In this document: positions 1 to 64,000 of the stretch, one piece after another | Position numbering within the stretch: the first letter of the stretch is position 1 | Layout: each line of letters starts with the position of its first letter | Assembly (NCBI GenBank): GCA_028284005.1 | Contig: JANQSO010000012.1 | Location: 87,696 to 151,695, forward strand | Source of the DNA: Flavobacteriaceae bacterium | GTDB lineage: Bacteria > Bacteroidota > Bacteroidia > Flavobacteriales > Flavobacteriaceae | Reading direction: 5' to 3' | DNA: 64,000 nucleotides | The notes under the pieces: model-generated | What the model saw: only the letters and a program-made list of their open reading frames with translations | What the model was told of the DNA's origin: nothing | The model's database searches: none | Position numbers and translations under genes: made by a program

Positions 1-422
1 TATTCCCAAAAATCGAAGAGCAGTCCTATAATATAAAATTGCTTCCCGGAGCAATAAGCGATTTTTTTGAAACTGAAAATGACACTTTAAACTACGGTGT
101 TCGTACCAAAGCGTTTTCAGATTATGGTACATTGACATTCACATTAAATAACGTAAATGAAAAAGCTCTAATCGTACAATTGGTAGACAGTAAGTTTAAA
201 TTGATCACTGAAAAATCACTTCCCGAAAATAATACGGTATACTTTGATTATATAGACCCCGGAATTTATTATCTCCGCATAGTATTTGACAAAAACGAAA
301 ACGGAATTTGGGACACTGGTAATTTTTTGAAGCGTTTACAACCGGAAAAAATTGTCTATTACCCTTCTCAACTGGAAATTTTGGCAAATTGGAGCCTCAA
401 CGAGGTATTTACATTAGATTAA
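1..422 (+). CDS. Ig-like domain surface protein, C-terminal part (partial)
   Basis: The frame is open from the first bases of the window, so this is the 3' end of a longer gene. The visible part (about 139 residues) resembles the C-terminal end of flavobacterial proteins annotated as Ig-like (SbsA-type) domain proteins. It has a beta-rich stretch, then a calcium-loop-like DKNENGIWDTGN segment, then a KxxQPEKIVYYP stretch and a terminal NWSLNEVF. These proteins are usually secreted lipoproteins of about 500 residues; the signal peptide would lie upstream and is not visible. The last 14 bases overlap the convergent amidohydrolase gene. The family call is by remembered pattern; the function is unknown. 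Confidence 0.6.
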   Translation, partial: FPKIEEQSYNIKLLPGAISDFFETENDTLNYGVRTKAFSDYGTLTFTLNNVNEKALIVQLVDSKFKLITEKSLPENNTVYFDYIDPGIYYLRIVFDKNENGIWDTGNFLKRLQPEKIVYYPSQLEILANWSLNEVFTLD

Positions 423-1188
423 AGTCATCCCGGTCATTTAAGAACTGTAAGTGTTCCCTGTTTTTTATTATATGTTCCTTTTCCAAAACAACAGTTTCCG
501 TAAATTCTTCTTCAAGATCATTGGTTGAGATCTGCCTACCCAATACATCATAAACTGCAGAATGCCCAACATATTCATACCCATTACCATCCAATCCTAC
601 CCTATTTACACCTATACAATAACTCATGTTTTCTATAGCACGGGCCTTTAATAGCGTATCCCATGCCATAATTCGTTTTTCAGGCCAATTGGCAACATAT
701 AACAATACATCATAATCGACCGTATTTCGGGCCCAGACCGGAAAACGAAGATCATAACAGATCAAAGGACATATTTTAAAGCCCTTATAATCCAGAATTA
801 GTCTTTTTGTACCTGCAGAATAGGTTTTATCCTCTCCCGCCAATGTAAAGGTGTGACGTTTATCATACATTTCATAATCTCCGTTTGGAAATACAAAATA
901 CAATCGGTTATAAAAAGTATTGTCTTCTGAAATAATTACACTTCCTGTAATGGCCGAACTATGCCTTTTTGCCTCTAAGATCATCCATTGTAATGTTTCG
1001 CCATTATGCCTTTCGGCCAGATCTTTTGCATTCATGGAGAATCCTGTAGTAAACATTTCCGGAAGTACAATCAAGTCTGTTTTTTCCGAAATTGCATTGA
1101 TCTTATCCAAAAACCGGGCTCTATTGGCAATTGGGTTCTCCCAATGTAAATGTGACTGAATTATTGTTACCGAAAGCGTTTCTTGCAT
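409..1188 (-). CDS. Nitrilase-superfamily amidohydrolase (omega-amidase, YafV/Nit2-like)
   Basis: A 259-residue carbon-nitrogen hydrolase. The Glu-Lys-Cys triad of the family is visible: E44 in LPEMFTTGFSMN, K110 in DKRHTF and C144 in CYDLRFP. PEMFTTGFSM is the signature form of the YafV/Nit2 branch, whose members hydrolyse alpha-ketoglutaramate or alpha-ketosuccinamate, repair products of glutamine/asparagine transamination. Length is normal and no signal peptide is seen, so it is cytoplasmic. Its start is one base from the stop of the upstream ankyrin gene, which implies translational coupling. A methionine-type aminotransferase, which can generate omega-amidase substrates, is encoded 3 kb upstream on the same strand. 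The substrate is inferred from the family. Confidence 0.88.
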   Translation of the reverse strand: MQETLSVTIIQSHLHWENPIANRARFLDKINAISEKTDLIVLPEMFTTGFSMNAKDLAERHNGETLQWMILEAKRHSSAITGSVIISEDNTFYNRLYFVFPNGDYEMYDKRHTFTLAGEDKTYSAGTKRLILDYKGFKICPLICYDLRFPVWARNTVDYDVLLYVANWPEKRIMAWDTLLKARAIENMSYCIGVNRVGLDGNGYEYVGHSAVYDVLGRQISTNDLEEEFTETVVLEKEHIIKNREHLQFLNDRDDFNLM

Positions 1189-1189
1189 A

Positions 1190-1660
1190 CTATAGTGCTT
1201 CTAAGATTTGAACAACATTTTCAATGTCTTGCATCCTGGCATGCGCCAGGGCAGTATTGCCCCTGTCATCTGCAATTGTCGGGTCGGCTCCGCTATTCAA
1301 TAACAATTTTACAATTGCAGCCCTACCAAAAGTAGCTGCAAAAATTAATGCTGTCGCTCCATTAAAATTTCTAATATTGACATTGGCTCCTTTTTCTATT
1401 AACAATTGTGCCATTGGCAGGTACCCTTTAAAACTCACTCCCATCAGAGCTGTATTTCCCGAAGCATCACGGGCATCAATATCCTGAGGGTGTTGCAGTA
1501 TCTCTTCGACAATAGCATCATGGCCATAGTAAGTAGCCAACAGTAACGGTGTAGAACCTCGCTGGTCTTTAGCGTTCACCAAATCCGGTCCCTCACTCAA
1601 AAGTTTCTCTACCTGCAGGTGGTCTCCTTCTCTAATGGCATTAAAAATTACTTCATTCAT
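1190..1660 (-). CDS. Ankyrin-repeat protein
   Basis: 156 residues made almost wholly of four to five ankyrin repeats. Typical turns are GSTPLLLATYYGH, GNTALMGVSFKGYLPMAQLLIEKGANVN, GATALIFAATFGRAAIVKLLLNSGADP and GNTALAHA. There is no signal peptide, so it is probably cytoplasmic. It lies directly downstream of katG on the same strand. This matches catalase-ankyrin pairs such as katB-ankB of Pseudomonas aeruginosa and katA-Cj1386 of Campylobacter, where the ankyrin protein supports catalase activity or haem supply. A strong hairpin terminator sits between the two genes, so any link is by shared neighbourhood or read-through. It is coupled to the amidohydrolase downstream. Confidence 0.85.
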   Translation of the reverse strand: MNEVIFNAIREGDHLQVEKLLSEGPDLVNAKDQRGSTPLLLATYYGHDAIVEEILQHPQDIDARDASGNTALMGVSFKGYLPMAQLLIEKGANVNIRNFNGATALIFAATFGRAAIVKLLLNSGADPTIADDRGNTALAHARMQDIENVVQILEAL

Positions 1661-1675
1661 AGTCTTTCACAAGTT

Positions 1676-1711
1676 AAAAAAATGAAGCAACATAGGTGCT
1701 ATGTTGCTTCA
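1676..1711 (-). terminator. Intrinsic terminator after katG
   Basis: A perfect 12-bp stem (1683-1694 with 1700-1711) closed by a 5-base loop is followed on the minus strand by seven T residues (1676-1682). It lies about 50 bases past the katG stop and just before the ankyrin start. It should end most katG transcripts. Confidence 0.85.
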
Positions 1712-1761
1712 AAAAGTATATCACTCAATATTACTTCGGTTTAGAAAGAAGTACATTAGAG

Positions 1762-4005
<2,244 letters not shown>

Positions 4006-4076
4006 TTAAATCTGAATAAGTCTAAAATTAAAAAATAATACTGGCGCATACGCACTTGGCCAATTGTATGTAATAA

Positions 4077-4092
4077 TTTATCTATTGATAAA
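4077..4092 (-). promoter_or_regulatory. Inverted repeat upstream of katG
   Basis: TTTATC-TATT-GATAAA, perfect 6-bp arms with a 4-base spacer, about 85 bases upstream of the katG start in the gap between katG and the aminotransferase. It could be a peroxide-regulator operator; that role is only inferred from position. Confidence 0.3.
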
Positions 4093-4129
4093 ATTTATAC
4101 TTAGTGCTTAATACAATAAGATTTCAATA

Positions 4130-5269
4130 TTATATTCCTTTCAAGATTGCTGCTGCTGCTTCGAGAGTATTTGGGGTTTTTGCAAAACAAACCCGGATTT
4201 GTTTGAAGTCTTCTTTCCCGGTGTTAAATACTGATGTGGGAATTGTTGCAATTTTATGATCCCTGGTCAATCGTTCGGCAAAAGCAATGTCATTTTCCAA
4301 AGAAATTCCGGAAAAATCCAATAATTGAAAATAAGTCCCTTTTGAAGGGACAACTTTAAACCGGGAGTCTTTAATTAAGTTTAGGAAATGGTCCCTTTTT
4401 TGTTGATAAAATGTCGAAAGTTGAAGGTAGTGCTGAGGTTCTTCAATATAAGTGGCCAATGCTTTTTGAACCGGGTGATGTACACAAAATACATTGTATT
4501 GATGCACTTTTTGAAACTCCTTCATCAAGTTTTTAGGTGCTAAGCAATATCCTACTTTCCAACCGGTATTGTGAAATGTCTTTCCAAATGATGCCGTAAT
4601 AAATGTTCTGTTAGATAATGCTTTAAACCTTGCGGCGCTTTGGTGTATTTCTTTATCAAAAATAATATGTTCATATACCTCATCGCTAATAACCAAAAGG
4701 TCATGCTCTTCGGAGATTTGCTGGAGTTGGAGCATATCACTTTCAGAAAATAGCATCCCACTTGGATTGTGAGGAGTATTAATGATGATAAGTTTTGTTT
4801 TGGAGGTAATTTTTTCAGAAACTTTATTCCAATCCGGTGCATAATTTGGAGCTTTTAACTGAATAGGTACCGAAATTCCTCCAAATAAATGAATCGCCGG
4901 CTCATAACAATCGTATGCCGGTGTAAAAATTACAACCTCATCTCCCCTGTTTATTATTGCAGCAATTGCTGTAAAAATGGCCTGTGAAGCTCCAACTGTA
5001 ATTGTAATTTCATCATTTGGGTGGTATTTTTTTCCATAAAGTGTTTCTGCTTTTTTGGAGATTTCTTCCCTCAACTTTATATCCCCCGCCATTGGAGCGT
5101 ATTGATTATACCCGTCTTTCATTGCTTTTGCTACCAATTCTACAAGTACTGGGTCGCTTTTAAAATTAGGAAAGCCCTGTGATAAATTAATGGCATTATA
5201 TGCTTTTGCCATAGCACTCATGGTTGAAAAAATAGAGGATGAAACCGAAGGAAGTTTGGATGTTATCAT
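4130..5269 (-). CDS. PLP-dependent aminotransferase, methionine aminotransferase type
   Basis: A fold-type I class I/II aminotransferase of about 379 residues. It shows NLSQGFPNF near the N terminus, NTPHNPSG, the SDEVYEHI segment, the PLP-lysine region ASFGKTFHNTGWKVGY and the C-terminal IRVCFAK arginine. NLSQGFPNF plus FGKTFHNTGWK is typical of the YbdL-like methionine aminotransferase (kynurenine aminotransferase-related) group, which transaminates methionine with broad keto-acid acceptors. The chosen start is the ATG at 5269, which gives the conserved MITSKLPSVSSSIFSTMS beginning; the open frame runs 13 codons further upstream to 5308. It is divergent from the hybrid kinase gene. Confidence 0.88.
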   Translation of the reverse strand: MITSKLPSVSSSIFSTMSAMAKAYNAINLSQGFPNFKSDPVLVELVAKAMKDGYNQYAPMAGDIKLREEISKKAETLYGKKYHPNDEITITVGASQAIFTAIAAIINRGDEVVIFTPAYDCYEPAIHLFGGISVPIQLKAPNYAPDWNKVSEKITSKTKLIIINTPHNPSGMLFSESDMLQLQQISEEHDLLVISDEVYEHIIFDKEIHQSAARFKALSNRTFITASFGKTFHNTGWKVGYCLAPKNLMKEFQKVHQYNVFCVHHPVQKALATYIEEPQHYLQLSTFYQQKRDHFLNLIKDSRFKVVPSKGTYFQLLDFSGISLENDIAFAERLTRDHKIATIPTSVFNTGKEDFKQIRVCFAKTPNTLEAAAAILKGI

Positions 5270-5373
5270 ATATTTAAAATAGTTAAATGATTTATTTTCA
5301 GGAGTCAAAACTTATATTTTCCTACTTTTTGTAAGAAAAATCGTATATTCGTCTTCCCAAATCTATTAAATCA

Positions 5374-7623
5374 ATGAAGAAATACCTACATTTCTTGTTG
5401 TTTTACTTATGTATTTTCCCCGCTTGTGGACAAAGTCTTTTATCCACACAAGATTCGTATGACCAGGATTTATCTGCAAAAAAAATACTATTTCAAAAAC
5501 TACTTGACTCTTCTAATGTACATTATAACAATGGGGATTATAGAAAAGACTTGGCACTAAACTTTGGTCTTTTGAGCTTAGCCTTTGAGATTGATGAGCC
5601 TTACTACATTCATAAAGGGTATAGAAACCTGGCTTATGATTATCTTGTTTTAGGTGATACGTTGATGGCGAAAGAAAGTTTTGAAAAATCCGAAAAGCAG
5701 GCACAACTTACAAAGAACGACACTGTTAGAGCCCATACTTATATGGACCTGGCAAATATATATTCCATTTCGGGGGACCGTATGGAAGAAGCCTTTGACT
5801 ATCATGATAAATCTATTGAACTTTTTGAGAAATTGAACGACTCTTCCGGTTTGGCAAAAGCACACTACAATACAGTTCTTACCGCAATAGAAAGCAAAAA
5901 CCTTAATAAGGCTTATATACATATCATTAGAGCAAAGAAGTTTATTAAATATGGCGATCCCAATTATGAAATTAGTTTGGAAAACCTTCTTGGGCAGTAT
6001 TACTATTTAAAGGAAAACTATGAGATGGCAGGCCTTTATTTTACTAAAATCATAAAAGCTGCCGAAAAAGAAGAAAAGACAATTGTCCTGGAAAATGCTT
6101 ATTATTATTACAGTGAAAACCTGTTCAAACAAAAAAAATACAAAGATGCTTTTGAGGCACGAATGGAGTATGAAACGTATTATGAGATCAATCAACAAAA
6201 AAACATATCTGCCGAAATTGAAATTGCTTCTGCGAATCACCAGGTAGCCGAATACAAAAAGGATGTTAAAAAAGCAGAATTACAATACCAGCTTCAGGCC
6301 GAAATAGTGCAAAATAAGAGTAGGCTCAACAATATTTTAATTTTCGGTTTTGCATGTTTTCTTATTCTTTTTATCGCCCTGTTTTTAGCCTATCGAAAAA
6401 GAAAACAGCTTGTCCGGGAACTAAAAATAAAAAATAAAGAATACCTCATTGCCAAGGAAGAGACCGAAAAACTTTCTAAAGCAAAAAGTAAGTTCTTTTC
6501 AACCATAAGTCATGAACTTCGAACTCCGTTGTATGGTGTTATTGGTCTAACAACGATTTTGCTTGAAGATAAATCACTTAAGAGCCATTTAAAAGACCTG
6601 AAATCTTTGAAGTTTTCTGCAGATTACCTTTTGGCATTGATCAATGATGTACTACAAATCAATAAAATAGACTCAAAGACCATCGATAACGAACAAACAT
6701 CTTTTAATGTTCGGGAATTAATTAAAAAGATCGCTTCCTCTTTTGAATATATGCGTATACAAAATAATAATGAGATGCATATCCATATTTCAGACTCTGT
6801 TCCCGAATTTGTTTTTGGAAATTCGGTACGTCTATCTCAGGTATTAATGAATCTTATTGGTAATGCCTGTAAATTTACTGAAGATGGAAACATTTACATT
6901 ATCGCAGAAACTACCCAAAACACTCTTGATAAAACCGCTATTAAATTTTACATTAGAGATACCGGTATGGGAATTCCTCACGAAAAGCAGGGAAATATTT
7001 TTGAGGAATTTTCACAGCTAGGCGCTAATGACTATAAATACCACGGTACCGGATTAGGGCTTCCCATAGTAAAAAAGTTATTGAAACTTGATAATGCTGA
7101 CATTACTCTTAAGAGTGACCCCGGCAAAGGATCACTATTCTCATTTACTATTGAGTATGGTATTGATAAAGAAACGAAAGAGGAAAAAACATCTACTTTC
7201 CTTGATTGTAGCTTATTAAAAGATAAAAAGATACTGGTAGCAGAAGACAATAGAATAAACCAGACAGTGACCAAAAAGATCCTGGCGAAAAATGGTATGC
7301 ACTGTACAATTGCAGAGAATGGTCAAATTGCTGTTGAAAAGGCAACTTCAGAAAAATTCGACCTGATCCTGATGGACATTAATATGCCTGTTAAAAACGG
7401 AATAAGTGCAACAAAAGAAATTAGAGAATTTGATAAAAGTATTCCTATTCTTGCATTAACTGCCGTAGAAGTAGAAGAAATGCGCTATAGTATTTTTGAA
7501 TCCGGAATGAACGATATCATTGTAAAGCCTTACGATGTAACAAAGTTTATACAAACGATTTTGAAGAATATTACGGAAGCTTCAGATCCTTCAAATGAGC
7601 TTTCACAGCTAAAAGCCATTTAA
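5374..7623 (+). CDS. TPR-containing hybrid sensor histidine kinase / response regulator
   Basis: 749 residues. A signal peptide (residues 1-19) leads to a periplasmic region of TPR-like helices (about 45-300), a coiled coil, one membrane helix (about 319-340) and a cytoplasmic HisKA domain with H380 in FFSTISHELRTPL. An ATPase domain follows (N497 in the N box, D529 in DTGMGI, GTGLGLP at 558-564), then a C-terminal receiver with D668 in ILMDINMP. This TPR-TM-kinase-receiver layout is common in Bacteroidota and its ligands are mostly unknown. No separate output regulator is adjacent, so the phosphoryl group must pass to an HPt protein or regulator elsewhere. It ends 4 bases from the convergent sdhB. 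Confidence 0.93.
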   Translation: MKKYLHFLLFYLCIFPACGQSLLSTQDSYDQDLSAKKILFQKLLDSSNVHYNNGDYRKDLALNFGLLSLAFEIDEPYYIHKGYRNLAYDYLVLGDTLMAKESFEKSEKQAQLTKNDTVRAHTYMDLANIYSISGDRMEEAFDYHDKSIELFEKLNDSSGLAKAHYNTVLTAIESKNLNKAYIHIIRAKKFIKYGDPNYEISLENLLGQYYYLKENYEMAGLYFTKIIKAAEKEEKTIVLENAYYYYSENLFKQKKYKDAFEARMEYETYYEINQQKNISAEIEIASANHQVAEYKKDVKKAELQYQLQAEIVQNKSRLNNILIFGFACFLILFIALFLAYRKRKQLVRELKIKNKEYLIAKEETEKLSKAKSKFFSTISHELRTPLYGVIGLTTILLEDKSLKSHLKDLKSLKFSADYLLALINDVLQINKIDSKTIDNEQTSFNVRELIKKIASSFEYMRIQNNNEMHIHISDSVPEFVFGNSVRLSQVLMNLIGNACKFTEDGNIYIIAETTQNTLDKTAIKFYIRDTGMGIPHEKQGNIFEEFSQLGANDYKYHGTGLGLPIVKKLLKLDNADITLKSDPGKGSLFSFTIEYGIDKETKEEKTSTFLDCSLLKDKKILVAEDNRINQTVTKKILAKNGMHCTIAENGQIAVEKATSEKFDLILMDINMPVKNGISATKEIREFDKSIPILALTAVEVEEMRYSIFESGMNDIIVKPYDVTKFIQTILKNITEASDPSNELSQLKAI

Positions 7624-7627
7624 TTAA

Positions 7628-8374
7628 TTATCCTTTTAGGCTGGCACTTAAATATTCGCGGTTCATTCGCGCAATATTCTCTAAAGAAATTCCCTTAGGG
7701 CATTCTATTTCACAAGCACCCGTATTAGTACAATTTCCAAATCCTTCCTTATCCATTTGTTCTACCATGTTTAAAACACGTTCTGCTGCTTCTACACGTC
7801 CTTGTGGCAGTAATGCATATTGAGAAACCTTTGCTCCTACAAATAACATGGCAGAAGAGTTCTTACAAGTAGCAACACAGGCACCACAACCAATACATGT
7901 CGCCGCATCCATAGCTTTGTCTGCTGCTTCTTTGGCTATTGGAATAGCATTAGCGTCTTGAGTGTTTCCGGAAGTATTCACTGAAATGTATCCTCCGGCT
8001 TGCTGAATACGTTCAAAAGAAGACCTATCAACAACCAAATCTTTAATAACAGGGAAAGCCTTCGCTCTAAAAGGTTCAATTGTAATTGTATCGCCATCCT
8101 TGAACATTCTCATGTGAAGTTGGCATGTTGTTATACCCCTATCGGGTCCATGTGCTTCTCCGTTAATGAACATTGAACACATTCCGCAAATTCCCTCACG
8201 ACAATCATGGTCAAAAGCAACAGGTTCATCCCCGGAACTTATAAGTTGTTCGTTCAAAACATCCATCATTTCCAAAAAAGACATATGTTCTGAGATATCT
8301 GATACTTTATATTCGACCATTTGACCCTTAGTTTTAGAGTCTTTTTGCCTCCATATTTTTAATGTAAGATTCAT
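7628..8374 (-). CDS. sdhB: Succinate dehydrogenase / fumarate reductase iron-sulfur subunit
   Basis: 248 residues. The N-terminal ferredoxin domain binds the [2Fe-2S] cluster through C58, C63, C66 and C84. The C-terminal helical domain holds C160-C163-C166-C170 and C215-C221-C225 for the [4Fe-4S] and [3Fe-4S] clusters. It carries electrons from the flavoprotein SdhA to the membrane anchor of respiratory complex II. It is the last gene of sdhCAB, 8 bases after sdhA. All cluster cysteines are present. Confidence 0.97.
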
Positions 8375-8382
8375 ATTGTCTT

Positions 8383-10398
8383 TTATTTATAAGATCGTTG
8401 TTTTAACTCAATATCATTAAATTCTAATTCTTCCTTGTGCAGTAGGGCATCACTGGGTTCTCCCTTATACTCCCAGGCAGCAACAAAAGCATATTCATCA
8501 TCCTTTCGTTTAGCTTCTCCTTTTTGTTCTCCCTCCAACTCTACAGATTCTTCTCTAAAATGGCCTCCACATGATTCTTCCCGCATTAAAGCATCTTTCG
8601 CAAACAATTCTCCCAGCTCCAGGAAATCTGCTACTCTACCGGCTTTTTCAAGTTCGGGGTTCATTTCATCGGCAGTTCCGGGAACTTTTACATTTTTCCA
8701 AAAATCCTCCCGAAGTTCTTTAATTTCTGAGATTGCTTCGGTCAGTCCTTTAGCATTTCTTGCCATACCAACTTTATCCCACATGATCTTACCTAACTTT
8801 TTATGGTAATGGTCTACAGAATATTCTCCATTATTATTTACAAAGAAATCGATCTTATTTTTTACTTCTTTTTCAGCAGCATCAAACTCTGGAGAATCTG
8901 TTGAAATTTTCCCTGTTCTGATGTCATTGGATAAATAATCTCCAATGGTATAAGGAAGCACAAAATACCCATCTGCCAACCCTTGCATTAAAGCCGAAGC
9001 TCCTAAACGATTTGCTCCGTGATCTGAAAAATTAGCTTCTCCAATACAATATAGACCGGGAACGGTAGTCATTAAATTATAGTCTACCCAAACACCTCCC
9101 ATAGTATAGTGAGTTGCAGGATAGATCATCATAGGAGTTTTATATGGATTCTCATCAACTATCTTCTCATACATCTGAAAAAGATTTCCATATTTTGCTT
9201 CTACAACAGCTTCTCCCAATTCCTTTATTTTTTCTTCGGAAGGGTTTTCAATATGATGCAATTTTGCTTGTTCTTTACCATATCTTTCAATAGCCGACTT
9301 AAAATCCAAATACACAGCTTCACTGGTAGCGTTAACCCCGTAGCCTTCATCACAGCGTTCTTTTGCCGCTCTGGATGCTACATCGCGAGGCACCAGGTTT
9401 CCAAAGGCAGGGTATCGCCTCTCCAAATAATAATCTCTATCCTCTTCAGCGATTTGAGTTGGCTTTAGCTTTCCTTCTCTAATGGCCAACACATCTTCCA
9501 TTTTCTTTGGCACCCAAATACGACCGTCATTTCGAAGGGATTCGGACATCAACGTTAATTTAGATTGATAATCTCCCGAACGGGGAATACATGTTGGGTG
9601 AATTTGTGTATAACAGGGGTTTGCAAAAAACGCTCCTTTTTTATGAATTTTCCAAGCTGCAGTAGCATTAGACCCCATTGCATTGGTAGACAAGAAATAG
9701 ACATTTCCGTATCCTCCTGAAGCAATTACCACCGCATGGGCAGAATGGCGTTCAATTTCTCCGGTCACCAAATTTCTGGTTATGATTCCCCTCGCCTTGC
9801 CGTCTATTTTTACAACGTCCAACATTTCATGCCTGTTAAACATTTCTATCTTACCACGTGCAATTTGTCTATTCATTGCAGAATAAGCACCTAATAATAA
9901 TTGTTGTCCCGTCTGACCTTTGGCATAAAAGGTACGGGAAACCAAAACTCCTCCAAAAGAACGATTGTCCAACAATCCTCCATAATCTCTGGCAAATGGG
10001 ACTCCTTGCGCCACACACTGGTCAATAATATTTGCCGAAACCTCAGCCAGGCGATATACATTTGCTTCCCGGGAGCGGTAATCTCCTCCCTTTACAGTAT
10101 CGTAAAAAAGACGGTATGTAGAATCTCCATCGCCTTGATAGTTCTTTGCTGCGTTGATTCCTCCTTGTGCGGCAATAGAGTGTGCCCGTCTTGGAGAATC
10201 CTGATAGCAATAGGCTTTTACATTGTAACCCAGTTCAGCCAACGTAGCTGCTGCACTTCCGCCAGCCAATCCCGTACCTACCACGATAATATCTATATTA
10301 CGTTTGTTTGCCGGATTGACAAGGTTTATTTTGTTTTTATGATTTGTCCACTTATGAGCAATGGGTCCCTCAGGTATTTTAGAATCTAATATCGACAT
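8383..10398 (-). CDS. sdhA: Succinate dehydrogenase / fumarate reductase flavoprotein subunit
   Basis: 671 residues, the FAD-binding catalytic subunit that oxidises succinate to fumarate in the TCA cycle and respiratory chain. The dinucleotide fold [10 protein letters not shown] lies near residue 41. H73 in the [11 protein letters not shown] motif is the covalent FAD attachment site. The long [26 protein letters not shown] segment and the [12 protein letters not shown] tail are characteristic of Bacteroidota/epsilon-type (type B) enzymes. Middle gene of sdhCAB, 10 bases from sdhC. A 162-codon open frame on the opposite strand inside it is a shadow. Confidence 0.98.
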
Positions 10399-10408
10399 AG
10401 CTTATTAT

Positions 10409-11074
10409 TTAGTGGGGTATTTGATTAAAATGATGATAGATGGCAATGAAAATAAAACCTAGCGGAATCAATACTGCAAATAATTTTGTAAACCCTTTTA
10501 ATGCCTTCGAATAAGAATTATTAAATCCAATACTTTGAAAAGCCGATGAGAATCCGTGCCACAAGTGAAAAATAAGTAATACAAATGCCAGTACATATAA
10601 ACCTACCCGTACAGGGCTTTCAAATTTATGGACCGTCTCAACCAAATATCTTGTAGGGTCTTCCGGATGAGATTCTATATATTTATGTACAATTTCAGGT
10701 ATCCAGAAATCATAAAAATGAAGCCCTAAGAAAGCTAAGATCACAAGCCCGGATATGATCATATTCCTGGAGGCCCAACTTGCATTAGCACTTCCTTTAT
10801 AAGATTTGTAGTTCACCGCACGTGCATTCCTGTTCTTTAATTCCAACACAATTCCCATAACAAAATGGTAAACGACTCCAAAAATGAGTACAGGTTGCAA
10901 AATATATTGCACCAATCCATTCGTTCCCATAAAATGTGACCAGCTGTTAAAAACGTCCGGAGCAATTACAGAAGTGAGATTTATTACAAAATGTTGTGCC
11001 AGAAAAAACACAAGAAATAAGCCCGAAAGTGCCATAGCTACTTTTCTGGCTATTGAAGAGGATATTATTCCCAT
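10409..11074 (-). CDS. sdhC: Succinate dehydrogenase cytochrome b subunit (type B anchor)
   Basis: 221 residues with about five membrane helices, matching the single-chain dihaem cytochrome b anchor of type B succinate:quinone reductases; there is no separate sdhD. Histidines in or near the helices (for example in FLAQHFVIN, VVYHFVMG, FLGLHFYDF, LIFHLWHGF) are likely haem b ligands. It docks SdhAB to the inner membrane and passes electrons to menaquinone. First gene of the operon, 32 bases downstream of a well-formed flavobacterial promoter. Confidence 0.95.
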   Translation of the reverse strand: MGIISSSIARKVAMALSGLFLVFFLAQHFVINLTSVIAPDVFNSWSHFMGTNGLVQYILQPVLIFGVVYHFVMGIVLELKNRNARAVNYKSYKGSANASWASRNMIISGLVILAFLGLHFYDFWIPEIVHKYIESHPEDPTRYLVETVHKFESPVRVGLYVLAFVLLIFHLWHGFSSAFQSIGFNNSYSKALKGFTKLFAVLIPLGFIFIAIYHHFNQIPH

Positions 11075-11105
11075 TATGGTTTTCTTTTATAGAAAAATTA
11101 AAGTA

Positions 11106-11137
11106 CAAAAATACGGTGCAAAGCGATTTTTGCCAAA
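11106..11137 (-). promoter_or_regulatory. Predicted sdhCAB promoter (flavobacterial sigma-70 type)
   Basis: On the minus strand TTTG (11137-11134), a 20-base spacer and TATTTTTG (11113-11106) match the Bacteroidota -33 TTTG / -7 TAnnTTTG consensus. It ends about 32 bases upstream of the sdhC ATG. This is the best-formed promoter seen in the window. Confidence 0.6.
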
Positions 11138-11180
11138 CAATATGATTTGTTTTACCAGCTATTTAGAACTATTATAAACA

Positions 11181-14024
11181 CTATTTCACTTCAAGAGAGG
11201 TTTTTGCTGTTTTCCCGTTTTGATTTATTACAATAGTGTACATTCCTTTTGGTAAATAGTACTTATCGTTTTTAGCCTTCTTTATTTTTGTTCCGGCTTT
11301 TTCAAGAACCTTCACTCCCTTTTCTGAAACTGTCACATCATAATCAATAACATTCACTCCTTTTGAAACATCAGCATCAAATTGTTGCAGTTCTTCTCCC
11401 TCTTCAGTTTCAATAGCGATCTTTACTTTTCTTTCCTGCGGACTATAGGCCTGAAGCGTAACAGAAGGTTCTAATACATCTCTCCAGGGACTAAAACTGT
11501 CTCCCCAATGATTTGAAGCATGTATTGGTTCTATTTCAGCGAGCAAAAGATCATTTGTATTTTCACTGTTCATTAATTGAAGCAACTCAATATCTGCTAC
11601 ATAGATGGACCTTCCATGGGTTCCCACAACCAGGTCTTTTGCTTCAGGTTGTACAACTAAATCGTGAACAGCCACATTTGGTAATTCACCGGAAAACACC
11701 TCCCAGCTTTCTCCTTTGTTAAAGGAAACATAAGCTCCATTATCCGTTCCCAAATACAACAAATCTTCATTTTCAGGATCTTCTTTTATTACATTTACAG
11801 GGGAAGCAGGAAGATTTCCATTAATATTTTTCCAGGTAGCTCCGTAATTGTCACTTACAAAAACATAGGGTTTAAAATCATCCCAGCGATACCCATTGAG
11901 TGTTACATATACCCTTCCTTTCTTATGTGAAGAGGCGATCACTCTGCTCACCCATAGATCCTTAGGAAAAGAAGTTGAGATATTCGTCCAATTTCCGCCA
12001 CCATTTCTGGAAATGTGAACCATCCCGTCATCACTTCCAGCATACAACAGGCCAAATTGAAATTTTGATTCGGAAATGCTGGTTAAGGTTCCGTAAACAA
12101 CATTTCCCGGTTTCCCCCCTTGGGTTAAATCCCCGGAAATCGCCTCCCAGTCTGCTCCCTGATTCATACTACGCATCAATTTATTTCCGCCTAAGTACAA
12201 AATATCCTGATTGTGCGGGCTTAACAAAATAGGGGTTTGCCAATTAAAACGATATGGACTTTCACCCAATTCATGTTTTGGCTGGATATAAGTGGTTTCA
12301 TTCGTTTCACGGTTGATGCGAAAGTAATTTCCAAATTGATATCCCGTATACACTACATCACTATTTCTATTGTCTATTTCAATTTGCATACCGTCTCCAC
12401 CCATAATGGACTCATAGGGATATTGTCCGCTTTGATGCCAATATGTGCTTTCTTCATATTCATGAGAGCCTACCCAAACCCCATTATCCTGCAGGCCGCC
12501 ATATACATTATAAGGTGTTTCATGATCTACATTGATAGCATAAAACTGTCCAACCGACGGAGCGTTGTTCTTAATCCAGTTCTCTCCATCATCATAACTA
12601 ATATTAATTCCGCCATCATTACCGTCAATTAAGTGGCCCGGCATCTTTGGGTTTATCCAAAGGGCATGGTGATCTACATGCACATTATCGGCATTGATAG
12701 ATTCAAATGTTTTCCCTCCGTCTTTCGATTTTAAAATTGGAACTCCATATATATAAATACCATCCTTGTTACTTGGGTCTACATGGATCTTTCCAAAATA
12801 ATAACCATACGAATAATAGATCCCATCTAAATAACCTTCATGGGTCTTATTCCATGTTTTTCCTCCATCGGTACTTTTATAGACCTCCGCACCAATTACA
12901 GGAGTGTCAAACAATAAAGTGTTGGCATTTTCCAAATATTTGGCAAGATCTGCCGGTTGCACCCTTCCTCCTTTTACCATTTTCTTTACACTTTCGGCTT
13001 TGTATTTCTTCGGAAAATTATTTGTGCGCAAATATTCGTTTAACTTTTTGTTGTCCAGTGCCAATAACTGTGCTGAGGTCATATTCTTAAAACTGTCCTT
13101 GGAAAGAACATCACTGTCATCATCAGTCGTATCATCAGCTTTTCTGCGTGCCTGGTTGTCATGAATTGCGTAAACCGTGTTAGCATTAAAAATGGCAAGA
13201 CCAATTCTACCTACGCCTTCTCCGGTAGGAAAGCCACTACCTCCTACAGAGACTTTAGTCCAGGTATTTCCTGCATCCGTACTTTTATAGATACCACTGC
13301 CAACACCGCTCCCTCTAAAGTTCCAGGCCTTTCTGTCTTTATCCCAGGATGCAGCATACATAAGGTTGAAATTATTGGGGTCTCTTTCCACTTCAATAAT
13401 TCCGGATTGATTATTAACGAACAATGTCTTGTTCCAGGATTTTCCTCCGTCCATAGTTTTATACACACCTCGTTCGTCATTGGTAGAATACAAATGCCCT
13501 ACTACACCTACAACAATTTCATTGGGATCATTTGGATTGATCAAAATACTGCTAATATGATGTGAATCTTTTAGTCCAATATTCTCCCAGGTTTTTCCAT
13601 TGTTGGAAGATTTCAGCAAGCCGATCCCGGCATAAGATGAACGAGAAGAGTTCACCTCTCCGGTTCCTACCAAAATGATATTATTCTTCCAGTCTACTGC
13701 TAAACTCCCCACATTTTGTGTGGGGCTACTGTCTAAAACAGGAGTAAAACTTGTCCCATTATTTTTAGTATGCCAAACACCTCCACTGGCATAGCCCACA
13801 TAAAATTCTATTGGGTTGTCAGGGTTTACTGCAAACCCAACAACACGGCCACTCATAACAGTAGGCCCTATATTCTTAAAAGGAAGGTTCTTTACAATGG
13901 AGTTTTTAGTAAGTACAGCTTTTTGCTGCAATGCGTTTTCAACATCGGAAGCCAATGTCGCAGGTTGCTGTCCATAAGAAACAAAAGATAAAATGAAGTA
14001 GGAAAGAAGAAGTACTTTTTTCAT
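11181..14024 (-). CDS. Secreted sortilin/VPS10-like beta-propeller protein with Asp-box (BNR) repeats
   Basis: 947 residues with a Sec signal peptide (about 1-18, ending SYGQ). Most of the chain is beta-propeller built from Asp-box repeats: SNNGKTW, TMDGGKSW, STDAGNTW, STDGGKTW, SKDGGKTF, SYDDGENW, RNGGGNW and SDNYGATW. This corresponds to proteins annotated as VPS10-domain or glycosyl hydrolase BNR proteins in flavobacteria. A helical insertion lies near residues 290-360. The C terminus is a beta domain ending KTAKTSLEVK and not an obvious T9SS tail. Asp-boxes are structural and do not by themselves show sialidase activity, so the substrate is unknown. It is probably periplasmic or surface-exposed. 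Confidence 0.85.
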   Translation of the reverse strand: MKKVLLLSYFILSFVSYGQQPATLASDVENALQQKAVLTKNSIVKNLPFKNIGPTVMSGRVVGFAVNPDNPIEFYVGYASGGVWHTKNNGTSFTPVLDSSPTQNVGSLAVDWKNNIILVGTGEVNSSRSSYAGIGLLKSSNNGKTWENIGLKDSHHISSILINPNDPNEIVVGVVGHLYSTNDERGVYKTMDGGKSWNKTLFVNNQSGIIEVERDPNNFNLMYAASWDKDRKAWNFRGSGVGSGIYKSTDAGNTWTKVSVGGSGFPTGEGVGRIGLAIFNANTVYAIHDNQARRKADDTTDDDSDVLSKDSFKNMTSAQLLALDNKKLNEYLRTNNFPKKYKAESVKKMVKGGRVQPADLAKYLENANTLLFDTPVIGAEVYKSTDGGKTWNKTHEGYLDGIYYSYGYYFGKIHVDPSNKDGIYIYGVPILKSKDGGKTFESINADNVHVDHHALWINPKMPGHLIDGNDGGINISYDDGENWIKNNAPSVGQFYAINVDHETPYNVYGGLQDNGVWVGSHEYEESTYWHQSGQYPYESIMGGDGMQIEIDNRNSDVVYTGYQFGNYFRINRETNETTYIQPKHELGESPYRFNWQTPILLSPHNQDILYLGGNKLMRSMNQGADWEAISGDLTQGGKPGNVVYGTLTSISESKFQFGLLYAGSDDGMVHISRNGGGNWTNISTSFPKDLWVSRVIASSHKKGRVYVTLNGYRWDDFKPYVFVSDNYGATWKNINGNLPASPVNVIKEDPENEDLLYLGTDNGAYVSFNKGESWEVFSGELPNVAVHDLVVQPEAKDLVVGTHGRSIYVADIELLQLMNSENTNDLLLAEIEPIHASNHWGDSFSPWRDVLEPSVTLQAYSPQERKVKIAIETEEGEELQQFDADVSKGVNVIDYDVTVSEKGVKVLEKAGTKIKKAKNDKYYLPKGMYTIVINQNGKTAKTSLEVK

Positions 14025-14154
14025 TGGTTAGTAAATTTAGAACGTTGAAGATACAGATAAATAGAAAATCGGCAAAAGGTTTGAAATTTTAGATTTCCTA
14101 TTTTTGAAAAAATTAACTCTTATTTAAAATCGAACCAATAAACATTAGTAGCAA

Positions 14155-14739
14155 ATGAAAGATTCGGAAATTAATTTTGAGCATTATTTGCGCATGATCA
14201 TAAATGACGAAGAACTTGAGCATGAAATACCTTTGGTCTTAGAAGCTTTCTCTTTCTTAACGCTACCTAAAAATGAGTTTTTTGTGAAAGAAGGAGAGGT
14301 TTGCCCTTATTTTTGTTATATAGAAAGTGGTATTTTACAACATTCCATCACCATTTCAGGAGAAGAGAAAACTACGTATCTCGCCTTAAAAAATTCATCA
14401 ACCTCTGCTTTAAAGAGTTTTAAAAATCAAGTTGCTTCAAGAAAAAACATTAAAGCCATAGCCAATTGTGGCCTATGGGTGATAAACCTCGAGAAGTTTG
14501 AATATCTGCTTAAGAATAATAAAGCTTTCAACAAATTCTATTATAACCTGATTGAAAATCAAATTTACCTGATCGATGATTACAGGATCGACCTGCTCAT
14601 TCTAACACCGGAGGACCGATACCAAAAACTACTCATCAATGAGCCCAAATTACTGCAACAGGTGCCCTTGCGTTATCTGGCTTCTTTCTTAGGGATCTCA
14701 ACAAGGCACATGAGCAGAATCCGTAAAAATATAATTTAA
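14155..14739 (+). CDS. Crp/Fnr-family transcriptional regulator
   Basis: 194 residues. An N-terminal cyclic-nucleotide-binding-like beta barrel (about 30-115; EFFVKEGEVCPYFCYIESGIL) is followed by a dimerisation helix and a short C-terminal helix-turn-helix (VPLRYLASFLGISTRHMSRIRKNI). The phosphate-binding-cassette arginine of true CRP is not evident, and there are no FNR-type cysteine clusters. This suits the large Bacteroidota group of Crp-like regulators of unknown ligand. It stands alone, 130 bases from the divergent propeller gene and 70 bases before the peptidase gene; targets cannot be told. Confidence 0.88.
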   Translation: MKDSEINFEHYLRMIINDEELEHEIPLVLEAFSFLTLPKNEFFVKEGEVCPYFCYIESGILQHSITISGEEKTTYLALKNSSTSALKSFKNQVASRKNIKAIANCGLWVINLEKFEYLLKNNKAFNKFYYNLIENQIYLIDDYRIDLLILTPEDRYQKLLINEPKLLQQVPLRYLASFLGISTRHMSRIRKNII

Positions 14740-14809
14740 AGCCATATGGCTACTTATATTGAATATATCTTTAATTACTTTTACCCAAAACCAATTAGAT
14801 AATACTACT

Positions 14810-16102
14810 ATGAAATATCACCAGATTGATCACAATCTTTATATCAAAAACCGAAAAGACTTCATGGCGCAAATGAAGCCAAAAAGTTTAGCAGTATTTA
14901 ACAGTAATGATATATACCCTATCGGTGCGGATAGCCTTATGCCTTTTCAACAACATAGAGATATTTTGTTTTTAAGCGGGGTAGATCAGGAGGAAAGTAT
15001 TCTGGTATTGTTCCCGGAAGCGGTCGAAGAAAAAAATCGTGAGATTCTTTTTTTGAAAGAGACCAATGACCATATTGCCGTTTGGGAAGGAGAAAAGTTG
15101 ACCAAAGAAAGAGCTTTCGAAGTAAGTGGAATTAAAACCGTGTATTGGTTGGATGAATTTGATAAGGTCTTTTTTGAATTGATGACACAAACTGAAACTA
15201 TCTATTTCAATACCAATGAGCATTACCGCCAAGCTGTTGAAACCGAAACGCGTGAAGATCGTTTTATAAAAAGAACCAAAGAAAAGTTTTCTGCACACAG
15301 CTGGGCAAAAAGTAACCCTATTTTACAACGACTTCGTTCAGTAAAGGATCCTATTGAAATTGATTTGTTACAAACCGCTTGTGATATTACTGAAAAAGGA
15401 TTTCGACGTGTCCTTGACTTCATAAAACCCGGTGTTTGGGAATATGAGATCGAAGCCGAGTATATGCACGAATTTATAAGAAATCGTTCTCGTGGCTTTG
15501 CCTATAGTCCAATTGTGGCAAGTGGAAATAACGCCAATGTTTTGCATTATATTGAGAATAACCAACCATGCAACGATGGAGATTTGATCCTGATGGATGT
15601 AGGCGCAGAATATGCTAATTACAGTAGTGATATGACGCGTACTATTCCTGTTAACGGAAAGTTTACAAAACGCCAGCGCGAAGTCTATAATGCTGTAAAT
15701 CGCGTAAAAAATGAAGCTACAAAGATGTTAATCCCCGGTGCATTTTGGAAAGAGTATCATATAGAAGTTGGTAAAATAATGACTTCAGAGTTATTAGGCT
15801 TAGGGCTCATTGACAAAGCTGATGTACAGAATGAGAATCCTGAATGGCCTGCCTATAAAAAATATTTCATGCACGGAACGTCTCACCATTTGGGCCTTGA
15901 TACACACGATTACGGAATTTTATGGGAACCTATGAAAGCTAATATGGTCTTTACGGTAGAACCGGGAATATATATTCCTGAAGAAGGCTTTGGTGTACGT
16001 TTGGAAGATGATGTGGTAATTCGGGAAGAGGGAGCTCCTTTCAACTTAATGCACAATATTCCTATTGAAGCAGATGAGATCGAGGATCTAATGAATCGCT
16101 AG
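14810..16102 (+). CDS. pepP: Aminopeptidase P family metallopeptidase (Xaa-Pro aminopeptidase)
   Basis: About 430 residues from the ATG at 14810; the frame extends 17 codons upstream to a TTG at 14759, but MKYHQIDHNLYIKNR is the better start. The N-terminal creatinase-like domain is followed by a pita-bread M24 domain. The dimetal ligands are visible: the two Asp of LILMDVGAEYANYSSDMTR, His of MHGTSHHLGLD, Glu of VEPGIYIP and Glu of GVRLEDDV. It removes N-terminal residues that precede proline, in the cytoplasm. Its 3' end overlaps the convergent brnQ by 4 bases. Confidence 0.93.
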   Translation: MKYHQIDHNLYIKNRKDFMAQMKPKSLAVFNSNDIYPIGADSLMPFQQHRDILFLSGVDQEESILVLFPEAVEEKNREILFLKETNDHIAVWEGEKLTKERAFEVSGIKTVYWLDEFDKVFFELMTQTETIYFNTNEHYRQAVETETREDRFIKRTKEKFSAHSWAKSNPILQRLRSVKDPIEIDLLQTACDITEKGFRRVLDFIKPGVWEYEIEAEYMHEFIRNRSRGFAYSPIVASGNNANVLHYIENNQPCNDGDLILMDVGAEYANYSSDMTRTIPVNGKFTKRQREVYNAVNRVKNEATKMLIPGAFWKEYHIEVGKIMTSELLGLGLIDKADVQNENPEWPAYKKYFMHGTSHHLGLDTHDYGILWEPMKANMVFTVEPGIYIPEEGFGVRLEDDVVIREEGAPFNLMHNIPIEADEIEDLMNR

Positions 16103-17367
16103 TATACTTTTCTTTTAAACAAATTTGAAAGTACAAATGCTGCTATAGCCGGCAGTACCCAGCCTAAGCTATTATTTGCTAATGGAATCCAGCTTTTAAT
16201 GGTTAGTACCGTTTCTTCGGAAATTACAAATTGCAGAAAATCCGGAATACTAAAGAGTAATGTTACAAAGGTCACTGTTCTAAATACCAATTTCGATGCG
16301 AAACGATCCGACACTATGTTCAGCAAGATCAGAACTATGGTAATAGGGTAAATAAACATGAGTGCAGGAACTGCAATATCTATAATATAATGTACATCAA
16401 ATTGCCCTACAGCCACCCCTAATATACATCCCAGTACCGCTGTAATTTTATAGGCTAATTCAGAATTTTTTGAAATGCCTTTTACAAAATCCGCAGTTCC
16501 TGTAACAATTCCAACAGCAGTTGTAAAACAAGCGAGGGCAACCAATACTCCCAAAAATGCCGTGCCTATATCTCCTAAAGTCTGAGTACTTAAAGAGATA
16601 AGTAATTCGGTTCGGTTTTCGCTTTCGAGTGTTCCGCTGTTCAATGCCCCCAGGAATATAAGACCGCCATAAATAAGGAAGAGTCCCAATCCGGCTATTA
16701 GTCCGGACCTGGCGATCATTCTTTTCTTTTCCACATAGTTGTATTTTCCATGTAAGGCATAAGAAATTACAATAACTCCACCTACTACTACACCCCCTAT
16801 GGCGTCAAATGTTTGATATCCTTCTAAAATTCCTCCTGTAAAGGAATTATTAAAAATAGATGCCCGCAGTGGTTCTACATCTCCAAAAGCTCCAATGCAA
16901 ATAATTGCCAGTAGAATGATAATAATTAGAGGTGTCAAAAACTTACCTATAATGTTTACCATTTTGGAACGGTTGAGCACAAACACCAATACTAACACAA
17001 AATAGATAGTACTCATCCATAATGATGAAATTTCAAAATAGGGCTGGATGGATAATTCGTAAGTAACCGATGCTGTTCGCGGCGAAGGTAAAGATATTGA
17101 GATGGCATACACCAATATAGCATATATCATAGCAAAGCCAGGAGACACCTTATTTGCAAAATCCAACATGGTTCCTTGCAAACGGGCATGTCCGTAAATT
17201 GCCAAAATGGGAATGACAACAGCAGAAATTGCAAATCCTATAGATACCCATATCCAACTTTCACCGGCATTGTAACCCAAATAAGGTGGCAAAATAAGGT
17301 TGCCTGCACCAAAAAAAAGTGAAAATAACGCAAAAGCAGTTATAAAGGTTTGCTTGGTCTGGTTCAT
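16099..17367 (-). CDS. brnQ: Branched-chain amino acid transport system II carrier protein
   Basis: About 422 residues with roughly twelve membrane helices. The N-terminal FALFSLFFGAGNLILPPYLG motif is diagnostic of the LIVCS/BrnQ sodium-coupled importer of leucine, isoleucine and valine. The ATG at 17367 (MNQTKQTFITAFALF) is chosen; the open frame reaches 17448 but would overlap the divergent hydrolase. With this start only 30 bases separate the two divergent genes, so each promoter must lie at least partly in the other's coding region. Confidence 0.93.
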   Translation of the reverse strand: MNQTKQTFITAFALFSLFFGAGNLILPPYLGYNAGESWIWVSIGFAISAVVIPILAIYGHARLQGTMLDFANKVSPGFAMIYAILVYAISISLPSPRTASVTYELSIQPYFEISSLWMSTIYFVLVLVFVLNRSKMVNIIGKFLTPLIIIILLAIICIGAFGDVEPLRASIFNNSFTGGILEGYQTFDAIGGVVVGGVIVISYALHGKYNYVEKKRMIARSGLIAGLGLFLIYGGLIFLGALNSGTLESENRTELLISLSTQTLGDIGTAFLGVLVALACFTTAVGIVTGTADFVKGISKNSELAYKITAVLGCILGVAVGQFDVHYIIDIAVPALMFIYPITIVLILLNIVSDRFASKLVFRTVTFVTLLFSIPDFLQFVISEETVLTIKSWIPLANNSLGWVLPAIAAFVLSNLFKRKVY

Positions 17368-17397
17368 TAACAGATATTTGTTTGCCGAATATAAAAA

Positions 17398-18168
17398 ATG
17401 AACCTGATTTATACTAACACTATGCTTTTTTATGAGGTTTTGGGGCAAGGGCCTGCTATTGTTTTACTCCATGGGTTTTTGGAAAGTTCTACCATGTGGA
17501 AAGAGATCATACCTGAACTTATCAAAGAACATAAAGTAATTATTATTGATCTGCCGGGTCATGGAAAAAGCGAATGTATTTCCGATATCCATACCATGGA
17601 GCTCATGGCAGAAGCGGTTCATGATGTATTGCAACACCTGAACATAACCGAAGCTATTTTTGTAGGACATTCTATGGGGGGCTATGTGGCTTTGGCATAT
17701 ACAGAATTGTTTGAGGCGAAAGTTTCAACTTTAGTATTGTTAAATTCAACACCTGCAGAAGATTCTGTTGAACGAAAAGAGAACAGGGAACGTGCGCTAA
17801 CCGTTATTGAAAAGAATCCAAGGACATTTATAGGCATGGCAATTGCAAATTTATTTGCAGAAGGTTCCCGGGAAAAGTACGCTTCAGAAATTGACACTTT
17901 AAAAAAAGAAGCCTTTCAGTTTCCACTGGAAGGTATTATAGCAGCTATTAAAGGAATGAAGATACGTAAGGATCGCACTTCAATTTTAAAACAGTTCGGT
18001 AAAGATAAAATTATGATCTGCGCTACAGAAGATCCTATTGTACCTTTTTCAGTTTCAGAAATATGGGCAAAATTTTGTGATACGGAACTGAAAAAGGTAT
18101 CGGGAGGTCACATGAGTCATATTGAAAATAAAGATGAAATTGTTAAAATATTGCATTTCATCGAATAA
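17398..18168 (+). CDS. Alpha/beta hydrolase
   Basis: 256 residues, cytoplasmic, with a complete alpha/beta-hydrolase fold. It has the oxyanion loop HGFLESSTMW, the nucleophile elbow GHSMGG (Ser near 92), an acid in ATEDPIVPF and the catalytic His in GGHMSHIENKDE. The N terminus lines up with flavobacterial homologs, which supports the ATG at 17398. Substrate unknown; the cap region (about 120-185) gives no clue. Divergent from brnQ with a 30-base spacer. Confidence 0.9.
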   Translation: MNLIYTNTMLFYEVLGQGPAIVLLHGFLESSTMWKEIIPELIKEHKVIIIDLPGHGKSECISDIHTMELMAEAVHDVLQHLNITEAIFVGHSMGGYVALAYTELFEAKVSTLVLLNSTPAEDSVERKENRERALTVIEKNPRTFIGMAIANLFAEGSREKYASEIDTLKKEAFQFPLEGIIAAIKGMKIRKDRTSILKQFGKDKIMICATEDPIVPFSVSEIWAKFCDTELKKVSGGHMSHIENKDEIVKILHFIE

Positions 18169-18233
18169 TTTTACTTTTTATCGGGTTTTAAATAAATATT
18201 TCTATATATTTAACAAACCTAAAACTAACAACT

Positions 18234-18488
18234 ATGAATAGCTCCTCCCCAAAAACATCGTTTTCGCTATTTGGTGTACTTTGTGCCACATTTGGCCACG
18301 ACTACATCGTTACCAGAAAAGTTACTAATCACATAAATGAATATAAGTGTACTCACTGCGGACGTGAAGTCACAGATGGAGAAGGCGGAAAATTAGAAAC
18401 ACTTACTCAAAATATTAAAGACGTTAATACAAATGTTGCTGCATTTTTCCAGAAAAAAATGCGCAGAATATCAACAAATCAGATATGA
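18234..18488 (+). CDS. Small Cys/His protein (zinc-ribbon-like), first of a pair
   Basis: 84 residues of unknown function. It has a C-x4-GH motif (LCATFGHDY) followed about 20 residues later by YKCTHCGREV and DGEGG. The spacing C-H...C-x2-C suggests a single zinc site. The next gene encodes a shorter protein with the same layout, and the two overlap by ATGA, so they are probably co-translated and co-functional. No signal peptide or membrane segment. I do not recognise a named family with confidence. Confidence 0.7.
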   Translation: MNSSSPKTSFSLFGVLCATFGHDYIVTRKVTNHINEYKCTHCGREVTDGEGGKLETLTQNIKDVNTNVAAFFQKKMRRISTNQI

Positions 18489-18688
18489 AGAAAATTGTAT
18501 GCAAATTAAAAGGGCATACCTATGCCCCTATTAAAAAGGAAAATATTTTAATTAAGGAATTTGAATGTATCCACTGCAAGCAAAGATATACAACAGATGG
18601 ATATGGACAAATGGTAAGACTTACCAAATACTGGAAGGAAAATCATCAATTTTTTGAGAAGTATCTTGCCAAAAGAACAGCTTCATAA
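18485..18688 (+). CDS. Small Cys/His protein (zinc-ribbon-like), second of a pair
   Basis: 67 residues with the same pattern as the upstream gene: VCKLKGHTY, then FECIHCKQRYTTDGYGQM, then a charged helix. It starts in the ATGA overlap with its partner. The shared C-x4-GH...C-x2-C arrangement implies an ancient tandem duplication. Convergent with thiL two bases further on. Function unknown. Confidence 0.7.
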   Translation: MKKIVCKLKGHTYAPIKKENILIKEFECIHCKQRYTTDGYGQMVRLTKYWKENHQFFEKYLAKRTAS

Positions 18689-18690
18689 AG

Positions 18691-19746
18691 CTAATCATCT
18701 TCTTGCATAGCATTCCACCCTCGTGCGATCAAAGGAATTTTTGTATTTGCTCGGCTAATTAAATGGGTTCCTTCTTTTTCATGTGTAATATGCCCAATTA
18801 CTGTTAGGTGTGGGTTTGCTTTAATTTTTGGAAAATCTTCAGCACTTATAGTGAAAAGTAATTCGTAGTCCTCTCCTCCACTCAATGCCACTGTAGTACT
18901 GTCTAATTGAAATTCTTCACATGCACTAATGACCTGGGGGTCCAGTGGAATCTTATCTTCATATAAATTACATCCTACATTCGATTGTTTGCATATATGT
19001 ATGATTTCTGAAGAAAGTCCATCACTTATATCGATCATTGCAGTAGGTTTTACATCCAATTCTGAAAGTAACTTAGGAATGTCCTTTCTGGCTTCGGGTT
19101 TTAATTGACGCTCTATTAAATATGTATATGCATCCAGATCGGGCTGGGAATTAGGATTGACCTTAAAAACCTCTTTTTCACGCTCCAGAACTTGTAAACC
19201 CAGGTAAGCTGCTCCCAAATCTCCGGTTACCACCAGCAGATCATTCTCTTTTGCACCATCACGGTATGTAATAGTTTCTTTTTTTGCGTTGCCAATAGCG
19301 GTTATGCTAATTATCAAACCGGTTGTGGAAGACGTGGTATCGCCTCCTATCAAGTCTACATTGTACATCTTAACAGCTGTCTTTATACCGGCATATAACT
19401 CCTCCAAAGCTTCTACGGGAAATCTGTTGGACACCGCAATTGAAACAGTGATCTGCGTCGCTGTAGCATTCATTGCATATACATCTGATAAGTTTACCAT
19501 GACAGCTTTATAGCCTAAATGTTTTAGCGGCATATAACTTAGATCAAAATGGACTCCTTCTATTAATAAATCTGTCGTTACTACTATTTGGTTATCCCCT
19601 TCTGAAGAAATCACAGCCGCATCATCTCCAATACCTTTAATTGTAGTATTTTGATGAATTTCAAAATTCTTGGTGAGGTGATCGATCAAACCAAATTCAC
19701 CAAGTTGTGAAATATTTGTTTTTGAAGGGTTTTTATTTTCAAGCAT
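18691..19746 (-). CDS. thiL: Thiamine-monophosphate kinase
   Basis: 351 residues. Makes thiamine diphosphate from thiamine monophosphate and ATP, the last step of cofactor synthesis. Family marks: GEFGLIDHL near the start, KGIGDDAAVI, TTDLLIEGVHFDL, GGDTTSS, GDLGAAYLGLQ, MIDISDGLSSE and ALSGGEDYELLF. The protein belongs to the AIR-synthase fold. Length is slightly above E. coli ThiL (325) and usual for Bacteroidota. It is a single gene, divergent from the long gap before the LVIVD array. Confidence 0.96.
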   Translation of the reverse strand: MLENKNPSKTNISQLGEFGLIDHLTKNFEIHQNTTIKGIGDDAAVISSEGDNQIVVTTDLLIEGVHFDLSYMPLKHLGYKAVMVNLSDVYAMNATATQITVSIAVSNRFPVEALEELYAGIKTAVKMYNVDLIGGDTTSSTTGLIISITAIGNAKKETITYRDGAKENDLLVVTGDLGAAYLGLQVLEREKEVFKVNPNSQPDLDAYTYLIERQLKPEARKDIPKLLSELDVKPTAMIDISDGLSSEIIHICKQSNVGCNLYEDKIPLDPQVISACEEFQLDSTTVALSGGEDYELLFTISAEDFPKIKANPHLTVIGHITHEKEGTHLISRANTKIPLIARGWNAMQEDD

Positions 19747-20020
19747 GCTTCTTTAATTATCAGGGCACAAAAATAACGCTTCGCATTTAAATAATACTCC
19801 ATTTGACAGGTAACTATTTTATTTTATTCCTTAAGAGAGGCAAATTATTGGATAAAAATGCTTCTCCTATTGTAATTTTTATATTTTTGAAGCCCTTTGC
19901 AGGGTATGGATTGAAAATTATGTGCAGTTAATAGGTTTTCATTGCAGTATTAATAATTTTCCATTGAAACATTCGTTATCCAAATACCTAAGTAGAAAAC
20001 GAAAACACGCTAGTCTTTAA

Positions 20021-20055
20021 AAGTAGGGTAAATTGAAAGGTATCTGTTCTTTATA
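20021..20055 (+). repeat. 35-base upstream repeat, copy 1
   Basis: AAGTAGGGTAAATT, nine variable bases, CTGTTCTTTATA. The copy at 23766-23800 has both blocks and exactly the same spacing. It lies about 140 bases before the first array gene; probably a regulatory element duplicated with the gene. Confidence 0.55.
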
Positions 20056-20115
20056 AAGGATGGTATTTTGTTAAAACCAAATAAAATAGACTAAGCAGTA
20101 GTTTAAAAATGAACA

Positions 20116-20165
20116 ACTTATAAATAACATAATACCATTACTGTTACTCTCTTGTATTAATGGTA
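20116..20165 (+). promoter_or_regulatory. ACTTRTAAA box with inverted repeat, copy 1
   Basis: ACTTATAAA at 20116-20124 is followed at a fixed 17-base offset by TACCATTA (20133-20140), which pairs perfectly with TAATGGTA (20158-20165). Related elements with the same offset stand upstream of the fourth and fifth array genes, each 77-82 bases before the ATG. It looks like a shared operator. Confidence 0.5.
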
Positions 20166-20197
20166 GTAGTATTTCTTAAAACCTAAAAACTATTAAA

Positions 20198-22117
20198 ATG
20201 AAAAAACTCTTACTCCCAATTCTCTTAATGAGCTTTACTTTTGTAAATGCCCAAACACCTTGTACCGGTGGTTTTGCCGGTGGTTATCCATGTGATGGGT
20301 ATTTTTTGCAGTCTGAAATTTCATTAGCTGCAATGAGTGCCGGTTCGGGAAATGACTCCTGGGGTTGGACAGACCCTTCTAACGGAAAAGAATATGCCCT
20401 TGTCGGCCTTGACAACGGAACAGCTTTTATAGATATTTCGAATCCTACAAGTCCGATCTATCTTGGTAAACTTCCAACACATACCAGCAGTAGTATCTGG
20501 AGAGATATAAAAATATATAACGACCATGCATTTGTGGTAAGTGAAGCATTTAACCATGGGATGCAGGTATTTGATTTAACAAGATTGAGAAATGTAAACA
20601 ATCCACCTGTTACTTTTACCGAAGATGCACACTACAACGGCTTTGGAAGTGCCCATAACCTGGTAATCAATGAGGATAGCGGTTATGCCTTTGGTGTTGG
20701 AACATCAACATTCAACGGTGGTCCGCACTTTGTAAACATTCAAGACCCTATCAATCCTGTTGCTGCCGGTGGTTATGCCATGGATGATTACAGTCATGAT
20801 GCGCAAGTGGTTACGTATTGTGGCCCTGATGATGATTATGCAGGACGTGAAATTTTGATTGGAAGTAATGAGAATGAAGTTGTCATTGTTGATATTACAG
20901 ATAAAGCAAATCCTGTTGGTATCTCTACAATTTCTTATACAAATGTTGGATATACCCACCAGGGATGGTTCACTGAAGATCAACGGTATTTCATTTTAGG
21001 TGATGAGACTGATGAAATAAACATTGGATTTAATACCAAAACGATCATTTTCGATTTTAACGACCTGGACAATCCACAGTTCTCTTTTAATTTTACCGGG
21101 CCTACATCTGCTTCAGACCACAACGGATATGTAAAAGGAACCAAATATTATATGGCCAGCTACCGTGCAGGATTACGTGTTATGGATGTTAGCGATATAG
21201 CAAACGGGAACATGACCGAAATAGGGTATTTTGATTCTCATCCTTCAAGCAATAGTGTGAATACAAATAATGGTGCCTGGAATGTTTTTCCATACTTTGA
21301 CAGTGGTAACATCATCATAAGTGACCAAGATGCCGGATTTTTACTCGTGAAGGCTATCACCGATGATACTACTGCTCCAACTGCTGTTTGCCAGGATGCA
21401 ACTGTTTCACTTGATGCTAACGGAAATGGTTCCGTAACTGCCGCAGAAATAAACAATGGTTCAACCGATAACAGTGGCACTGTATATTTCATCCTTTGTG
21501 AGGATACTTTCGATTGTTCAGACCTGGGGACAAATACCGTAGAATTGGAAGTTTATGATGATTTTGGAAACAAAGATTTTTGTACCGCTACTGTAACAGT
21601 AGTAGACGAGATAGATCCTGTGATCACTTGTCCTTCCGGACTTACCGTAGTTTACGATTCGGGGAATCCTTTTTACACTCTTGAAAATTTTGATACAACC
21701 GGGGACGTTACAGCAACCGATAACTGTGCAGCCGGCCTTACAATAACTCAAAACCCGGTTCCGGGAACTCAATTAACAGTTGGAGTTCATACAATAACTT
21801 TTGAAGTTACGGACGGATCTGGAAATACGGATACATGTTCTTTTGACCTAACAGTAGAAGAAGAACTTGGCACAACAGATTTTGAACTTGAAAAAGGATT
21901 GGCTATTTTCCCTAATCCTGCTTCAGAAGTAATTACAATTGCTTCAAAAAATGCAACTCTTTCTACTGTAGAAGTAGTTGACATATCCGGAAAACGTATT
22001 TATACTAGCAATAATATTGATTCGGAAACAACGACAATAAATATCTCAGCATTCTCTAAAGGATTGTATTTTGTAACTATAAATAATGCTGTCACAAAGA
22101 AGATTATCAAAAAATAA
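20198..22117 (+). CDS. Choice-of-anchor B (LVIVD-repeat) protein with HYR domain and T9SS tail, paralog 1
   Basis: 639 residues: signal peptide (1-19, FVNAQ), the choice-of-anchor B domain (about 20-385) and extra hyalin-repeat (HYR)-type material (about 390-555, with DEIDPVITCPSG and VTDGSGNTDTCSFDLTV). A C-terminal T9SS type A sorting domain follows (IFPNPASEVITI...GLYFVTINNAVTKKIIKK). The repeats carry the LVIVD-type FIDISNPTSP and VIVDITDKANP signatures. Conserved motifs include NDSWGWTDP, HGMQVFDLTRLR, HDAQVV, YTHQGW and DHNGY. It should be exported and fixed to or released from the cell surface. The HYR part is absent from the other four paralogs. Function unknown; the MbnP/MbnH pair downstream hints at a metal-linked role. 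Confidence 0.88.
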   Translation: MKKLLLPILLMSFTFVNAQTPCTGGFAGGYPCDGYFLQSEISLAAMSAGSGNDSWGWTDPSNGKEYALVGLDNGTAFIDISNPTSPIYLGKLPTHTSSSIWRDIKIYNDHAFVVSEAFNHGMQVFDLTRLRNVNNPPVTFTEDAHYNGFGSAHNLVINEDSGYAFGVGTSTFNGGPHFVNIQDPINPVAAGGYAMDDYSHDAQVVTYCGPDDDYAGREILIGSNENEVVIVDITDKANPVGISTISYTNVGYTHQGWFTEDQRYFILGDETDEINIGFNTKTIIFDFNDLDNPQFSFNFTGPTSASDHNGYVKGTKYYMASYRAGLRVMDVSDIANGNMTEIGYFDSHPSSNSVNTNNGAWNVFPYFDSGNIIISDQDAGFLLVKAITDDTTAPTAVCQDATVSLDANGNGSVTAAEINNGSTDNSGTVYFILCEDTFDCSDLGTNTVELEVYDDFGNKDFCTATVTVVDEIDPVITCPSGLTVVYDSGNPFYTLENFDTTGDVTATDNCAAGLTITQNPVPGTQLTVGVHTITFEVTDGSGNTDTCSFDLTVEEELGTTDFELEKGLAIFPNPASEVITIASKNATLSTVEVVDISGKRIYTSNNIDSETTTINISAFSKGLYFVTINNAVTKKIIKK

Positions 22118-22155
22118 TGGCCTCTGTGTAAAGTAAAAAACAATCTTTAAGTAGT

Positions 22156-22200
22156 AAAGCACTAACATTTAACTCTTTAGTTATTGTTAGTGCTTTTTTT
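22156..22200 (+). terminator. Intrinsic terminator after paralog 1
   Basis: A perfect 12-bp stem (22156-22167 with 22185-22196) with a 17-base loop, running into a T tract (22194-22200). It separates the first and second array genes, so they are not simply co-transcribed. On the same strand a TTG ending at 22186, a 19-base spacer and TAGCTTTA form a promoter-like pair for the next gene. Confidence 0.65.
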
Positions 22201-22235
22201 ATTGTTAGCTTTATAGTCCTCTAATAAAAAAATAA

Positions 22236-23648
22236 ATGAAAAAGTTTTTACCCTTTTTAATAGTATTGGTGTCTATAGGGCTGGTTGCTCAAACTCCGTG
22301 TAATAACGGAATGGCCGGTTCGTTTCCATGTAATGGCTACGATCTGCAATCACATATTCCGCTTGCAACAATGAATTCTACCAGGGCAAATGACTCCTGG
22401 GGATGGACAGACCCTCAAGACGGAAAAGAATATGCTATTGTCTGTCTAATTGAAGCCACAGCTTTTATTGATATCTCAGATCCACTTAACCCTATCTACC
22501 TGGGGAGCCTCCCTACAGAGAACAACAGCAGCACCTGGAGAGATGCAAAAACCTATAACAATTTTGCCTTTATTGTTAGTGAAGATCCCGGACATGGTAT
22601 GCAGATTTTTGATTTGACCAGATTACGAAACGTAACCAATCCTCCGGTGATATTTACCAAAGATGCACATTATAGCGGTTTTGGTGATGCTCACAATATT
22701 GTGATCAATGAAGATACCGGATATGCCTATGGGCTTGGTACCAGTGCGAATAGTGGCGGGCCTCATTTTATAAATATCCAGGACCCTTTAAACCCGGTAA
22801 ATGAAGGCGGTTATTCTGCTGAAGGATATTGCCATGATGCACAAGTAGTTATTTACAATGGCCCCGATACAGATTATACCGGACGCGAGATCCTTTTTGG
22901 TAGTAATGAGGACAAAGTGGTTATAATAGATGTTACCGATAAAACAAATCCTCAAACTATAGCTACCATTACATATTCAAATTTGGAATACACACACCAG
23001 GGCTGGCTTACCGAAGATCAGCGATACTTTTTATTGGGAGATGAGCAGGATGAAATAAATCTTGGACTTAGCAGCAGGACCGTCATTTTTGATTTTAACG
23101 ATCTGGACAGCCCGCAGATTTACTTTGAATATACAGGTTCAACACCAGCAACAGACCATAATGGTTATATAAAAGGAGATAAATTCTATTTATCAAATAA
23201 TGCCGCAGGACTAAGAGTAATGGATATTTCAGATATCGCCAATCAAAATATGACAGAAGTAGGCTATTTTGATTCTTACATATCAGATAATAATGCGGGT
23301 TATAATGGAGCGTGGAACGTATATCCCTTTTTTGAGAGTGGAAACATTGTAATAAGTGACAGGACCGAAGGTTTCTTATTAGTAAAACCTTCGACGCTCG
23401 CATCAGACGACTTCGAATTTGATAATGGCCTTTCTATATATCCAAACCCTGCTTCAGACCTTGTTACAGTGAAATCTGAAAATGCAATCATTTCGACCAT
23501 ACATATTGTAGACGTTTTGGGTAATTTAATTTATTCTGAAAAAGAGATCAATTCTCAAACAAAAATGATTGATCTATCTGCGTTTTCAAATGGATTGTAT
23601 TTCATGAAAATTAACAACGGCAGTACAAAGAAAATTTTAAAGAACTAG
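22236..23648 (+). CDS. Choice-of-anchor B (LVIVD-repeat) protein with T9SS tail, paralog 2
   Basis: 470 residues: signal peptide (1-18), choice-of-anchor B domain and a T9SS type A tail (IYPNPASDLVTV...GLYFMKINNGSTKKILKN). It keeps the NDSWGWTDP, HGMQIFDLTRLR, GFGDAHNIV, HDAQVV, YTHQGW and DHNGY motifs. It lacks two histidines present in the others: PTHT is PTEN here and (D/N)HAF is NFAF. It is the most divergent copy in these positions. Terminator-like hairpins stand on both sides, so it may be transcribed alone. Confidence 0.87.
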   Translation: MKKFLPFLIVLVSIGLVAQTPCNNGMAGSFPCNGYDLQSHIPLATMNSTRANDSWGWTDPQDGKEYAIVCLIEATAFIDISDPLNPIYLGSLPTENNSSTWRDAKTYNNFAFIVSEDPGHGMQIFDLTRLRNVTNPPVIFTKDAHYSGFGDAHNIVINEDTGYAYGLGTSANSGGPHFINIQDPLNPVNEGGYSAEGYCHDAQVVIYNGPDTDYTGREILFGSNEDKVVIIDVTDKTNPQTIATITYSNLEYTHQGWLTEDQRYFLLGDEQDEINLGLSSRTVIFDFNDLDSPQIYFEYTGSTPATDHNGYIKGDKFYLSNNAAGLRVMDISDIANQNMTEVGYFDSYISDNNAGYNGAWNVYPFFESGNIVISDRTEGFLLVKPSTLASDDFEFDNGLSIYPNPASDLVTVKSENAIISTIHIVDVLGNLIYSEKEINSQTKMIDLSAFSNGLYFMKINNGSTKKILKN

Positions 23649-23677
23649 CGTGTTTATTAGCCTAGTAAGTTAATAGG

Positions 23678-23719
23678 GCATTGATTTTTAACGAATTAAG
23701 TTATAATTAATGCTTTTTT
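23678..23719 (+). terminator. Probable terminator after paralog 2
   Basis: GCATTGATT (23678-23686) pairs with AATTAATGC (23705-23713) at 8 of 9 positions, followed by six T (23714-23719). The flank just after it (ATTAGTAGCTTTA) resembles the flank of the terminator at 22200, so the two gaps are probably related by duplication. Confidence 0.5.
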
Positions 23720-23765
23720 ATTAGTAGCTTTACGAATCTTGATCAAAACGGGAAATATGCTCATT

Positions 23766-23800
23766 AAGTAGGGTAAATTACTCGATGCCTGTTCTTTATA
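23766..23800 (+). repeat. 35-base upstream repeat, copy 2
   Basis: Second copy of the AAGTAGGGTAAATT-N9-CTGTTCTTTATA element seen at 20021-20055, with identical block spacing, about 60 bases before paralog 3. Confidence 0.55.
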
Positions 23801-23859
23801 TAGAATTGCATTTAGTTATATAAATTGTCATACATCCCTAATTCAAAAAATAAGACAAA

Positions 23860-25296
23860 ATGAAAAGATATTTACTTCCCATCTTATTGCTCTGCTTTAC
23901 CTTTTCTAATGCTCAAACTCCTTGTGTGGGAGGAATGGCCGGGACCTACCCCTGTAATGGTTATGACCTGCTGTCATTTATTCCTTTTACGGCTTTAGGA
24001 GCTACCAATTCGAATGATTCCTGGGGGTGGACAGACCCAAATGATGGTACCGAATATGCTATTGTCGGATTAGACAACGGAACAGCTTTTCTGGATATCT
24101 CGGATCCATTGAATCCTGTTCATTTAGGAAATTTACCTACACATACAGGTACAAGTATTTGGAGAGATATAAAAGTATATGACAACCATGCATTTGTTGT
24201 AAGTGATGTAAATGGAAATCACGGGATGCAGGTATTTGACCTTACACGTTTACGCAATGTCGCTAATCCACCCGAAACATTTACGGCGGACACCCATTTC
24301 AGCGGCTTTGGACCTGCTCACAATATTGTGATCAATGAAGATACCGGATATGCTTATGGAGTTGGAGCAGATACCTACAGCGGAGGCCCACACTTTATCA
24401 ATATCCAGAACCCAACAAATCCTGTTGCAGAAGGCGGATTTGCCTCATACGGGTACACGCACGATGCTCAGGTTGTGATCTATAATGGCCCTGATACAGA
24501 TTATACCGGGCGGGAAATCTATGTTGGAAGTAATGAAAGTCAGGTTGTGATCGTAGATGTTACCGACAAGGCAAATCCTCAGGGAATAGCCACGGTAAGT
24601 TACACGAATGTATCTTATACGCACCAGGGATGGTTTACAGAAGACCAACGCTATTTTATTGTTGGCGATGAAATAGATGAGCAGGACTTCGGCTTCAATA
24701 CCAGAACCCTGATTTTTGATCTTAATGACCTTGACAATCCTCAATTGTCTTTTGAATTTACAGGTCCTACTCCGGCAACCGATCACAACGGATATGTAAA
24801 AGGAGATACGTTTTATCTGGCCAGTTATGCTGCCGGTATGCGTGTTATGGATATATCGGATATTGAAAATGGAAATATAACTGAAACCGGTTATTTTGAT
24901 GTGTATCCTTCAAGTAATATCGCGGGTTATAACGGTGCGTGGAATGTATATCCGTATTTTGAGAGTGGGAACATTATGATCACATCCTTGCAATATAGCG
25001 ATCCAAATTACAATGGTGGTTTTTATTTGGTTAGGCCATCTACACTTGCCATAGATGATTTTGCTGCAAACAGCTTTGCAATTTCTCCTAACCCTGCTTC
25101 AGATAAGATCACAATAGAATCTTCAGATCAGGTTATCATTTCAAGTATTGCGATCGTAGATGTATTAGGAAAAGAAGTATTTTCTGAAAATGAAATCAAT
25201 TTGGCAACTAAAGTTCTGGATATATCATCATTCTCTAAAGGAATGTATTTTGTTAAGATCAACGACCAAATCACTAAAAAAATAATAAAAAAATAA
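23860..25296 (+). CDS. Choice-of-anchor B (LVIVD-repeat) protein with T9SS tail, paralog 3
   Basis: 478 residues: signal peptide (FTFSNAQ), choice-of-anchor B domain with LVIVD-type repeats (FLDISDPLNPVHLG, VIVDVTDKANPQG) and a T9SS type A tail (ISPNPASDKITI...GMYFVKINDQITKKIIKK). All conserved motifs are present: NDSWGWTDP, PTHTG, NHGMQVFDLTRLR, HDAQVV, YTHQGWFTEDQRY and DHNGY. The sorting tail is closest to those of paralogs 1 and 2. Two Cys near the mature N terminus (TPCVGGMAGTYPCNGY) are shared by all five and may form a disulfide. Confidence 0.88.
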   Translation: MKRYLLPILLLCFTFSNAQTPCVGGMAGTYPCNGYDLLSFIPFTALGATNSNDSWGWTDPNDGTEYAIVGLDNGTAFLDISDPLNPVHLGNLPTHTGTSIWRDIKVYDNHAFVVSDVNGNHGMQVFDLTRLRNVANPPETFTADTHFSGFGPAHNIVINEDTGYAYGVGADTYSGGPHFINIQNPTNPVAEGGFASYGYTHDAQVVIYNGPDTDYTGREIYVGSNESQVVIVDVTDKANPQGIATVSYTNVSYTHQGWFTEDQRYFIVGDEIDEQDFGFNTRTLIFDLNDLDNPQLSFEFTGPTPATDHNGYVKGDTFYLASYAAGMRVMDISDIENGNITETGYFDVYPSSNIAGYNGAWNVYPYFESGNIMITSLQYSDPNYNGGFYLVRPSTLAIDDFAANSFAISPNPASDKITIESSDQVIISSIAIVDVLGKEVFSENEINLATKVLDISSFSKGMYFVKINDQITKKIIKK

Positions 25297-25326
25297 GCAT
25301 ATCTGTAATTTAATAAGAAATGAACG

Positions 25327-25377
25327 ACTTGTAAACAGTATAGTACTACCAATCCTATAGATTTAGTGACTGTAGTA
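25327..25377 (+). promoter_or_regulatory. ACTTRTAAA box with inverted repeat, copy 2
   Basis: ACTTGTAAA at 25327-25335 and, at the same 17-base offset as the other copies, TACTAC (25344-25349), which pairs with GTAGTA (25372-25377). The stem is the weakest of the three. Confidence 0.4.
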
Positions 25378-25403
25378 TGTTTTATAAATTTAAAATCGAT
25401 CAA

Positions 25404-26816
25404 ATGAAAAAATTATTACTTTTTTTACTAGCAACAACAGCAACTGTATTTTCTTTTGCCCAAACTCCTTGTGTTGGAGGATTTGCCGGTGGTTTTCCAT
25501 GTAGTGGATATGACCTTTTATCAAGAATAACACCCGCTCAAATGGGTGCCAGTGGAGGAAATGACTCCTGGGGATGGACCGATCCTCAAGACGGAACCGA
25601 ATATGCAATCATATGCCTTAATAACGGGACCGCATTTATTGACATTTCGGACCCCATTAACCCGGTTTATCTGGGGAAACTGCCTACTCATACCGGTAGT
25701 AGTAGCTGGAGAGATGTAAAAGTATATAGTGATCATGCATTTATTGTAAGTGATGTAAATGGAAATCACGGGATGCAGGTTTTTGATCTAACCAGATTGC
25801 GCTCTGTTGCCAGTCCTCCTGAAACATTTACTGAAGATGCTCATTACAATGGTTTTGGAAGCTCTCACAATATTGTTATTAATGAGGATTTTGGATATGC
25901 TTATAGTGTTGGTGACAATACTTTTTCCGGAGGAGCTCATTTTGTAGATATTTCAGACCCTGTGAATCCGGTTGCTGCCGGAGGGTATGCTGCAGACGGT
26001 TATACACATGATGCGCAAATAGTAACCTATAACGGCCCTGATACAGACTATACAGGCCGTGAAATATTTTTTGGGTGTAATGAAAATGAAGTTGTAATTG
26101 TAGATATAACAGACAAAGCAAATCCGCAAAATATTTCTTCGATAAACTATTCAAACGTAGATTATACACACCAGGGGTGGCTAACAGAAGATCAACGTTA
26201 TTTTATCGTTGGAGATGAAGGGGACGAATTTACTTTTGGATTCAATACCCGAACTCTTATTTTTGATTTTAACGACCTGGACAATCCACAGGTCTCTTTT
26301 GAATATACAGGCCCAACTTCGGCAGTTGACCATAATGGTTATGTTGTAGGAGACAAGTACTACCTTGCTAATTATGCCGCCAGTTTAAGAGTTATTGATA
26401 TTAGTGATATCGCTAATCAAAATATTTCCGAAGTAGGATATTTTGACACATATCTAAGTAACAATAATGCTAATTATGCCGGAGCCTGGAACGTATATCC
26501 GTTTTTTGCAAGTGGAAACATAGTTATAAGCGGGACCGAAGGCTTTACTTTAGTAAGACCTTCTACACTATCAACAGATGATTTTGCTGAAAATGACTTT
26601 GCAATGTCTCCTAATCCTGCTAAAAACTCTGTTACTATTTCATCCAAAACAAACCCAATTTCACAAATTGAGGTATATAGTCTGGTAGGACAGCGTATAT
26701 TAAATTTAAATTATGCAGACAGTGTTTCGGAAAGTATTGATATTTCAAGCCTGACTGCCGGAATGTATTTGGTGAAAATAAATAATAATACCACAAAAAG
26801 ATTAATAGTGAATTAA
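25404..26816 (+). CDS. Choice-of-anchor B (LVIVD-repeat) protein with T9SS tail, paralog 4
   Basis: 470 residues from the ATG at 25404 (MKKLLLFLLATTATVFSFAQ signal peptide); the frame opens 9 codons earlier at 25377, but that gives a poor signal sequence. It is followed by the choice-of-anchor B domain and a T9SS type A tail (MSPNPAKNSVTI...GMYLVKINNNTTKRLIVN). This tail is of a second type shared with paralog 5 and unlike that of paralogs 1-3. All the conserved His/Trp motifs are kept. Confidence 0.88.
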   Translation: MKKLLLFLLATTATVFSFAQTPCVGGFAGGFPCSGYDLLSRITPAQMGASGGNDSWGWTDPQDGTEYAIICLNNGTAFIDISDPINPVYLGKLPTHTGSSSWRDVKVYSDHAFIVSDVNGNHGMQVFDLTRLRSVASPPETFTEDAHYNGFGSSHNIVINEDFGYAYSVGDNTFSGGAHFVDISDPVNPVAAGGYAADGYTHDAQIVTYNGPDTDYTGREIFFGCNENEVVIVDITDKANPQNISSINYSNVDYTHQGWLTEDQRYFIVGDEGDEFTFGFNTRTLIFDFNDLDNPQVSFEYTGPTSAVDHNGYVVGDKYYLANYAASLRVIDISDIANQNISEVGYFDTYLSNNNANYAGAWNVYPFFASGNIVISGTEGFTLVRPSTLSTDDFAENDFAMSPNPAKNSVTISSKTNPISQIEVYSLVGQRILNLNYADSVSESIDISSLTAGMYLVKINNNTTKRLIVN

Positions 26817-26835
26817 CCTTTTTTTGAATTTACTT

Positions 26836-26891
26836 ACTTGTAAAGAACATAATACTAATATGTAACCTTATGCGTTAATGGTAGTATTATG
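26836..26891 (+). promoter_or_regulatory. ACTTRTAAA box with perfect 10-bp inverted repeat, copy 3
   Basis: ACTTGTAAA at 26836-26844, then CATAATACTA (26848-26857) pairing perfectly with TAGTATTATG (26882-26891). A TATATTTG -7 element follows at 26898-26905, 11 bases before the chosen ATG of paralog 5. It is the probable control region of the operon that includes MbnP and MbnH. Confidence 0.55.
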
Positions 26892-26916
26892 TTTCTTTAT
26901 ATTTGTAGCCAAAGAA

Positions 26917-28329
26917 ATGAAAAAACTAGTGCCCCTTATACTAGCAGTAACGATACCCGTAATTGCACCTTCACAAATAGACTGTGTTGGGGGTTTTGCC
27001 AATTTGTATCCCTGCAGTGGATATAATTTGCAATCTTCACTTTCTTTGGCAACGCTAGGAGCCAGTTCCGGAAATGATTCCTGGGGATGGACCGATCCCC
27101 AAAATGGAGACGAATATGCTCTTATAGGTCTAAATAATGGAACCGCATTTATTAATATAACAGACCCCGTTAATCCTGTGTATCTGGGAAAACTTCCAAC
27201 GCATACCGTTAATAGTAGCTGGAGAGATGTTAAAGTTTATAATAACCATGCATTTATAGTTAGCGAAGCTATTGGTCATGGAATGCAGGTTTTTGATCTA
27301 ACAAAATTACGCTCTGTAACAAATGCTCCGGAAACCTTTACTGCAGATGCTCATTACAATGGTTTTGGTAGCGCACACAATATTGTAATTAATGAAGAAA
27401 GTGGCTATGCTTATGGTGTGGGTACTTCAACTTTTAACGGCGGGCCCCATTTTATAAATATTCAAAACCCAACCAGCCCAATTGCTGCAGGAGGATATGC
27501 TGCAGGAGGGTATAGTCATGATGCACAAGTAATTACTTATAGTGGTCCCGATACTGATTATACAGGACGTGAAATTCTAATAGGCAGTAATGAAATTGAA
27601 ATAGTTATAGCGGATATTACCGACAAGGCAAACCCACAAAATATATCTACCATTAACTACACAAATGTAGGGTATACGCACCAGGGGTGGTTTACTGAAG
27701 ACCAACGTTATTTTATAGTAGGTGATGAGCGTGATGAAATAAACATTGGCGGAGCTACCAGAACCATCATTTTCGATTTTAATGACCTGGACAACCCACA
27801 ATTTCACTTTGATTTCTTTGGTTCCACAAGTGCTATTGACCATAATGGATATGTGAAAGGGAATAAGTACTATATGGCAAATTACCGGGCAGGATTTCGT
27901 GTTTTTGATATAAGCGATATCACTAACCGGAACATGTCTGAAATAGGATATTTTGATACCTTTACGTCGAGTAATAGTGCAAATTTTGGTGGAGCATGGA
28001 ATGTGTATCCGTTCTTTGCAAGTGGAAATATTGTAATAAGTGATTTAAATGGAGGTTTCTTTTTAGTTAGAGATCCAAATTTGGCCGTTAACGACCTAAC
28101 AGCTTCAGGTTTTGTTATGTCTCCAAATCCGGCAAAAAGCAATGTAGTGATCACTTCCAAAGAAGAACCCATCTCTCAAATTAAAATATATACTCTGCTG
28201 GGGCAACATGTTTTTGGTGCTAATTATTCCGGAAGCATTTCCGAAAATATTGACATTTCTAGCTTTACAACGGGAATGTACCTTATAAAAATAAATAATA
28301 ATACCGTTAAAAGATTAATGGTGAATTAA
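26917..28329 (+). CDS. Choice-of-anchor B (LVIVD-repeat) protein with T9SS tail, paralog 5
   Basis: 470 residues from the ATG at 26917. The frame opens 13 codons upstream at 26878, but that start would lie inside the inverted repeat and before the -7 element. Signal peptide, choice-of-anchor B domain (FINITDPVNPVYLG, VIADITDKANPQ) and a T9SS type A tail (MSPNPAKSNVVI...GMYLIKINNNTVKRLMVN) close to that of paralog 4. The next gene starts only 10 bases after its stop, so this copy heads an operon with the lipoprotein, MbnP and MbnH genes. That is the best functional clue for the whole array. Confidence 0.88.
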   Translation: MKKLVPLILAVTIPVIAPSQIDCVGGFANLYPCSGYNLQSSLSLATLGASSGNDSWGWTDPQNGDEYALIGLNNGTAFINITDPVNPVYLGKLPTHTVNSSWRDVKVYNNHAFIVSEAIGHGMQVFDLTKLRSVTNAPETFTADAHYNGFGSAHNIVINEESGYAYGVGTSTFNGGPHFINIQNPTSPIAAGGYAAGGYSHDAQVITYSGPDTDYTGREILIGSNEIEIVIADITDKANPQNISTINYTNVGYTHQGWFTEDQRYFIVGDERDEINIGGATRTIIFDFNDLDNPQFHFDFFGSTSAIDHNGYVKGNKYYMANYRAGFRVFDISDITNRNMSEIGYFDTFTSSNSANFGGAWNVYPFFASGNIVISDLNGGFFLVRDPNLAVNDLTASGFVMSPNPAKSNVVITSKEEPISQIKIYTLLGQHVFGANYSGSISENIDISSFTTGMYLIKINNNTVKRLMVN

Positions 28330-28339
28330 CCCTATAAAG

Positions 28340-29698
28340 ATGCTATTAAAAAAGACACAAATTATTAAAGTTATTGGACTGTCACTTATTGCAGGAATTT
28401 TTACTTCCTGTAATAAAGATGATAATGGTGGTAGTCCCATAATAAATGATCTGGCCGGTGAGATAGAATACATTAAAACCTTTGGAGGAAGCGATGAAGA
28501 TGATGCTGCTTCCATAGTAGAGAATGCAGACGGGTCTTATACCATTTTTGGCTCTACGAGAAGTATTGACGGCGACATCACAGATAAAACATCAAACGAT
28601 CTGGATTATTGGCTGTTGAAAGTTAGTGAGACCGGTGAGAAGATATGGAGCAAGACATATGGAGGAAGTGATGATGAAAAAGGGGCAAAAATAACTAAAA
28701 CCAGTGATGGGGGTTATCTGCTGAGTGGATACAGCTCAAGTAGTGATGGCGATGTGTCCGGCAATGAAGGTTTCCATGACTATTGGTTACTTAAAGTTAA
28801 CAGTGAAGGAGCTGTACAATGGGATCGTAATTATGGATTCTCTGGTAGCGATCAGGCATTTGATGCGTTTCAAACAAAAGATGGCGGTTATTTTCTTACA
28901 GGGTTCCTTGACGTAACTGCAAGTGGCGGCCTTGGAAATGACGATGGTAAAAGCCGTACCTTGCACGGTGTTGGTGAATACTGGGCCATTAAGTTGGATT
29001 CCGGAGGAAATAGAGAATGGAGACGCTTTTTTGGAGGAACTAACAACGACAGAAGCTATGATGCCCTGGAAACAGCAGACGGAGGTTTCTTAATGGTCGG
29101 TGCTTCAGAAAGTATAGACTTTGACATTACAGATAGTAAAGGAAGTTACGACTTCTGGGCCGTTCGCCTAAATGGTAACGGAGATAAATTATGGACCAAA
29201 TCTTTTGGCGGTACTGAAATTGATATAGGATATGCAGTTACTATAACTAAAGATGGTAATTATATGCTCGTTGGCGATACTCGTAGCGCAGACGGAGATA
29301 TTACATCTGCTTTAGGAAATGCAGATGCCTGGGTCGTGAAATTTGATGATTCCGGAAATATTATCTGGCAAAGAACCTACGGTGGAGATCAATTTGAATC
29401 TGCCAGAAGTGTTAAGCCTCTCGCTAATGGAAATTATCTAATATCCGGATCAACTCGAAGTGGAAACGGAGATCTTACAGCAAACTATGGCGAAAATGAT
29501 GCCTGGGTTTATATCATTGACGGACAGGGGAATCTTGAATTTCAAGTCAATAGCGGTGGTTCAAGCCTGGATTTTGCTAATGATGCTATTGAGACAAACG
29601 ACAATAAAGTAGTTGTAGTAGGAAATACGGAAAGTGATGATGTAGATATCACTCAAAATAAAGGAATTAAAGACTTTTTAATAATTAAAATCAAATAA
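28340..29698 (+). CDS. Lipoprotein with seven repeats, probable seven-bladed propeller
   Basis: 452 residues. A lipoprotein signal peptide ends at a Cys near residue 24 (GIFTSC). Seven repeats of about 55-60 residues follow, each with a W-x-(K/R)-x-(Y/F)GG-S-x-x-D start, a DGGYLLSGxxxSxDGD(I/V)T middle and a DYWLLKV strand; openings include TYGGSDDEKG, FFGGTNNDRS, SFGGTEIDIG and TYGGDQFESA. Seven such units suggest a closed beta-propeller. The acidic SxDGD loops could bind calcium. It lies 10 bases after paralog 5 and 22 bases before the MbnP gene, clearly in one operon. I know no function for the family. Confidence 0.82.
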   Translation: MLLKKTQIIKVIGLSLIAGIFTSCNKDDNGGSPIINDLAGEIEYIKTFGGSDEDDAASIVENADGSYTIFGSTRSIDGDITDKTSNDLDYWLLKVSETGEKIWSKTYGGSDDEKGAKITKTSDGGYLLSGYSSSSDGDVSGNEGFHDYWLLKVNSEGAVQWDRNYGFSGSDQAFDAFQTKDGGYFLTGFLDVTASGGLGNDDGKSRTLHGVGEYWAIKLDSGGNREWRRFFGGTNNDRSYDALETADGGFLMVGASESIDFDITDSKGSYDFWAVRLNGNGDKLWTKSFGGTEIDIGYAVTITKDGNYMLVGDTRSADGDITSALGNADAWVVKFDDSGNIIWQRTYGGDQFESARSVKPLANGNYLISGSTRSGNGDLTANYGENDAWVYIIDGQGNLEFQVNSGGSSLDFANDAIETNDNKVVVVGNTESDDVDITQNKGIKDFLIIKIK

Positions 29699-29720
29699 TA
29701 AACACTAGAAATTTAAAAAA

Positions 29721-30494
29721 ATGAGAAAATTTGCCCTATTAGCCTTAGTAGCATTGATAGCACTTAGTTGTAATAATGATGATGACAATAGTACTACCCC
29801 TGTAAATGTTGATTTTTTATTTACGCACAATTTTGATGGTAGTCCTATTGAAAACTCAGATTTTGATCAAATTCAATACACAAATGAGAATGGAGAACAA
29901 CTAAGTTTATCAAAACTTGTATACTTGATCTCGGACATTACATTTACTAATTCATCCGGAGATGTATTTGATGCAGGTGACTATAATCTTATCAATGTTA
30001 GAGAGGAGACCAATTTAACTTTTACACCAAACATCCAGATTCCTCCCGGAAACTATACGGTTTCATTTACATTTGGATTCGATGATGAAGATAATATAGA
30101 CGGTGCATATGCCGATCTAAACTCTGCAGACGGTGGTTGGAATGTACCTGCAATGCTTGGTGGCGGATACCACTATATGAGAATGGAAGGTAAATTCATT
30201 GACAATACCTCAACAGAAACCGGATATGCCTATCATACCATTAGAGCAGCAGATATGAGTACTACTCCTGTAACAAATCAAGACACTTCTTTTGTTGTGA
30301 CCCTGGGAACCGTAACCGTTTCCAATGATACTCAGGTTGAAGTAAAGATGGATGTGGCAGAATGGTACAAAAACCCTAATCTTTGGGATCTAAATGTTTT
30401 ACATACCGTATTAATGCCTAATTTTAATGCACAGATCATGATGTTTGAAAATGGCTCCTCTGTCTTTAGTTTAGGTGCTGTTACACAGAATTAA
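29721..30494 (+). CDS. MbnP-family copper-binding-type lipoprotein
   Basis: 257 residues: lipoprotein signal peptide (lipobox LIALSC, C17) and an MbnP-type beta domain. Typical features are VDFLFTHNFDG, LVYLISDITF, PPGNYTVSFTFGFDD and a GGGYHYMRMEGKF core. MbnP of methanotrophs binds copper at a site that contains a Trp oxidised to kynurenine by the partner MbnH. Candidate residues here are W140, W215 and W222 with H36, H151, H172 and H228. It is followed 10 bases on by the MbnH-like gene. The metal and the modification in this organism are inferred from the family. Likely membrane-anchored in the periplasm or outer membrane. Confidence 0.85.
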   Translation: MRKFALLALVALIALSCNNDDDNSTTPVNVDFLFTHNFDGSPIENSDFDQIQYTNENGEQLSLSKLVYLISDITFTNSSGDVFDAGDYNLINVREETNLTFTPNIQIPPGNYTVSFTFGFDDEDNIDGAYADLNSADGGWNVPAMLGGGYHYMRMEGKFIDNTSTETGYAYHTIRAADMSTTPVTNQDTSFVVTLGTVTVSNDTQVEVKMDVAEWYKNPNLWDLNVLHTVLMPNFNAQIMMFENGSSVFSLGAVTQN

Positions 30495-30504
30495 AACAGA
30501 AAAA

Positions 30505-31578
30505 ATGCGTCGGCTTTTATTAATAGCATTAGTATCACTTCTTATCATCTCCTGTAATACGGGAGATGATAATGGTGGTGATGCTTATGTGGCTACACCA
30601 AGTCCGTTGGCTGTCCCGCAATTATTTCAAGATAAATTATTGGATCCTGTAATTCCAGCAGACAATCCACAAACGGTTGAAGGAATTGCTCTTGGGAGAA
30701 AACTCTTTTTTGACCCTATTCTTTCGGCAGATGGCACACAATCCTGTTCCAGTTGTCATGATCCCAAAAATGCATTTACAGATTCAAAACAATTTAGTGT
30801 GGGAATTGACGGAAGTGTGGGGACAAGAAATTCTATGCCGATCTTCAATGTCGCCTGGAATTTCAATGAAAACTTCTTTTGGGATGGAAGAGCCATTGGT
30901 GTTGAAGGGCAGGCTTTTGGCCCTGTAACCAACCCAATAGAAATGAAAAACACCTGGCCCAACGCAGTAGCAAGCTTGCAAGCAAGTAGTGAATACCCTG
31001 ACTTATTTCTGAAAGCATTTGGAACATCTACCATTGATTCTACACTGGTTGTAAAAGCGATCGCCCAATTTGAAAGAACATTGATCTCGGCAAATTCAAA
31101 ATTTGATCAATACTCCAGAGGAGAAGTAGAACTAACTCCTTCCGAGTTGAACGGCCTTAATGTCTTTATGGATGAAAACAGAGGTGATTGTTTTCATTGC
31201 CACGGAAACCCAAACAGTCCTTTATGGGCAGACAATATATTTCATAATAACGGGTTAGATGAAACTTTTACAGACCGGGGACGTGGCCTAATAACGGGTG
31301 ATCCCAGAGAATTTGGCCTATTTAAATCTCCGTCCTTACGCAACCTGGCATATACTGCTCCATATATGCATGATGGCAGGTTTGCCACATTAGAAGAGGT
31401 TATTAATCATTATAGTGAAGGACTGGTATATTCTGAAACAATAGACCCTTTAATGAAAAAAGTATCTGAGGGAGGCGTTCAATTGAGTGAAGAAGACAAA
31501 GCAGATCTAAAGGCTTTTTTACTAACACTATCTGATCCTTCGTTTATCACGAATCCTGACTTCCAGGATCCAAACTAA
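30505..31578 (+). CDS. MbnH-like diheme cytochrome c peroxidase family lipoprotein
   Basis: 357 residues from the ATG at 30505; an open GTG at 30475 would overlap the MbnP gene and spoil the lipoprotein signal MRRLLLIALVSLLIISC. Two c-type haem sites: C81-x2-C84-H85 (SCSSCHDPKNAFTD) and C229-x2-C232-H233 (DCFHCHGNP). GRKLFFDPILSADG, FWDGRA and YTAPYMHDGRF are typical of the bacterial diheme peroxidase/MauG superfamily. Its position right after an MbnP gene points to MbnH, which uses a bis-Fe(IV) state to turn a Trp of MbnP into kynurenine. Last gene of the operon; a hairpin follows. Confidence 0.88.
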   Translation: MRRLLLIALVSLLIISCNTGDDNGGDAYVATPSPLAVPQLFQDKLLDPVIPADNPQTVEGIALGRKLFFDPILSADGTQSCSSCHDPKNAFTDSKQFSVGIDGSVGTRNSMPIFNVAWNFNENFFWDGRAIGVEGQAFGPVTNPIEMKNTWPNAVASLQASSEYPDLFLKAFGTSTIDSTLVVKAIAQFERTLISANSKFDQYSRGEVELTPSELNGLNVFMDENRGDCFHCHGNPNSPLWADNIFHNNGLDETFTDRGRGLITGDPREFGLFKSPSLRNLAYTAPYMHDGRFATLEEVINHYSEGLVYSETIDPLMKKVSEGGVQLSEEDKADLKAFLLTLSDPSFITNPDFQDPN

Positions 31579-31598
31579 TTTAGGATATTTCCTAAATT
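31577..31598 (+). terminator. Terminator-like hairpin after the MbnH gene
   Basis: A perfect 9-bp AT-rich stem (31577-31585 with 31590-31598) with a TATT loop begins in the stop codon. The following T tract is short, so termination may be weak. Confidence 0.45.
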
Positions 31599-31697
31599 TC
31601 TTACTACTGCCAAATTGCTTTTACTACACACAAAAGCGATATGTTAATTATTACCTAAAACTATAATACTATAAGTTTAAATTCTTTTGCTTGTATG

Positions 31698-31725
31698 GTT
31701 AAAAGGCGTTTTTAACTTATATTTG
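31698..31725 (+). promoter_or_regulatory. suf operon promoter with overlapping inverted repeat
   Basis: TATATTTG (31718-31725) is a perfect -7 element about 30 bases before the sufA ATG. Directly upstream, GTTAAAA (31698-31704) and TTTTAAC (31710-31716) form a perfect inverted repeat across the spacer. No clear -33 TTG at normal spacing is present, which would suit an activator-dependent or repressed promoter. Confidence 0.5.
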
Positions 31726-31754
31726 CACTCTAATTTAGAACAAATCTATATAAA

Positions 31755-32084
31755 ATGATCAAAGTAAGTGACAATGCGAAATCAAAAATAACGCAACTCA
31801 TGACAGATGAAGGTTATGATGTTGTTAGTGATTTTGTTCGCGTTGGAGTAAAGAGCGGAGGATGTTCCGGCCTATCTTACGAGCTTACCTTTGATAAGGA
31901 CCAGGGCGACAACGATAAACTATTTGAAGACGCCCCGGTAAAGATTGTTATAGATAAGAAAAGTTTTTTATACTTAGTAGGAACAACATTAGAATATAGT
32001 GGTGGCCTTAACGGAAAAGGATTTGTTTTTAATAATCCTAATGCGAACAGGACATGTGGATGTGGAGAAAGTTTCTCTCTTTAA
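31755..32084 (+). CDS. sufA: A-type iron-sulfur carrier protein
   Basis: 109 residues of the HesB/IscA family. The three conserved cysteines are C37 (SGGCSGLSYEL) and C101/C103 (TCGCGESFSL). It accepts or carries Fe-S clusters made on the SufBCD scaffold. First gene of the SUF operon, 18 bases before sufB, downstream of the TATATTTG promoter. Length and motifs are normal. The symbol is chosen by operon context; IscA would be an equally valid family name. Confidence 0.92.
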   Translation: MIKVSDNAKSKITQLMTDEGYDVVSDFVRVGVKSGGCSGLSYELTFDKDQGDNDKLFEDAPVKIVIDKKSFLYLVGTTLEYSGGLNGKGFVFNNPNANRTCGCGESFSL

Positions 32085-32102
32085 TGCTAGCTGAAAAAGA
32101 AA

Positions 32103-33551
32103 ATGGGAAAGTTTACCGAAGATGATTTAAAAAAAGAGCTCGAAACCAAAGAGTATGAGTACGGGTTTTATACAGATATAGAATCTGAAACTTTCCCTGT
32201 TGGTTTAAACGAAGATATAGTTCGTGCCATTTCAAAAAAGAAAGAAGAGCCGGAATGGATGACAGACTGGCGTTTGGAGTCATTTAGACATTGGAAAGAA
32301 ATGGTAGAACCGGAGTGGGCAAACGTTCAATACGAAAAACCAGATTTTCAAAATATCTCCTACTACTCTGCTCCTTCCAAAAAAGCAAAATACGATAGTA
32401 TAGATGAAGTAGACCCGGAATTATTGGAAACCTTCAATAAATTGGGGATTTCATTAGAAGAGCAAAAAAAATTAGCCGGTGTCGCAGTAGATATCGTAAT
32501 CGATTCTATTTCCGTCGCAACCACTTTTAAAGACACCCTGGCAGAAAAAGGAATTATTTTTTGTTCTATTTCTGAAGCCATTAAAGAGCACCCAGAGCTT
32601 GTCAAGAAATACATTGGCAGTGTTGTTCCGCAAAAGGACAACTTTTATGCAGCATTAAACAGCGCTGTGTTTAGTGATGGTTCTTTCTGTTATATTCCTA
32701 AAGGTGTACGCTGCCCTATGGAACTATCCACTTACTTTCGGATCAATCAGGCAGGTACTGGTCAGTTTGAACGAACTTTGGTAATCGCAGATGAAGGAAG
32801 TTATGTAAGTTACCTTGAAGGCTGTACGGCTCCCAGCCGTGATGAGAATCAGTTACACGCAGCTGTAGTAGAATTGATTGCCCTCGACAATGCCGAAATT
32901 AAATATTCTACCGTACAAAATTGGTATCCGGGCGGAAAGGACGGAAAAGGAGGGGTATTTAATTTTGTAACCAAGAGAGGCCTTTGTGAATCCAATGCAA
33001 AGATATCCTGGACACAAGTAGAGACGGGAAGTGCAATTACATGGAAATATCCCAGCTGTGTCCTAAAAGGAGATAATTCTATTGGAGAATTCTATTCCAT
33101 TGCCGTAACCAACAATTACCAGCAGGCAGATACAGGGACCAAAATGATCCATTTAGGAAAAAATACAAGAAGTACCATTATATCAAAAGGTATTTCGGCA
33201 GGAAAATCTCAAAACAGTTACCGGGGATTAGTTAAAATTAATCCAAATGCAGACAATGCCCGTAATTTTTCACAATGTGATTCGTTATTGATGGGAAACA
33301 ATTGTGGAGCACATACCTTCCCCTATATTGAAGCAAAAAATAAAACAGCTCAAATTGAGCACGAAGCTACGACAAGTAAGATAGGGGAAGACCAGATATT
33401 TTATTGTAATCAACGTGGGATAGACACGGAGAAGGCCATTGCTTTGATAGTAAATGGTTTTAGTAAAGAAGTATTGAACAAGTTACCTATGGAATTTGCC
33501 GTAGAAGCACAAAAATTATTGGAAATAAGCCTTGAGGGCTCAGTCGGTTAA
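32103..33551 (+). CDS. sufB: Fe-S cluster assembly protein SufB
   Basis: 482 residues, full length for SufB, the scaffold subunit of the SufBC2D complex. It shows the conserved [65 protein letters not shown] and [18 protein letters not shown] segments. The cluster-related Cys in [10 protein letters not shown] and the QCDSLLMG stretch are present. Cytoplasmic. Confidence 0.97.
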
Positions 33552-33571
33552 TTAAAAAAACAATTATCATT

Positions 33572-33988
33572 ATGAAAAAGATCCTTTTATTATTCGTTCT
33601 TATGCTAATCGCATTTTCTTGTAAAAATTCAGAAGAAAAAAAGGTTGAAGAAACTACTTCAGAAGCTACGGAAACGAGTTCACCAAGTGAAAAAAGTGGT
33701 AGAATTTATCATGGGGAATTTATTTATATGGCTGATGCTGCAGTACTTAAAGGAGATGTTTTTATTTACGGGGTTGTTATCAATGAAGTCTCTACAAAAC
33801 TTGCGGAACAGGTTAAGGGCGTTAAAAAAGATGAGTATGACATGGTTCCCGTAATTGTAAGAGGGATTGTTTCTCCTAAACCTGAAGATGAAGAAGGATG
33901 GGAGGAAATTATCACTTTAACAGCGATCCTTGAGGTAGGTGATGAACCTGCAAAGGCAGACATTAAATTTGAAGAAAAGAAAAGTTAA
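33572..33988 (+). CDS. Lipoprotein encoded within the SUF operon
   Basis: 138 residues: lipoprotein signal (LIAFSC), a Glu/Ser/Thr-rich linker (about 20-45) and a small beta domain with IYHGEFIYMADAAVLKGDVFIYGVV and AILEVGDEPAKADIKF. No known function. It sits 20 bases after sufB and 3 bases before sufC, so it is transcribed with cytoplasmic Fe-S genes although its product is exported. Whether it helps the pathway is not shown by the sequence. Confidence 0.75.
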   Translation: MKKILLLFVLMLIAFSCKNSEEKKVEETTSEATETSSPSEKSGRIYHGEFIYMADAAVLKGDVFIYGVVINEVSTKLAEQVKGVKKDEYDMVPVIVRGIVSPKPEDEEGWEEIITLTAILEVGDEPAKADIKFEEKKS

Positions 33989-33991
33989 GGA

Positions 33992-34744
33992 ATGTTACAC
34001 ATTAAAAATTTACACGCTGGTGTAGAGGAAAAAGATATCTTAAAAGGTGTCACCCTCAATGTAAAAGCCGGAGAAGTACATGCTATTATGGGGCCTAACG
34101 GTTCCGGAAAAAGTACTTTGGCATCTGTAATTGCAGGTAAAGAAGAATTTGAAGTACATAAAGGCGACCTTACACTAAATGGGGAAGATATTACCGAACT
34201 TGATCCCGAAGAAAGAGCGCACAAAGGTGTTTTTCTATCTTTTCAATATCCGGTAGAGATTCCCGGAGTAACTGTAACCAACTTTATAAAAACAGCTATC
34301 AACGAGACCCGTAAAGCTAAAGGGCTAGAAGATATGCCGGCAAGCGAAATGCTCAAGCTTATCAAAGAAAAGGCAGATATGCTTGAGATCGATCGTAAAT
34401 TTTTATCCCGTTCCTTAAATGAAGGGTTTTCCGGAGGAGAGAAAAAAAGAAATGAGATATTTCAATTGGCGGTTATGGAACCCAAGCTTGCCATTTTAGA
34501 TGAAACCGATTCCGGTTTGGATATTGACGCTCTTAAAATTGTTGCTAACGGAGTTAATAAATTAAGGAACAAAGATAACGCTGTAGTGGTTATCACACAT
34601 TACCAGCGGTTGCTGGATTATATTGTCCCGGATTTTGTACACGTATTAATGAATGGAAAAATTGTTAAGTCCGGAGGCAAAGAGTTAGCATATGAACTTG
34701 AAGAAAAAGGATACGACTGGATCAAGGAAGAAGTAAATGCCTAA
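33992..34744 (+). CDS. sufC: Fe-S cluster assembly ATPase SufC
   Basis: 250 residues, the ABC-type ATPase of SufBCD. Walker A GPNGSGKST, Q-loop SFQYP, signature FSGGEKKRNEI, Walker B LAILDETDSGLD and the switch His in VVITHYQR are all present. There are no membrane segments, as expected for this soluble ABC ATPase. 21 bases before sufD. Confidence 0.97.
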   Translation: MLHIKNLHAGVEEKDILKGVTLNVKAGEVHAIMGPNGSGKSTLASVIAGKEEFEVHKGDLTLNGEDITELDPEERAHKGVFLSFQYPVEIPGVTVTNFIKTAINETRKAKGLEDMPASEMLKLIKEKADMLEIDRKFLSRSLNEGFSGGEKKRNEIFQLAVMEPKLAILDETDSGLDIDALKIVANGVNKLRNKDNAVVVITHYQRLLDYIVPDFVHVLMNGKIVKSGGKELAYELEEKGYDWIKEEVNA

Positions 34745-34765
34745 GAGCAATTTGAATATTGAAAG

Positions 34766-36082
34766 ATGAGTTTAAAAGATAAATTACTTTCCTCTTATAT
34801 AGCTTTTGAAGATAATTTGGAAGTCGACTCTCCTATTCATGAGATTCGCAATAAATCCATTAAAAAATTTGAAAACGATGGATTTCCAACTAAAAAAGAC
34901 GAAGCATGGAAATATACATCCTTAAATTCTTTGCTGAAAAATGATTATAGTGTCTTTCCAAAGCAATTAGATAATACTATTGAGCTCAAAGATGTCAAAA
35001 AGTATTTTCTTCATGATATAGATACGTATAAAGTAGTATTTGTAGACGGTGTTTACAGTTCGTTCCTTTCAGAAACAACTCATGATAAGTTAGATGTGTG
35101 TTTATTATCGGCAGCATTGAGCAAGCCTAAATACAAACCTGTAATTGAAGCCTATTTCAATAAAGTTGCAAAAGACGAAAGTTTAACGTCCCTTAATACG
35201 GCATTTGCAAAAGAAGGAGCATACATACACATACCAAAGCATAAAGAAGTAGAAAAACCCATAGAGATCATTAACTTCTCAACAGGCAATGAAGCTGCAA
35301 TATTCTTACAGCCCCGAAATTTAATTGTAGTAGGGGAAAATGCTCATGTACAAATTATTGAACGCCACCAAAGCCTTTCTGGAAATGAAGTACTTACCAA
35401 TAGTGTAACAGAGGTTTTTGCTGAAAAAAGAGCTTATGTCGATTATTATAAAATTCAAAATAATGTAGTTTCAGCCTCATTAATAGATAATACCTATTTA
35501 GCTCAGGAACGGGAAAGTAATTGTAATGTACATACGTTCTCTTTTGGCGGAAAATTAACCCGAAACAACCTCAGCTTCTATCAAAATGGAGAATACTGTA
35601 ATTCTACTTTAAAAGGAATTACCATTTTGAAAAATAAACAACATGTTGACCATAATACATTGGTACACCATATTGCCCCGAACTGTGAAAGCCATCAAGA
35701 TTACAAAAGTATTTTTGGCGATGCGTCAACAGGTGTTTTCAATGGAAAGGTTGTGGTTGAGAAAGAAGCTCAAAAAACAGATGCGTTTCAACAGAACAAC
35801 AATATTTTAATTAACGATAAAGCTACTATTAATGCAAAACCGCAACTGGAGATTTTTGCAGATGATGTAAAATGTTCACACGGCTGCACCATTGGCCAGT
35901 TAGACGAAGAAGCATTGTTCTATATGCGTTCTCGCGGAATTGCTAAAAAAGAGGCCAGAGCTTTATTGATGTATGCCTTTGCCAATACAGTGTTGGAAAG
36001 TGTGAAAATTCCTGAATTAAAAAGACGAATTAATAAGTTAATTGCCAATAAGATTGGAGTTAACCTGGGCTTCGAGATTTAA
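34766..36082 (+). CDS. sufD: Fe-S cluster assembly protein SufD
   Basis: 438 residues, paralog of SufB and partner in the SufBC2D scaffold. The N-terminal helical part contains DEAWKYTSLNSLL. The right-handed beta helix carries SFGGKLTRNNLSF, HIAPNCESHQDYKSI, VFNGKVVVEKEAQKTDAFQQNNN, and the conserved CSHGCTIGQLDEEALFYMRSRG end. Normal length, cytoplasmic. 24 bases before sufS. Confidence 0.95.
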   Translation: MSLKDKLLSSYIAFEDNLEVDSPIHEIRNKSIKKFENDGFPTKKDEAWKYTSLNSLLKNDYSVFPKQLDNTIELKDVKKYFLHDIDTYKVVFVDGVYSSFLSETTHDKLDVCLLSAALSKPKYKPVIEAYFNKVAKDESLTSLNTAFAKEGAYIHIPKHKEVEKPIEIINFSTGNEAAIFLQPRNLIVVGENAHVQIIERHQSLSGNEVLTNSVTEVFAEKRAYVDYYKIQNNVVSASLIDNTYLAQERESNCNVHTFSFGGKLTRNNLSFYQNGEYCNSTLKGITILKNKQHVDHNTLVHHIAPNCESHQDYKSIFGDASTGVFNGKVVVEKEAQKTDAFQQNNNILINDKATINAKPQLEIFADDVKCSHGCTIGQLDEEALFYMRSRGIAKKEARALLMYAFANTVLESVKIPELKRRINKLIANKIGVNLGFEI

Positions 36083-36106
36083 TTTATAACCCTTTTAATC
36101 TCACTT

Positions 36107-37324
36107 ATGGCATTCGATGTTCAAAAAATACGAACTGATTTTCCCATCCTTCACCGCACAGTAAACGGATATCCGTTAGTATATTTGGATAATGCCGCAA
36201 CTTCTCAAAAACCCCAAGTTGTAATAGACAGTATAGTAGATTATTATAGTAAATACAACGCAAATATACACCGAGGTGTGCATTCGCTTTCGCAAGAAGC
36301 AACCGATGTATATGAAGCAGCTCGAAAAAAAATTCAGGAACACTTTAACATAAAACATTCACACGAAGTGATCTTTACTTCGGGAGCAACTCACAGTATC
36401 AATTTGGTTGCTAATGGCTTTTCTTCAATACTAAAACAAGGTGATGAGGTTATTGTTTCGGCTTTAGAGCATCATTCCAATATTGTTCCCTGGCAAATGC
36501 TATGTGAACGCACCGGAGCCATTTTAAAGGTGATCCCAATGAACGAAGAAGGAGTACTGATCCTTTCAGAATATGAATCGTTGCTTTCAAAAAAAACAAA
36601 GCTGGTCTTTGTAAATCACATCTCTAATGCTTTGGGAACTATCAACCCAATTGAAACCATTATTAAAAAAGCGCATACTGTTGGCGCTGCAGTGTTGATT
36701 GACGGAGCTCAATCATGTTCACATATAAAACCCGACCTGCAACAACTAGATGCAGATTTTTATGTGACCTCAGCTCATAAAATGTGTGGCCCGACAGGTG
36801 TTGGACTTCTTTACGGAAAAGAACAATGGCTTAACAAATTACCCCCTTACCAAGGAGGTGGCGAAATGATCAAGGAAGTTACTTTCGAGAAAACCACGTA
36901 TGCGGCATTACCTCATAAATTTGAAGCCGGAACTCCCAATATTGCGGGAGGTATTGCTTTTGGCGCTGCAATTGATTACCTTAACAGTATTGGCTTTGAA
37001 GCCATTGGTGTTTATGAAAAAGAACTGCTGGATTATGCAACTCAAGAATTATTGAAAATAGAAGGCCTGAAAATTTACGGGACAGGAGTTGAGAAGACTT
37101 CAGTAATTTCCTTTAATATTGAAGGTATTCATCCTTACGATATTGGCACTATTGTTGACAAATTAGGAATAGCCGTACGTACCGGACATCATTGCGCCCA
37201 GCCCATAATGGACTTTTATGAGATTCCCGGGACCGTACGTGCTTCTTTTGCCTTTTATAATACAAAAGAAGAAGTAGATAGCCTGGTAGCAGCAGTAAAA
37301 AAAGCAAGATTAATGCTAACTTAA
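36107..37324 (+). CDS. sufS: Cysteine desulfurase SufS
   Basis: 405 residues, a PLP enzyme that takes sulfur from cysteine and hands it to SufE. Seen: YLDNAATSQKP at the N terminus, the substrate-binding ALEHHSNIVPW, the PLP lysine in TSAHKMCGPTGVG and the active-site Cys in RTGHHCAQPIM. This is the group II desulfurase pattern. The surrounding operon makes SufS the clear name. Confidence 0.97.
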   Translation: MAFDVQKIRTDFPILHRTVNGYPLVYLDNAATSQKPQVVIDSIVDYYSKYNANIHRGVHSLSQEATDVYEAARKKIQEHFNIKHSHEVIFTSGATHSINLVANGFSSILKQGDEVIVSALEHHSNIVPWQMLCERTGAILKVIPMNEEGVLILSEYESLLSKKTKLVFVNHISNALGTINPIETIIKKAHTVGAAVLIDGAQSCSHIKPDLQQLDADFYVTSAHKMCGPTGVGLLYGKEQWLNKLPPYQGGGEMIKEVTFEKTTYAALPHKFEAGTPNIAGGIAFGAAIDYLNSIGFEAIGVYEKELLDYATQELLKIEGLKIYGTGVEKTSVISFNIEGIHPYDIGTIVDKLGIAVRTGHHCAQPIMDFYEIPGTVRASFAFYNTKEEVDSLVAAVKKARLMLT

Positions 37325-37335
37325 ATACTACTATT

Positions 37336-37785
37336 ATGAGAATACTAACCTTACTTACCGTATTTATCTTTACCATTATTACAGGTAGTTGCGATGAAAC
37401 TAAAAAAGTAATTGATGTGGCCGGAAATGTACAATTATCAGGGATATATACAGTTACCAATATTAATGGCAACCAGGTAAACACTTCAGGTGACAAAAAG
37501 GTGCATATATCCTTTGCTGCCTTGGATAAGACCATCCGTGGAAATACAGGGTGTAATTCTTTCTTCGGAAGCTATACTTTAGACCTATACGCTTTGAGTT
37601 TTAGTGATATCGGCCAGACCGAAATGGCATGTGACGAACCCATTATGGCTACGGAAAATGCTTTTATGCAGGCACTTAGAAATACAGGGTCTTATTCATT
37701 ACAGGAAAACATCCTTACACTATATTCTAAAGCAGACCGAAGCGTTCTGCTAACTGCCAAAAAAGATACTAAAGAAGCTAACTAA
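37336..37785 (+). CDS. META-domain lipoprotein
   Basis: 149 residues: lipoprotein signal (TGSC, C19) and one META/HslJ-type domain. Conserved features are GIYTVTNINGNQV, RGNTGCNSFFGSYTL and the QTEMACDEP motif that names the family. HslJ-type proteins are linked to heat or novobiocin resistance in E. coli, with no known biochemical role. It is the second exported protein encoded in this SUF operon, 11 bases after sufS and 2 bases before sufE. Confidence 0.88.
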   Translation: MRILTLLTVFIFTIITGSCDETKKVIDVAGNVQLSGIYTVTNINGNQVNTSGDKKVHISFAALDKTIRGNTGCNSFFGSYTLDLYALSFSDIGQTEMACDEPIMATENAFMQALRNTGSYSLQENILTLYSKADRSVLLTAKKDTKEAN

Positions 37786-37787
37786 TA

Positions 37788-38213
37788 ATGACGATTGAAG
37801 CCATACAAGAAGATTTAATTGACGAGTTCTCATTATTCGATGACTGGATGCAGAAATACGAATATATGATAGATCTTGGAAAATCATTACCCCTAATTGA
37901 CCCTTCTTTGAAAACTGATGACAGATTAATTAAAGGGTGCCAATCCAAAGTTTGGTTACATTCTGAATTAGAGAATGGCAAGGTTGTTTTTACGGCAGAT
38001 AGTGATGCAATAATTACCAAAGCCATTGTTGCGATTTTAATTAGAGTATTCTCCAATCAAAAACCGGAAGACATCGTTGCTGCCAATACAGATTTCATTG
38101 ATGAAATAGGTCTAAAGGAGCATTTGTCTCCCACTCGTGCCAACGGCCTGGTTTCAATGGTCAAACAAATGAAGTTGTATGCTATTGCATATCAAACCCA
38201 ACTCAAAAATTAA
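37788..38213 (+). CDS. sufE: Cysteine desulfuration protein SufE
   Basis: 141 residues. Accepts persulfide sulfur from SufS on the conserved Cys of the LIKGCQSKVWL motif (C51) and passes it to SufB. The EEF-like N terminus, YEYMIDLGKSLP and PTRANGL are standard. Two bases after the META gene. Confidence 0.94.
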   Translation: MTIEAIQEDLIDEFSLFDDWMQKYEYMIDLGKSLPLIDPSLKTDDRLIKGCQSKVWLHSELENGKVVFTADSDAIITKAIVAILIRVFSNQKPEDIVAANTDFIDEIGLKEHLSPTRANGLVSMVKQMKLYAIAYQTQLKN

Positions 38214-38217
38214 GAAT

Positions 38218-38544
38218 ATGTCGACAACAAATATTGATACAACCGAATTAGGTGAAAAAATAGTAAAAGTGCTTAAAACTATTTACGACCCCGAAATTCC
38301 CGTAGATATCTATGAACTAGGGTTAATCTACGATGTCTTTGTAAATGAGGATTTGGAAGTGAAAATTCTAATGACACTTACAACACCTAATTGCCCTGTT
38401 GCCGAAACACTACCTGTTGAAGTTGAGGACAAGGTTAAATCCATCAAACTGGTTAAAGATGCAGAAGTGGAAATTACTTTCGATCCACCCTGGAGCCAAG
38501 ACCTAATGAGTGAGGAAGCCAAATTGGAACTGGGAATGTTATAA
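38218..38544 (+). CDS. sufT: SUF system Fe-S maturation protein (MIP18/DUF59 family)
   Basis: About 108 residues from the ATG at 38218, four bases after the sufE stop; the frame is open back to 38179 but that would overlap sufE. Single MIP18/DUF59 domain: IYDPEIPVDIYELGLIYDV, LTTPNCPVAETLP with the conserved Cys, and FDPPWSQDLMSEEAKLELG. Members act in late Fe-S protein maturation. Its stop shares one base with the next start. Confidence 0.92.
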   Translation: MSTTNIDTTELGEKIVKVLKTIYDPEIPVDIYELGLIYDVFVNEDLEVKILMTLTTPNCPVAETLPVEVEDKVKSIKLVKDAEVEITFDPPWSQDLMSEEAKLELGML

Positions 38545-39050
38545 TGGAAAAAGAAATTGTAAATAGGGTTGCCAACAGCAAGTTGATCACTTTCAACCTG
38601 GAAGATTTCTATCCGGAAGGAAAGCGTGTTGTTTTTGATATTTCAAAATGGTTATATGAAGGCATTGTCCTTCGTGAAAAAGAATACAGGGCATTTGCAA
38701 ATGATCACGACTGGTCGCAATATACAGATTGTTATGTCGCTCTTGTCTGCAGCACAGAAGCCATTATTCCCAGTTGGGCGTATATGTTATTGTCATTGAA
38801 ATTGGCTCCTTTCGCCAAAAAAACAATTGTTGGTTCCTTAGACGAATTAGAAATCGTAATATTTTCCGAAGTTGTCAATACACTTCAGCTTGATAGCTTT
38901 AAGGACAAACCGGTCATCATAAAAGGTTGTTCAAACAAGACCATCCCTTCAACTGCATTTGTCCTGTTATCTCAAAGGCTTCAGCCTATAGCAAAGAGCA
39001 TTATGTATGGAGAAGCATGTTCTTCGGTCCCATTATACAAAAAGAAATAA
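38544..39050 (+). CDS. DUF2480 family protein
   Basis: 168 residues, family of unknown function found at the end of SUF operons in Bacteroidota. Features seen: NRVANSKLITFNLEDFYPEG, DISKWLYEGIVLREKEYR, DWSQYTDCYVALVCSTEAIIPSWAYMLL and KGCSNKTIPSTAFVLLSQRLQPIAKSIMYGEACSSVPLYKK. Several Cys and an acidic patch make a link to Fe-S assembly plausible but unproven. Overlaps the sufT stop by one base (TAATG). Confidence 0.88.
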   Translation: MEKEIVNRVANSKLITFNLEDFYPEGKRVVFDISKWLYEGIVLREKEYRAFANDHDWSQYTDCYVALVCSTEAIIPSWAYMLLSLKLAPFAKKTIVGSLDELEIVIFSEVVNTLQLDSFKDKPVIIKGCSNKTIPSTAFVLLSQRLQPIAKSIMYGEACSSVPLYKKK

Positions 39051-39162
39051 GTCTTTAATCGAAAGATTAGCGTTGCTTGTCGAAAGCCCATTTTTTTTGA
39101 ATCTATTTTTTTCCAAAACGTAAAAAGAACATATAAATTTGTCTCACATGAAAATACGATCC

Positions 39163-40080
39163 ATGAAAACCCAGGTATTTTTCTTATTACTAATTTGTCC
39201 CTTTATCGCCTTTGCGCAGGATGCCGAAGAGAAAGAAGCTCCTAAAGACGGTTGGACAAAAGCCGGAAATATCTCTTTACTGTTCAGCCAGGCTGCTTTT
39301 AATGAAGAGTGGACAGGAGGAGGAACTTCCAACTATGCAGCGAACCTGGGATTAACTTACGATTTTAATTATCGTCAGGGGAAATTGGTTTGGGATAACC
39401 GCATAGTCGCAGACTATGGTATCACCAAATTAAAGGATCAGGAATTTACCCGGAAAACAAATGACCGCCTGGAATTAAACTCTCTTATAGGAAAACAGAT
39501 TAAAGAAAGTAACTGGTTCTATTCTTACTTTCTAAATTTTAAAACACAAATGGCCCCAGGGTACGAATATGGAGAAGATGCCGATGGAAATGAAATCCGT
39601 ACAGAGGTAACCAAATTATTATCTCCCGGTTATCTACAAACAGGGCCAGGATTATTATGGAAAAAAAGTGACAATCTAAAAGTAAATATCTCACCTGCAA
39701 CCGCAAAACTTATCATTGTGGATAGTGATTTCACAAATGTTGGCAGTGACCAGGCTGTGATTGATGCATTTAATGATGCGGGTGGCTATTTTGGAGTAGA
39801 GGCTAATGAAAATAGTCGTTTTGAGTTGGGTGCATCCCTTTCCGGTTATGCAAAACTGGATATAATGAAAAACGTAACAGTAGAGAACGTTTTAAACTTA
39901 TACTCAAATTACCTAGAAGATCCACAAAATATTGATATTGATTATACACTTAATTTAATTATGGCAGTTAATAAATACATTACTGCAAATGCTACTTTAC
40001 AAGCAATTTATGATGATAATGCAGTGCGAGGTTTTCAAATTAGAGAAGCCTTAGGCATTGGTTTAACATATGGTTTTTAA
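39163..40080 (+). CDS. DUF3078 domain protein
   Basis: 305 residues with signal peptide (MKTQVFFLLLICPFIAFAQ) and a beta-strand-rich DUF3078 domain (WTKAGNISLLFSQAAFNEEWTGGG, LNSLIGKQ, APGYEYGED, LSPGYLQTGPGLLWK) ending in GIGLTYGF, which suggests an outer-membrane beta barrel. An upstream ATG at 39148 and a TTG at 39139 are in frame. A perfect TAAATTTG -7 element at 39134-39141 would leave the 39148 start almost leaderless, so 39163 is preferred. It lies just after the SUF operon but has its own promoter and a strong terminator. Role unknown. Confidence 0.85.
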   Translation: MKTQVFFLLLICPFIAFAQDAEEKEAPKDGWTKAGNISLLFSQAAFNEEWTGGGTSNYAANLGLTYDFNYRQGKLVWDNRIVADYGITKLKDQEFTRKTNDRLELNSLIGKQIKESNWFYSYFLNFKTQMAPGYEYGEDADGNEIRTEVTKLLSPGYLQTGPGLLWKKSDNLKVNISPATAKLIIVDSDFTNVGSDQAVIDAFNDAGGYFGVEANENSRFELGASLSGYAKLDIMKNVTVENVLNLYSNYLEDPQNIDIDYTLNLIMAVNKYITANATLQAIYDDNAVRGFQIREALGIGLTYGF

Positions 40081-40190
40081 AGTTAATTCCCCGAATGATT
40101 GATCGATTAAACTGTAGCAATAAATTGAACTGATCGATGTGTTTTTTATATCTTTGGTTAGTTAGTCGTTGAAATGTTCAAGCTACAGGA

Positions 40191-40217
40191 AAAGCCGTCT
40201 TAAAGACGGCTTTTTTT
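40191..40217 (+). terminator. Bidirectional intrinsic terminator between DUF3078 and hflX
   Basis: AAAGCCGTCT (40191-40200) pairs perfectly with AGACGGCTTT (40204-40213), three-base loop, followed by T's on the plus strand (40211-40217); A's before the left arm give a short T tract on the minus strand too. It touches the hflX stop codon at 40216, so it can serve both convergent genes. Confidence 0.9.
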
Positions 40218-41421
40218 ATTCGGTATATTCATCGTATAAAAAATGATTATAAGGAAATCTGCTTACATGGATCTTCTTTACTTTCTCATAAACCAGTTTT
40301 CTGAACTCTTCAAAATTCTCCTTTTTAAGAGCTGAAACAAAAATGGTATCAACTTCTTTGGAATTCATCCATGTACGCCTCCAGTCTTCCAGGCTATAGT
40401 GCGCTTTTGTCTTTTTTGTCACCAAATCGTCTTTATCTATAATTTCAGCCTGGTAGGCATCAATCTTGTTAAATACCATTATGGTAGGCTTATCCGCACT
40501 ATCAATTTCATCAAGAATTTTATTTACCGAAGCTATATGGTCCTCAAAAGAAGGATGTGAAATGTCCACTACATGTAACAATAGATCCGCTTCACGAACT
40601 TCATCAAGTGTGCTTTTAAAAGACTCTACCAATTGTGTGGGAAGCTTACGAATAAAACCAACAGTGTCACTTAACAAAAAAGGAAGGTTCCCGATCACCA
40701 CTTTACGCACAGTAGTATCAAGGGTAGCAAAGAGTTTGTTTTCTGCAAATACTTTACTTTTACTTATTACATTCATTAGAGTAGATTTCCCTACGTTGGT
40801 ATATCCTACCAAGGCTACGCGAACCAATGCTCCACGATTACCTCTTTGCACCGACATTTGTTTGTCAATGGTCTTGATCTTCTTTTTTAATAATGCAATA
40901 CGATCCCTTACAATACGGCGGTCCGTTTCAATTTCTGTTTCTCCGGGACCTCTCATACCAATACCTCCACGTTGCCTTTCCAGGTGAGTCCACATTCCTG
41001 CCAAACGAGGCAGTAAATATTCGTATTGGGCCAGTTCTACTTGAGTACGGGCATAGCTTGTTTGCGCACGTTGCGCAAAAATGTCAAGAATCAAATTGGT
41101 GCGGTCTATAATCTTACACTGCAATATCTTTTCAATATTCTTTTGCTGCGCAGGAGATAGCTCATCATCAAAAATAGCGATCCCTATATCATTTTCTTCC
41201 ACAAACTCACGTACCTCTTCCATCTTACCCGTTCCAATAAATGTTTTAGGATTAGGCATTTCCATTTTCTGAACAAACCGCTTCAATACTTCACCTCCTG
41301 CAGTATACGCTAAAAACTCAAGTTCATCTAAATATTCCTTAGACTTATCCTGATCCTGCTGTTGGGTAATTAAACCCACAAGGATGGTTTTTTCGTATTC
41401 TAAATTTGTTTTCTCTAGCAT
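40216..41421 (-). CDS. hflX: Ribosome-associated GTPase HflX
   Basis: 401 residues from the ATG at 41421 (MLEKTNLEYEK); the frame runs to 41454 but the shorter start fits homologs. The N-terminal HflX domain (KTFIGTGKMEEV, DELSPAQQKNIEK, RTNLILDIFAQRA) is followed by ERQRGGIGMRGPGETEIETDRR. The GTPase domain has G1 GYTNVGKST (about 206-214), DTVGFIRKLP and NKIDA. HflX splits stalled or idle ribosomes and helps in stress. Cytoplasmic. Its 3' end shares a hairpin with the convergent DUF3078 gene. Confidence 0.96.
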   Translation of the reverse strand: MLEKTNLEYEKTILVGLITQQQDQDKSKEYLDELEFLAYTAGGEVLKRFVQKMEMPNPKTFIGTGKMEEVREFVEENDIGIAIFDDELSPAQQKNIEKILQCKIIDRTNLILDIFAQRAQTSYARTQVELAQYEYLLPRLAGMWTHLERQRGGIGMRGPGETEIETDRRIVRDRIALLKKKIKTIDKQMSVQRGNRGALVRVALVGYTNVGKSTLMNVISKSKVFAENKLFATLDTTVRKVVIGNLPFLLSDTVGFIRKLPTQLVESFKSTLDEVREADLLLHVVDISHPSFEDHIASVNKILDEIDSADKPTIMVFNKIDAYQAEIIDKDDLVTKKTKAHYSLEDWRRTWMNSKEVDTIFVSALKKENFEEFRKLVYEKVKKIHVSRFPYNHFLYDEYTE

Positions 41422-41499
41422 AGATTTAATATCTTTTGCAAAGGTACAAAACACTTTGCAAGGGTTTTTTGTATTTTACAGTCAATTAACGAATACGTG

Positions 41500-42462
41500 A
41501 TGCAGGATTCTTCAAAAAATAAAAGTCTTTACAATATTGCTTTTTATAATCTCGAAAATCTGTTCGATACAAAAAATGATCCTAAAACATTGGATGACGA
41601 CTTTACGAAAGATTCTAAAAAGAAATGGACAGATAAGCGTTTTCAGAAAAAAATAAAGAAATTAGGTAGAGTTATTTCCAGCATTGGTTATAGTGATATT
41701 TATCACCCCCCGGTACTGGTTGGTGTTGCAGAGGTCGAAAATCAAGAAGTACTTGAAGCTTTGGTCGCTTCAAAATTTTTGAAGAAGAAAGGCTACGATA
41801 TTGTGCATTTTGATTCTCCGGACGAACGCGGTATAGATACGGCATTACTTTACAGGTCCAAATATTTTATCGTAGAGCATAAAGAAGTCTTTACCCTGTT
41901 TTTAAACAATGAGTTTGGGGTTCGTGATTATACCCGTGATATTCTATATGTAAAAGGGCTCCTTGAAAAGGAACCGGTACATATTTTGGTAAATCACTGG
42001 CCTTCAAGAAGGGCAGGCACCGAAGAAACAGCCTATAAACGAATTGCTGCCGCTACAAAAAATAAAGAGATTATTTCCGGGATCATTAGTGAGAACCCTG
42101 CAGCTAAGATCATAGTTATGGGAGATTTCAATGATGATCCTCATAGTGAGAGTATAAAAGGATTAACAACACAGGATTTATATAATCCTATGGAAGTTTT
42201 ATTGACCAGGTACTCCGGGAGTACTAACCATAGGGGAAACTGGAATTTGTTCGATCAAATCTTACTTTCTCATAACTTCATGCAACAACACGGCAATACA
42301 TTTAGGTTTGAGAAAGCTAAAATTTTTAATCCCAGAGAACTGGTAGAATATAAAGGCAGAAACAAGGGAAATCCGTTTAGAACATTTGTAGGACGTAAAT
42401 ATATTGGTGGTATTAGTGACCACTTTCCTGTGTACGGCACATTTTCAGTACATAAAAAATAG
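41500..42462 (+). CDS. Endonuclease/exonuclease/phosphatase family protein (no signal peptide)
   Basis: 320 residues from the ATG at 41500 (a GTG at 41497 is one codon earlier). The fold's active-site blocks are present: FYNLENLFD, VAEVENQEVL, NHWPSRRAG, MGDFNDDP and ISDHFPVYG. No signal peptide is seen, unlike its paralog at 62717-63775, which is about 30 residues longer and exported. It may act on nucleic acid or phosphoesters in the cytoplasm, or leave by another route. Substrate unknown. It has its own gap before the PorP gene. Confidence 0.88.
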   Translation: MQDSSKNKSLYNIAFYNLENLFDTKNDPKTLDDDFTKDSKKKWTDKRFQKKIKKLGRVISSIGYSDIYHPPVLVGVAEVENQEVLEALVASKFLKKKGYDIVHFDSPDERGIDTALLYRSKYFIVEHKEVFTLFLNNEFGVRDYTRDILYVKGLLEKEPVHILVNHWPSRRAGTEETAYKRIAAATKNKEIISGIISENPAAKIIVMGDFNDDPHSESIKGLTTQDLYNPMEVLLTRYSGSTNHRGNWNLFDQILLSHNFMQQHGNTFRFEKAKIFNPRELVEYKGRNKGNPFRTFVGRKYIGGISDHFPVYGTFSVHKK

Positions 42463-42551
42463 AATCTGTTTAAAATGATACGTTTAATCAATTTTAATGC
42501 TTCGGTTGTTCAAAAAATGTCCGGGATAAATAATATAAATAACCGTATATA

Positions 42552-43466
42552 ATGAGCAAATTATCGTTGTTGGTATTTTTATTGGGTATACTGTATATCG
42601 AGCTTGCTTCTGCGCAACAGGATCCCCAGTATACACAATATATGTACAATATGAATGTGGTAAACCCTGCCTATGCCGGTTCCAGGGAATCGATTTCCAT
42701 TACCGCATTATATCGCAAGCAGTGGTCGGGTTTTGAAGGCGCTCCGGAAACAATTACATTTTCCGCACATTCTCCTATTGCCGATAAGGTTGGTTTGGGC
42801 CTTTCGGTTATCAAAGACGAGCTGGGCCCCATTAGTGAAACAAACGTATATGCAGATTTCTCCTATACATTGCAGCTAAGTAAAAGCTTAGAGTTAGCCT
42901 TAGGGTTAAAAGCAGGAGCTACTTTTCATGATGTAGGCTTAATAGATTTGGAGCTGCAGGACCCTAACGACCCCTTTTTTTCACAAGATATCAATAACAC
43001 TTACCCCAATATAGGAGCCGGAGCTTTTTTATATGCGGACAATTTTTACGTAGCATTATCCGTCCCCAATCTTTTAAATTCTGTTCATCTTGATGAAAAC
43101 GGAATTAAGTACGGAAGTGAAACCAATCATTATTTTGTTACGGCGGGGTATGTATTTCAGGTCTCAGAAAACGTTAAACTGAAGCCTTCCGTACTGGCAA
43201 AATCTGCTTTTAACGCTCCATTATCCATGGATGGAAATATAAATGCGCTCTTTTATGAAAGGTTTGAAATTGGAGCTTCATATCGTTTGGATGATTCCTT
43301 TAGTGGTTTGGTGGGGTTTCAGGCCACTCCTGCGATTCGTATAGGTTATGCATATGACAGGGTTGTTTCGGATATTGATGTCGTTAGTGATTCTTCACAC
43401 GAGATCATTCTAACCTTTGACCTGATCTTTAGTAAACGTGCCCAGCGTTCACCCAGATACTTCTAA
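42552..43466 (+). CDS. PorP/SprF family type IX secretion membrane protein
   Basis: 304 residues: signal peptide (ELASAQ) and the family hallmark QDPQYTQYMYNMNVVNPAYAGSRE, then an outer-membrane beta barrel with repeated aromatic strands ending FDLIFSKRAQRSPRYF. PorP/SprF proteins assist secretion or anchoring of specific T9SS substrates, as SprF does for the adhesin SprB in gliding bacteria. It is paired with the OmpA-family gene 20 bases downstream, the usual arrangement. No giant SprB-like adhesin gene is adjacent here. Confidence 0.92.
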   Translation: MSKLSLLVFLLGILYIELASAQQDPQYTQYMYNMNVVNPAYAGSRESISITALYRKQWSGFEGAPETITFSAHSPIADKVGLGLSVIKDELGPISETNVYADFSYTLQLSKSLELALGLKAGATFHDVGLIDLELQDPNDPFFSQDINNTYPNIGAGAFLYADNFYVALSVPNLLNSVHLDENGIKYGSETNHYFVTAGYVFQVSENVKLKPSVLAKSAFNAPLSMDGNINALFYERFEIGASYRLDDSFSGLVGFQATPAIRIGYAYDRVVSDIDVVSDSSHEIILTFDLIFSKRAQRSPRYF

Positions 43467-43486
43467 TTATCTAATTTCATTCAAAA

Positions 43487-45379
43487 ATGAAAAAAATATA
43501 TACAATTTTGTTCCTTATAACAGTTAGTACTGCTGCTGTTACTGCACAAAATGAGGACACTAAAAAGGCAGATCAATTGTATGATAGATTATTCTATACA
43601 GATGCTGCCGAAGCTTATCAAAAACTGCTGAAAAAAGGAAAAGGGAATCGTTATGTTTTTGAACGATTAGCAAATAGCTACTACTATATTAACGATACTA
43701 AAAAAGCAGAAACCTATTACAGGCGTGTTGTTAAAGGGAGAAAGGTAAAAGCAGAAACCGTTTACAATTATGCGCAATCGTTAAAAGCCAACGGAAAGCT
43801 TAGCAACTATGATACCTACATGAGAAAATTTGCCGAAATGAAACCCAAAGATTCCAGGGCAATAGCATTTATAAAAGACCCCAACCATGTATCAAAGTTA
43901 TTAGAAGATGCACCAGGATATTTGGCTACAAATATGGAAGAGATCAATACAGAATATTCTGAATTTGGAGGAGCTGCTATAGGGAAGGACTTTTACTTCT
44001 CTTCGGCAAGAAATACAACTCGTAAAAAATACGGTTGGAACGAAGAACCCTACCTGGATATCTATAAAGCAAGTGATGTTGGCGGAACTATTAAAAATGC
44101 CAATTTGATCGACGGAGATGTAAATACGAAGTTCCATGAAGGAAATGTAACCATTACTGCAGATGGGAAACGTATGTATTTTGATCGCAACGATTATTAC
44201 AAAGGCGATTACGACAAGAATAGCGAAGGCATAAACCAAATCAACCTGTATTATGCAGAAAATGTGGATGGCACCTGGACAGATATTCGATCCGTGGCAT
44301 TCAACAGCGATGAATACTCTACGGGCCATCCTGCTTTAAGCCCGGATGGAAATACACTATATTTTGTAAGTGATATGCCCGGAGGAAAAGGCATGAGTGA
44401 TATTTATAAAGTATCTGTAAACAAGGATGGAAATGTAGGAACACCTCAACGATTAGGAAATACTATTAATACTGAAGGAAAAGAAGTATTCCCGTATGTA
44501 GACAGCAACGGCACTTTGTATTTCTCCAGCGATGGGCACCAAGGTATTGGCGGATTAGACGTATTTTCTACAGAAGCTTCCAGAAATGGATTTGGAGAAG
44601 TGAAAAATATAGGTAAAGGTGTAAATAGTTCCGGAGATGATTTCGCTTTTAGATTTGATCCGGCTACTATGACCGGTTATGTATCTTCCAATCGAAAAGG
44701 AGGAAAAGGAAGTGATGATATCTATACGGTAAAAAAATTGGAGGTGCCTTGTAAAGTAACCATGAATATAAAGGTTGTGGACGAATATACAGATATGCCT
44801 GTAGATGGTGCACGAGTGGATTTGTATGATACTCTTGAGAATAGGTTAAGTAGTATGACCACCGGTCCGGAGGGTACTGTAACTTTTCTTGTGGAATGTG
44901 ATAAAGAGCATATCACACAGGGATTGTCCAAGGGTTATGAAAGTACTATTGTAACAATTGCTCCAACAAATACTCCTGAAGTTAACAGCCTATTAGAACT
45001 ACGCCCTATTGAAGCTATTATTGAAGATGATAAAGTAGTTCTTAATCCTATATTATTTGACCTGGACAAGCATGACATTAAACCACAGGCAGCTTTCGAA
45101 CTGGATAAACTCGTTGCAATTATGCAAAAATACCCCAAGATGAAGATCAATGTGGAAAGTCATACGGATAGCCGTTCGAGTAATGCTTATAATATAGGCC
45201 TTTCAGAGCGGCGCGCACAATCAACCGTGCAATATGTGATCTCTAAAGGGATTGATCCCGGCCGCATTAGCGGTAAAGGATATGGCGAGAGCAGGCCCAA
45301 CATAGACTGTGGTACAGATTGCACCGAAGAACAGCACCAAAAGAACAGGCGTTCAGAATTTATTATTGTAGAACGCTAA
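43487..45379 (+). CDS. OmpA family protein with TPR and PD40-like repeats (T9SS-associated type)
   Basis: 630 residues: signal peptide (about 1-20), TPR-like helices (about 25-125), a WD40/PD40-like propeller (about 150-410, with SPDGNTLYFVSDMPGGKGMSDIY, LYFSSDGHQGIGGLDVF and GYVSSNRKGGKGSDDIY), a carboxypeptidase-regulatory-like beta domain (about 420-505) and a C-terminal OmpA peptidoglycan-binding domain (about 515-630, NVESHTDSRSSNAYN, LSERRAQSTVQYV). This architecture is typical of partners of PorP/SprF proteins and of PorE of the T9SS. It likely tethers the complex to peptidoglycan. Confidence 0.92.
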   Translation: MKKIYTILFLITVSTAAVTAQNEDTKKADQLYDRLFYTDAAEAYQKLLKKGKGNRYVFERLANSYYYINDTKKAETYYRRVVKGRKVKAETVYNYAQSLKANGKLSNYDTYMRKFAEMKPKDSRAIAFIKDPNHVSKLLEDAPGYLATNMEEINTEYSEFGGAAIGKDFYFSSARNTTRKKYGWNEEPYLDIYKASDVGGTIKNANLIDGDVNTKFHEGNVTITADGKRMYFDRNDYYKGDYDKNSEGINQINLYYAENVDGTWTDIRSVAFNSDEYSTGHPALSPDGNTLYFVSDMPGGKGMSDIYKVSVNKDGNVGTPQRLGNTINTEGKEVFPYVDSNGTLYFSSDGHQGIGGLDVFSTEASRNGFGEVKNIGKGVNSSGDDFAFRFDPATMTGYVSSNRKGGKGSDDIYTVKKLEVPCKVTMNIKVVDEYTDMPVDGARVDLYDTLENRLSSMTTGPEGTVTFLVECDKEHITQGLSKGYESTIVTIAPTNTPEVNSLLELRPIEAIIEDDKVVLNPILFDLDKHDIKPQAAFELDKLVAIMQKYPKMKINVESHTDSRSSNAYNIGLSERRAQSTVQYVISKGIDPGRISGKGYGESRPNIDCGTDCTEEQHQKNRRSEFIIVER

Positions 45380-45417
45380 TCTCTTTAACTAACCGGCTTA
45401 TAAAAACGTTTGCCTTT

Positions 45418-46320
45418 TCATTCTAGCTCCTGCAAAAAGTTATCAATGGCCCCAAAGTATAGCTCCGGTTGGTCCAACCAACCATAATGCCCGCACTCTT
45501 CAAGAATTGTTAGTGTTGAATTTCTGAAAATACTATGTGCTGTTTCAGCAATACTCTTATCAATAATGTCTTCCCGGCCCTGAATAATTAAAACCGGGGC
45601 TTTGAAATCTTTTAACGCCTCCGAACAATCAAAATCGATCTTTCTCATATTTTGAAACACAAGTTGATTGATCGCTATATTTCCTTGTGTTAGCCTATGG
45701 GCGATTACAGGAACATTCGATTTGTCATACAAATATGCCGGGGCAAGAAATCTTCCTCGTTGCAGTCTTGCAAAATAGGTAGTGTCGCCATTTGCAATTT
45801 TAGCATTCCAATAGTTCAAAGAATCTCTTTCTAAAGCGGTCAATCGGGAATTGATATTGATGATTGAAAACAGTTCCATGTCAATTCCTCCCGAAGAAGA
45901 TAGGATAAGGCCCTTTACCTTTTCCGGAAATTTAGATGCATAGTAAGAAGCCAACATTCCTCCAAAGGAATGCCCAAATACAACCCATTTCTCAATCTCC
46001 AGGTGATCTCTAATCGTTTCAATATCCCGGACCATGGCATCCATTGTTATAGTACCCGTATCAATCCGGGAAATTTTAGATTTTCCCGTACCTCTTTGAT
46101 CGTATATGATAGCTTTATGAGATTGGCCCATAATTTGGGCTAAAGGCTTAAATCCTTCACTGGACATCCCCGGCCCTCCATTAATAATTAGCATAGGATC
46201 GCCTTCCCCATAGGTAGTAAGGCAAATGGTATTATCGTCTTTAATAATACTTAACTCGGCTTGAGAAAATAATGTAATGGGGATAAGAAATATGATTAGG
46301 AAAGTTTGTATTGTTTTCAT
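45418..46320 (-). CDS. Secreted alpha/beta hydrolase, proline-iminopeptidase-like
   Basis: 300 residues from the ATG at 46320. A signal peptide (MKTIQTFLIIFLIPITLFSQ) precedes an alpha/beta-hydrolase domain: NGGPGMSSEGF oxyanion loop, YDQRGTGKS, the nucleophile elbow GHSFGG, the acid region IIQGREDIID and the catalytic His in EECGHYGW. GGPG plus DQRGTGKS is typical of the prolyl aminopeptidase (S33) branch. The signal peptide points to a periplasmic or secreted peptidase or esterase. It lies 41 bases downstream of the SDR gene and could be co-transcribed with it. Confidence 0.88.
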   Translation of the reverse strand: MKTIQTFLIIFLIPITLFSQAELSIIKDDNTICLTTYGEGDPMLIINGGPGMSSEGFKPLAQIMGQSHKAIIYDQRGTGKSKISRIDTGTITMDAMVRDIETIRDHLEIEKWVVFGHSFGGMLASYYASKFPEKVKGLILSSSGGIDMELFSIININSRLTALERDSLNYWNAKIANGDTTYFARLQRGRFLAPAYLYDKSNVPVIAHRLTQGNIAINQLVFQNMRKIDFDCSEALKDFKAPVLIIQGREDIIDKSIAETAHSIFRNSTLTILEECGHYGWLDQPELYFGAIDNFLQELE

Positions 46321-46361
46321 TTTTATGAACAAGTTTCGGCTAAATAGTGTTTTAATGTACT

Positions 46362-47789
46362 TTATTTTTTGTTGTGTTTAGTTAATTTTTTTAGTATTCC
46401 TCTAAAAATTATACCATGAAAAGGCAGTACCGAAAACCAATATAGCCTTCCCCACAAACCCAATGGCCTAAATGTGGCTGTCTGCTCCAGTTGATCCCCT
46501 ACAATCTTAAACTCTAGCCAAGCTTCCCCCGGCAGTTTCATTTCGGCAAACAAAAGTAAACGGCCTTCATTTTTATTAGCGTATAATACTCTCCAAAAGT
46601 CTACTGCATCCCCTGCATTGATTGAAGTAAGATTTGTTCTTCCTCTTCTAAGTCCAACTCCGCCTGCGATTTTGTCTAAAACTCCTCTTAATTTCCAAAG
46701 CCAATTAGCATAGTACCAACCTGTTTCACCGCCGATGCTCCAAATTTTATTAAGGCATAATTTGCGATCGCTCATTTTACTTTTTCTATGATCAATAAAA
46801 CATCCAAATGTCGGTACTTGTATAAAATCGGTAATATCAAAACTAATCCCACTACTTGAGTAAGAATCTTTCCAACTAGAAATTATACCGTTATTCTCAA
46901 TTTTATTAAATGCTTTTTTCAGTGCTTCTTCATAACTATGTGGCTCAATTTCGAGTATTGAATTAATTTTATTGTCACGGCAGACTACTTCAACCTTCAT
47001 GCTATTTACAAGTGACACTGCAAGCTTATAAGATGTAGACGTAACAAAATAAAGCCAGTACGAAGATAGTCTTGGAGTCATAACAGGAACAACAAAAATG
47101 GTGCGCTTTAAATTTCGGCATTTGGCAAAACCCAATAACATTTGCTTATAGGATAAAACGTCGGGGCCTCCAATGTCAAAATTTTGATTATAAGTTTCAG
47201 GATTGAACAGCGATTTGGACAGAAATGCAATAACATCAACAACTCCAATAGGTTGACATTTGGTTTTTAACCACTTTGGTGTAACCATAATTGGTAGTTT
47301 TTCCACCAAATCTCTGATTATCTCGAAAGAGGCACTTCCAGATCCTATAATTATTCCTGCTCTCAGTGTAGTAAGGCCATATGCCCCTTTGCTCAGTTCA
47401 ATTTCAACATCTTTTCGTGAACTTAAATGTTTAGATAGTTCAGATTCATTTACTATACCGCTTAGATAAATAACCTGTTTAATGTTCGTTTTTCCCAGTG
47501 CATTTCTGAAGTTAACGGCAGATGATTTTTCAAGAGTTTCATAATTGTTTGAAGAAGACATTGAATGAACCAAGTAGTAAGCTCCATCAATATCTTTGGG
47601 GATTATTTGTAGTGACTCTTTATTCAATAAGTCAATTTCAATTACTGAAATTTTATGCCTTATGGAACGGGGAGGGTTAAATCTTCGAACGTCACGAACA
47701 CAGCAAACCACTTCATGTCCTGCTTCAACTAAAACAGGTAGTAACCTTTTTCCTATATATCCAGTTGCACCAGTTAGAAGTATTTTCAT
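46362..47789 (-). CDS. SDR family NAD(P)-binding protein with DUF2867 domain
   Basis: 475 residues from the ATG at 47789. An N-terminal atypical SDR/NmrA-like Rossmann domain (TGATGYIGKRLLPVL, residues 4-18) runs to about 300. A C-terminal DUF2867 domain of about 150 residues follows (INAGDAVDFWRVLY, LPGEAWLEFKI, FRPLGLWGRLYWFSVLPFH). This two-domain fusion is common in Bacteroidota and its substrate is unknown. It lies 125 bases downstream of the polysaccharide synthase gene on the same strand; no repeat like those of the polymer genes is present in that gap, so membership of that locus is uncertain. Confidence 0.87.
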   Translation of the reverse strand: MKILLTGATGYIGKRLLPVLVEAGHEVVCCVRDVRRFNPPRSIRHKISVIEIDLLNKESLQIIPKDIDGAYYLVHSMSSSNNYETLEKSSAVNFRNALGKTNIKQVIYLSGIVNESELSKHLSSRKDVEIELSKGAYGLTTLRAGIIIGSGSASFEIIRDLVEKLPIMVTPKWLKTKCQPIGVVDVIAFLSKSLFNPETYNQNFDIGGPDVLSYKQMLLGFAKCRNLKRTIFVVPVMTPRLSSYWLYFVTSTSYKLAVSLVNSMKVEVVCRDNKINSILEIEPHSYEEALKKAFNKIENNGIISSWKDSYSSSGISFDITDFIQVPTFGCFIDHRKSKMSDRKLCLNKIWSIGGETGWYYANWLWKLRGVLDKIAGGVGLRRGRTNLTSINAGDAVDFWRVLYANKNEGRLLLFAEMKLPGEAWLEFKIVGDQLEQTATFRPLGLWGRLYWFSVLPFHGIIFRGILKKLTKHNKK

Positions 47790-47914
47790 AATTAAACACA
47801 AAAATCGAATAAACAGCAACTATTTTTGGTATGGTAATACAATAGTTAGCCTAAGTTAATTAAAATTTTGAAGCTCACTGTTTTGCCATTCTACAAAAGC
47901 ATTTGACCTATATA

Positions 47915-49225
47915 TTATAATCCTGCCCGTTTAGCCTGAACAGATGACTTATAAGGATTCCATGGATCTTCAAAAGAGCGTTTAAAGAAGAACTCCTTAT
48001 AATAAGCACATGTACGCACAATACGCAAATATGTTCCCGTGTATAATGTCATGAAAATAACATAGGGCCATAGAAAACGCTCTTCTTTGCTACGCTCAGA
48101 GAAAAAAGAAATACTGAGCATTTGTACATAATTCATTACAAAATACAATGTGAAATTCATTGGAATAATAAATTGAAGTGAACCACTATAGTTAAAACAA
48201 ATATCAATAATGTATATCCACCAAAGAATGTCAAGAATTACATTATAAAATACGTTTTCTGACAGTGAAAAAAAGGTGGCCCAATTAAAATTTGCATTAG
48301 GGAAATACACATCTTTATGCTTACGAAGCCTAAAGCGAATTATAGATTTATCCCAACGTAATCGTTGTTTGGTCAATATTTTAAATTTTGAAGGAGCATT
48401 GGTAAGACATACTGCGCTGGGTTCAAAATAAACCTTATAACCAGATTTCCTGATCTTCACAGTTATATCACCATCGAGCCCCGGGCCTATGTCCCAGCCT
48501 CCTATAGCATCTGTAGCTTCTTTTTTAAATGCTCCAAAAGCTCCCGAAATTATTTTATAAATCCCCAGATAAGAAGTAACTATACGACCTACAGATACTG
48601 TTTTTAAGTACTCTATTGCCTGTAATTTTGTACATAAGCTTTCTTTATAATTACGAACCTTTACATTACCTCCCACTGCAGCAATACGATTGTCCATAAA
48701 AAAAGGGATAAGTATATTTTCTATCGCATCCCGGTCGAATGAACAATCTGCATCAAGATGCACTATGTATTTCCCTTTACTAAAGCGTAAGGCAAGGTTT
48801 GCAGCACTTGCCTTCCCTCCCCGCATTTCATTACGAATAAACATATCGATAAGTCCCAGTTTTTCAAGATTCTTCCCAATGGTAGGAGTATCGTCATCAG
48901 AGCCATCGTCTACTATTATAAGTTCAAAATTAGTGAAGGTCTGTTCGGCTAAAGATTTGGTAAGCTTATACAAGTGTTTCCCTTCATTCTTTCCTGGAAT
49001 AATTATAGATACAAACGGGTTTTCATTAAAAAGTGCTTGCCTGGCTTTTTCGAACCGGGCCTTTCTCTTTTTTCTTGTAAGGGTAAAAATTGTATATACC
49101 ACGTAATCGATCATTATGTATCTTGTAAACTCAAACAATACAAAATACCAGAATACGCGTATGAACTTCTGCAAACCTACGGCACTCCAATAATTGAGAT
49201 ATTCGGGTATTATTTGTTCCAGCAT
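47915..49225 (-). CDS. Processive family 2 glycosyltransferase (polysaccharide synthase)
   Basis: 436 residues. N-terminal membrane helices (about 22-50), then a GT2 catalytic domain with VDDGSD (105-110), DAD (158-160), the GLDGD acid near 251-253 and the processive-synthase signature Q287-RLR-W291. Three to four membrane helices follow (about 312-420). The layout matches inner-membrane synthases that make and export a beta-linked polymer (hyaluronan, Alg8, cellulose type). Its start overlaps the TackOD1 stop (TAATG). With the dehydrogenase gene upstream it probably polymerises a uronic-acid-containing sugar; the polymer is unknown. Confidence 0.92.
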   Translation of the reverse strand: MLEQIIPEYLNYWSAVGLQKFIRVFWYFVLFEFTRYIMIDYVVYTIFTLTRKKRKARFEKARQALFNENPFVSIIIPGKNEGKHLYKLTKSLAEQTFTNFELIIVDDGSDDDTPTIGKNLEKLGLIDMFIRNEMRGGKASAANLALRFSKGKYIVHLDADCSFDRDAIENILIPFFMDNRIAAVGGNVKVRNYKESLCTKLQAIEYLKTVSVGRIVTSYLGIYKIISGAFGAFKKEATDAIGGWDIGPGLDGDITVKIRKSGYKVYFEPSAVCLTNAPSKFKILTKQRLRWDKSIIRFRLRKHKDVYFPNANFNWATFFSLSENVFYNVILDILWWIYIIDICFNYSGSLQFIIPMNFTLYFVMNYVQMLSISFFSERSKEERFLWPYVIFMTLYTGTYLRIVRTCAYYKEFFFKRSFEDPWNPYKSSVQAKRAGL

Positions 49226-50604
49226 TACAAAGTGTTTAAAAGCAGGTCTATCTCATCCTCTTTTTTAAGTTGGTGTGTATGCATAACAACTGGCATCGTG
49301 TCTGTTAAGTTATCGGTCAATAATTTTGAAAGATTGTACCGTATTTGTTCAAGGCGTTCACAATTGCTGGCCAATGTATCTGGCAATAAGAAGTAAAACT
49401 TATTGTAGGCTTCGGAATACAATAGATCAACATCTGTGAGATAGGATTGAATTATTTTTTCCATCTCTGCCTGAATTGCAGCCTTCATATCGCTGTTGAA
49501 GAACTCTATCTCATCATTTTGAAAGGCAATACTTCCCAATGTACTTTGTGTACCAGTAGCTGCTACTCTTTTTAATTCCTGCCGGGCCATTAGTTTGAAT
49601 ATGGGAAATGAAATTCCTTTTAACGATGCCGGGTGGGAATGTTTTTCTTCCTTTAAAGAAGTATGATAGTTCAGCAACCATTGTTCACCTTTAGCCGTTA
49701 TACTGTATTCTCCTATGGTTTTTTGAAGTAACTCCGAAAGTGAATTCTCTTTCTCGCAGTCAAAACAAGCAGCTTGTATTTGTGGGTTTTGAAATTCATT
49801 GGTACAGCTGTTACATAAAAATATTGCCGAAGGCTTGTCGTAATCTATACCTATGTGGCGTAATTTTTTATCACACTTGGGGCAAGAGAGGTGATCTCCT
49901 TTTTTAAAATCGTCCTCCGGAGCTACATGCGCACATACAAAATGATGGATCATATCCCGGGCCTGTATATCTGCATCATGACAACTGGGGCATATCTCTT
50001 TAAAATTCAGGTAATTACCAGAACAGTTTTTACATAAGTGAACGTGATCTTTAAACGTACTTGTTATAAGTCCACCATGCTGCATGGTTTCTAATGCCTT
50101 TAATATCCCAAGGGAATCATCACCATTCCACAATGACAGCATAGGAAAATAATAGCCTATTTTACTTTTGCGGGATGTAAAGGGCGTTAAAAGGCGCTTG
50201 CGGGAATAAAGAAATGCCAGAGTTTTAAATTGTATTTGAACCTCGTATACAGACAAATTGAGGGGAGTTATAATTTGACCTAACCGTTTGTTTATTTTGA
50301 TCGCCTTTTTTACAATTGTATCGACCTGTGCTATATGCACCTTACCATCTGTATGTGATAGTAGTTCTTCCTGAAAAGTATGGAGTTCATTTACAAAAAG
50401 CGGAATTAAACTCAAGGTCCCTTGTTCACAACGTACTTTTTTTACAATTTCCAAAAGCGTCTTTTCGGAATCGGTATTAACAACAATTCCGGCATATTGC
50501 GCCCAGTCTTTTGGCAGATCACTCGTACGGTATACGACCAGTAATTCATGCCCCTGGGCGGTTAATGTTTGCTTGGTTTCGTTATTTCTAAGTACATTCA
50601 ACAT
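49225..50604 (-). CDS. TackOD1-type zinc-ribbon protein with pseudo-receiver-like and degenerate GGDEF-like ends
   Basis: 459 residues, cytoplasmic. The middle part (about 170-300) has five CxxC pairs (C191/194, 205/208, 241/244, 264/267, 280/283) plus HHFVCAHVAPEDDF and LRHIGIDYDKPSAIFLC, matching the TackOD1 metal-binding output domain first described in thaumarchaeal signalling proteins. Residues 18-95 look like a receiver fold without the phosphorylation Asp. The C-terminal region has VDLLYSEAYNKFYFLLPDT, which resembles a GGDEF domain that has lost its catalytic motif. These two end assignments are my inference. Encoded between the sugar dehydrogenase and the synthase, it is a likely regulator of polymer synthesis. 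Confidence 0.75.
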   Translation of the reverse strand: MLNVLRNNETKQTLTAQGHELLVVYRTSDLPKDWAQYAGIVVNTDSEKTLLEIVKKVRCEQGTLSLIPLFVNELHTFQEELLSHTDGKVHIAQVDTIVKKAIKINKRLGQIITPLNLSVYEVQIQFKTLAFLYSRKRLLTPFTSRKSKIGYYFPMLSLWNGDDSLGILKALETMQHGGLITSTFKDHVHLCKNCSGNYLNFKEICPSCHDADIQARDMIHHFVCAHVAPEDDFKKGDHLSCPKCDKKLRHIGIDYDKPSAIFLCNSCTNEFQNPQIQAACFDCEKENSLSELLQKTIGEYSITAKGEQWLLNYHTSLKEEKHSHPASLKGISFPIFKLMARQELKRVAATGTQSTLGSIAFQNDEIEFFNSDMKAAIQAEMEKIIQSYLTDVDLLYSEAYNKFYFLLPDTLASNCERLEQIRYNLSKLLTDNLTDTMPVVMHTHQLKKEDEIDLLLNTL

Positions 50605-50625
50605 AATACTATTGTAAAAAGTAAC

Positions 50626-51993
50626 TTACAGGGTTAGATAATTGTGGCCTGCCGCTAAATGCCTGAAGGTTCCTCGAATATCAAAAACAACTCCTCCGGG
50701 AGCTAGCCGGGGTTCCAGAGTTTCAATGTTCTTATATACCGAATGGTTCACTGCCATTACAATTACGTTAAAAGTGCCATCTATTTCATTATCGGGAATA
50801 AGGCTAAACCCATATTCATGCATCACTTCATCCGGTTTAGCATATGGATCTTCCACAACTACCTCAAATCCTTTATCGATAAGGGAAGCAACTATATCTG
50901 CAACCTTAGAATTTCTAATGTCATTTACATCTTCCTTAAAAGTAATTCCCTTGATGAGAACACGTTTAGGTTCATTTCCCAGCATTAGGCGTGTGCGTCC
51001 TGCTATTTTCTTTACAATATGGCCTACCATACTCTCATTGGTTTTACGTACCTGTTCCAAAATAGCCGGCTTACAATTAAAATGATAGGCGCGTTCTATC
51101 AGGTAGTAGGGGTCAACTCCTATACAGTGGCCCCCTACCAATCCTGGAAAATAGTTCTGGAAGTTCCACTTGGTACCTGCAGATTCCAATACATCTTTAA
51201 TAGGAATATCCATCGCTGAAAAGAGTGTAGCCAACTCATTCATTAAACCAATATTAACATCTCGTTGAATATTCTCCACTACTTTTGAAGCTTCCGCTAC
51301 TTTAAGGCATGAAGCTTCATGTACTCCCGCAGTAACAATAGCTCCATAGACTTTTGAAATTAGCCTTAAAGCCTCGGGTGTACTTCCAGAAACTACTTTT
51401 TTAATTTGTGTAAAGGTGTGCTTTTTGTCTCCCGGATTGATCCGTTCGGGAGAATAACCTACTGTAAAATCCTTGTTGAATTTCAATCTCGAAATACGTT
51501 CCAGAACAGGAATGCATACTTCTTCCGTGCAACCCGGATATACTGTAGATTCAAAAACCACACAATCTCCTTTTTTTAAGTTTTTTGCAACCATAGCAGT
51601 AGCAGCTTTAAGGGGGTTAAGGTTGGGGCGCTTGTGTTTATCTATAGGTGTGGGGACTGCTACAATATATAATTTAGCATCTGCAAGGGTCTTTTGATCA
51701 AAAGAGAATGTAATGTCTTTGTCATCAAAATCTTTTGAGGTTAATTCTTCACATGGATCTTTATGCTGTAATAGCTGTACAATTTTTTTACTGTTAATAT
51801 CAAATCCGGTAACCTTAAATTTACTGGCCATATGGAGCGCTAACGGCAGCCCTACATATCCTAACCCTACGACCGCTATTGAAGCTTCTTTTTCCTCCAA
51901 TTGCTCAAAAAGAGATTGTTTTATGTAGGCTAGTTTTGGGCCTTTTACGGGCTGATATTTTTCTTGTGTCTTTAATGCTAGTCCTGTTCTCAT
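50626..51993 (-). CDS. Nucleotide-sugar 6-dehydrogenase (UDP-GlcNAc/ManNAc dehydrogenase type)
   Basis: 455 residues. Oxidises C6 of a UDP-sugar to a uronic acid with NAD. The Rossmann motif GLGYVG starts at residue 43, the catalytic Cys is C290 in GGHCIGVDPYYL, and KGITFKEDVNDIRNS is in the C-terminal domain. YSPERINPGDK resembles the WbpA/TviB branch, which acts on N-acetylhexosamines, more than plain UDP-glucose dehydrogenase; the exact substrate is uncertain. An N-terminal extension of about 30 residues precedes the Rossmann fold. 21 bases before the TackOD1 gene, so it supplies the precursor for the synthase. Confidence 0.92.
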   Translation of the reverse strand: MRTGLALKTQEKYQPVKGPKLAYIKQSLFEQLEEKEASIAVVGLGYVGLPLALHMASKFKVTGFDINSKKIVQLLQHKDPCEELTSKDFDDKDITFSFDQKTLADAKLYIVAVPTPIDKHKRPNLNPLKAATAMVAKNLKKGDCVVFESTVYPGCTEEVCIPVLERISRLKFNKDFTVGYSPERINPGDKKHTFTQIKKVVSGSTPEALRLISKVYGAIVTAGVHEASCLKVAEASKVVENIQRDVNIGLMNELATLFSAMDIPIKDVLESAGTKWNFQNYFPGLVGGHCIGVDPYYLIERAYHFNCKPAILEQVRKTNESMVGHIVKKIAGRTRLMLGNEPKRVLIKGITFKEDVNDIRNSKVADIVASLIDKGFEVVVEDPYAKPDEVMHEYGFSLIPDNEIDGTFNVIVMAVNHSVYKNIETLEPRLAPGGVVFDIRGTFRHLAAGHNYLTL

Positions 51994-52071
51994 AATATTA
52001 TATTTTTAATTGATTGTTTTTATTTGAGTACTAAATTAGAAGGGTTAATGCTTCTGTTTTTATTTTTTAGC

Positions 52072-52086
52072 CAGATTGTAAATCTG
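52072..52086. promoter_or_regulatory. 15-bp palindrome upstream of the sugar dehydrogenase
   Basis: CAGATT-GTA-AATCTG, a perfect 6-bp dyad with a 3-base centre, ending 4 bases before the LytTR-like repeat pair at 52091. It lies where promoter or operator elements for the dehydrogenase operon are expected. Confidence 0.35.
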
Positions 52087-52090
52087 TATA

Positions 52091-52121
52091 GGTGATTGGA
52101 ATTTATTCGTAGATGAATGGT
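52091..52121 (-). promoter_or_regulatory. LytTR-like direct repeat pair upstream of the dehydrogenase operon
   Basis: Minus strand: ACCATTCATC (52121-52112) and TCCAATCACC (52100-52091), 8 of 10 close matches, period 21. The core resembles the AlgR/LytTR site CCGTTCGTC. The pair is about 98 bases before the dehydrogenase start. Related pairs stand upstream of the tolC-like gene and the signalling operon. Confidence 0.6.
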
Positions 52122-52155
52122 TTTTATCTTATTGTAAAAAAGAGTTTTCTATACA

Positions 52156-53181
52156 TCATATTTTCCCCAATTGTATTTTTACATTAAGCTTGTGATAGCT
52201 TGCCCATTGAGTTTTTTCCATATCATTAATGGGAATTATTTCTGCCAGTATATTGCGTTCGGTAGGTTCATAGGTCTTCTGGAACTCATCCGGAGATTCA
52301 TAAGTGGCGATATAGATTTTTTGTATACGTCCTTTTGTTGTTGATTGATCGGGAAACAATACCTTTACTTCCTGACCCTGCTTTATATCGTTTATATCTT
52401 TCAGGTCAAAATAAGCTTTGATAAATACCACATCGGTATTGTGTATGGTCATAACGTTCTCAGTCTTATAACAAGCCTCCTGTTCATTTTTTAAAATTTG
52501 ACCTATAACACCGTTTATAGGTGACAGATAATTATTCCGGTAGTTATTCTTACCCTCCCTTTGGGTATCCGAAGAAGTATCACTAAAATTCATCTTCTTC
52601 AATTTTGACAATAATTGTATCTCATTTCGAAGTAATTCCGTAGTGATCTCTGCTTCATTTAACTGCTGTATTACCTCATCCAACTTCTCTTTTGTGTATA
52701 CATCGAGCAAAACAAATTTTTCAAATCGGTCTTTGGTATTTCTTAAGTAGTTCCTTTTTTGGACCTGCGCCTTTAGCTTTAGTTCCTTTTGTTGTATTTC
52801 AAAAACAAGTTTTTGTACATCCTGTAATCTGTCTTCTTTGGCTTTTCGCTCACGGAGTATAGCAGAAGCATCATTATCAAAAACACTTTCTTTATAATAG
52901 AATAATAATTGGTCCCTGGATACTGTATCACCTTCGGTGATCTTTATGCCCAACAAGCGAATGTCCTGAGTGAAGTTTACATCTACTTTTTCCATTTGGA
53001 TCTGCCCATCTCCTTCAATTATAGCCAGTTTCTTATAAACGTACCGCAATAGAAATCCCAGCACCAAAAGAATAAGTGCGAGATATAAAACGCGGTCCAG
53101 GTTAAATTTTTTCTTCTTAATGACAGGCTCTTTGAGCGTTCGGATAATAGCGCCTTTGCGCTGAAAAGAAAAGGGTCTCAT
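52156..53181 (-). CDS. HlyD-like membrane fusion protein
   Basis: 341 residues: a short basic cytoplasmic N terminus, one membrane helix (about 30-48), a lipoyl-like beta part, a long coiled coil (about 85-200) and a C-terminal barrel (YLSPINGVIGQILKNE, VFIKAYFDLKDINDIKQGQEVKVLFP). It should bridge the inner-membrane synthase and an outer-membrane channel. It resembles the periplasmic part of Alg44-type proteins but has no PilZ cyclic-di-GMP domain. It starts 4 bases after the TolC-like gene, clearly co-transcribed. Confidence 0.85.
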   Translation of the reverse strand: MRPFSFQRKGAIIRTLKEPVIKKKKFNLDRVLYLALILLVLGFLLRYVYKKLAIIEGDGQIQMEKVDVNFTQDIRLLGIKITEGDTVSRDQLLFYYKESVFDNDASAILRERKAKEDRLQDVQKLVFEIQQKELKLKAQVQKRNYLRNTKDRFEKFVLLDVYTKEKLDEVIQQLNEAEITTELLRNEIQLLSKLKKMNFSDTSSDTQREGKNNYRNNYLSPINGVIGQILKNEQEACYKTENVMTIHNTDVVFIKAYFDLKDINDIKQGQEVKVLFPDQSTTKGRIQKIYIATYESPDEFQKTYEPTERNILAEIIPINDMEKTQWASYHKLNVKIQLGKI

Positions 53182-53185
53182 AAGT

Positions 53186-54703
53186 TTAAGTTTGGGTTTT
53201 AAGTAATTGATATTCTTGTTGTATCCATTTGTGCAATGAAATTTGGGTTGTTTGGGTGTTCAGTATATACACTGTAAACCCCGCTGCTTCCCAATAAGCC
53301 TTCAGGTATTCTTCTTCTGCCAAAATGTAGACTTTGCCAATATCTTTAGCTTTTAAAAATTCCATTTGAAATGCAATATCAAAACCACTTTCACTACTGG
53401 TAATCAATACTTCCGGTTCTTCGTCTTGTTCAAATTGGAAAGGAACGACCTCTAATAATTCGCTCAGTTCATATAAGTGAACTATAGTGGTATACAATTG
53501 CATTTTAAGGCGTAGTACATTTTCAAGTATTTCAAATTGTGCTATCTGTAGTTTTAATAGTTCAAGGCCCGTTTCTTGTTCTTGCAGTTCTTTTTTTATG
53601 ATACAAAGTGTACGTTTGTTCTCTTGTACCAATACCCATTTTTTGTATTGGTTTTTAAGGTCACGTACTTTTTCACGATAACCATTATAATAGGTCATTT
53701 GTGCATTCTGTGTACCCAACTGTTTATCTAACCGGATAGCCTGGCCACGAAGAATCTCTATCTTCTCTATTTGCCGTCTCCTTTTAAAGCTTAACGGCAT
53801 TCGCAGCCTTAATCCAGCAGAAGCAAAATCACGTTGGTTCATATTAGTTTGTAACCAATTGTAGTTTGTATATACAGAGAAAGAGATATTGTTCAACCAG
53901 TGATGCTTGAGCCTTATATTTTCTATCTGTATGGAATCTGTAAATACATTGCTGGAAGTATTGATACGACTTATGTTTTTAATAAATAAAATGGGGAGCT
54001 TTTCATTTTTGTAATACCCTGAAACACTATCGATGATTTGGTGATTTAGCGTTTGAGTATTTTCTAACTCAGCTTCTGTAACTAAAATCTGTTGACTTAT
54101 ATTGATGAAATCTTCCCGTTTGACTCGTTTTTGGTGATACAAACCCGATAGTATATCAAAATAGCTATGTAGAAAATCCAGCTTGTTTTGAAATAGTGAA
54201 ATAAGCTCTTCATTAATACTATATGTATAATCGATGCGAAACTGTCTCCGCCAGTTTATCTTGTCATGCCTGTTCTTTTGTTGTTGCAATATTGCTATTT
54301 CATTATCGAATTGTATTGCTTTATGGCGATTTTGTACGAAACCGGACCGCAGTATGTTCCATTCCAATTCGGTTTTTATACGACTGCGGGTATAATTATT
54401 GGTTTCTTCATCCAAATCGTCCTTAAAATTGTATTGTGCATTCGCTTTGAAAACCAGCCCCAAATCATCATTTATTTTTTCTTTTTGAAGTTTTTTTAAC
54501 TGAATTTCATGAGCCACGTACGTACTATCCAAAGCCTGGTATGGCCTAAACCGGAAAGATGATCGTTCTGCAGGAAACACAAGTTTTGAGTTGGTCTCTT
54601 TATAAAGTGTTTCTGAAGCTATGATCAGTTCATCTATGGTCTGCGCAGGTGATACGTGGCAAACAAGAAAAGACAGGACCCCATAAATAAATAACTTTTT
54701 CAT
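53186..54703 (-). CDS. TolC-like outer-membrane protein with an extra C-terminal domain
   Basis: 505 residues: signal peptide (1-20, VSPAQ), two long helical stretches with beta segments between them (about 60-225 and 310-415, in the TolC duplicated pattern). The beta parts include LVFKANAQYNFKDD, SFSVYTNYNWLQTN and AGLRLRMPLSFKRR. A non-TolC-like domain follows at about 428-505 (EVLITSSESGFDIAFQMEFLKAKDIGKVYILAEEEYLKAYWEAAGFTVYIL), alternating strand/helix as in a small Rossmann-type fold. It probably forms the export duct for the polymer with the HlyD-like protein. The family call rests on architecture and neighbours. A LytTR-like repeat pair lies 45 bases upstream. Confidence 0.72.
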   Translation of the reverse strand: MKKLFIYGVLSFLVCHVSPAQTIDELIIASETLYKETNSKLVFPAERSSFRFRPYQALDSTYVAHEIQLKKLQKEKINDDLGLVFKANAQYNFKDDLDEETNNYTRSRIKTELEWNILRSGFVQNRHKAIQFDNEIAILQQQKNRHDKINWRRQFRIDYTYSINEELISLFQNKLDFLHSYFDILSGLYHQKRVKREDFINISQQILVTEAELENTQTLNHQIIDSVSGYYKNEKLPILFIKNISRINTSSNVFTDSIQIENIRLKHHWLNNISFSVYTNYNWLQTNMNQRDFASAGLRLRMPLSFKRRRQIEKIEILRGQAIRLDKQLGTQNAQMTYYNGYREKVRDLKNQYKKWVLVQENKRTLCIIKKELQEQETGLELLKLQIAQFEILENVLRLKMQLYTTIVHLYELSELLEVVPFQFEQDEEPEVLITSSESGFDIAFQMEFLKAKDIGKVYILAEEEYLKAYWEAAGFTVYILNTQTTQISLHKWIQQEYQLLKTQT

Positions 54704-54747
54704 GGGATAAAAGTAATTTTTGAGAAGAAGTACAATCGTTATTTATC

Positions 54748-54778
54748 GATGGTTGGGTCGTTGGTGTAGGTGAATGGT
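54748..54778 (-). promoter_or_regulatory. LytTR-like direct repeat pair upstream of the tolC-hlyD unit
   Basis: Minus strand: ACCATTCACC (54778-54769) and CCCAACCATC (54757-54748), period 21, 45 bases before the tolC-like start. The first half-site is nearly identical to the one at 52121-52112. Confidence 0.55.
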
Positions 54779-54884
54779 TATTTTGTATAGATAAACTTTT
54801 AGCCCTGTATCAATACAACAAGCTGCCTTTCAATTAAGGGGTTGAGTACCAAAAAATTGAATATCCGGTAAATACTATAAAAGA

Positions 54885-55577
54885 TTATAGCAAATTTAAA
54901 CGACGCATGAGCTCAGAGCGATTAGCACGGCTCACCGGAATAATGTCTTGTTTAATCAAGACACTATTATCTTCTATATCAACAATCTTTGTTGTATTAA
55001 TGATATAGGATCGATGTACCTTAAGGAAAAGACTATCCGGGAGCTTTTCTTCTATCTTTTTAAGTGTAGCGTGTACGAGATAGGTTTGCGTTTCGGTTTT
55101 AATATTTATGTAGTCTCCTTTAGCTTCTATAAGATAAATATCCGGGATGTTAATTTTTACAAGTCTCCGGTCAATATTTACATAAAGATCATTTGTGGAG
55201 GGTGCCTCTACCGAAGATCGTACTATTGCTTTCGATTGGGCTTTTACAATTGCTTTATTAAAGCGATCTGTCGTGATTGGCTTTACCAGATAATCAATGA
55301 TGCAATCGTATTCGAAAGCATTCAATGCAAAGTTTTCATCACTGGTAGTGATAATGATCTTAGGCGGCGTTTTTAGAGTCTGTATGAAGTCGAACCCCGA
55401 AAAAGAAGGCATATGAATATCGAGAAAAACCAGATCTACTTCTTCCTGATTGAGATATTTTATGGCTTCAATTGCACTTGGGAACGATGCAACAGTATTT
55501 ACATTGGGATTCTGGCTACAAAGTTGCTCTATAATGGAACGTGCCGTAGTTTCGTCGTCTATAATAATACTCTTCAA
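54885..55577 (-). CDS. LytTR-family response regulator
   Basis: 230 residues. An N-terminal receiver (phospho-acceptor D53 in LVFLDIHMPSFSG, acidic pair near residues 7-8, Lys in YLVKPI) is joined to a C-terminal LytTR DNA-binding domain (about 130-230; IYLIEAKGDYINIKTETQTYLVHATLKKIEEKLP, FLKVHRSYIIN). LytTR proteins bind pairs of short direct repeats about one double helical turn apart, as AlgR, AgrA and VirR do. It is the only DNA-binding protein of the H-NOX operon and the last gene, overlapping the HPt gene by 4 bases. It is the obvious candidate to bind the repeats found here. Confidence 0.95.
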   Translation of the reverse strand: MKSIIIDDETTARSIIEQLCSQNPNVNTVASFPSAIEAIKYLNQEEVDLVFLDIHMPSFSGFDFIQTLKTPPKIIITTSDENFALNAFEYDCIIDYLVKPITTDRFNKAIVKAQSKAIVRSSVEAPSTNDLYVNIDRRLVKINIPDIYLIEAKGDYINIKTETQTYLVHATLKKIEEKLPDSLFLKVHRSYIINTTKIVDIEDNSVLIKQDIIPVSRANRSELMRRLNLL

Positions 55578-55897
55578 AGGCTTGTTAGGTAATTTTCTAT
55601 ATTCTCTAAAGTACTAATAAATTTTGAATAGCCGTTCGATTTTCCTTCCCTTAATTGATTTTCCAACTCTCTTGCATTTTCATAGCCTTTTTCCAATCCC
55701 AAAATATTAATTTTGTGTTTGAGTTTGTGTACAAGCTCTGCTGCCTTTAAATAGTCTTTTGAATCATATTGGTTTAAGAACATTGTTCTCTCTTCTGGAA
55801 ATTCTTTTTTAATGATCCCAATTAATTTTTGAATATAAGTAGGATCACCTCCTGCGATCTCTTTAATATAAGATAGATTTGGTTCTTCTTGCATCAT
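55574..55897 (-). CDS. Stand-alone HPt phosphotransfer protein
   Basis: 107 residues, a four-helix HPt domain. The phospho-accepting histidine is H57 in AAELVHKLKHKINILGL, with a GLEKGYENARELENQLREG helix after it. It can carry a phosphoryl group between receivers. Its 4-base overlaps with both neighbours (kinase upstream, LytTR regulator downstream) imply a dedicated relay. The only receivers in the operon are the CheY-like first gene and the LytTR regulator. Confidence 0.88.
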   Translation of the reverse strand: MMQEEPNLSYIKEIAGGDPTYIQKLIGIIKKEFPEERTMFLNQYDSKDYLKAAELVHKLKHKINILGLEKGYENARELENQLREGKSNGYSKFISTLENIENYLTSL

Positions 55898-57087
55898 GTT
55901 TTTTTTAAGGTAAAGTAAAATATTGTGCCTTTTCCCGGCTCAGAATCTACCCAGATATCACCCTCATAAAACTCAACGATCTTTTTTACAATGGAAAGCC
56001 CTATCCCTGTACTATGCTCATTATCTTCCAAAGATTCAAAAATTTCGAAAATCTTCTTTTGGTAAGCTTTTGCTATCCCTTTACCATTATCCCTAACATA
56101 AAATTCCCAATGATCCACTTTCTCTTTAAACCCAACAGCTATATTCCCTTTATTTTTATTGATGCTACTTATCGCATTGTTAAGCAAGTTTTGAAATAAT
56201 TGTTGCAATCTGGGTGCATCCCCTTGTATAATCGGGAGTGGATTTACTATGCTTACAGATATATTTTCGGGGATATGTAAGATATCTAAGATCTCGTTCA
56301 CCAGAAAATTAAGATCTATTTCTTCTTTTTTGGATATTTCATCAAGACGGGAATATTTTAGAATACCGTCAATAAGATTATCCATTTTGTAAACTTTATT
56401 CAACAAAAGGTCAAATGTTTCCTGTCCTTTTTCATCAATAGCTTCGGCATAGTCTTCCCGTAACCAGTTGATCAAGGTGTCCATACCCCGCAATGGTGAT
56501 TTTAGGTCATGAGATACAACATGAGCAAAATCATTAAGGTCACGGTTTTTGCGTTCCAGGTTTTTTGCTATGGCCAGCTCTTTTGTAATATCTCTTACAA
56601 TTCCCTGGGCAGCAATAGGCTTTTGATTTTCATCTTTAATAATACTGGCATTGATATGTACATTACGTACACCCTTGTTTTTAGTAATGACCCTTCCCCG
56701 GTAGTCTGAAAATGTACCTTCTTTAAGTAATTGAGAAAAAGACTGCATTGCATAATCAATATCTTCTTTGTAAATAAGTTTTACTACGTTTACTTTTTCG
56801 GTTATAGGATCGTATCCAAATAATGAAACAGCACTATGGTTCATTTTTATAACATTGCCTTCGATGTCCATTAATACGTAAGCATCAACCAGGTTATCAA
56901 ATAAACCTTTAAGTTCGGTACTTTTTTCATTGAGGTCTCCTTTCAGAACCGTATTTTGCTGCTCCAGCTTTTGTGAAAGTATATAGAGTTCTCTCGATTT
57001 TTCTTCAAGAATTGATTCTGCCTGTTTACGGGCGTTACGTTCCCGCTCTAATGCTTTTTTTAAAATGTCCAGCTCGTTCTTAGCCAT
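55894..57087 (-). CDS. Soluble PAS-domain sensor histidine kinase (H-NOX partner)
   Basis: 397 residues without membrane segments: a coiled coil (1-60), one PAS domain (about 62-170, DAYVLMDIEGNVIKMNHSAVSLFGYD), a HisKA domain with H193 in DFAHVVSHDLKSPLRG and an ATPase domain (RDNGKGI, STGIGLSIVKKIVE). Its frame overlaps the H-NOX gene by 8 bases. In other bacteria H-NOX proteins bind and inhibit a co-encoded soluble kinase when they hold NO. It has no receiver of its own; the HPt and receivers are separate genes here. Confidence 0.93.
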   Translation of the reverse strand: MAKNELDILKKALERERNARKQAESILEEKSRELYILSQKLEQQNTVLKGDLNEKSTELKGLFDNLVDAYVLMDIEGNVIKMNHSAVSLFGYDPITEKVNVVKLIYKEDIDYAMQSFSQLLKEGTFSDYRGRVITKNKGVRNVHINASIIKDENQKPIAAQGIVRDITKELAIAKNLERKNRDLNDFAHVVSHDLKSPLRGMDTLINWLREDYAEAIDEKGQETFDLLLNKVYKMDNLIDGILKYSRLDEISKKEEIDLNFLVNEILDILHIPENISVSIVNPLPIIQGDAPRLQQLFQNLLNNAISSINKNKGNIAVGFKEKVDHWEFYVRDNGKGIAKAYQKKIFEIFESLEDNEHSTGIGLSIVKKIVEFYEGDIWVDSEPGKGTIFYFTLKKT

Positions 57088-57625
57088 CTGTCTTAATAAT
57101 ACTGAATTTTACTTCGGTCCCGTCCGGTTTAATTTTTTCCATTAGGATCTCAGTTTTTGTATTGAAATGCTCACATGTCTTATGCATTAAACCCAGGCCA
57201 AAGCTATACATCGCCCTGCTTGAACGGTAGATCATTACCAAGTGGTTTTGAGTTCTTTCAAGAGTTTCAAAAGTTGGCAACTCGGCATCCGGATATATCT
57301 TACGCACTTCTATATGAATATGATCTTCTACCGATGATAGTAACTCTATTGGGTCCTTATAGCTTTCTATAAGCTTAGGGTAACTTTCGAGTATTACATT
57401 AAAAAAATGTGTTGCATAAGTATACAGCAGATCATCAATAGACAACTTTGTTTTCTTGCTTAATTGCTGAAGTAGTCCCAGCATTTCTGAAAACGAATAT
57501 GTTCCAACAGCTGTATAGCTTCCTTTTGAAGGCAGGTCCGCCTTTTCAATGATCTCTTCTACGGTAGCAAGTCCAAATTTATTTTCGACCAACTCCAAGA
57601 ATTCAGTAAAAATAATTCCTTTCAT
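57080..57625 (-). CDS. H-NOX haem nitric-oxide-binding protein
   Basis: 181 residues, the normal length of a stand-alone H-NOX. MKGIIFTEFLELVENKFG is the typical N terminus. H104 in DHIHIEVRKIYPDA aligns with the proximal haem ligand, and Y133-x-S135-x-R137 (YRSSR) is the invariant haem-propionate motif. The distal pocket has no obvious Tyr at the position used by oxygen-binding members, so a selective NO sensor is likely, though I cannot model it. It lies between a CheY-like gene (one-base overlap) and the kinase (8-base overlap). Confidence 0.93.
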   Translation of the reverse strand: MKGIIFTEFLELVENKFGLATVEEIIEKADLPSKGSYTAVGTYSFSEMLGLLQQLSKKTKLSIDDLLYTYATHFFNVILESYPKLIESYKDPIELLSSVEDHIHIEVRKIYPDAELPTFETLERTQNHLVMIYRSSRAMYSFGLGLMHKTCEHFNTKTEILMEKIKPDGTEVKFSIIKTDG

Positions 57626-58032
57626 TATACAGCAAGTTCGTTAGAAGACCAGTAGCCTATAATTGTTTTTATCTTAGTTTTGTAATCCTCATATTTAAGA
57701 GGTTTCATTATATATCCGGCGATCCCGGTTTTATAACTTTCCTTTACATCTTCTTGATTGTTTGATGTAGTAAGTATAACTACAGGGATGTACCGTAGTT
57801 TTTCATCTTCTTTAAGAATTTTAAGAAACTCAAGGCCATTCATTTTAGGCATGTTAAGGTCCAACAGGATCAAATCTGGGAAAAAAGTTCCGGGTTCCAA
57901 TAGTTTTAAAGCTTGTTCGCCGTTCTTTGCTACGCTAACACTATGTTTACCAGGGAAAGTAGTTAAGATACGTTTAAATTTTACAGCCTCAATAGCATCA
58001 TCTTCTATTAATAGTATTGCAAGGTCCTTCAT
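57625..58032 (-). CDS. Single-domain response regulator (CheY/Rcp1-like)
   Basis: 135 residues, only a receiver domain: acidic pocket E10-D11-D12, phospho-acceptor D58 in LILLDLNMPKMNG, Thr in LTTS and Lys in YIMKPL. The insertion FPGKHSVSVAKNGEQALKLLEPGTFFPDLI is of the Rcp1 type often paired with PAS or phytochrome kinases. No output domain. As first gene of the operon it may receive phosphate from the PAS kinase and pass it to the HPt protein, or act as a sink. Three 22-bp repeats lie 59 bases upstream. Confidence 0.93.
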   Translation of the reverse strand: MKDLAILLIEDDAIEAVKFKRILTTFPGKHSVSVAKNGEQALKLLEPGTFFPDLILLDLNMPKMNGLEFLKILKEDEKLRYIPVVILTTSNNQEDVKESYKTGIAGYIMKPLKYEDYKTKIKTIIGYWSSNELAV

Positions 58033-58090
58033 TAGGGATTTTGTTTATATACAAAAATGCTCAAATTTTATATGAAAAGTATCTTATTTC

Positions 58091-58144
58091 GGTGAATTGT
58101 AGGTTTTGTTTCGACGAATAGTAGGTTTTGAGTCGACGAATGAA
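58091..58144 (-). promoter_or_regulatory. Three 22-bp-period LytTR-like direct repeats upstream of the H-NOX operon
   Basis: Minus strand cores TTCATTCGTC (58144-58135), ACTATTCGTC (58122-58113) and ACAATTCACC (58100-58091), spaced exactly 22 bases. The spacers are also alike (AAAACCTAC recurs). The core is close to the AlgR site CCGTTCGTC. Position 59 bases before the first gene suggests autoregulation. Confidence 0.7.
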
Positions 58145-58194
58145 CTTAAGGTATCGTTAAATGGGGGTTTTATCTATTTATTTTATCGAAAGCC

Positions 58195-59613
58195 CTAGTT
58201 CCCAGTTATTTTGATATTGTCTATATGGTAGCGGGTGGTGGCATTGGGGTCTGACCCTTTATAAAAGAAAGCAAGATGAATGGTCCCTTCCAAACAAGAA
58301 ATATTAATGGGCCCTATACTTTTAAACCCGCCAAATGCATCCCATGGACCCATAGGTATAGTAACATCCAATAATAACCAATCTGCTGTGTTGATATCTC
58401 CCATGAAATTGGCGGAGGCCCAAACTGTTAAAATAGCCTGGTTGTCATAAGCCGCTTCAACATCAAGTAATAATTCTTCTCCGGTAGTTGCATCCATGTT
58501 AATTTCCGGGCTTACCAACCATGCCTCAATAGTAGCTTCGCCTGTATTAAATCCCGAAATCTGCATATAATTATTTCCACTAAAGCTTCCCATATCCCAT
58601 TTTGTGGTTCCGCCACTAACATTCACATTTGTCCAACCTGCAATTTCATAATCTTCAATGGTATTAAATTCTTCAAAATTTTCATTATATAATCCTTCTC
58701 CTCCACCGCCAGGTGTTGTGCATATAAAAACATTCGGGTCACAACGATCCTCATTGTCGAAATTGATAGATGTAGGGTCATTTACCACAATGTTTAACAT
58801 ATCTCCAAAAAAATTATAGGTTAGAATTCCTTCTAAGCTGCCTCTGCCTGTAGGTAGCAATAAAGTTTTGAAATCGGCAAAAGCAGATGTGCTAAAGACA
58901 ACTCTCGCCCCATCGACACAGCTTTCCAGAAGACGCTCTCCGTTAAACTCATCGGTTATTTCTGCTGCAAAGGTTTTAGGATCGTCACCCAAAACTTCAG
59001 TACGATTAAACTGTACGTCATTTAAGCGAACAAATAAATTGGTTAATTCCTCATTAAAATCACCTATCTGAAGCTCTAAAGGAGTAATGCCAGCCACTTC
59101 CGGATCTCTTGCAATAAAATTGAATACTTGCGACTCTGCAATTTTCTCCACTTTATTTCCATCACGTATGCCAAGAGTTAAAACCCCATTGTCTAAACCA
59201 ACCGTCAATCCATCTAATTTCACATATACTTTTCTTCCAAACTCATAGGTAGTAAATAATGGGTTCATGTCTACCAGTACTTTTACTCCCGCAGAAGGTT
59301 TTATTACCGCATCCTGGAGAATTAACTCTTTAAAGAAGTTACCCCCCTCATCATTGGAAATAATATATCCTGAAATATATCTGTCATTATCTGGATTCTC
59401 ATCATTGAATGTAAGAACCTGATTTTCATTATTGTTCATTTCCTGAACTAATAGACCACGCAAGGCGCCAATAGTAATTACGTTTACGGGGTCTATATCT
59501 ACAACTTCTATCGGCTGTGTAGGGATATCAAATTCTCCGTCTTGTATACAGGAGGTCACCATGACCAAAACTAAGTGCAGGGTAAATATTTTATAAGAAT
59601 TAATGGACTTCAT
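58195..59613 (-). CDS. DUF5689 / choice-of-anchor J domain lipoprotein
   Basis: 472 residues: lipoprotein signal (VMVTSC, C22), a DUF5689 domain (about 40-290; ISGYIISNDEGGNFFKELILQD, GRKVYVKLDGLTVG, LFVRLNDVQF) and a C-terminal choice-of-anchor J-like beta sandwich (about 310-472; NENFEEFNTIEDYEIAGWTNV, YHIDNIKITG). DUF5689 proteins are usually encoded beside TonB-dependent receptors and are thought to be surface binding partners, in a SusD-like position. 21 bases after the receptor gene. Confidence 0.9.
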   Translation of the reverse strand: MKSINSYKIFTLHLVLVMVTSCIQDGEFDIPTQPIEVVDIDPVNVITIGALRGLLVQEMNNNENQVLTFNDENPDNDRYISGYIISNDEGGNFFKELILQDAVIKPSAGVKVLVDMNPLFTTYEFGRKVYVKLDGLTVGLDNGVLTLGIRDGNKVEKIAESQVFNFIARDPEVAGITPLELQIGDFNEELTNLFVRLNDVQFNRTEVLGDDPKTFAAEITDEFNGERLLESCVDGARVVFSTSAFADFKTLLLPTGRGSLEGILTYNFFGDMLNIVVNDPTSINFDNEDRCDPNVFICTTPGGGGEGLYNENFEEFNTIEDYEIAGWTNVNVSGGTTKWDMGSFSGNNYMQISGFNTGEATIEAWLVSPEINMDATTGEELLLDVEAAYDNQAILTVWASANFMGDINTADWLLLDVTIPMGPWDAFGGFKSIGPINISCLEGTIHLAFFYKGSDPNATTRYHIDNIKITGN

Positions 59614-59634
59614 AGCATATAAATTGTTTTTCTA

Positions 59635-62526
59635 TTAAAATCTAACATAGAGGTTTGCGTAGTATGTAGTTCCCCTTCCAAAGTAATAGCGAGATCCAAA
59701 TACAGGAGTTTCTCTCTTACTTTCCTCCAGCACCTTACGGTAATCTGCATAGCGGGAACTTTCAAAGCCTCCGGCTACATATTCTTCACCTAATACATTG
59801 TTGATGGATGCAAAGAATCCAATGTAGTACTGTTTTATTTTCCATGATTTTCCACCCACTACATTAAAAAGCATATAATCATCAAACTTTTCTTGTCGTA
59901 ATAGAACTCTCGCAATTTCCGGGTCATAATCATTAAAGGGCTGCCCTGAAAAATCTGTTACAAACGCATCAGACCTTCGTAAGGTGCTTATATCTATATA
60001 TGCATTTGAAAAGTAGTTGGAAGTAACTCCTATCCACCAGAAATCGGGTGCACTATATTCAAAACCTAATTGATATGCACGTTCCGGTCCGCCTGCAACA
60101 TGATAATTTTCCAATTTGGCAGTTCCCTCACCTGGGATCAAGACACCATTTTCAATACCCGAAACATTTGTAATGCCTAAGAAATCTTCAGAAGTAAAAT
60201 ATTGGTTTGGATCGTTAGTATATGTATTCTGACCTACCGAAGCTGCTGTTTTTAACTTAACTGTTGGTGTTAGCTGTGCTTCTACACCTAGCTCCATTCC
60301 TATTCTGCGACTTTCAATTCCTGTCAGTACTTCCTGTAAAAAAGCATTTCCATTTTCTTGCCCTCGTACCGACTCGGTAAAATAAAAACTGATATCGCTT
60401 TGACCGGAAATTGTATTGTAGTATCCTGTCAGCCTTGCTTTTGCAATTGGGGAGCGGTAGATATAACTCACATCCGTATTCTGAAGGGCTTCATTCTCCA
60501 AACCAATTACAACCTTATTATTTTGACGTGGATTACTAAAGGAATTGCGCAAATTTGGTGCTTTGGTAATATATCCGGCATTTACATCAACTAAATGCCG
60601 CCCTGTTATTTTATAAGTGAGCCCTCCCTTTACACCAAAATTGGTAAAGCTTAGTTTTTCACTTGGACCGAAAGACGCTGTTCCGGGAAAGTTCCCATTT
60701 TCAAACAACCCTATACGCTGATAGTTAGTTTGTGAAACCATTCCTCCTAAATAAAAATCCACGGCCTTGTATTTAAACTGAGCTTGTGCAAATCCCGAAA
60801 ACACAGATGCATGCAGCTCATAATTGTATTTGTAACGGCCTCCTTCGGTAATTATACGATTTGGATTACGGAGATCACTTTGTGCCACTTCTACGATAGC
60901 TTGGTTACTATCTCCTTCAGCAAAATAATCTACATCCAAATATCCGGTTCCACCAAGCAAGTCACTTAATTCTGCAAAGTTTTCACTTTTTAGATTTCTG
61001 TAATTTAGATTTCCACTAATGGTACTTTTTTCAGAAATAATTGTATTAAAAATGGAATTTATCGTGAACTGTGTGTCGTCTGTTCTATCATTCTGAATAG
61101 CATAAATGGAATTTCCCCCATTAGCAAGATTTATAGAATTGGTATTTGCGAGATATAATGCTTTCCAATCTAGCTGTCCATTATTAATAAATTCCTGCTC
61201 CGCCTGATACGCTAATTGATACTGGTATGGGGATGGGTTCTCAAAACGAAGAAAATAGCTTGGCATCCTTTGATAGTAATTCCCAAAAGGATTACGGGCA
61301 CCGCCTAAGTATGAGTTCTGTCCGTTAAAAGTGATCATCCGTGTCCCGCCATTATCAATACGGGTGTTTCCTGTTTTACCAAACTGATATCCTAAGTTGG
61401 TATTCAGTGTGACTTTATCTCCTATTTTCCAATAATGACTAATGAGTATGACCGGTTCTTCAATCACTCGAATTCTGCTATTGCGAACCTCTCCGTTTTG
61501 ATATCCCCAATTAGGATTGTAGCGAATTCCTCTTAGGTCTTTCGCTTCGCGAGTGATCGCTGTTGAGATGCCTCTTCGGTTAGGAGTATAAAAAGTTGTT
61601 AGGTTTAAACTTTGATTGTCATTCAATTTTTTCTCTACGGAAGCAAAGAATGAATTAGCATCGTATAAAGTACCGTCCCGGAACCCTTCATTCCCAAAAC
61701 GTCTTGAAAGTAATACCGAATAGGCCCAACCGCCTGCAGATACTCCACTATGATATGATGCCATCACCCTTCCTTCATAACTTCTATTTGCCGTGGCAAA
61801 AGATATACGCCCGCCTTTGCGATACTTTGAGGCCCTCATAATAATATTGGTAGTTCCTGCAATGTCTCCAAAAGTATGATCATTTGCTTTTAGGCCCATA
61901 GAAAATTCTCGATTACGCTGCACATCGTTTAAGCCTCCCCAGTTTCCCCATTGAGGGCGGCCTGTGTATTGCTTATTCATTTCAATGCCATTAATCAATA
62001 CTTTACCATTTGCGCTGTTCAATCCTCTTGGACGATAAAAGGCCGCACTAAAATCAAAAGCTGCTGCCTTTAAGAAAACATCTCCTGAAGCTTGCAGTAA
62101 CCCGGAAATACTAAAAGAATCACCTTCATTCTGGCCCAGCTCATCATCGCTAAGGTGTATCACTCCTATTTTAGACTCGATTTGGGTTAGATCCACTTCC
62201 AGGAAGATAGGGTCAAGGTTGATCGTTTTTCCTTTTTGAATCGTGACAGCAATCTTTTGAGTATGGTATCCGGCCTTTTTTACTACAACTATCTGTTCTC
62301 CCAATGAAGTGTGGATGTTTTCAATAAGAAACATCCCTTCTGCATTTGTAACAGCATTAAATATTGTTCCCTGAATTTTAATCGCAACACCCGAAAGCAC
62401 CTCGCTTGAGTTGATATCTACAACCCTTCCTCTCACAATAGTCTCTTGTGCAATTCCTACAGAAAAACACAATAAGCTTATGCATAAAGAAAAAATGAAT
62501 TGGCTCCCTTTTATTTTATTGTACAC
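59635..62526 (-). CDS. TonB-dependent receptor with carboxypeptidase-regulatory-like domain
   Basis: 963 residues beginning at a GTG codon (the only in-frame start before the signal peptide). Signal peptide (about 1-27, VGIAQE), CarboxypepD-regulatory-like domain (about 28-110, VRGRVVDINSSEVLSGVAIKIQG), plug (about 130-260, RPRGLNSANGKVLINGIEMNKQY) and a 22-strand-type barrel ending with terminal Phe (YYANLYVRF). It imports a ligand across the outer membrane with TonB energy. The DUF5689 gene follows, and an exported nuclease/phosphatase gene is divergent, which points to a nucleic-acid- or phosphate-derived substrate. No iron-siderophore clues. Confidence 0.93.
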   Translation of the reverse strand: MYNKIKGSQFIFSLCISLLCFSVGIAQETIVRGRVVDINSSEVLSGVAIKIQGTIFNAVTNAEGMFLIENIHTSLGEQIVVVKKAGYHTQKIAVTIQKGKTINLDPIFLEVDLTQIESKIGVIHLSDDELGQNEGDSFSISGLLQASGDVFLKAAAFDFSAAFYRPRGLNSANGKVLINGIEMNKQYTGRPQWGNWGGLNDVQRNREFSMGLKANDHTFGDIAGTTNIIMRASKYRKGGRISFATANRSYEGRVMASYHSGVSAGGWAYSVLLSRRFGNEGFRDGTLYDANSFFASVEKKLNDNQSLNLTTFYTPNRRGISTAITREAKDLRGIRYNPNWGYQNGEVRNSRIRVIEEPVILISHYWKIGDKVTLNTNLGYQFGKTGNTRIDNGGTRMITFNGQNSYLGGARNPFGNYYQRMPSYFLRFENPSPYQYQLAYQAEQEFINNGQLDWKALYLANTNSINLANGGNSIYAIQNDRTDDTQFTINSIFNTIISEKSTISGNLNYRNLKSENFAELSDLLGGTGYLDVDYFAEGDSNQAIVEVAQSDLRNPNRIITEGGRYKYNYELHASVFSGFAQAQFKYKAVDFYLGGMVSQTNYQRIGLFENGNFPGTASFGPSEKLSFTNFGVKGGLTYKITGRHLVDVNAGYITKAPNLRNSFSNPRQNNKVVIGLENEALQNTDVSYIYRSPIAKARLTGYYNTISGQSDISFYFTESVRGQENGNAFLQEVLTGIESRRIGMELGVEAQLTPTVKLKTAASVGQNTYTNDPNQYFTSEDFLGITNVSGIENGVLIPGEGTAKLENYHVAGGPERAYQLGFEYSAPDFWWIGVTSNYFSNAYIDISTLRRSDAFVTDFSGQPFNDYDPEIARVLLRQEKFDDYMLFNVVGGKSWKIKQYYIGFFASINNVLGEEYVAGGFESSRYADYRKVLEESKRETPVFGSRYYFGRGTTYYANLYVRF

Positions 62527-62716
62527 AAATAAAAACTAATTGGGGAGTGCTGCAAATTATATTTTTTGGCCTAAAAAATTAAAAAGAAGTACACTCTATT
62601 CTTGAATCATGTGTACAACTCTCTTTTTTCAATATAAAACTCTCTTAAGTTTGTTGACATACTTCAATGTATAAGAGCCGTTTCAAAGAATCATTAAAAT
62701 ACTTTTTACATTCACG

Positions 62717-63775
62717 ATGAAGCTATTCTATTTATTTGCAGTATTTTTCATTCTGTTCTTCAGCGTGGCTATTGCGCAAAATAAAAAAGCGTATAAAGTC
62801 ATTACCATTGCTTTCTACAATCTTGAAAATCTATTTGATTATGAGGACGACCCACTAACCTTTGATGACGATCGAACCCCAAACGGAAAAGACCGCTGGA
62901 CCAAAGAAATCTATACTGCCAAACTAAAGAACATGGCTAAGGTCATTTCAGAAATAGGCCATGATATTACAGGAACTACTCCTGCTTTAATTGGTGTTTG
63001 TGAGATTGAGAATCGAAGAGTTTTAGACGACCTGTTAAATCAAAAAACCCTCTCAGATAAAAATTACGGAATTGTACAATTTGACTCCCCGGACAGACGT
63101 GGGATCGATGTTGCTTTACTATATCAAAAAGATCTATTCGTTCCTACTAATTACAAAGCGGTACCACTTTACATTTATAATGATAACACCCACCGAATAT
63201 TTACCAGAGACCAATTAATAGTAAGTGGAGTGCTGGATGGTGAAAAAATTCATGTGATCGTAAACCACTGGCCATCCCGGAGAGGGGGAGAAGCATACAG
63301 TCGCCCTAAACGTATTAAAGCTGCAAAATTAAACAGACAAATTATAGATTCTCTGCATAGTAAAGACCCTTATGCCAAGATCATTACTATGGGCGATCTC
63401 AACGATGACCCTACAAGTCCAAGTGTAAAAGATATTTTAGGTGCTAAAAAAGATCGTGATAAAGTAAAGCTTAAAGAGCTATACAATCCTATGGAAGATA
63501 TGCATAAAAAGGGCTTGGGAACACTTGCATGGCGTGATAGCTGGAATCTGTTTGATCAAATAATCATCTCTGCAGAATTACTCAAAAAGGAGTATTCTGG
63601 TTATCGTTTCTATAAAGCCGGAATCTACAACAAAGCATATCTAACCAATCTACATGGGCGCTATAAAGGATACCCATACCGCAGCCATACGGATGGAAAC
63701 TTCACCGGTGGCTATAGCGATCATTTTCCCGTATATATCTATTTAATTAAGACAGCTAATAATTCTCCCAAATAA
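62717..63775 (+). CDS. Secreted endonuclease/exonuclease/phosphatase family protein
   Basis: 352 residues: signal peptide (about 1-20, SVAIAQ) and an EEP catalytic domain with FYNLENLFDYEDDP, VCEIENRRVLDD, NHWPSRRGGEAYSRP, MGDLNDDP and YSDHFPVYI. It is a paralog of the protein at 41500-42462 (shared NLENLFD, NHWPSRR and WNLFDQI blocks) but is exported. Divergent from the TonB-dependent receptor, it could cleave extracellular nucleic acid or phosphodiesters to feed that receptor. Substrate inferred only. Confidence 0.9.
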   Translation: MKLFYLFAVFFILFFSVAIAQNKKAYKVITIAFYNLENLFDYEDDPLTFDDDRTPNGKDRWTKEIYTAKLKNMAKVISEIGHDITGTTPALIGVCEIENRRVLDDLLNQKTLSDKNYGIVQFDSPDRRGIDVALLYQKDLFVPTNYKAVPLYIYNDNTHRIFTRDQLIVSGVLDGEKIHVIVNHWPSRRGGEAYSRPKRIKAAKLNRQIIDSLHSKDPYAKIITMGDLNDDPTSPSVKDILGAKKDRDKVKLKELYNPMEDMHKKGLGTLAWRDSWNLFDQIIISAELLKKEYSGYRFYKAGIYNKAYLTNLHGRYKGYPYRSHTDGNFTGGYSDHFPVYIYLIKTANNSPK

Positions 63776-63921
63776 AAAAGCTTTTTCATTCAGTATGTAG
63801 ATTACCCTGAGTATGATTCTTTTTATCGAAAACCTACAACGCAATGTACTACCGTGACACATGCGTTCTTAAAAAAGAAATATAGGTTTGAGCGCTCCCC
63901 GATTAAACGATCGAACCTTTT

Positions 63922-64000
63922 ATGAAAAACTTATGTGCCTGTATTTTTGTGTTCTTTCCCGTTTTGGTGATCTCACAGACCAATACCGAGAATTATGTGA
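63922..64000 (+). CDS. Start of a secreted protein (partial, cut by window end)
   Basis: 26 codons with a clear signal peptide (MKNLCACIFVFFPVLVISQ) followed by TNTENYV, open to the end of the window. A similar QTNTENYV start occurs in Bacteroidota RHS/DUF6443-type secreted proteins, but too little is visible for a firm name. The 146-base gap before it has only a short AAAAAGCTTTTT palindrome. Confidence 0.5.
   Translation, partial: MKNLCACIFVFFPVLVISQTNTENYV

Follow-up and report, generated by a model that had tools for sequence, protein, structure and literature searches.

For the control of surface growth by H-NOX proteins in response to NO, the routes described so far run mainly through c-di-GMP and quorum sensing (PMC8738867, PMC6769237). 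In the parts of these sources that deal with Shewanella and Vibrio, H-NOX is found beside a histidine kinase and surface growth is the output, and the HqsK to LuxU step of V. harveyi represents an HPt-type transfer to a response regulator (PMC6769237, PMC8738867). The locus described here shares these features; however, the Shewanella and Vibrio pathways lead to c-di-GMP enzymes or to regulators of quorum sensing, whereas this one ends in a LytTR regulator with predicted DNA sites before polymer genes, in a genome that gave no GGDEF match.

Synthase systems for PNAG, alginate and Pel combine a processive GT2 with a sugar-nucleotide dehydrogenase, proteins for export across the envelope and an accessory protein that is GGDEF-like. 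The same set is present here, with an accessory protein like PelD in its GGDEF-like part, but that protein is a TackOD1 domain with a degenerate GGDEF, and export is assigned to a TolC/HlyD pair. The gene algD encodes a nucleotide-sugar dehydrogenase, and no H-NOX or HPt relay is known in the AlgZ/AlgR system of Pseudomonas aeruginosa. As predicted for the present locus, the response regulator of AlgZ/AlgR is of the LytTR type and works on an operon, here one that starts with algD in P. aeruginosa, and the AlgR core CCGTTCGTC, as given in the sections on this regulator, is one base away from the repeat CCATTCGTC found here, while algK and algE stand in the alginate operon in place of the TolC/HlyD pair (PMC4064291). 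Control of transcription by a diatomic gas via a LytTR domain on direct repeats, as proposed here, is also described for CoxC and RcoM in the relevant part of PMC11347149; there the gas is CO, the targets are CO-oxidation genes, and sensor and DNA-binding domain form one protein in CoxC, whereas H-NOX is here a separate protein and a phosphorelay is predicted.

We analysed a window of 64,000 nucleotides from a Flavobacteriaceae bacterium. From its sequence, we consider it fairly probable that a NO-responsive phosphorelay acts through a LytTR regulator on neighbouring, likely exopolysaccharide genes by means of tandem 9-bp repeats. The initial annotation regarded such a wiring as not known from Bacteroidota, and the literature searched likewise gave no description of a NO-to-LytTR-to-polymer connection.

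Relay and polymer genes

The coordinates and the domain and fold matches bear out the ten genes named initially, all on the minus strand at 47915-58032 (Table 1), in the order CheY-like, H-NOX, PAS kinase, HPt, LytTR regulator, TolC-fold, HlyD-like, nucleotide-sugar dehydrogenase, TackOD1 and GT2. The five relay genes, already noted as overlapping, do so by 1, 8, 4 and 4 bases, and gaps at 54704-54884 and 51994-52155 likely divide the set into three transcription units, each preceded by a tandem repeat of one kind.

Table 1. Genes and candidate LytTR sites in the window
Feature	Position	Strand	Length	Details
Four tandem half-sites before cheY: ATTTAACGA, ATTCGTCGA, ATTCGTCGA, ATTCACCGA	58089..58162	-		Periods 21, 22, 22; scores 32.0, 26.6, 23.7
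CheY-like single-domain receiver	57625..58032	-	135 aa	Response_reg 83.8 bits; first gene of relay operon
H-NOX haem protein, predicted NO sensor	57080..57625	-	181 aa	HNOB (PF07700) 135.7 bits, passing the curated cut-off of 25.5
PAS-HisKA-HATPase_c histidine kinase	55894..57087	-	397 aa	PAS, HisKA and HATPase_c profile matches
HPt phosphotransfer protein	55574..55897	-	107 aa	Hpt 25.8 bits, barely above cut-off 24.6
LytTR response regulator, TTG start	54885..55577	-	230 aa	LytTR 78.8 bits, Response_reg 67.3 bits
Three half-sites before TolC-like gene: GTTTATCTA, ATTCACCTA, AACCATCGA	54746..54796	-		Period 21; tandem scores 23.2, 22.3
TolC-fold outer-membrane channel	53186..54703	-	505 aa	AlphaFold2 and Foldseek
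HlyD-like periplasmic adaptor	52156..53181	-	341 aa	HlyD_3 39 bits
Two half-sites before dehydrogenase gene: ATTCATCTA, AATCACCTA	52089..52118	-		Period 21; tandem score 27.1
Nucleotide-sugar 6-dehydrogenase	50626..51993	-	455 aa	UDPG_MGDP_dh; TIGR03026 362 bits, above cut-off
TackOD1 protein	49225..50604	-	459 aa	TackOD1 189.4 bits; zinc ribbons; C-terminal GGDEF-like fold
Processive-type GT2 membrane glycosyltransferase	47915..49225	-	436 aa	Glycos_transf_2 94 bits

The H-NOX protein has the proximal haem histidine H104 and the YxSxR motif (Y133-x-S-x-R137) reported for it at the outset, and these residues are conserved among relatives (H104 in 67/68 aligned sequences, Y133 and S135 in 68/68, R137 in 64/68, window included). 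All four sites of a His-Asp-His-Asp relay are also present and conserved: H193 of the kinase in all 95 kinases of the loci read, D58 of the CheY-like receiver, together with K110, in 67/67 sequences including the window's, H57 of HPt in 60 of 61, and D53 of the LytTR regulator, which joins a receiver carrying this phospho-acceptor to a LytTR DNA-binding domain, in 72/72. Moreover, kinase, receiver and HPt form one protein beside H-NOX and LytTR in three related loci (L132, L156 and L164; the HPt part of the L164 fusion, at 20.3 bits, is below the Pfam cut-off). Because of this conservation and these fusions, phosphate would likely pass from kinase H193 to CheY D58, HPt H57 and finally LytTR D53. 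By analogy with Shewanella and Vibrio, NO-bound H-NOX would change the activity of the kinase, most likely by inhibition.

Among the polymer proteins, the TolC-like one matches no Pfam profile at E <= 0.01; its initial label nevertheless holds, since the AlphaFold2 model (mean pLDDT 84.4) matches TolC, SilC and CusC in a Foldseek search against the PDB, with E values down to 4e-12. The QRLRW motif in the GT2 sequence is presumably a mark of the processive type. Scores against the NCBIfam models PgaC_IcaA (TIGR03937; 175 bits for GT2, equivalog cut-off 422) and TviB (377 bits for the dehydrogenase, cut-off 592) are well below the cut-offs, and PNAG and Vi were therefore dropped as identities of the polymer. 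GT2 would polymerise a product probably containing uronic acid and hand it to the HlyD/TolC conduit.

The function of the TackOD1 domain is called obscure in the relevant passage of PMC5847659. In the AlphaFold2 model (pLDDT 89.3), the C-terminus of the TackOD1 protein is a degenerate GGDEF-like fold without the GGDEF motif, for which Foldseek returned SadC, GcbC, DosC and PelD, as might be looked for in a PelD-type receptor, while the N-terminal part is possibly receiver-like, judging from its strand and helix order. A conserved RxxD is the inhibitory site of PelD-like receptors; in our alignment the window's protein has T-D-V-D there, in place of the R-x-x-D of some relatives. Together with the position of GT2 directly 3' of TackOD1 in 77/80 loci, the matches to GGDEF domains and PelD speak for polymer control chiefly after translation, by a GGDEF-like domain binding a nucleotide as PelD does, with the relay in a secondary role. 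We give this reading, which is compatible with the LytTR route, only a slim chance, as the window's protein has neither the GGDEF motif nor the arginine of the inhibitory site and the genome gave no GGDEF match at E <= 0.001, although degenerate domains can escape such a search, as the TackOD1 protein's own did. No EAL or HD-GYP domain was found among the ten genes as a partner enzyme leading from NO to c-di-GMP, and c-di-GMP was rated lower as the link because of the missing GGDEF match in the genome. In the LytTR route, the TackOD1 protein would be a co-regulator or an assembly factor of the synthase.

Candidate LytTR sites

The canonical LytTR site is a pair of 9-bp direct repeats separated by 10-13 bp, according to the description in PMC11347149. 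The candidate sites at three promoters of the window, which are direct repeats of 9 bp with a period of 21-22 and spacers of 12-13 bp, fit this rule in their sequence. They were scored with a matrix trained only on cheY promoters, taken from 51 loci that lack TackOD1, so that scores at cheY promoters are not independent evidence; the threshold of 10 was set when the scan was written and kept after its output was seen. Within the window, scores of 23-32 are reached at the promoters of cheY, the TolC gene and the dehydrogenase gene, with one further weak match (13.5) within a gene, compared with a mean of 0.2 matches and a maximum of 1 in 20 Markov-shuffled windows. The array before cheY holds the only zero-mismatch 22-bp pairs of the genome, and that before the dehydrogenase gene is its best 21-bp match, with 1 mismatch; in the TolC array the central half-site reaches 19.8 bits and the outer two are weak (2.5 and 3.4). 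The initial idea that the LytTR factor acts on the polymer genes gains independent support from the predicted repeats before TolC and the dehydrogenase.

Genome-wide, matches with <=2 mismatches fall at six intergenic places of the locus, and the other nine are all inside ORFs. Only these matches were used, since with <=3 mismatches the 21-bp pattern gave 87 matches versus 75 for a reversed control; among the 21 listed 3-mismatch places having a locus, 5 are intergenic. Intergenic and inside calls rest on mechanical ORFs of at least 100 aa, the single borderline case being L189, where the ORF has a normal-looking protein start that precedes the match. TAnnTTTG, the -7 element of the Bacteroidota sigma factor, lies downstream of the repeats in 6 of 61 promoters (59 cheY promoters and the window's TolC and dehydrogenase promoters) versus 2.2 expected by shuffling, which is too rare for locating the promoters by it.

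In held-out polymer loci, sites occur before tolC in 11 of 22 loci linked to a LytTR gene versus 0/33 unlinked ones, before the dehydrogenase gene in 15/21 versus 0/8, and before a DUF4114 gene in 7/12 versus 0/7 (Fisher p 5.9e-6, 7e-4 and 0.017, which are only a guide because related loci are counted as independent). Upstream of the HlyD, Tack and GT2 genes there are none in linked and unlinked loci alike, and the remaining genes have sites in 1/128 linked and 0/412 unlinked cases. The other 11 of the 22 linked TolC promoters score under 10, and six linked loci (L117, L132, L156, L162, L164 and L175) have no site before any TolC, dehydrogenase or DUF4114 gene scored, and the site pattern therefore does not extend to divergent LytTRs. 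Sites outside the locus were also seen in other linked genomes, with 4 intergenic places among 22 matches for the 10 loci given.

Distribution of the cassette and alternative readings

Among 149 Flavobacteriaceae genomes, 56 carry H-NOX, a weak second match in G076 (E 4e-4) being left out; 48 of the 57 H-NOX loci read have the relay cassette, and 27 have a FIST (NosP-type) gene added. TackOD1 exceeds the cut-off in 4 of the 149, all with H-NOX, and the two are adjacent in all 3 genomes where contigs allow. The initial annotation had proposed conservation of the linkage in related genomes as a check, and it is found there: H-NOX lies within 10 kb in 15/80 TackOD1 loci (80 of 85 relatives kept), 11 of the 15 being Flavobacteriaceae, in several gene orders, as in L048 and L063. 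A single scanned member served to name each gene cluster of the loci read, except for the DUF4114 cluster, where two were scanned. Carriers include Winogradskyella haliclonae (L108), a cultured species whose locus is laid out like that of the window, and Tenacibaculum holothuriorum, whose names in the record titles suggest marine animal hosts; a link between the polymer loci and host NO is speculation.

The H-NOX cassette is mostly away from TackOD1 genes, and the excess of H-NOX genomes over the four with TackOD1 would be expected if relay and polymer genes were neighbours by chance or through shared mobility, with the LytTR regulator acting elsewhere. On the H-NOX tree, built without L141 and L162 (copies of L048 and L063) and without rows <150 aa, the polymer neighbour must also have been gained or lost 8 times. 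Nevertheless, we regard a chance association as the least probable alternative, and a very improbable one, for it recurs in different gene orders and families, LytTR-type sites precede polymer promoters in linked loci only, and the genome's nine matches with <=2 mismatches away from the locus are confined to ORFs.

Whether NO is the cue is a separate matter. Five loci (L117, L122, L124, L127 and L129) have the LytTR gene in genomes without an H-NOX match (44/80 loci searched), and all of them except L117 carry sites before polymer genes. Among them are Balneolaceae relatives, which keep the LytTR regulator and the sites; the kinases scanned there, those of L129 and L122, contain PAS domains or a combination of PAS and GAF. 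Redox signalling has been attributed to some H-NOX proteins in the part of PMC8738867 concerned. These observations would suit a LytTR regulator that likely runs the polymer genes while H-NOX reports oxygen, redox or CO, or serves mainly another output. We judge this unlikely, as H104 and YxSxR are intact and the nearest solved structure (PDB 6bdd, 260.7 bits) is the H-NOX of Kordia algicida, which is called NO-sensing in a molecular dynamics study, as far as that text goes (PMC7356049). Moreover, the second sensor-type gene in 27/57 cassettes encodes a FIST protein of the NosP architecture, and NosP is described as a NO sensor in the relevant sections of PMC6769237 and PMC8738867; the window's genome itself has no such protein at E <= 0.001, though so many relatives' loci do.

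Proposed route and its meaning

Returning to the LytTR route as a whole, the phosphorylated regulator would switch on three operons, namely its own, that of TolC-HlyD for export and that of dehydrogenase-TackOD1-GT2 for synthesis; activation is assumed because most LytTR regulators activate. As relay and polymer genes share a predicted docking site, NO would likely control when the polymer is made. More tentatively, and at somewhat less than an even chance, flavobacteria and their kin may have a c-di-GMP-free route from NO to polysaccharide, in which H-NOX, joined by NosP in many relatives, feeds a four-step phosphorelay and a dedicated LytTR operator code marks nearby surface-polymer genes (TackOD1/GT2 here, flippase/GT1 loci elsewhere), with TackOD1 as an obligate partner in a novel class of synthases.

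No GGDEF protein is detectable in this genome, where a transcription factor would do the job of c-di-GMP in the NO control of surface growth. Since a LytTR regulator has readable DNA sites, its regulon would be listable from sequence and open to testing at each promoter in turn. In addition, TackOD1, a domain of obscure function, gains a context, with a GT2 synthase next to it in 77/80 loci.

The ten-gene locus and its phosphorelay

The row of ten genes that the initial annotation had read as an NO-sensing relay followed by polymer genes was borne out, with the domains it had named: CheY-like, H-NOX, PAS kinase, HPt and LytTR regulator genes, which overlap one another, and TolC-like, HlyD-like, nucleotide-sugar dehydrogenase, TackOD1 and GT2 genes. 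The source genome comprises 3.13 Mb in 15 contigs, and its genus is probably Altibacter, since the window's TackOD1 protein is 93% identical to that of L107, a locus from an Altibacter MAG (Flavobacteriaceae). The TolC-like protein lacks any Pfam match; its structure model has a TolC fold. The TackOD1 protein gave a high-confidence structure model (pLDDT 89), the C-terminal part of which matches GGDEF domains (SadC, GcbC, DosC) and PelD, and inspection of this part of the sequence found no GGDEF motif. Residue 71 of the H-NOX protein is Ala; across 68 sequences this position holds Ala in 33 and Gly in 31. PMC7356049 cites a paper whose title deals with a naturally occurring Ala at the glycine hinge.

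The phospho-sites of the kinase, CheY, HPt and LytTR proteins are all conserved. In three relatives (L132, L156, L164), a single kinase-receiver-HPt protein lies beside H-NOX and LytTR, the HPt of L164 scoring 20.3 bits, under the Pfam cut-off. The window CheY matched these fused receivers at 24.5-29.7 bits, and the LytTR receiver matched them at no more than 13.8 bits. The fused proteins and the resemblance of CheY to their receivers support a His-Asp-His-Asp order, in which phosphate would pass through CheY as the intermediate receiver and end at LytTR.

Coordinates of the features discussed (window positions unless a locus is named)
Feature	Position	Strand	Remark
Ten-gene locus	47915-58032	minus	
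H-NOX gene	57080-57625	minus	
Gap upstream of TolC-like gene	54704-54884		181 bp
Gap upstream of dehydrogenase gene	51994-52155		162 bp
Weak repeat match	21010		score 13.5; inside gene 20198-22117
DUF4114 protein gene (cluster c11)	L109:12794-14758		example; roughly 660 aa, C-terminal DUF4114 domain
Metallo-beta-lactamase-fold gene	L116:15620-16474		close to polymer locus
FIST (NosP-like) gene	L238:340-1440		Tenacibaculum genome G530; far from polymer locus

Linkage of relay and polymer genes across genomes

TackOD1 was sought in a collection with one genome per species (84,980 species), and 80 of the 85 loci found were taken in. GT2 lies immediately 3' of TackOD1 in 77 of them; in L148 and L172 the GT2 call is absent and the stretch ends close behind or inside TackOD1, while in L174 the two frames overlap. 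When linkage was checked in related genomes, it proved conserved with varying gene order, H-NOX lying within about 10 kb of TackOD1 in 15/80 loci. As assigned from record titles and the H-NOX tree, these belong to Flavobacteriaceae (11 loci: L108-L111, L113-L116, L121, L141, L162), Saprospiraceae (three: L155, L156, L164) and Prolixibacteraceae (one: L132). For instance, L141 has the dehydrogenase, TackOD1 and GT2 genes on the upstream side of cheY and the TolC-HlyD pair behind LytTR, and the relay of L132 is encoded on the opposite strand, tail to tail with GT2. On the H-NOX tree (68 rows, bootstrap not settled), the polymer neighbour needs 8 changes versus a shuffled mean of 14.4, implying repeated gain or loss. 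H-NOX occurred somewhere in 24 of 44 TackOD1-locus genomes searched (23 over the cut-off; genome completeness not stated).

LytTR is present with no H-NOX in the stretch in seven more loci (L107, L117, L122, L124, L127, L129, L175), of which L107 starts inside LytTR and is therefore uninformative on H-NOX upstream. A search of the genomes of L117, L122, L124, L127 and L129 gave no H-NOX match, and the kinases of L117, L122, L124 and L129 carry PAS and, in some, also GAF domains. The LytTR-polymer link thus reaches beyond H-NOX. Balneolaceae loci L122, L127 and L129 keep LytTR and repeat sites before TolC and dehydrogenase, with a further site before the DUF4114 gene in L122 and L127. Separately, in Legionella (L176, L178, L182, L184-L186) TackOD1 is also followed by a GT2, of a more distant kind. 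Shorter TackOD1 frames (318-324 aa) occur in L094, L096, L098-L100, L106, L170, L171 and L173; in the last three, GT2 starts about 960 bases behind the TackOD1 start, adjoining HlyD, in stretches without H-NOX.

Within the family, the relay cassette is common and the TackOD1 polymer locus rare. H-NOX was present in 56/149 sampled Flavobacteriaceae genomes, and 48 of the 57 H-NOX loci read (L031-L087) hold the complete set of five relay genes on a single strand; several of the other nine (L044, L046, L047, L050, L063, L067, L084, L085, L087) are cut by contig ends. TackOD1 exceeded the cut-off in 4/149 genomes, all four with H-NOX, and in 9/395 genomes of an order-wide draw.

Candidate LytTR sites

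Most cassettes carry direct repeats ATTC(G/A)(T/C)C(G/T)A upstream of cheY with a period of 21-22 bp. The weight matrix then applied to other places had been built from 51 TackOD1-free loci alone. Scanning the 64 kb for tandem scores of at least 12 returned matches before cheY (32.0), dehydrogenase (27.1) and TolC (23.2) and one weak match elsewhere, versus a mean of 0.2 (maximum 1) in 20 Markov-shuffled windows. Genome-wide, the 22-bp form with zero mismatch matched twice, both at cheY, and the 21-bp form with one mismatch once, at dehydrogenase. With up to two mismatches there were 15 places, six intergenic at the ten-gene locus and nine elsewhere inside ORFs (mechanical, 100 aa or more); the reversed 22-bp pattern also gave six matches, so that match quality and position are significant and raw counts alone are not.

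In relatives, sites precede TolC in 11/22 LytTR-linked loci (one of them, L107, probably from the window's own genus) versus 0/33 unlinked, dehydrogenase in 15/21 versus 0/8, and the DUF4114 gene, found in 21/80 TackOD1 loci, in 7/12 versus 0/7. No site precedes HlyD, TackOD1 or GT2 in the linked and unlinked TackOD1 loci scored, and other genes have one in 1/128 linked versus 0/412 unlinked cases. The metallo-beta-lactamase-fold gene of L116, with repeat arrays upstream, holds the lone strong site among the 128 unlabelled genes. The relay-less second polymer copy of the L114 genome (L112) showed no site, nor did the linked loci L117, L132, L156, L162, L164 and L175, the latter counting against a LytTR-site reading. 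Ten linked genomes gave 22 matches with at most one mismatch versus 0 with the reversed control. Of these, cheY accounts for seven and TolC for two, a further seven fall inside ORFs, and two lie by the metallo-beta-lactamase-fold gene. The remaining four are in other gaps, among them one before the Tenacibaculum FIST gene; the predicted regulon in relatives is thus not confined to the polymer locus.

According to the available text of PMC11347149, canonical LytTR sites are two 9-bp direct repeats spaced by 10-13 bp, and in that of PMC6193735 one LytTR class has mostly 12-bp spacing and autoregulation. The AlgR core CCGTTCGTC differs by one base from the consensus CCATTCGTC found here (PMC4064291, partial text), and AlgR targets algD, the first gene of the alginate operon. 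The repeat at cheY, TolC and dehydrogenase is a candidate LytTR site, and the proposed LytTR step to polymer genes is backed by the sites predicted before TolC and dehydrogenase, promoters held out of the matrix training.

Inputs, outputs and sign of the relay

In loci without TackOD1 (L072, L064, L077 and similar), the cassette often adjoins TPR-BCSC_C, flippase-like and GT1 genes. With each cluster named from one scanned member, sites in such loci precede genes for a Por-secreted protein (c13, 14/15), a STAS protein (c26, 6/7), a flippase-like protein (c20, 5/12) and GT1 (c22, 6/9), and none precedes TPR-BCSC_C (c12, 0/14); surface polymers and surface proteins thus recur beside LytTR. On the input side, a FIST-cluster gene, named from one scanned member with FIST N and FIST C (the NosP architecture), follows the first kinase in 27/57 H-NOX loci, and a second kinase follows it in 26 of these 27, an arrangement in which two predicted NO sensors may converge on a single HPt/LytTR pair. 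FIST had no match in the window's genome and no cluster member in the 80 TackOD1 loci; one cluster with FIST genes close to H-NOX is described in the available text of PMC8738867.

By analogy with Shewanella and Vibrio, NO bound to H-NOX would most likely inhibit the kinase, and the majority of LytTR-type regulators are activators with binding sites upstream of -35 (PMC11347149, partial text). Together these lead to the guess, with low confidence in the sign, that NO would lower polymer expression. Wiring from H-NOX through LytTR to polymer genes was not described in the literature searched (open-licence papers, mostly partial text); in one partly available paper treating both H-NOX and LytTR, the latter concerns AgrA nitrosylation. 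A form of H-NOX/kinase signalling whose LytTR regulator is predicted to act on polymer genes would be new. Given the LytTR loci that lack it, H-NOX seems to be one among several plug-in sensors.
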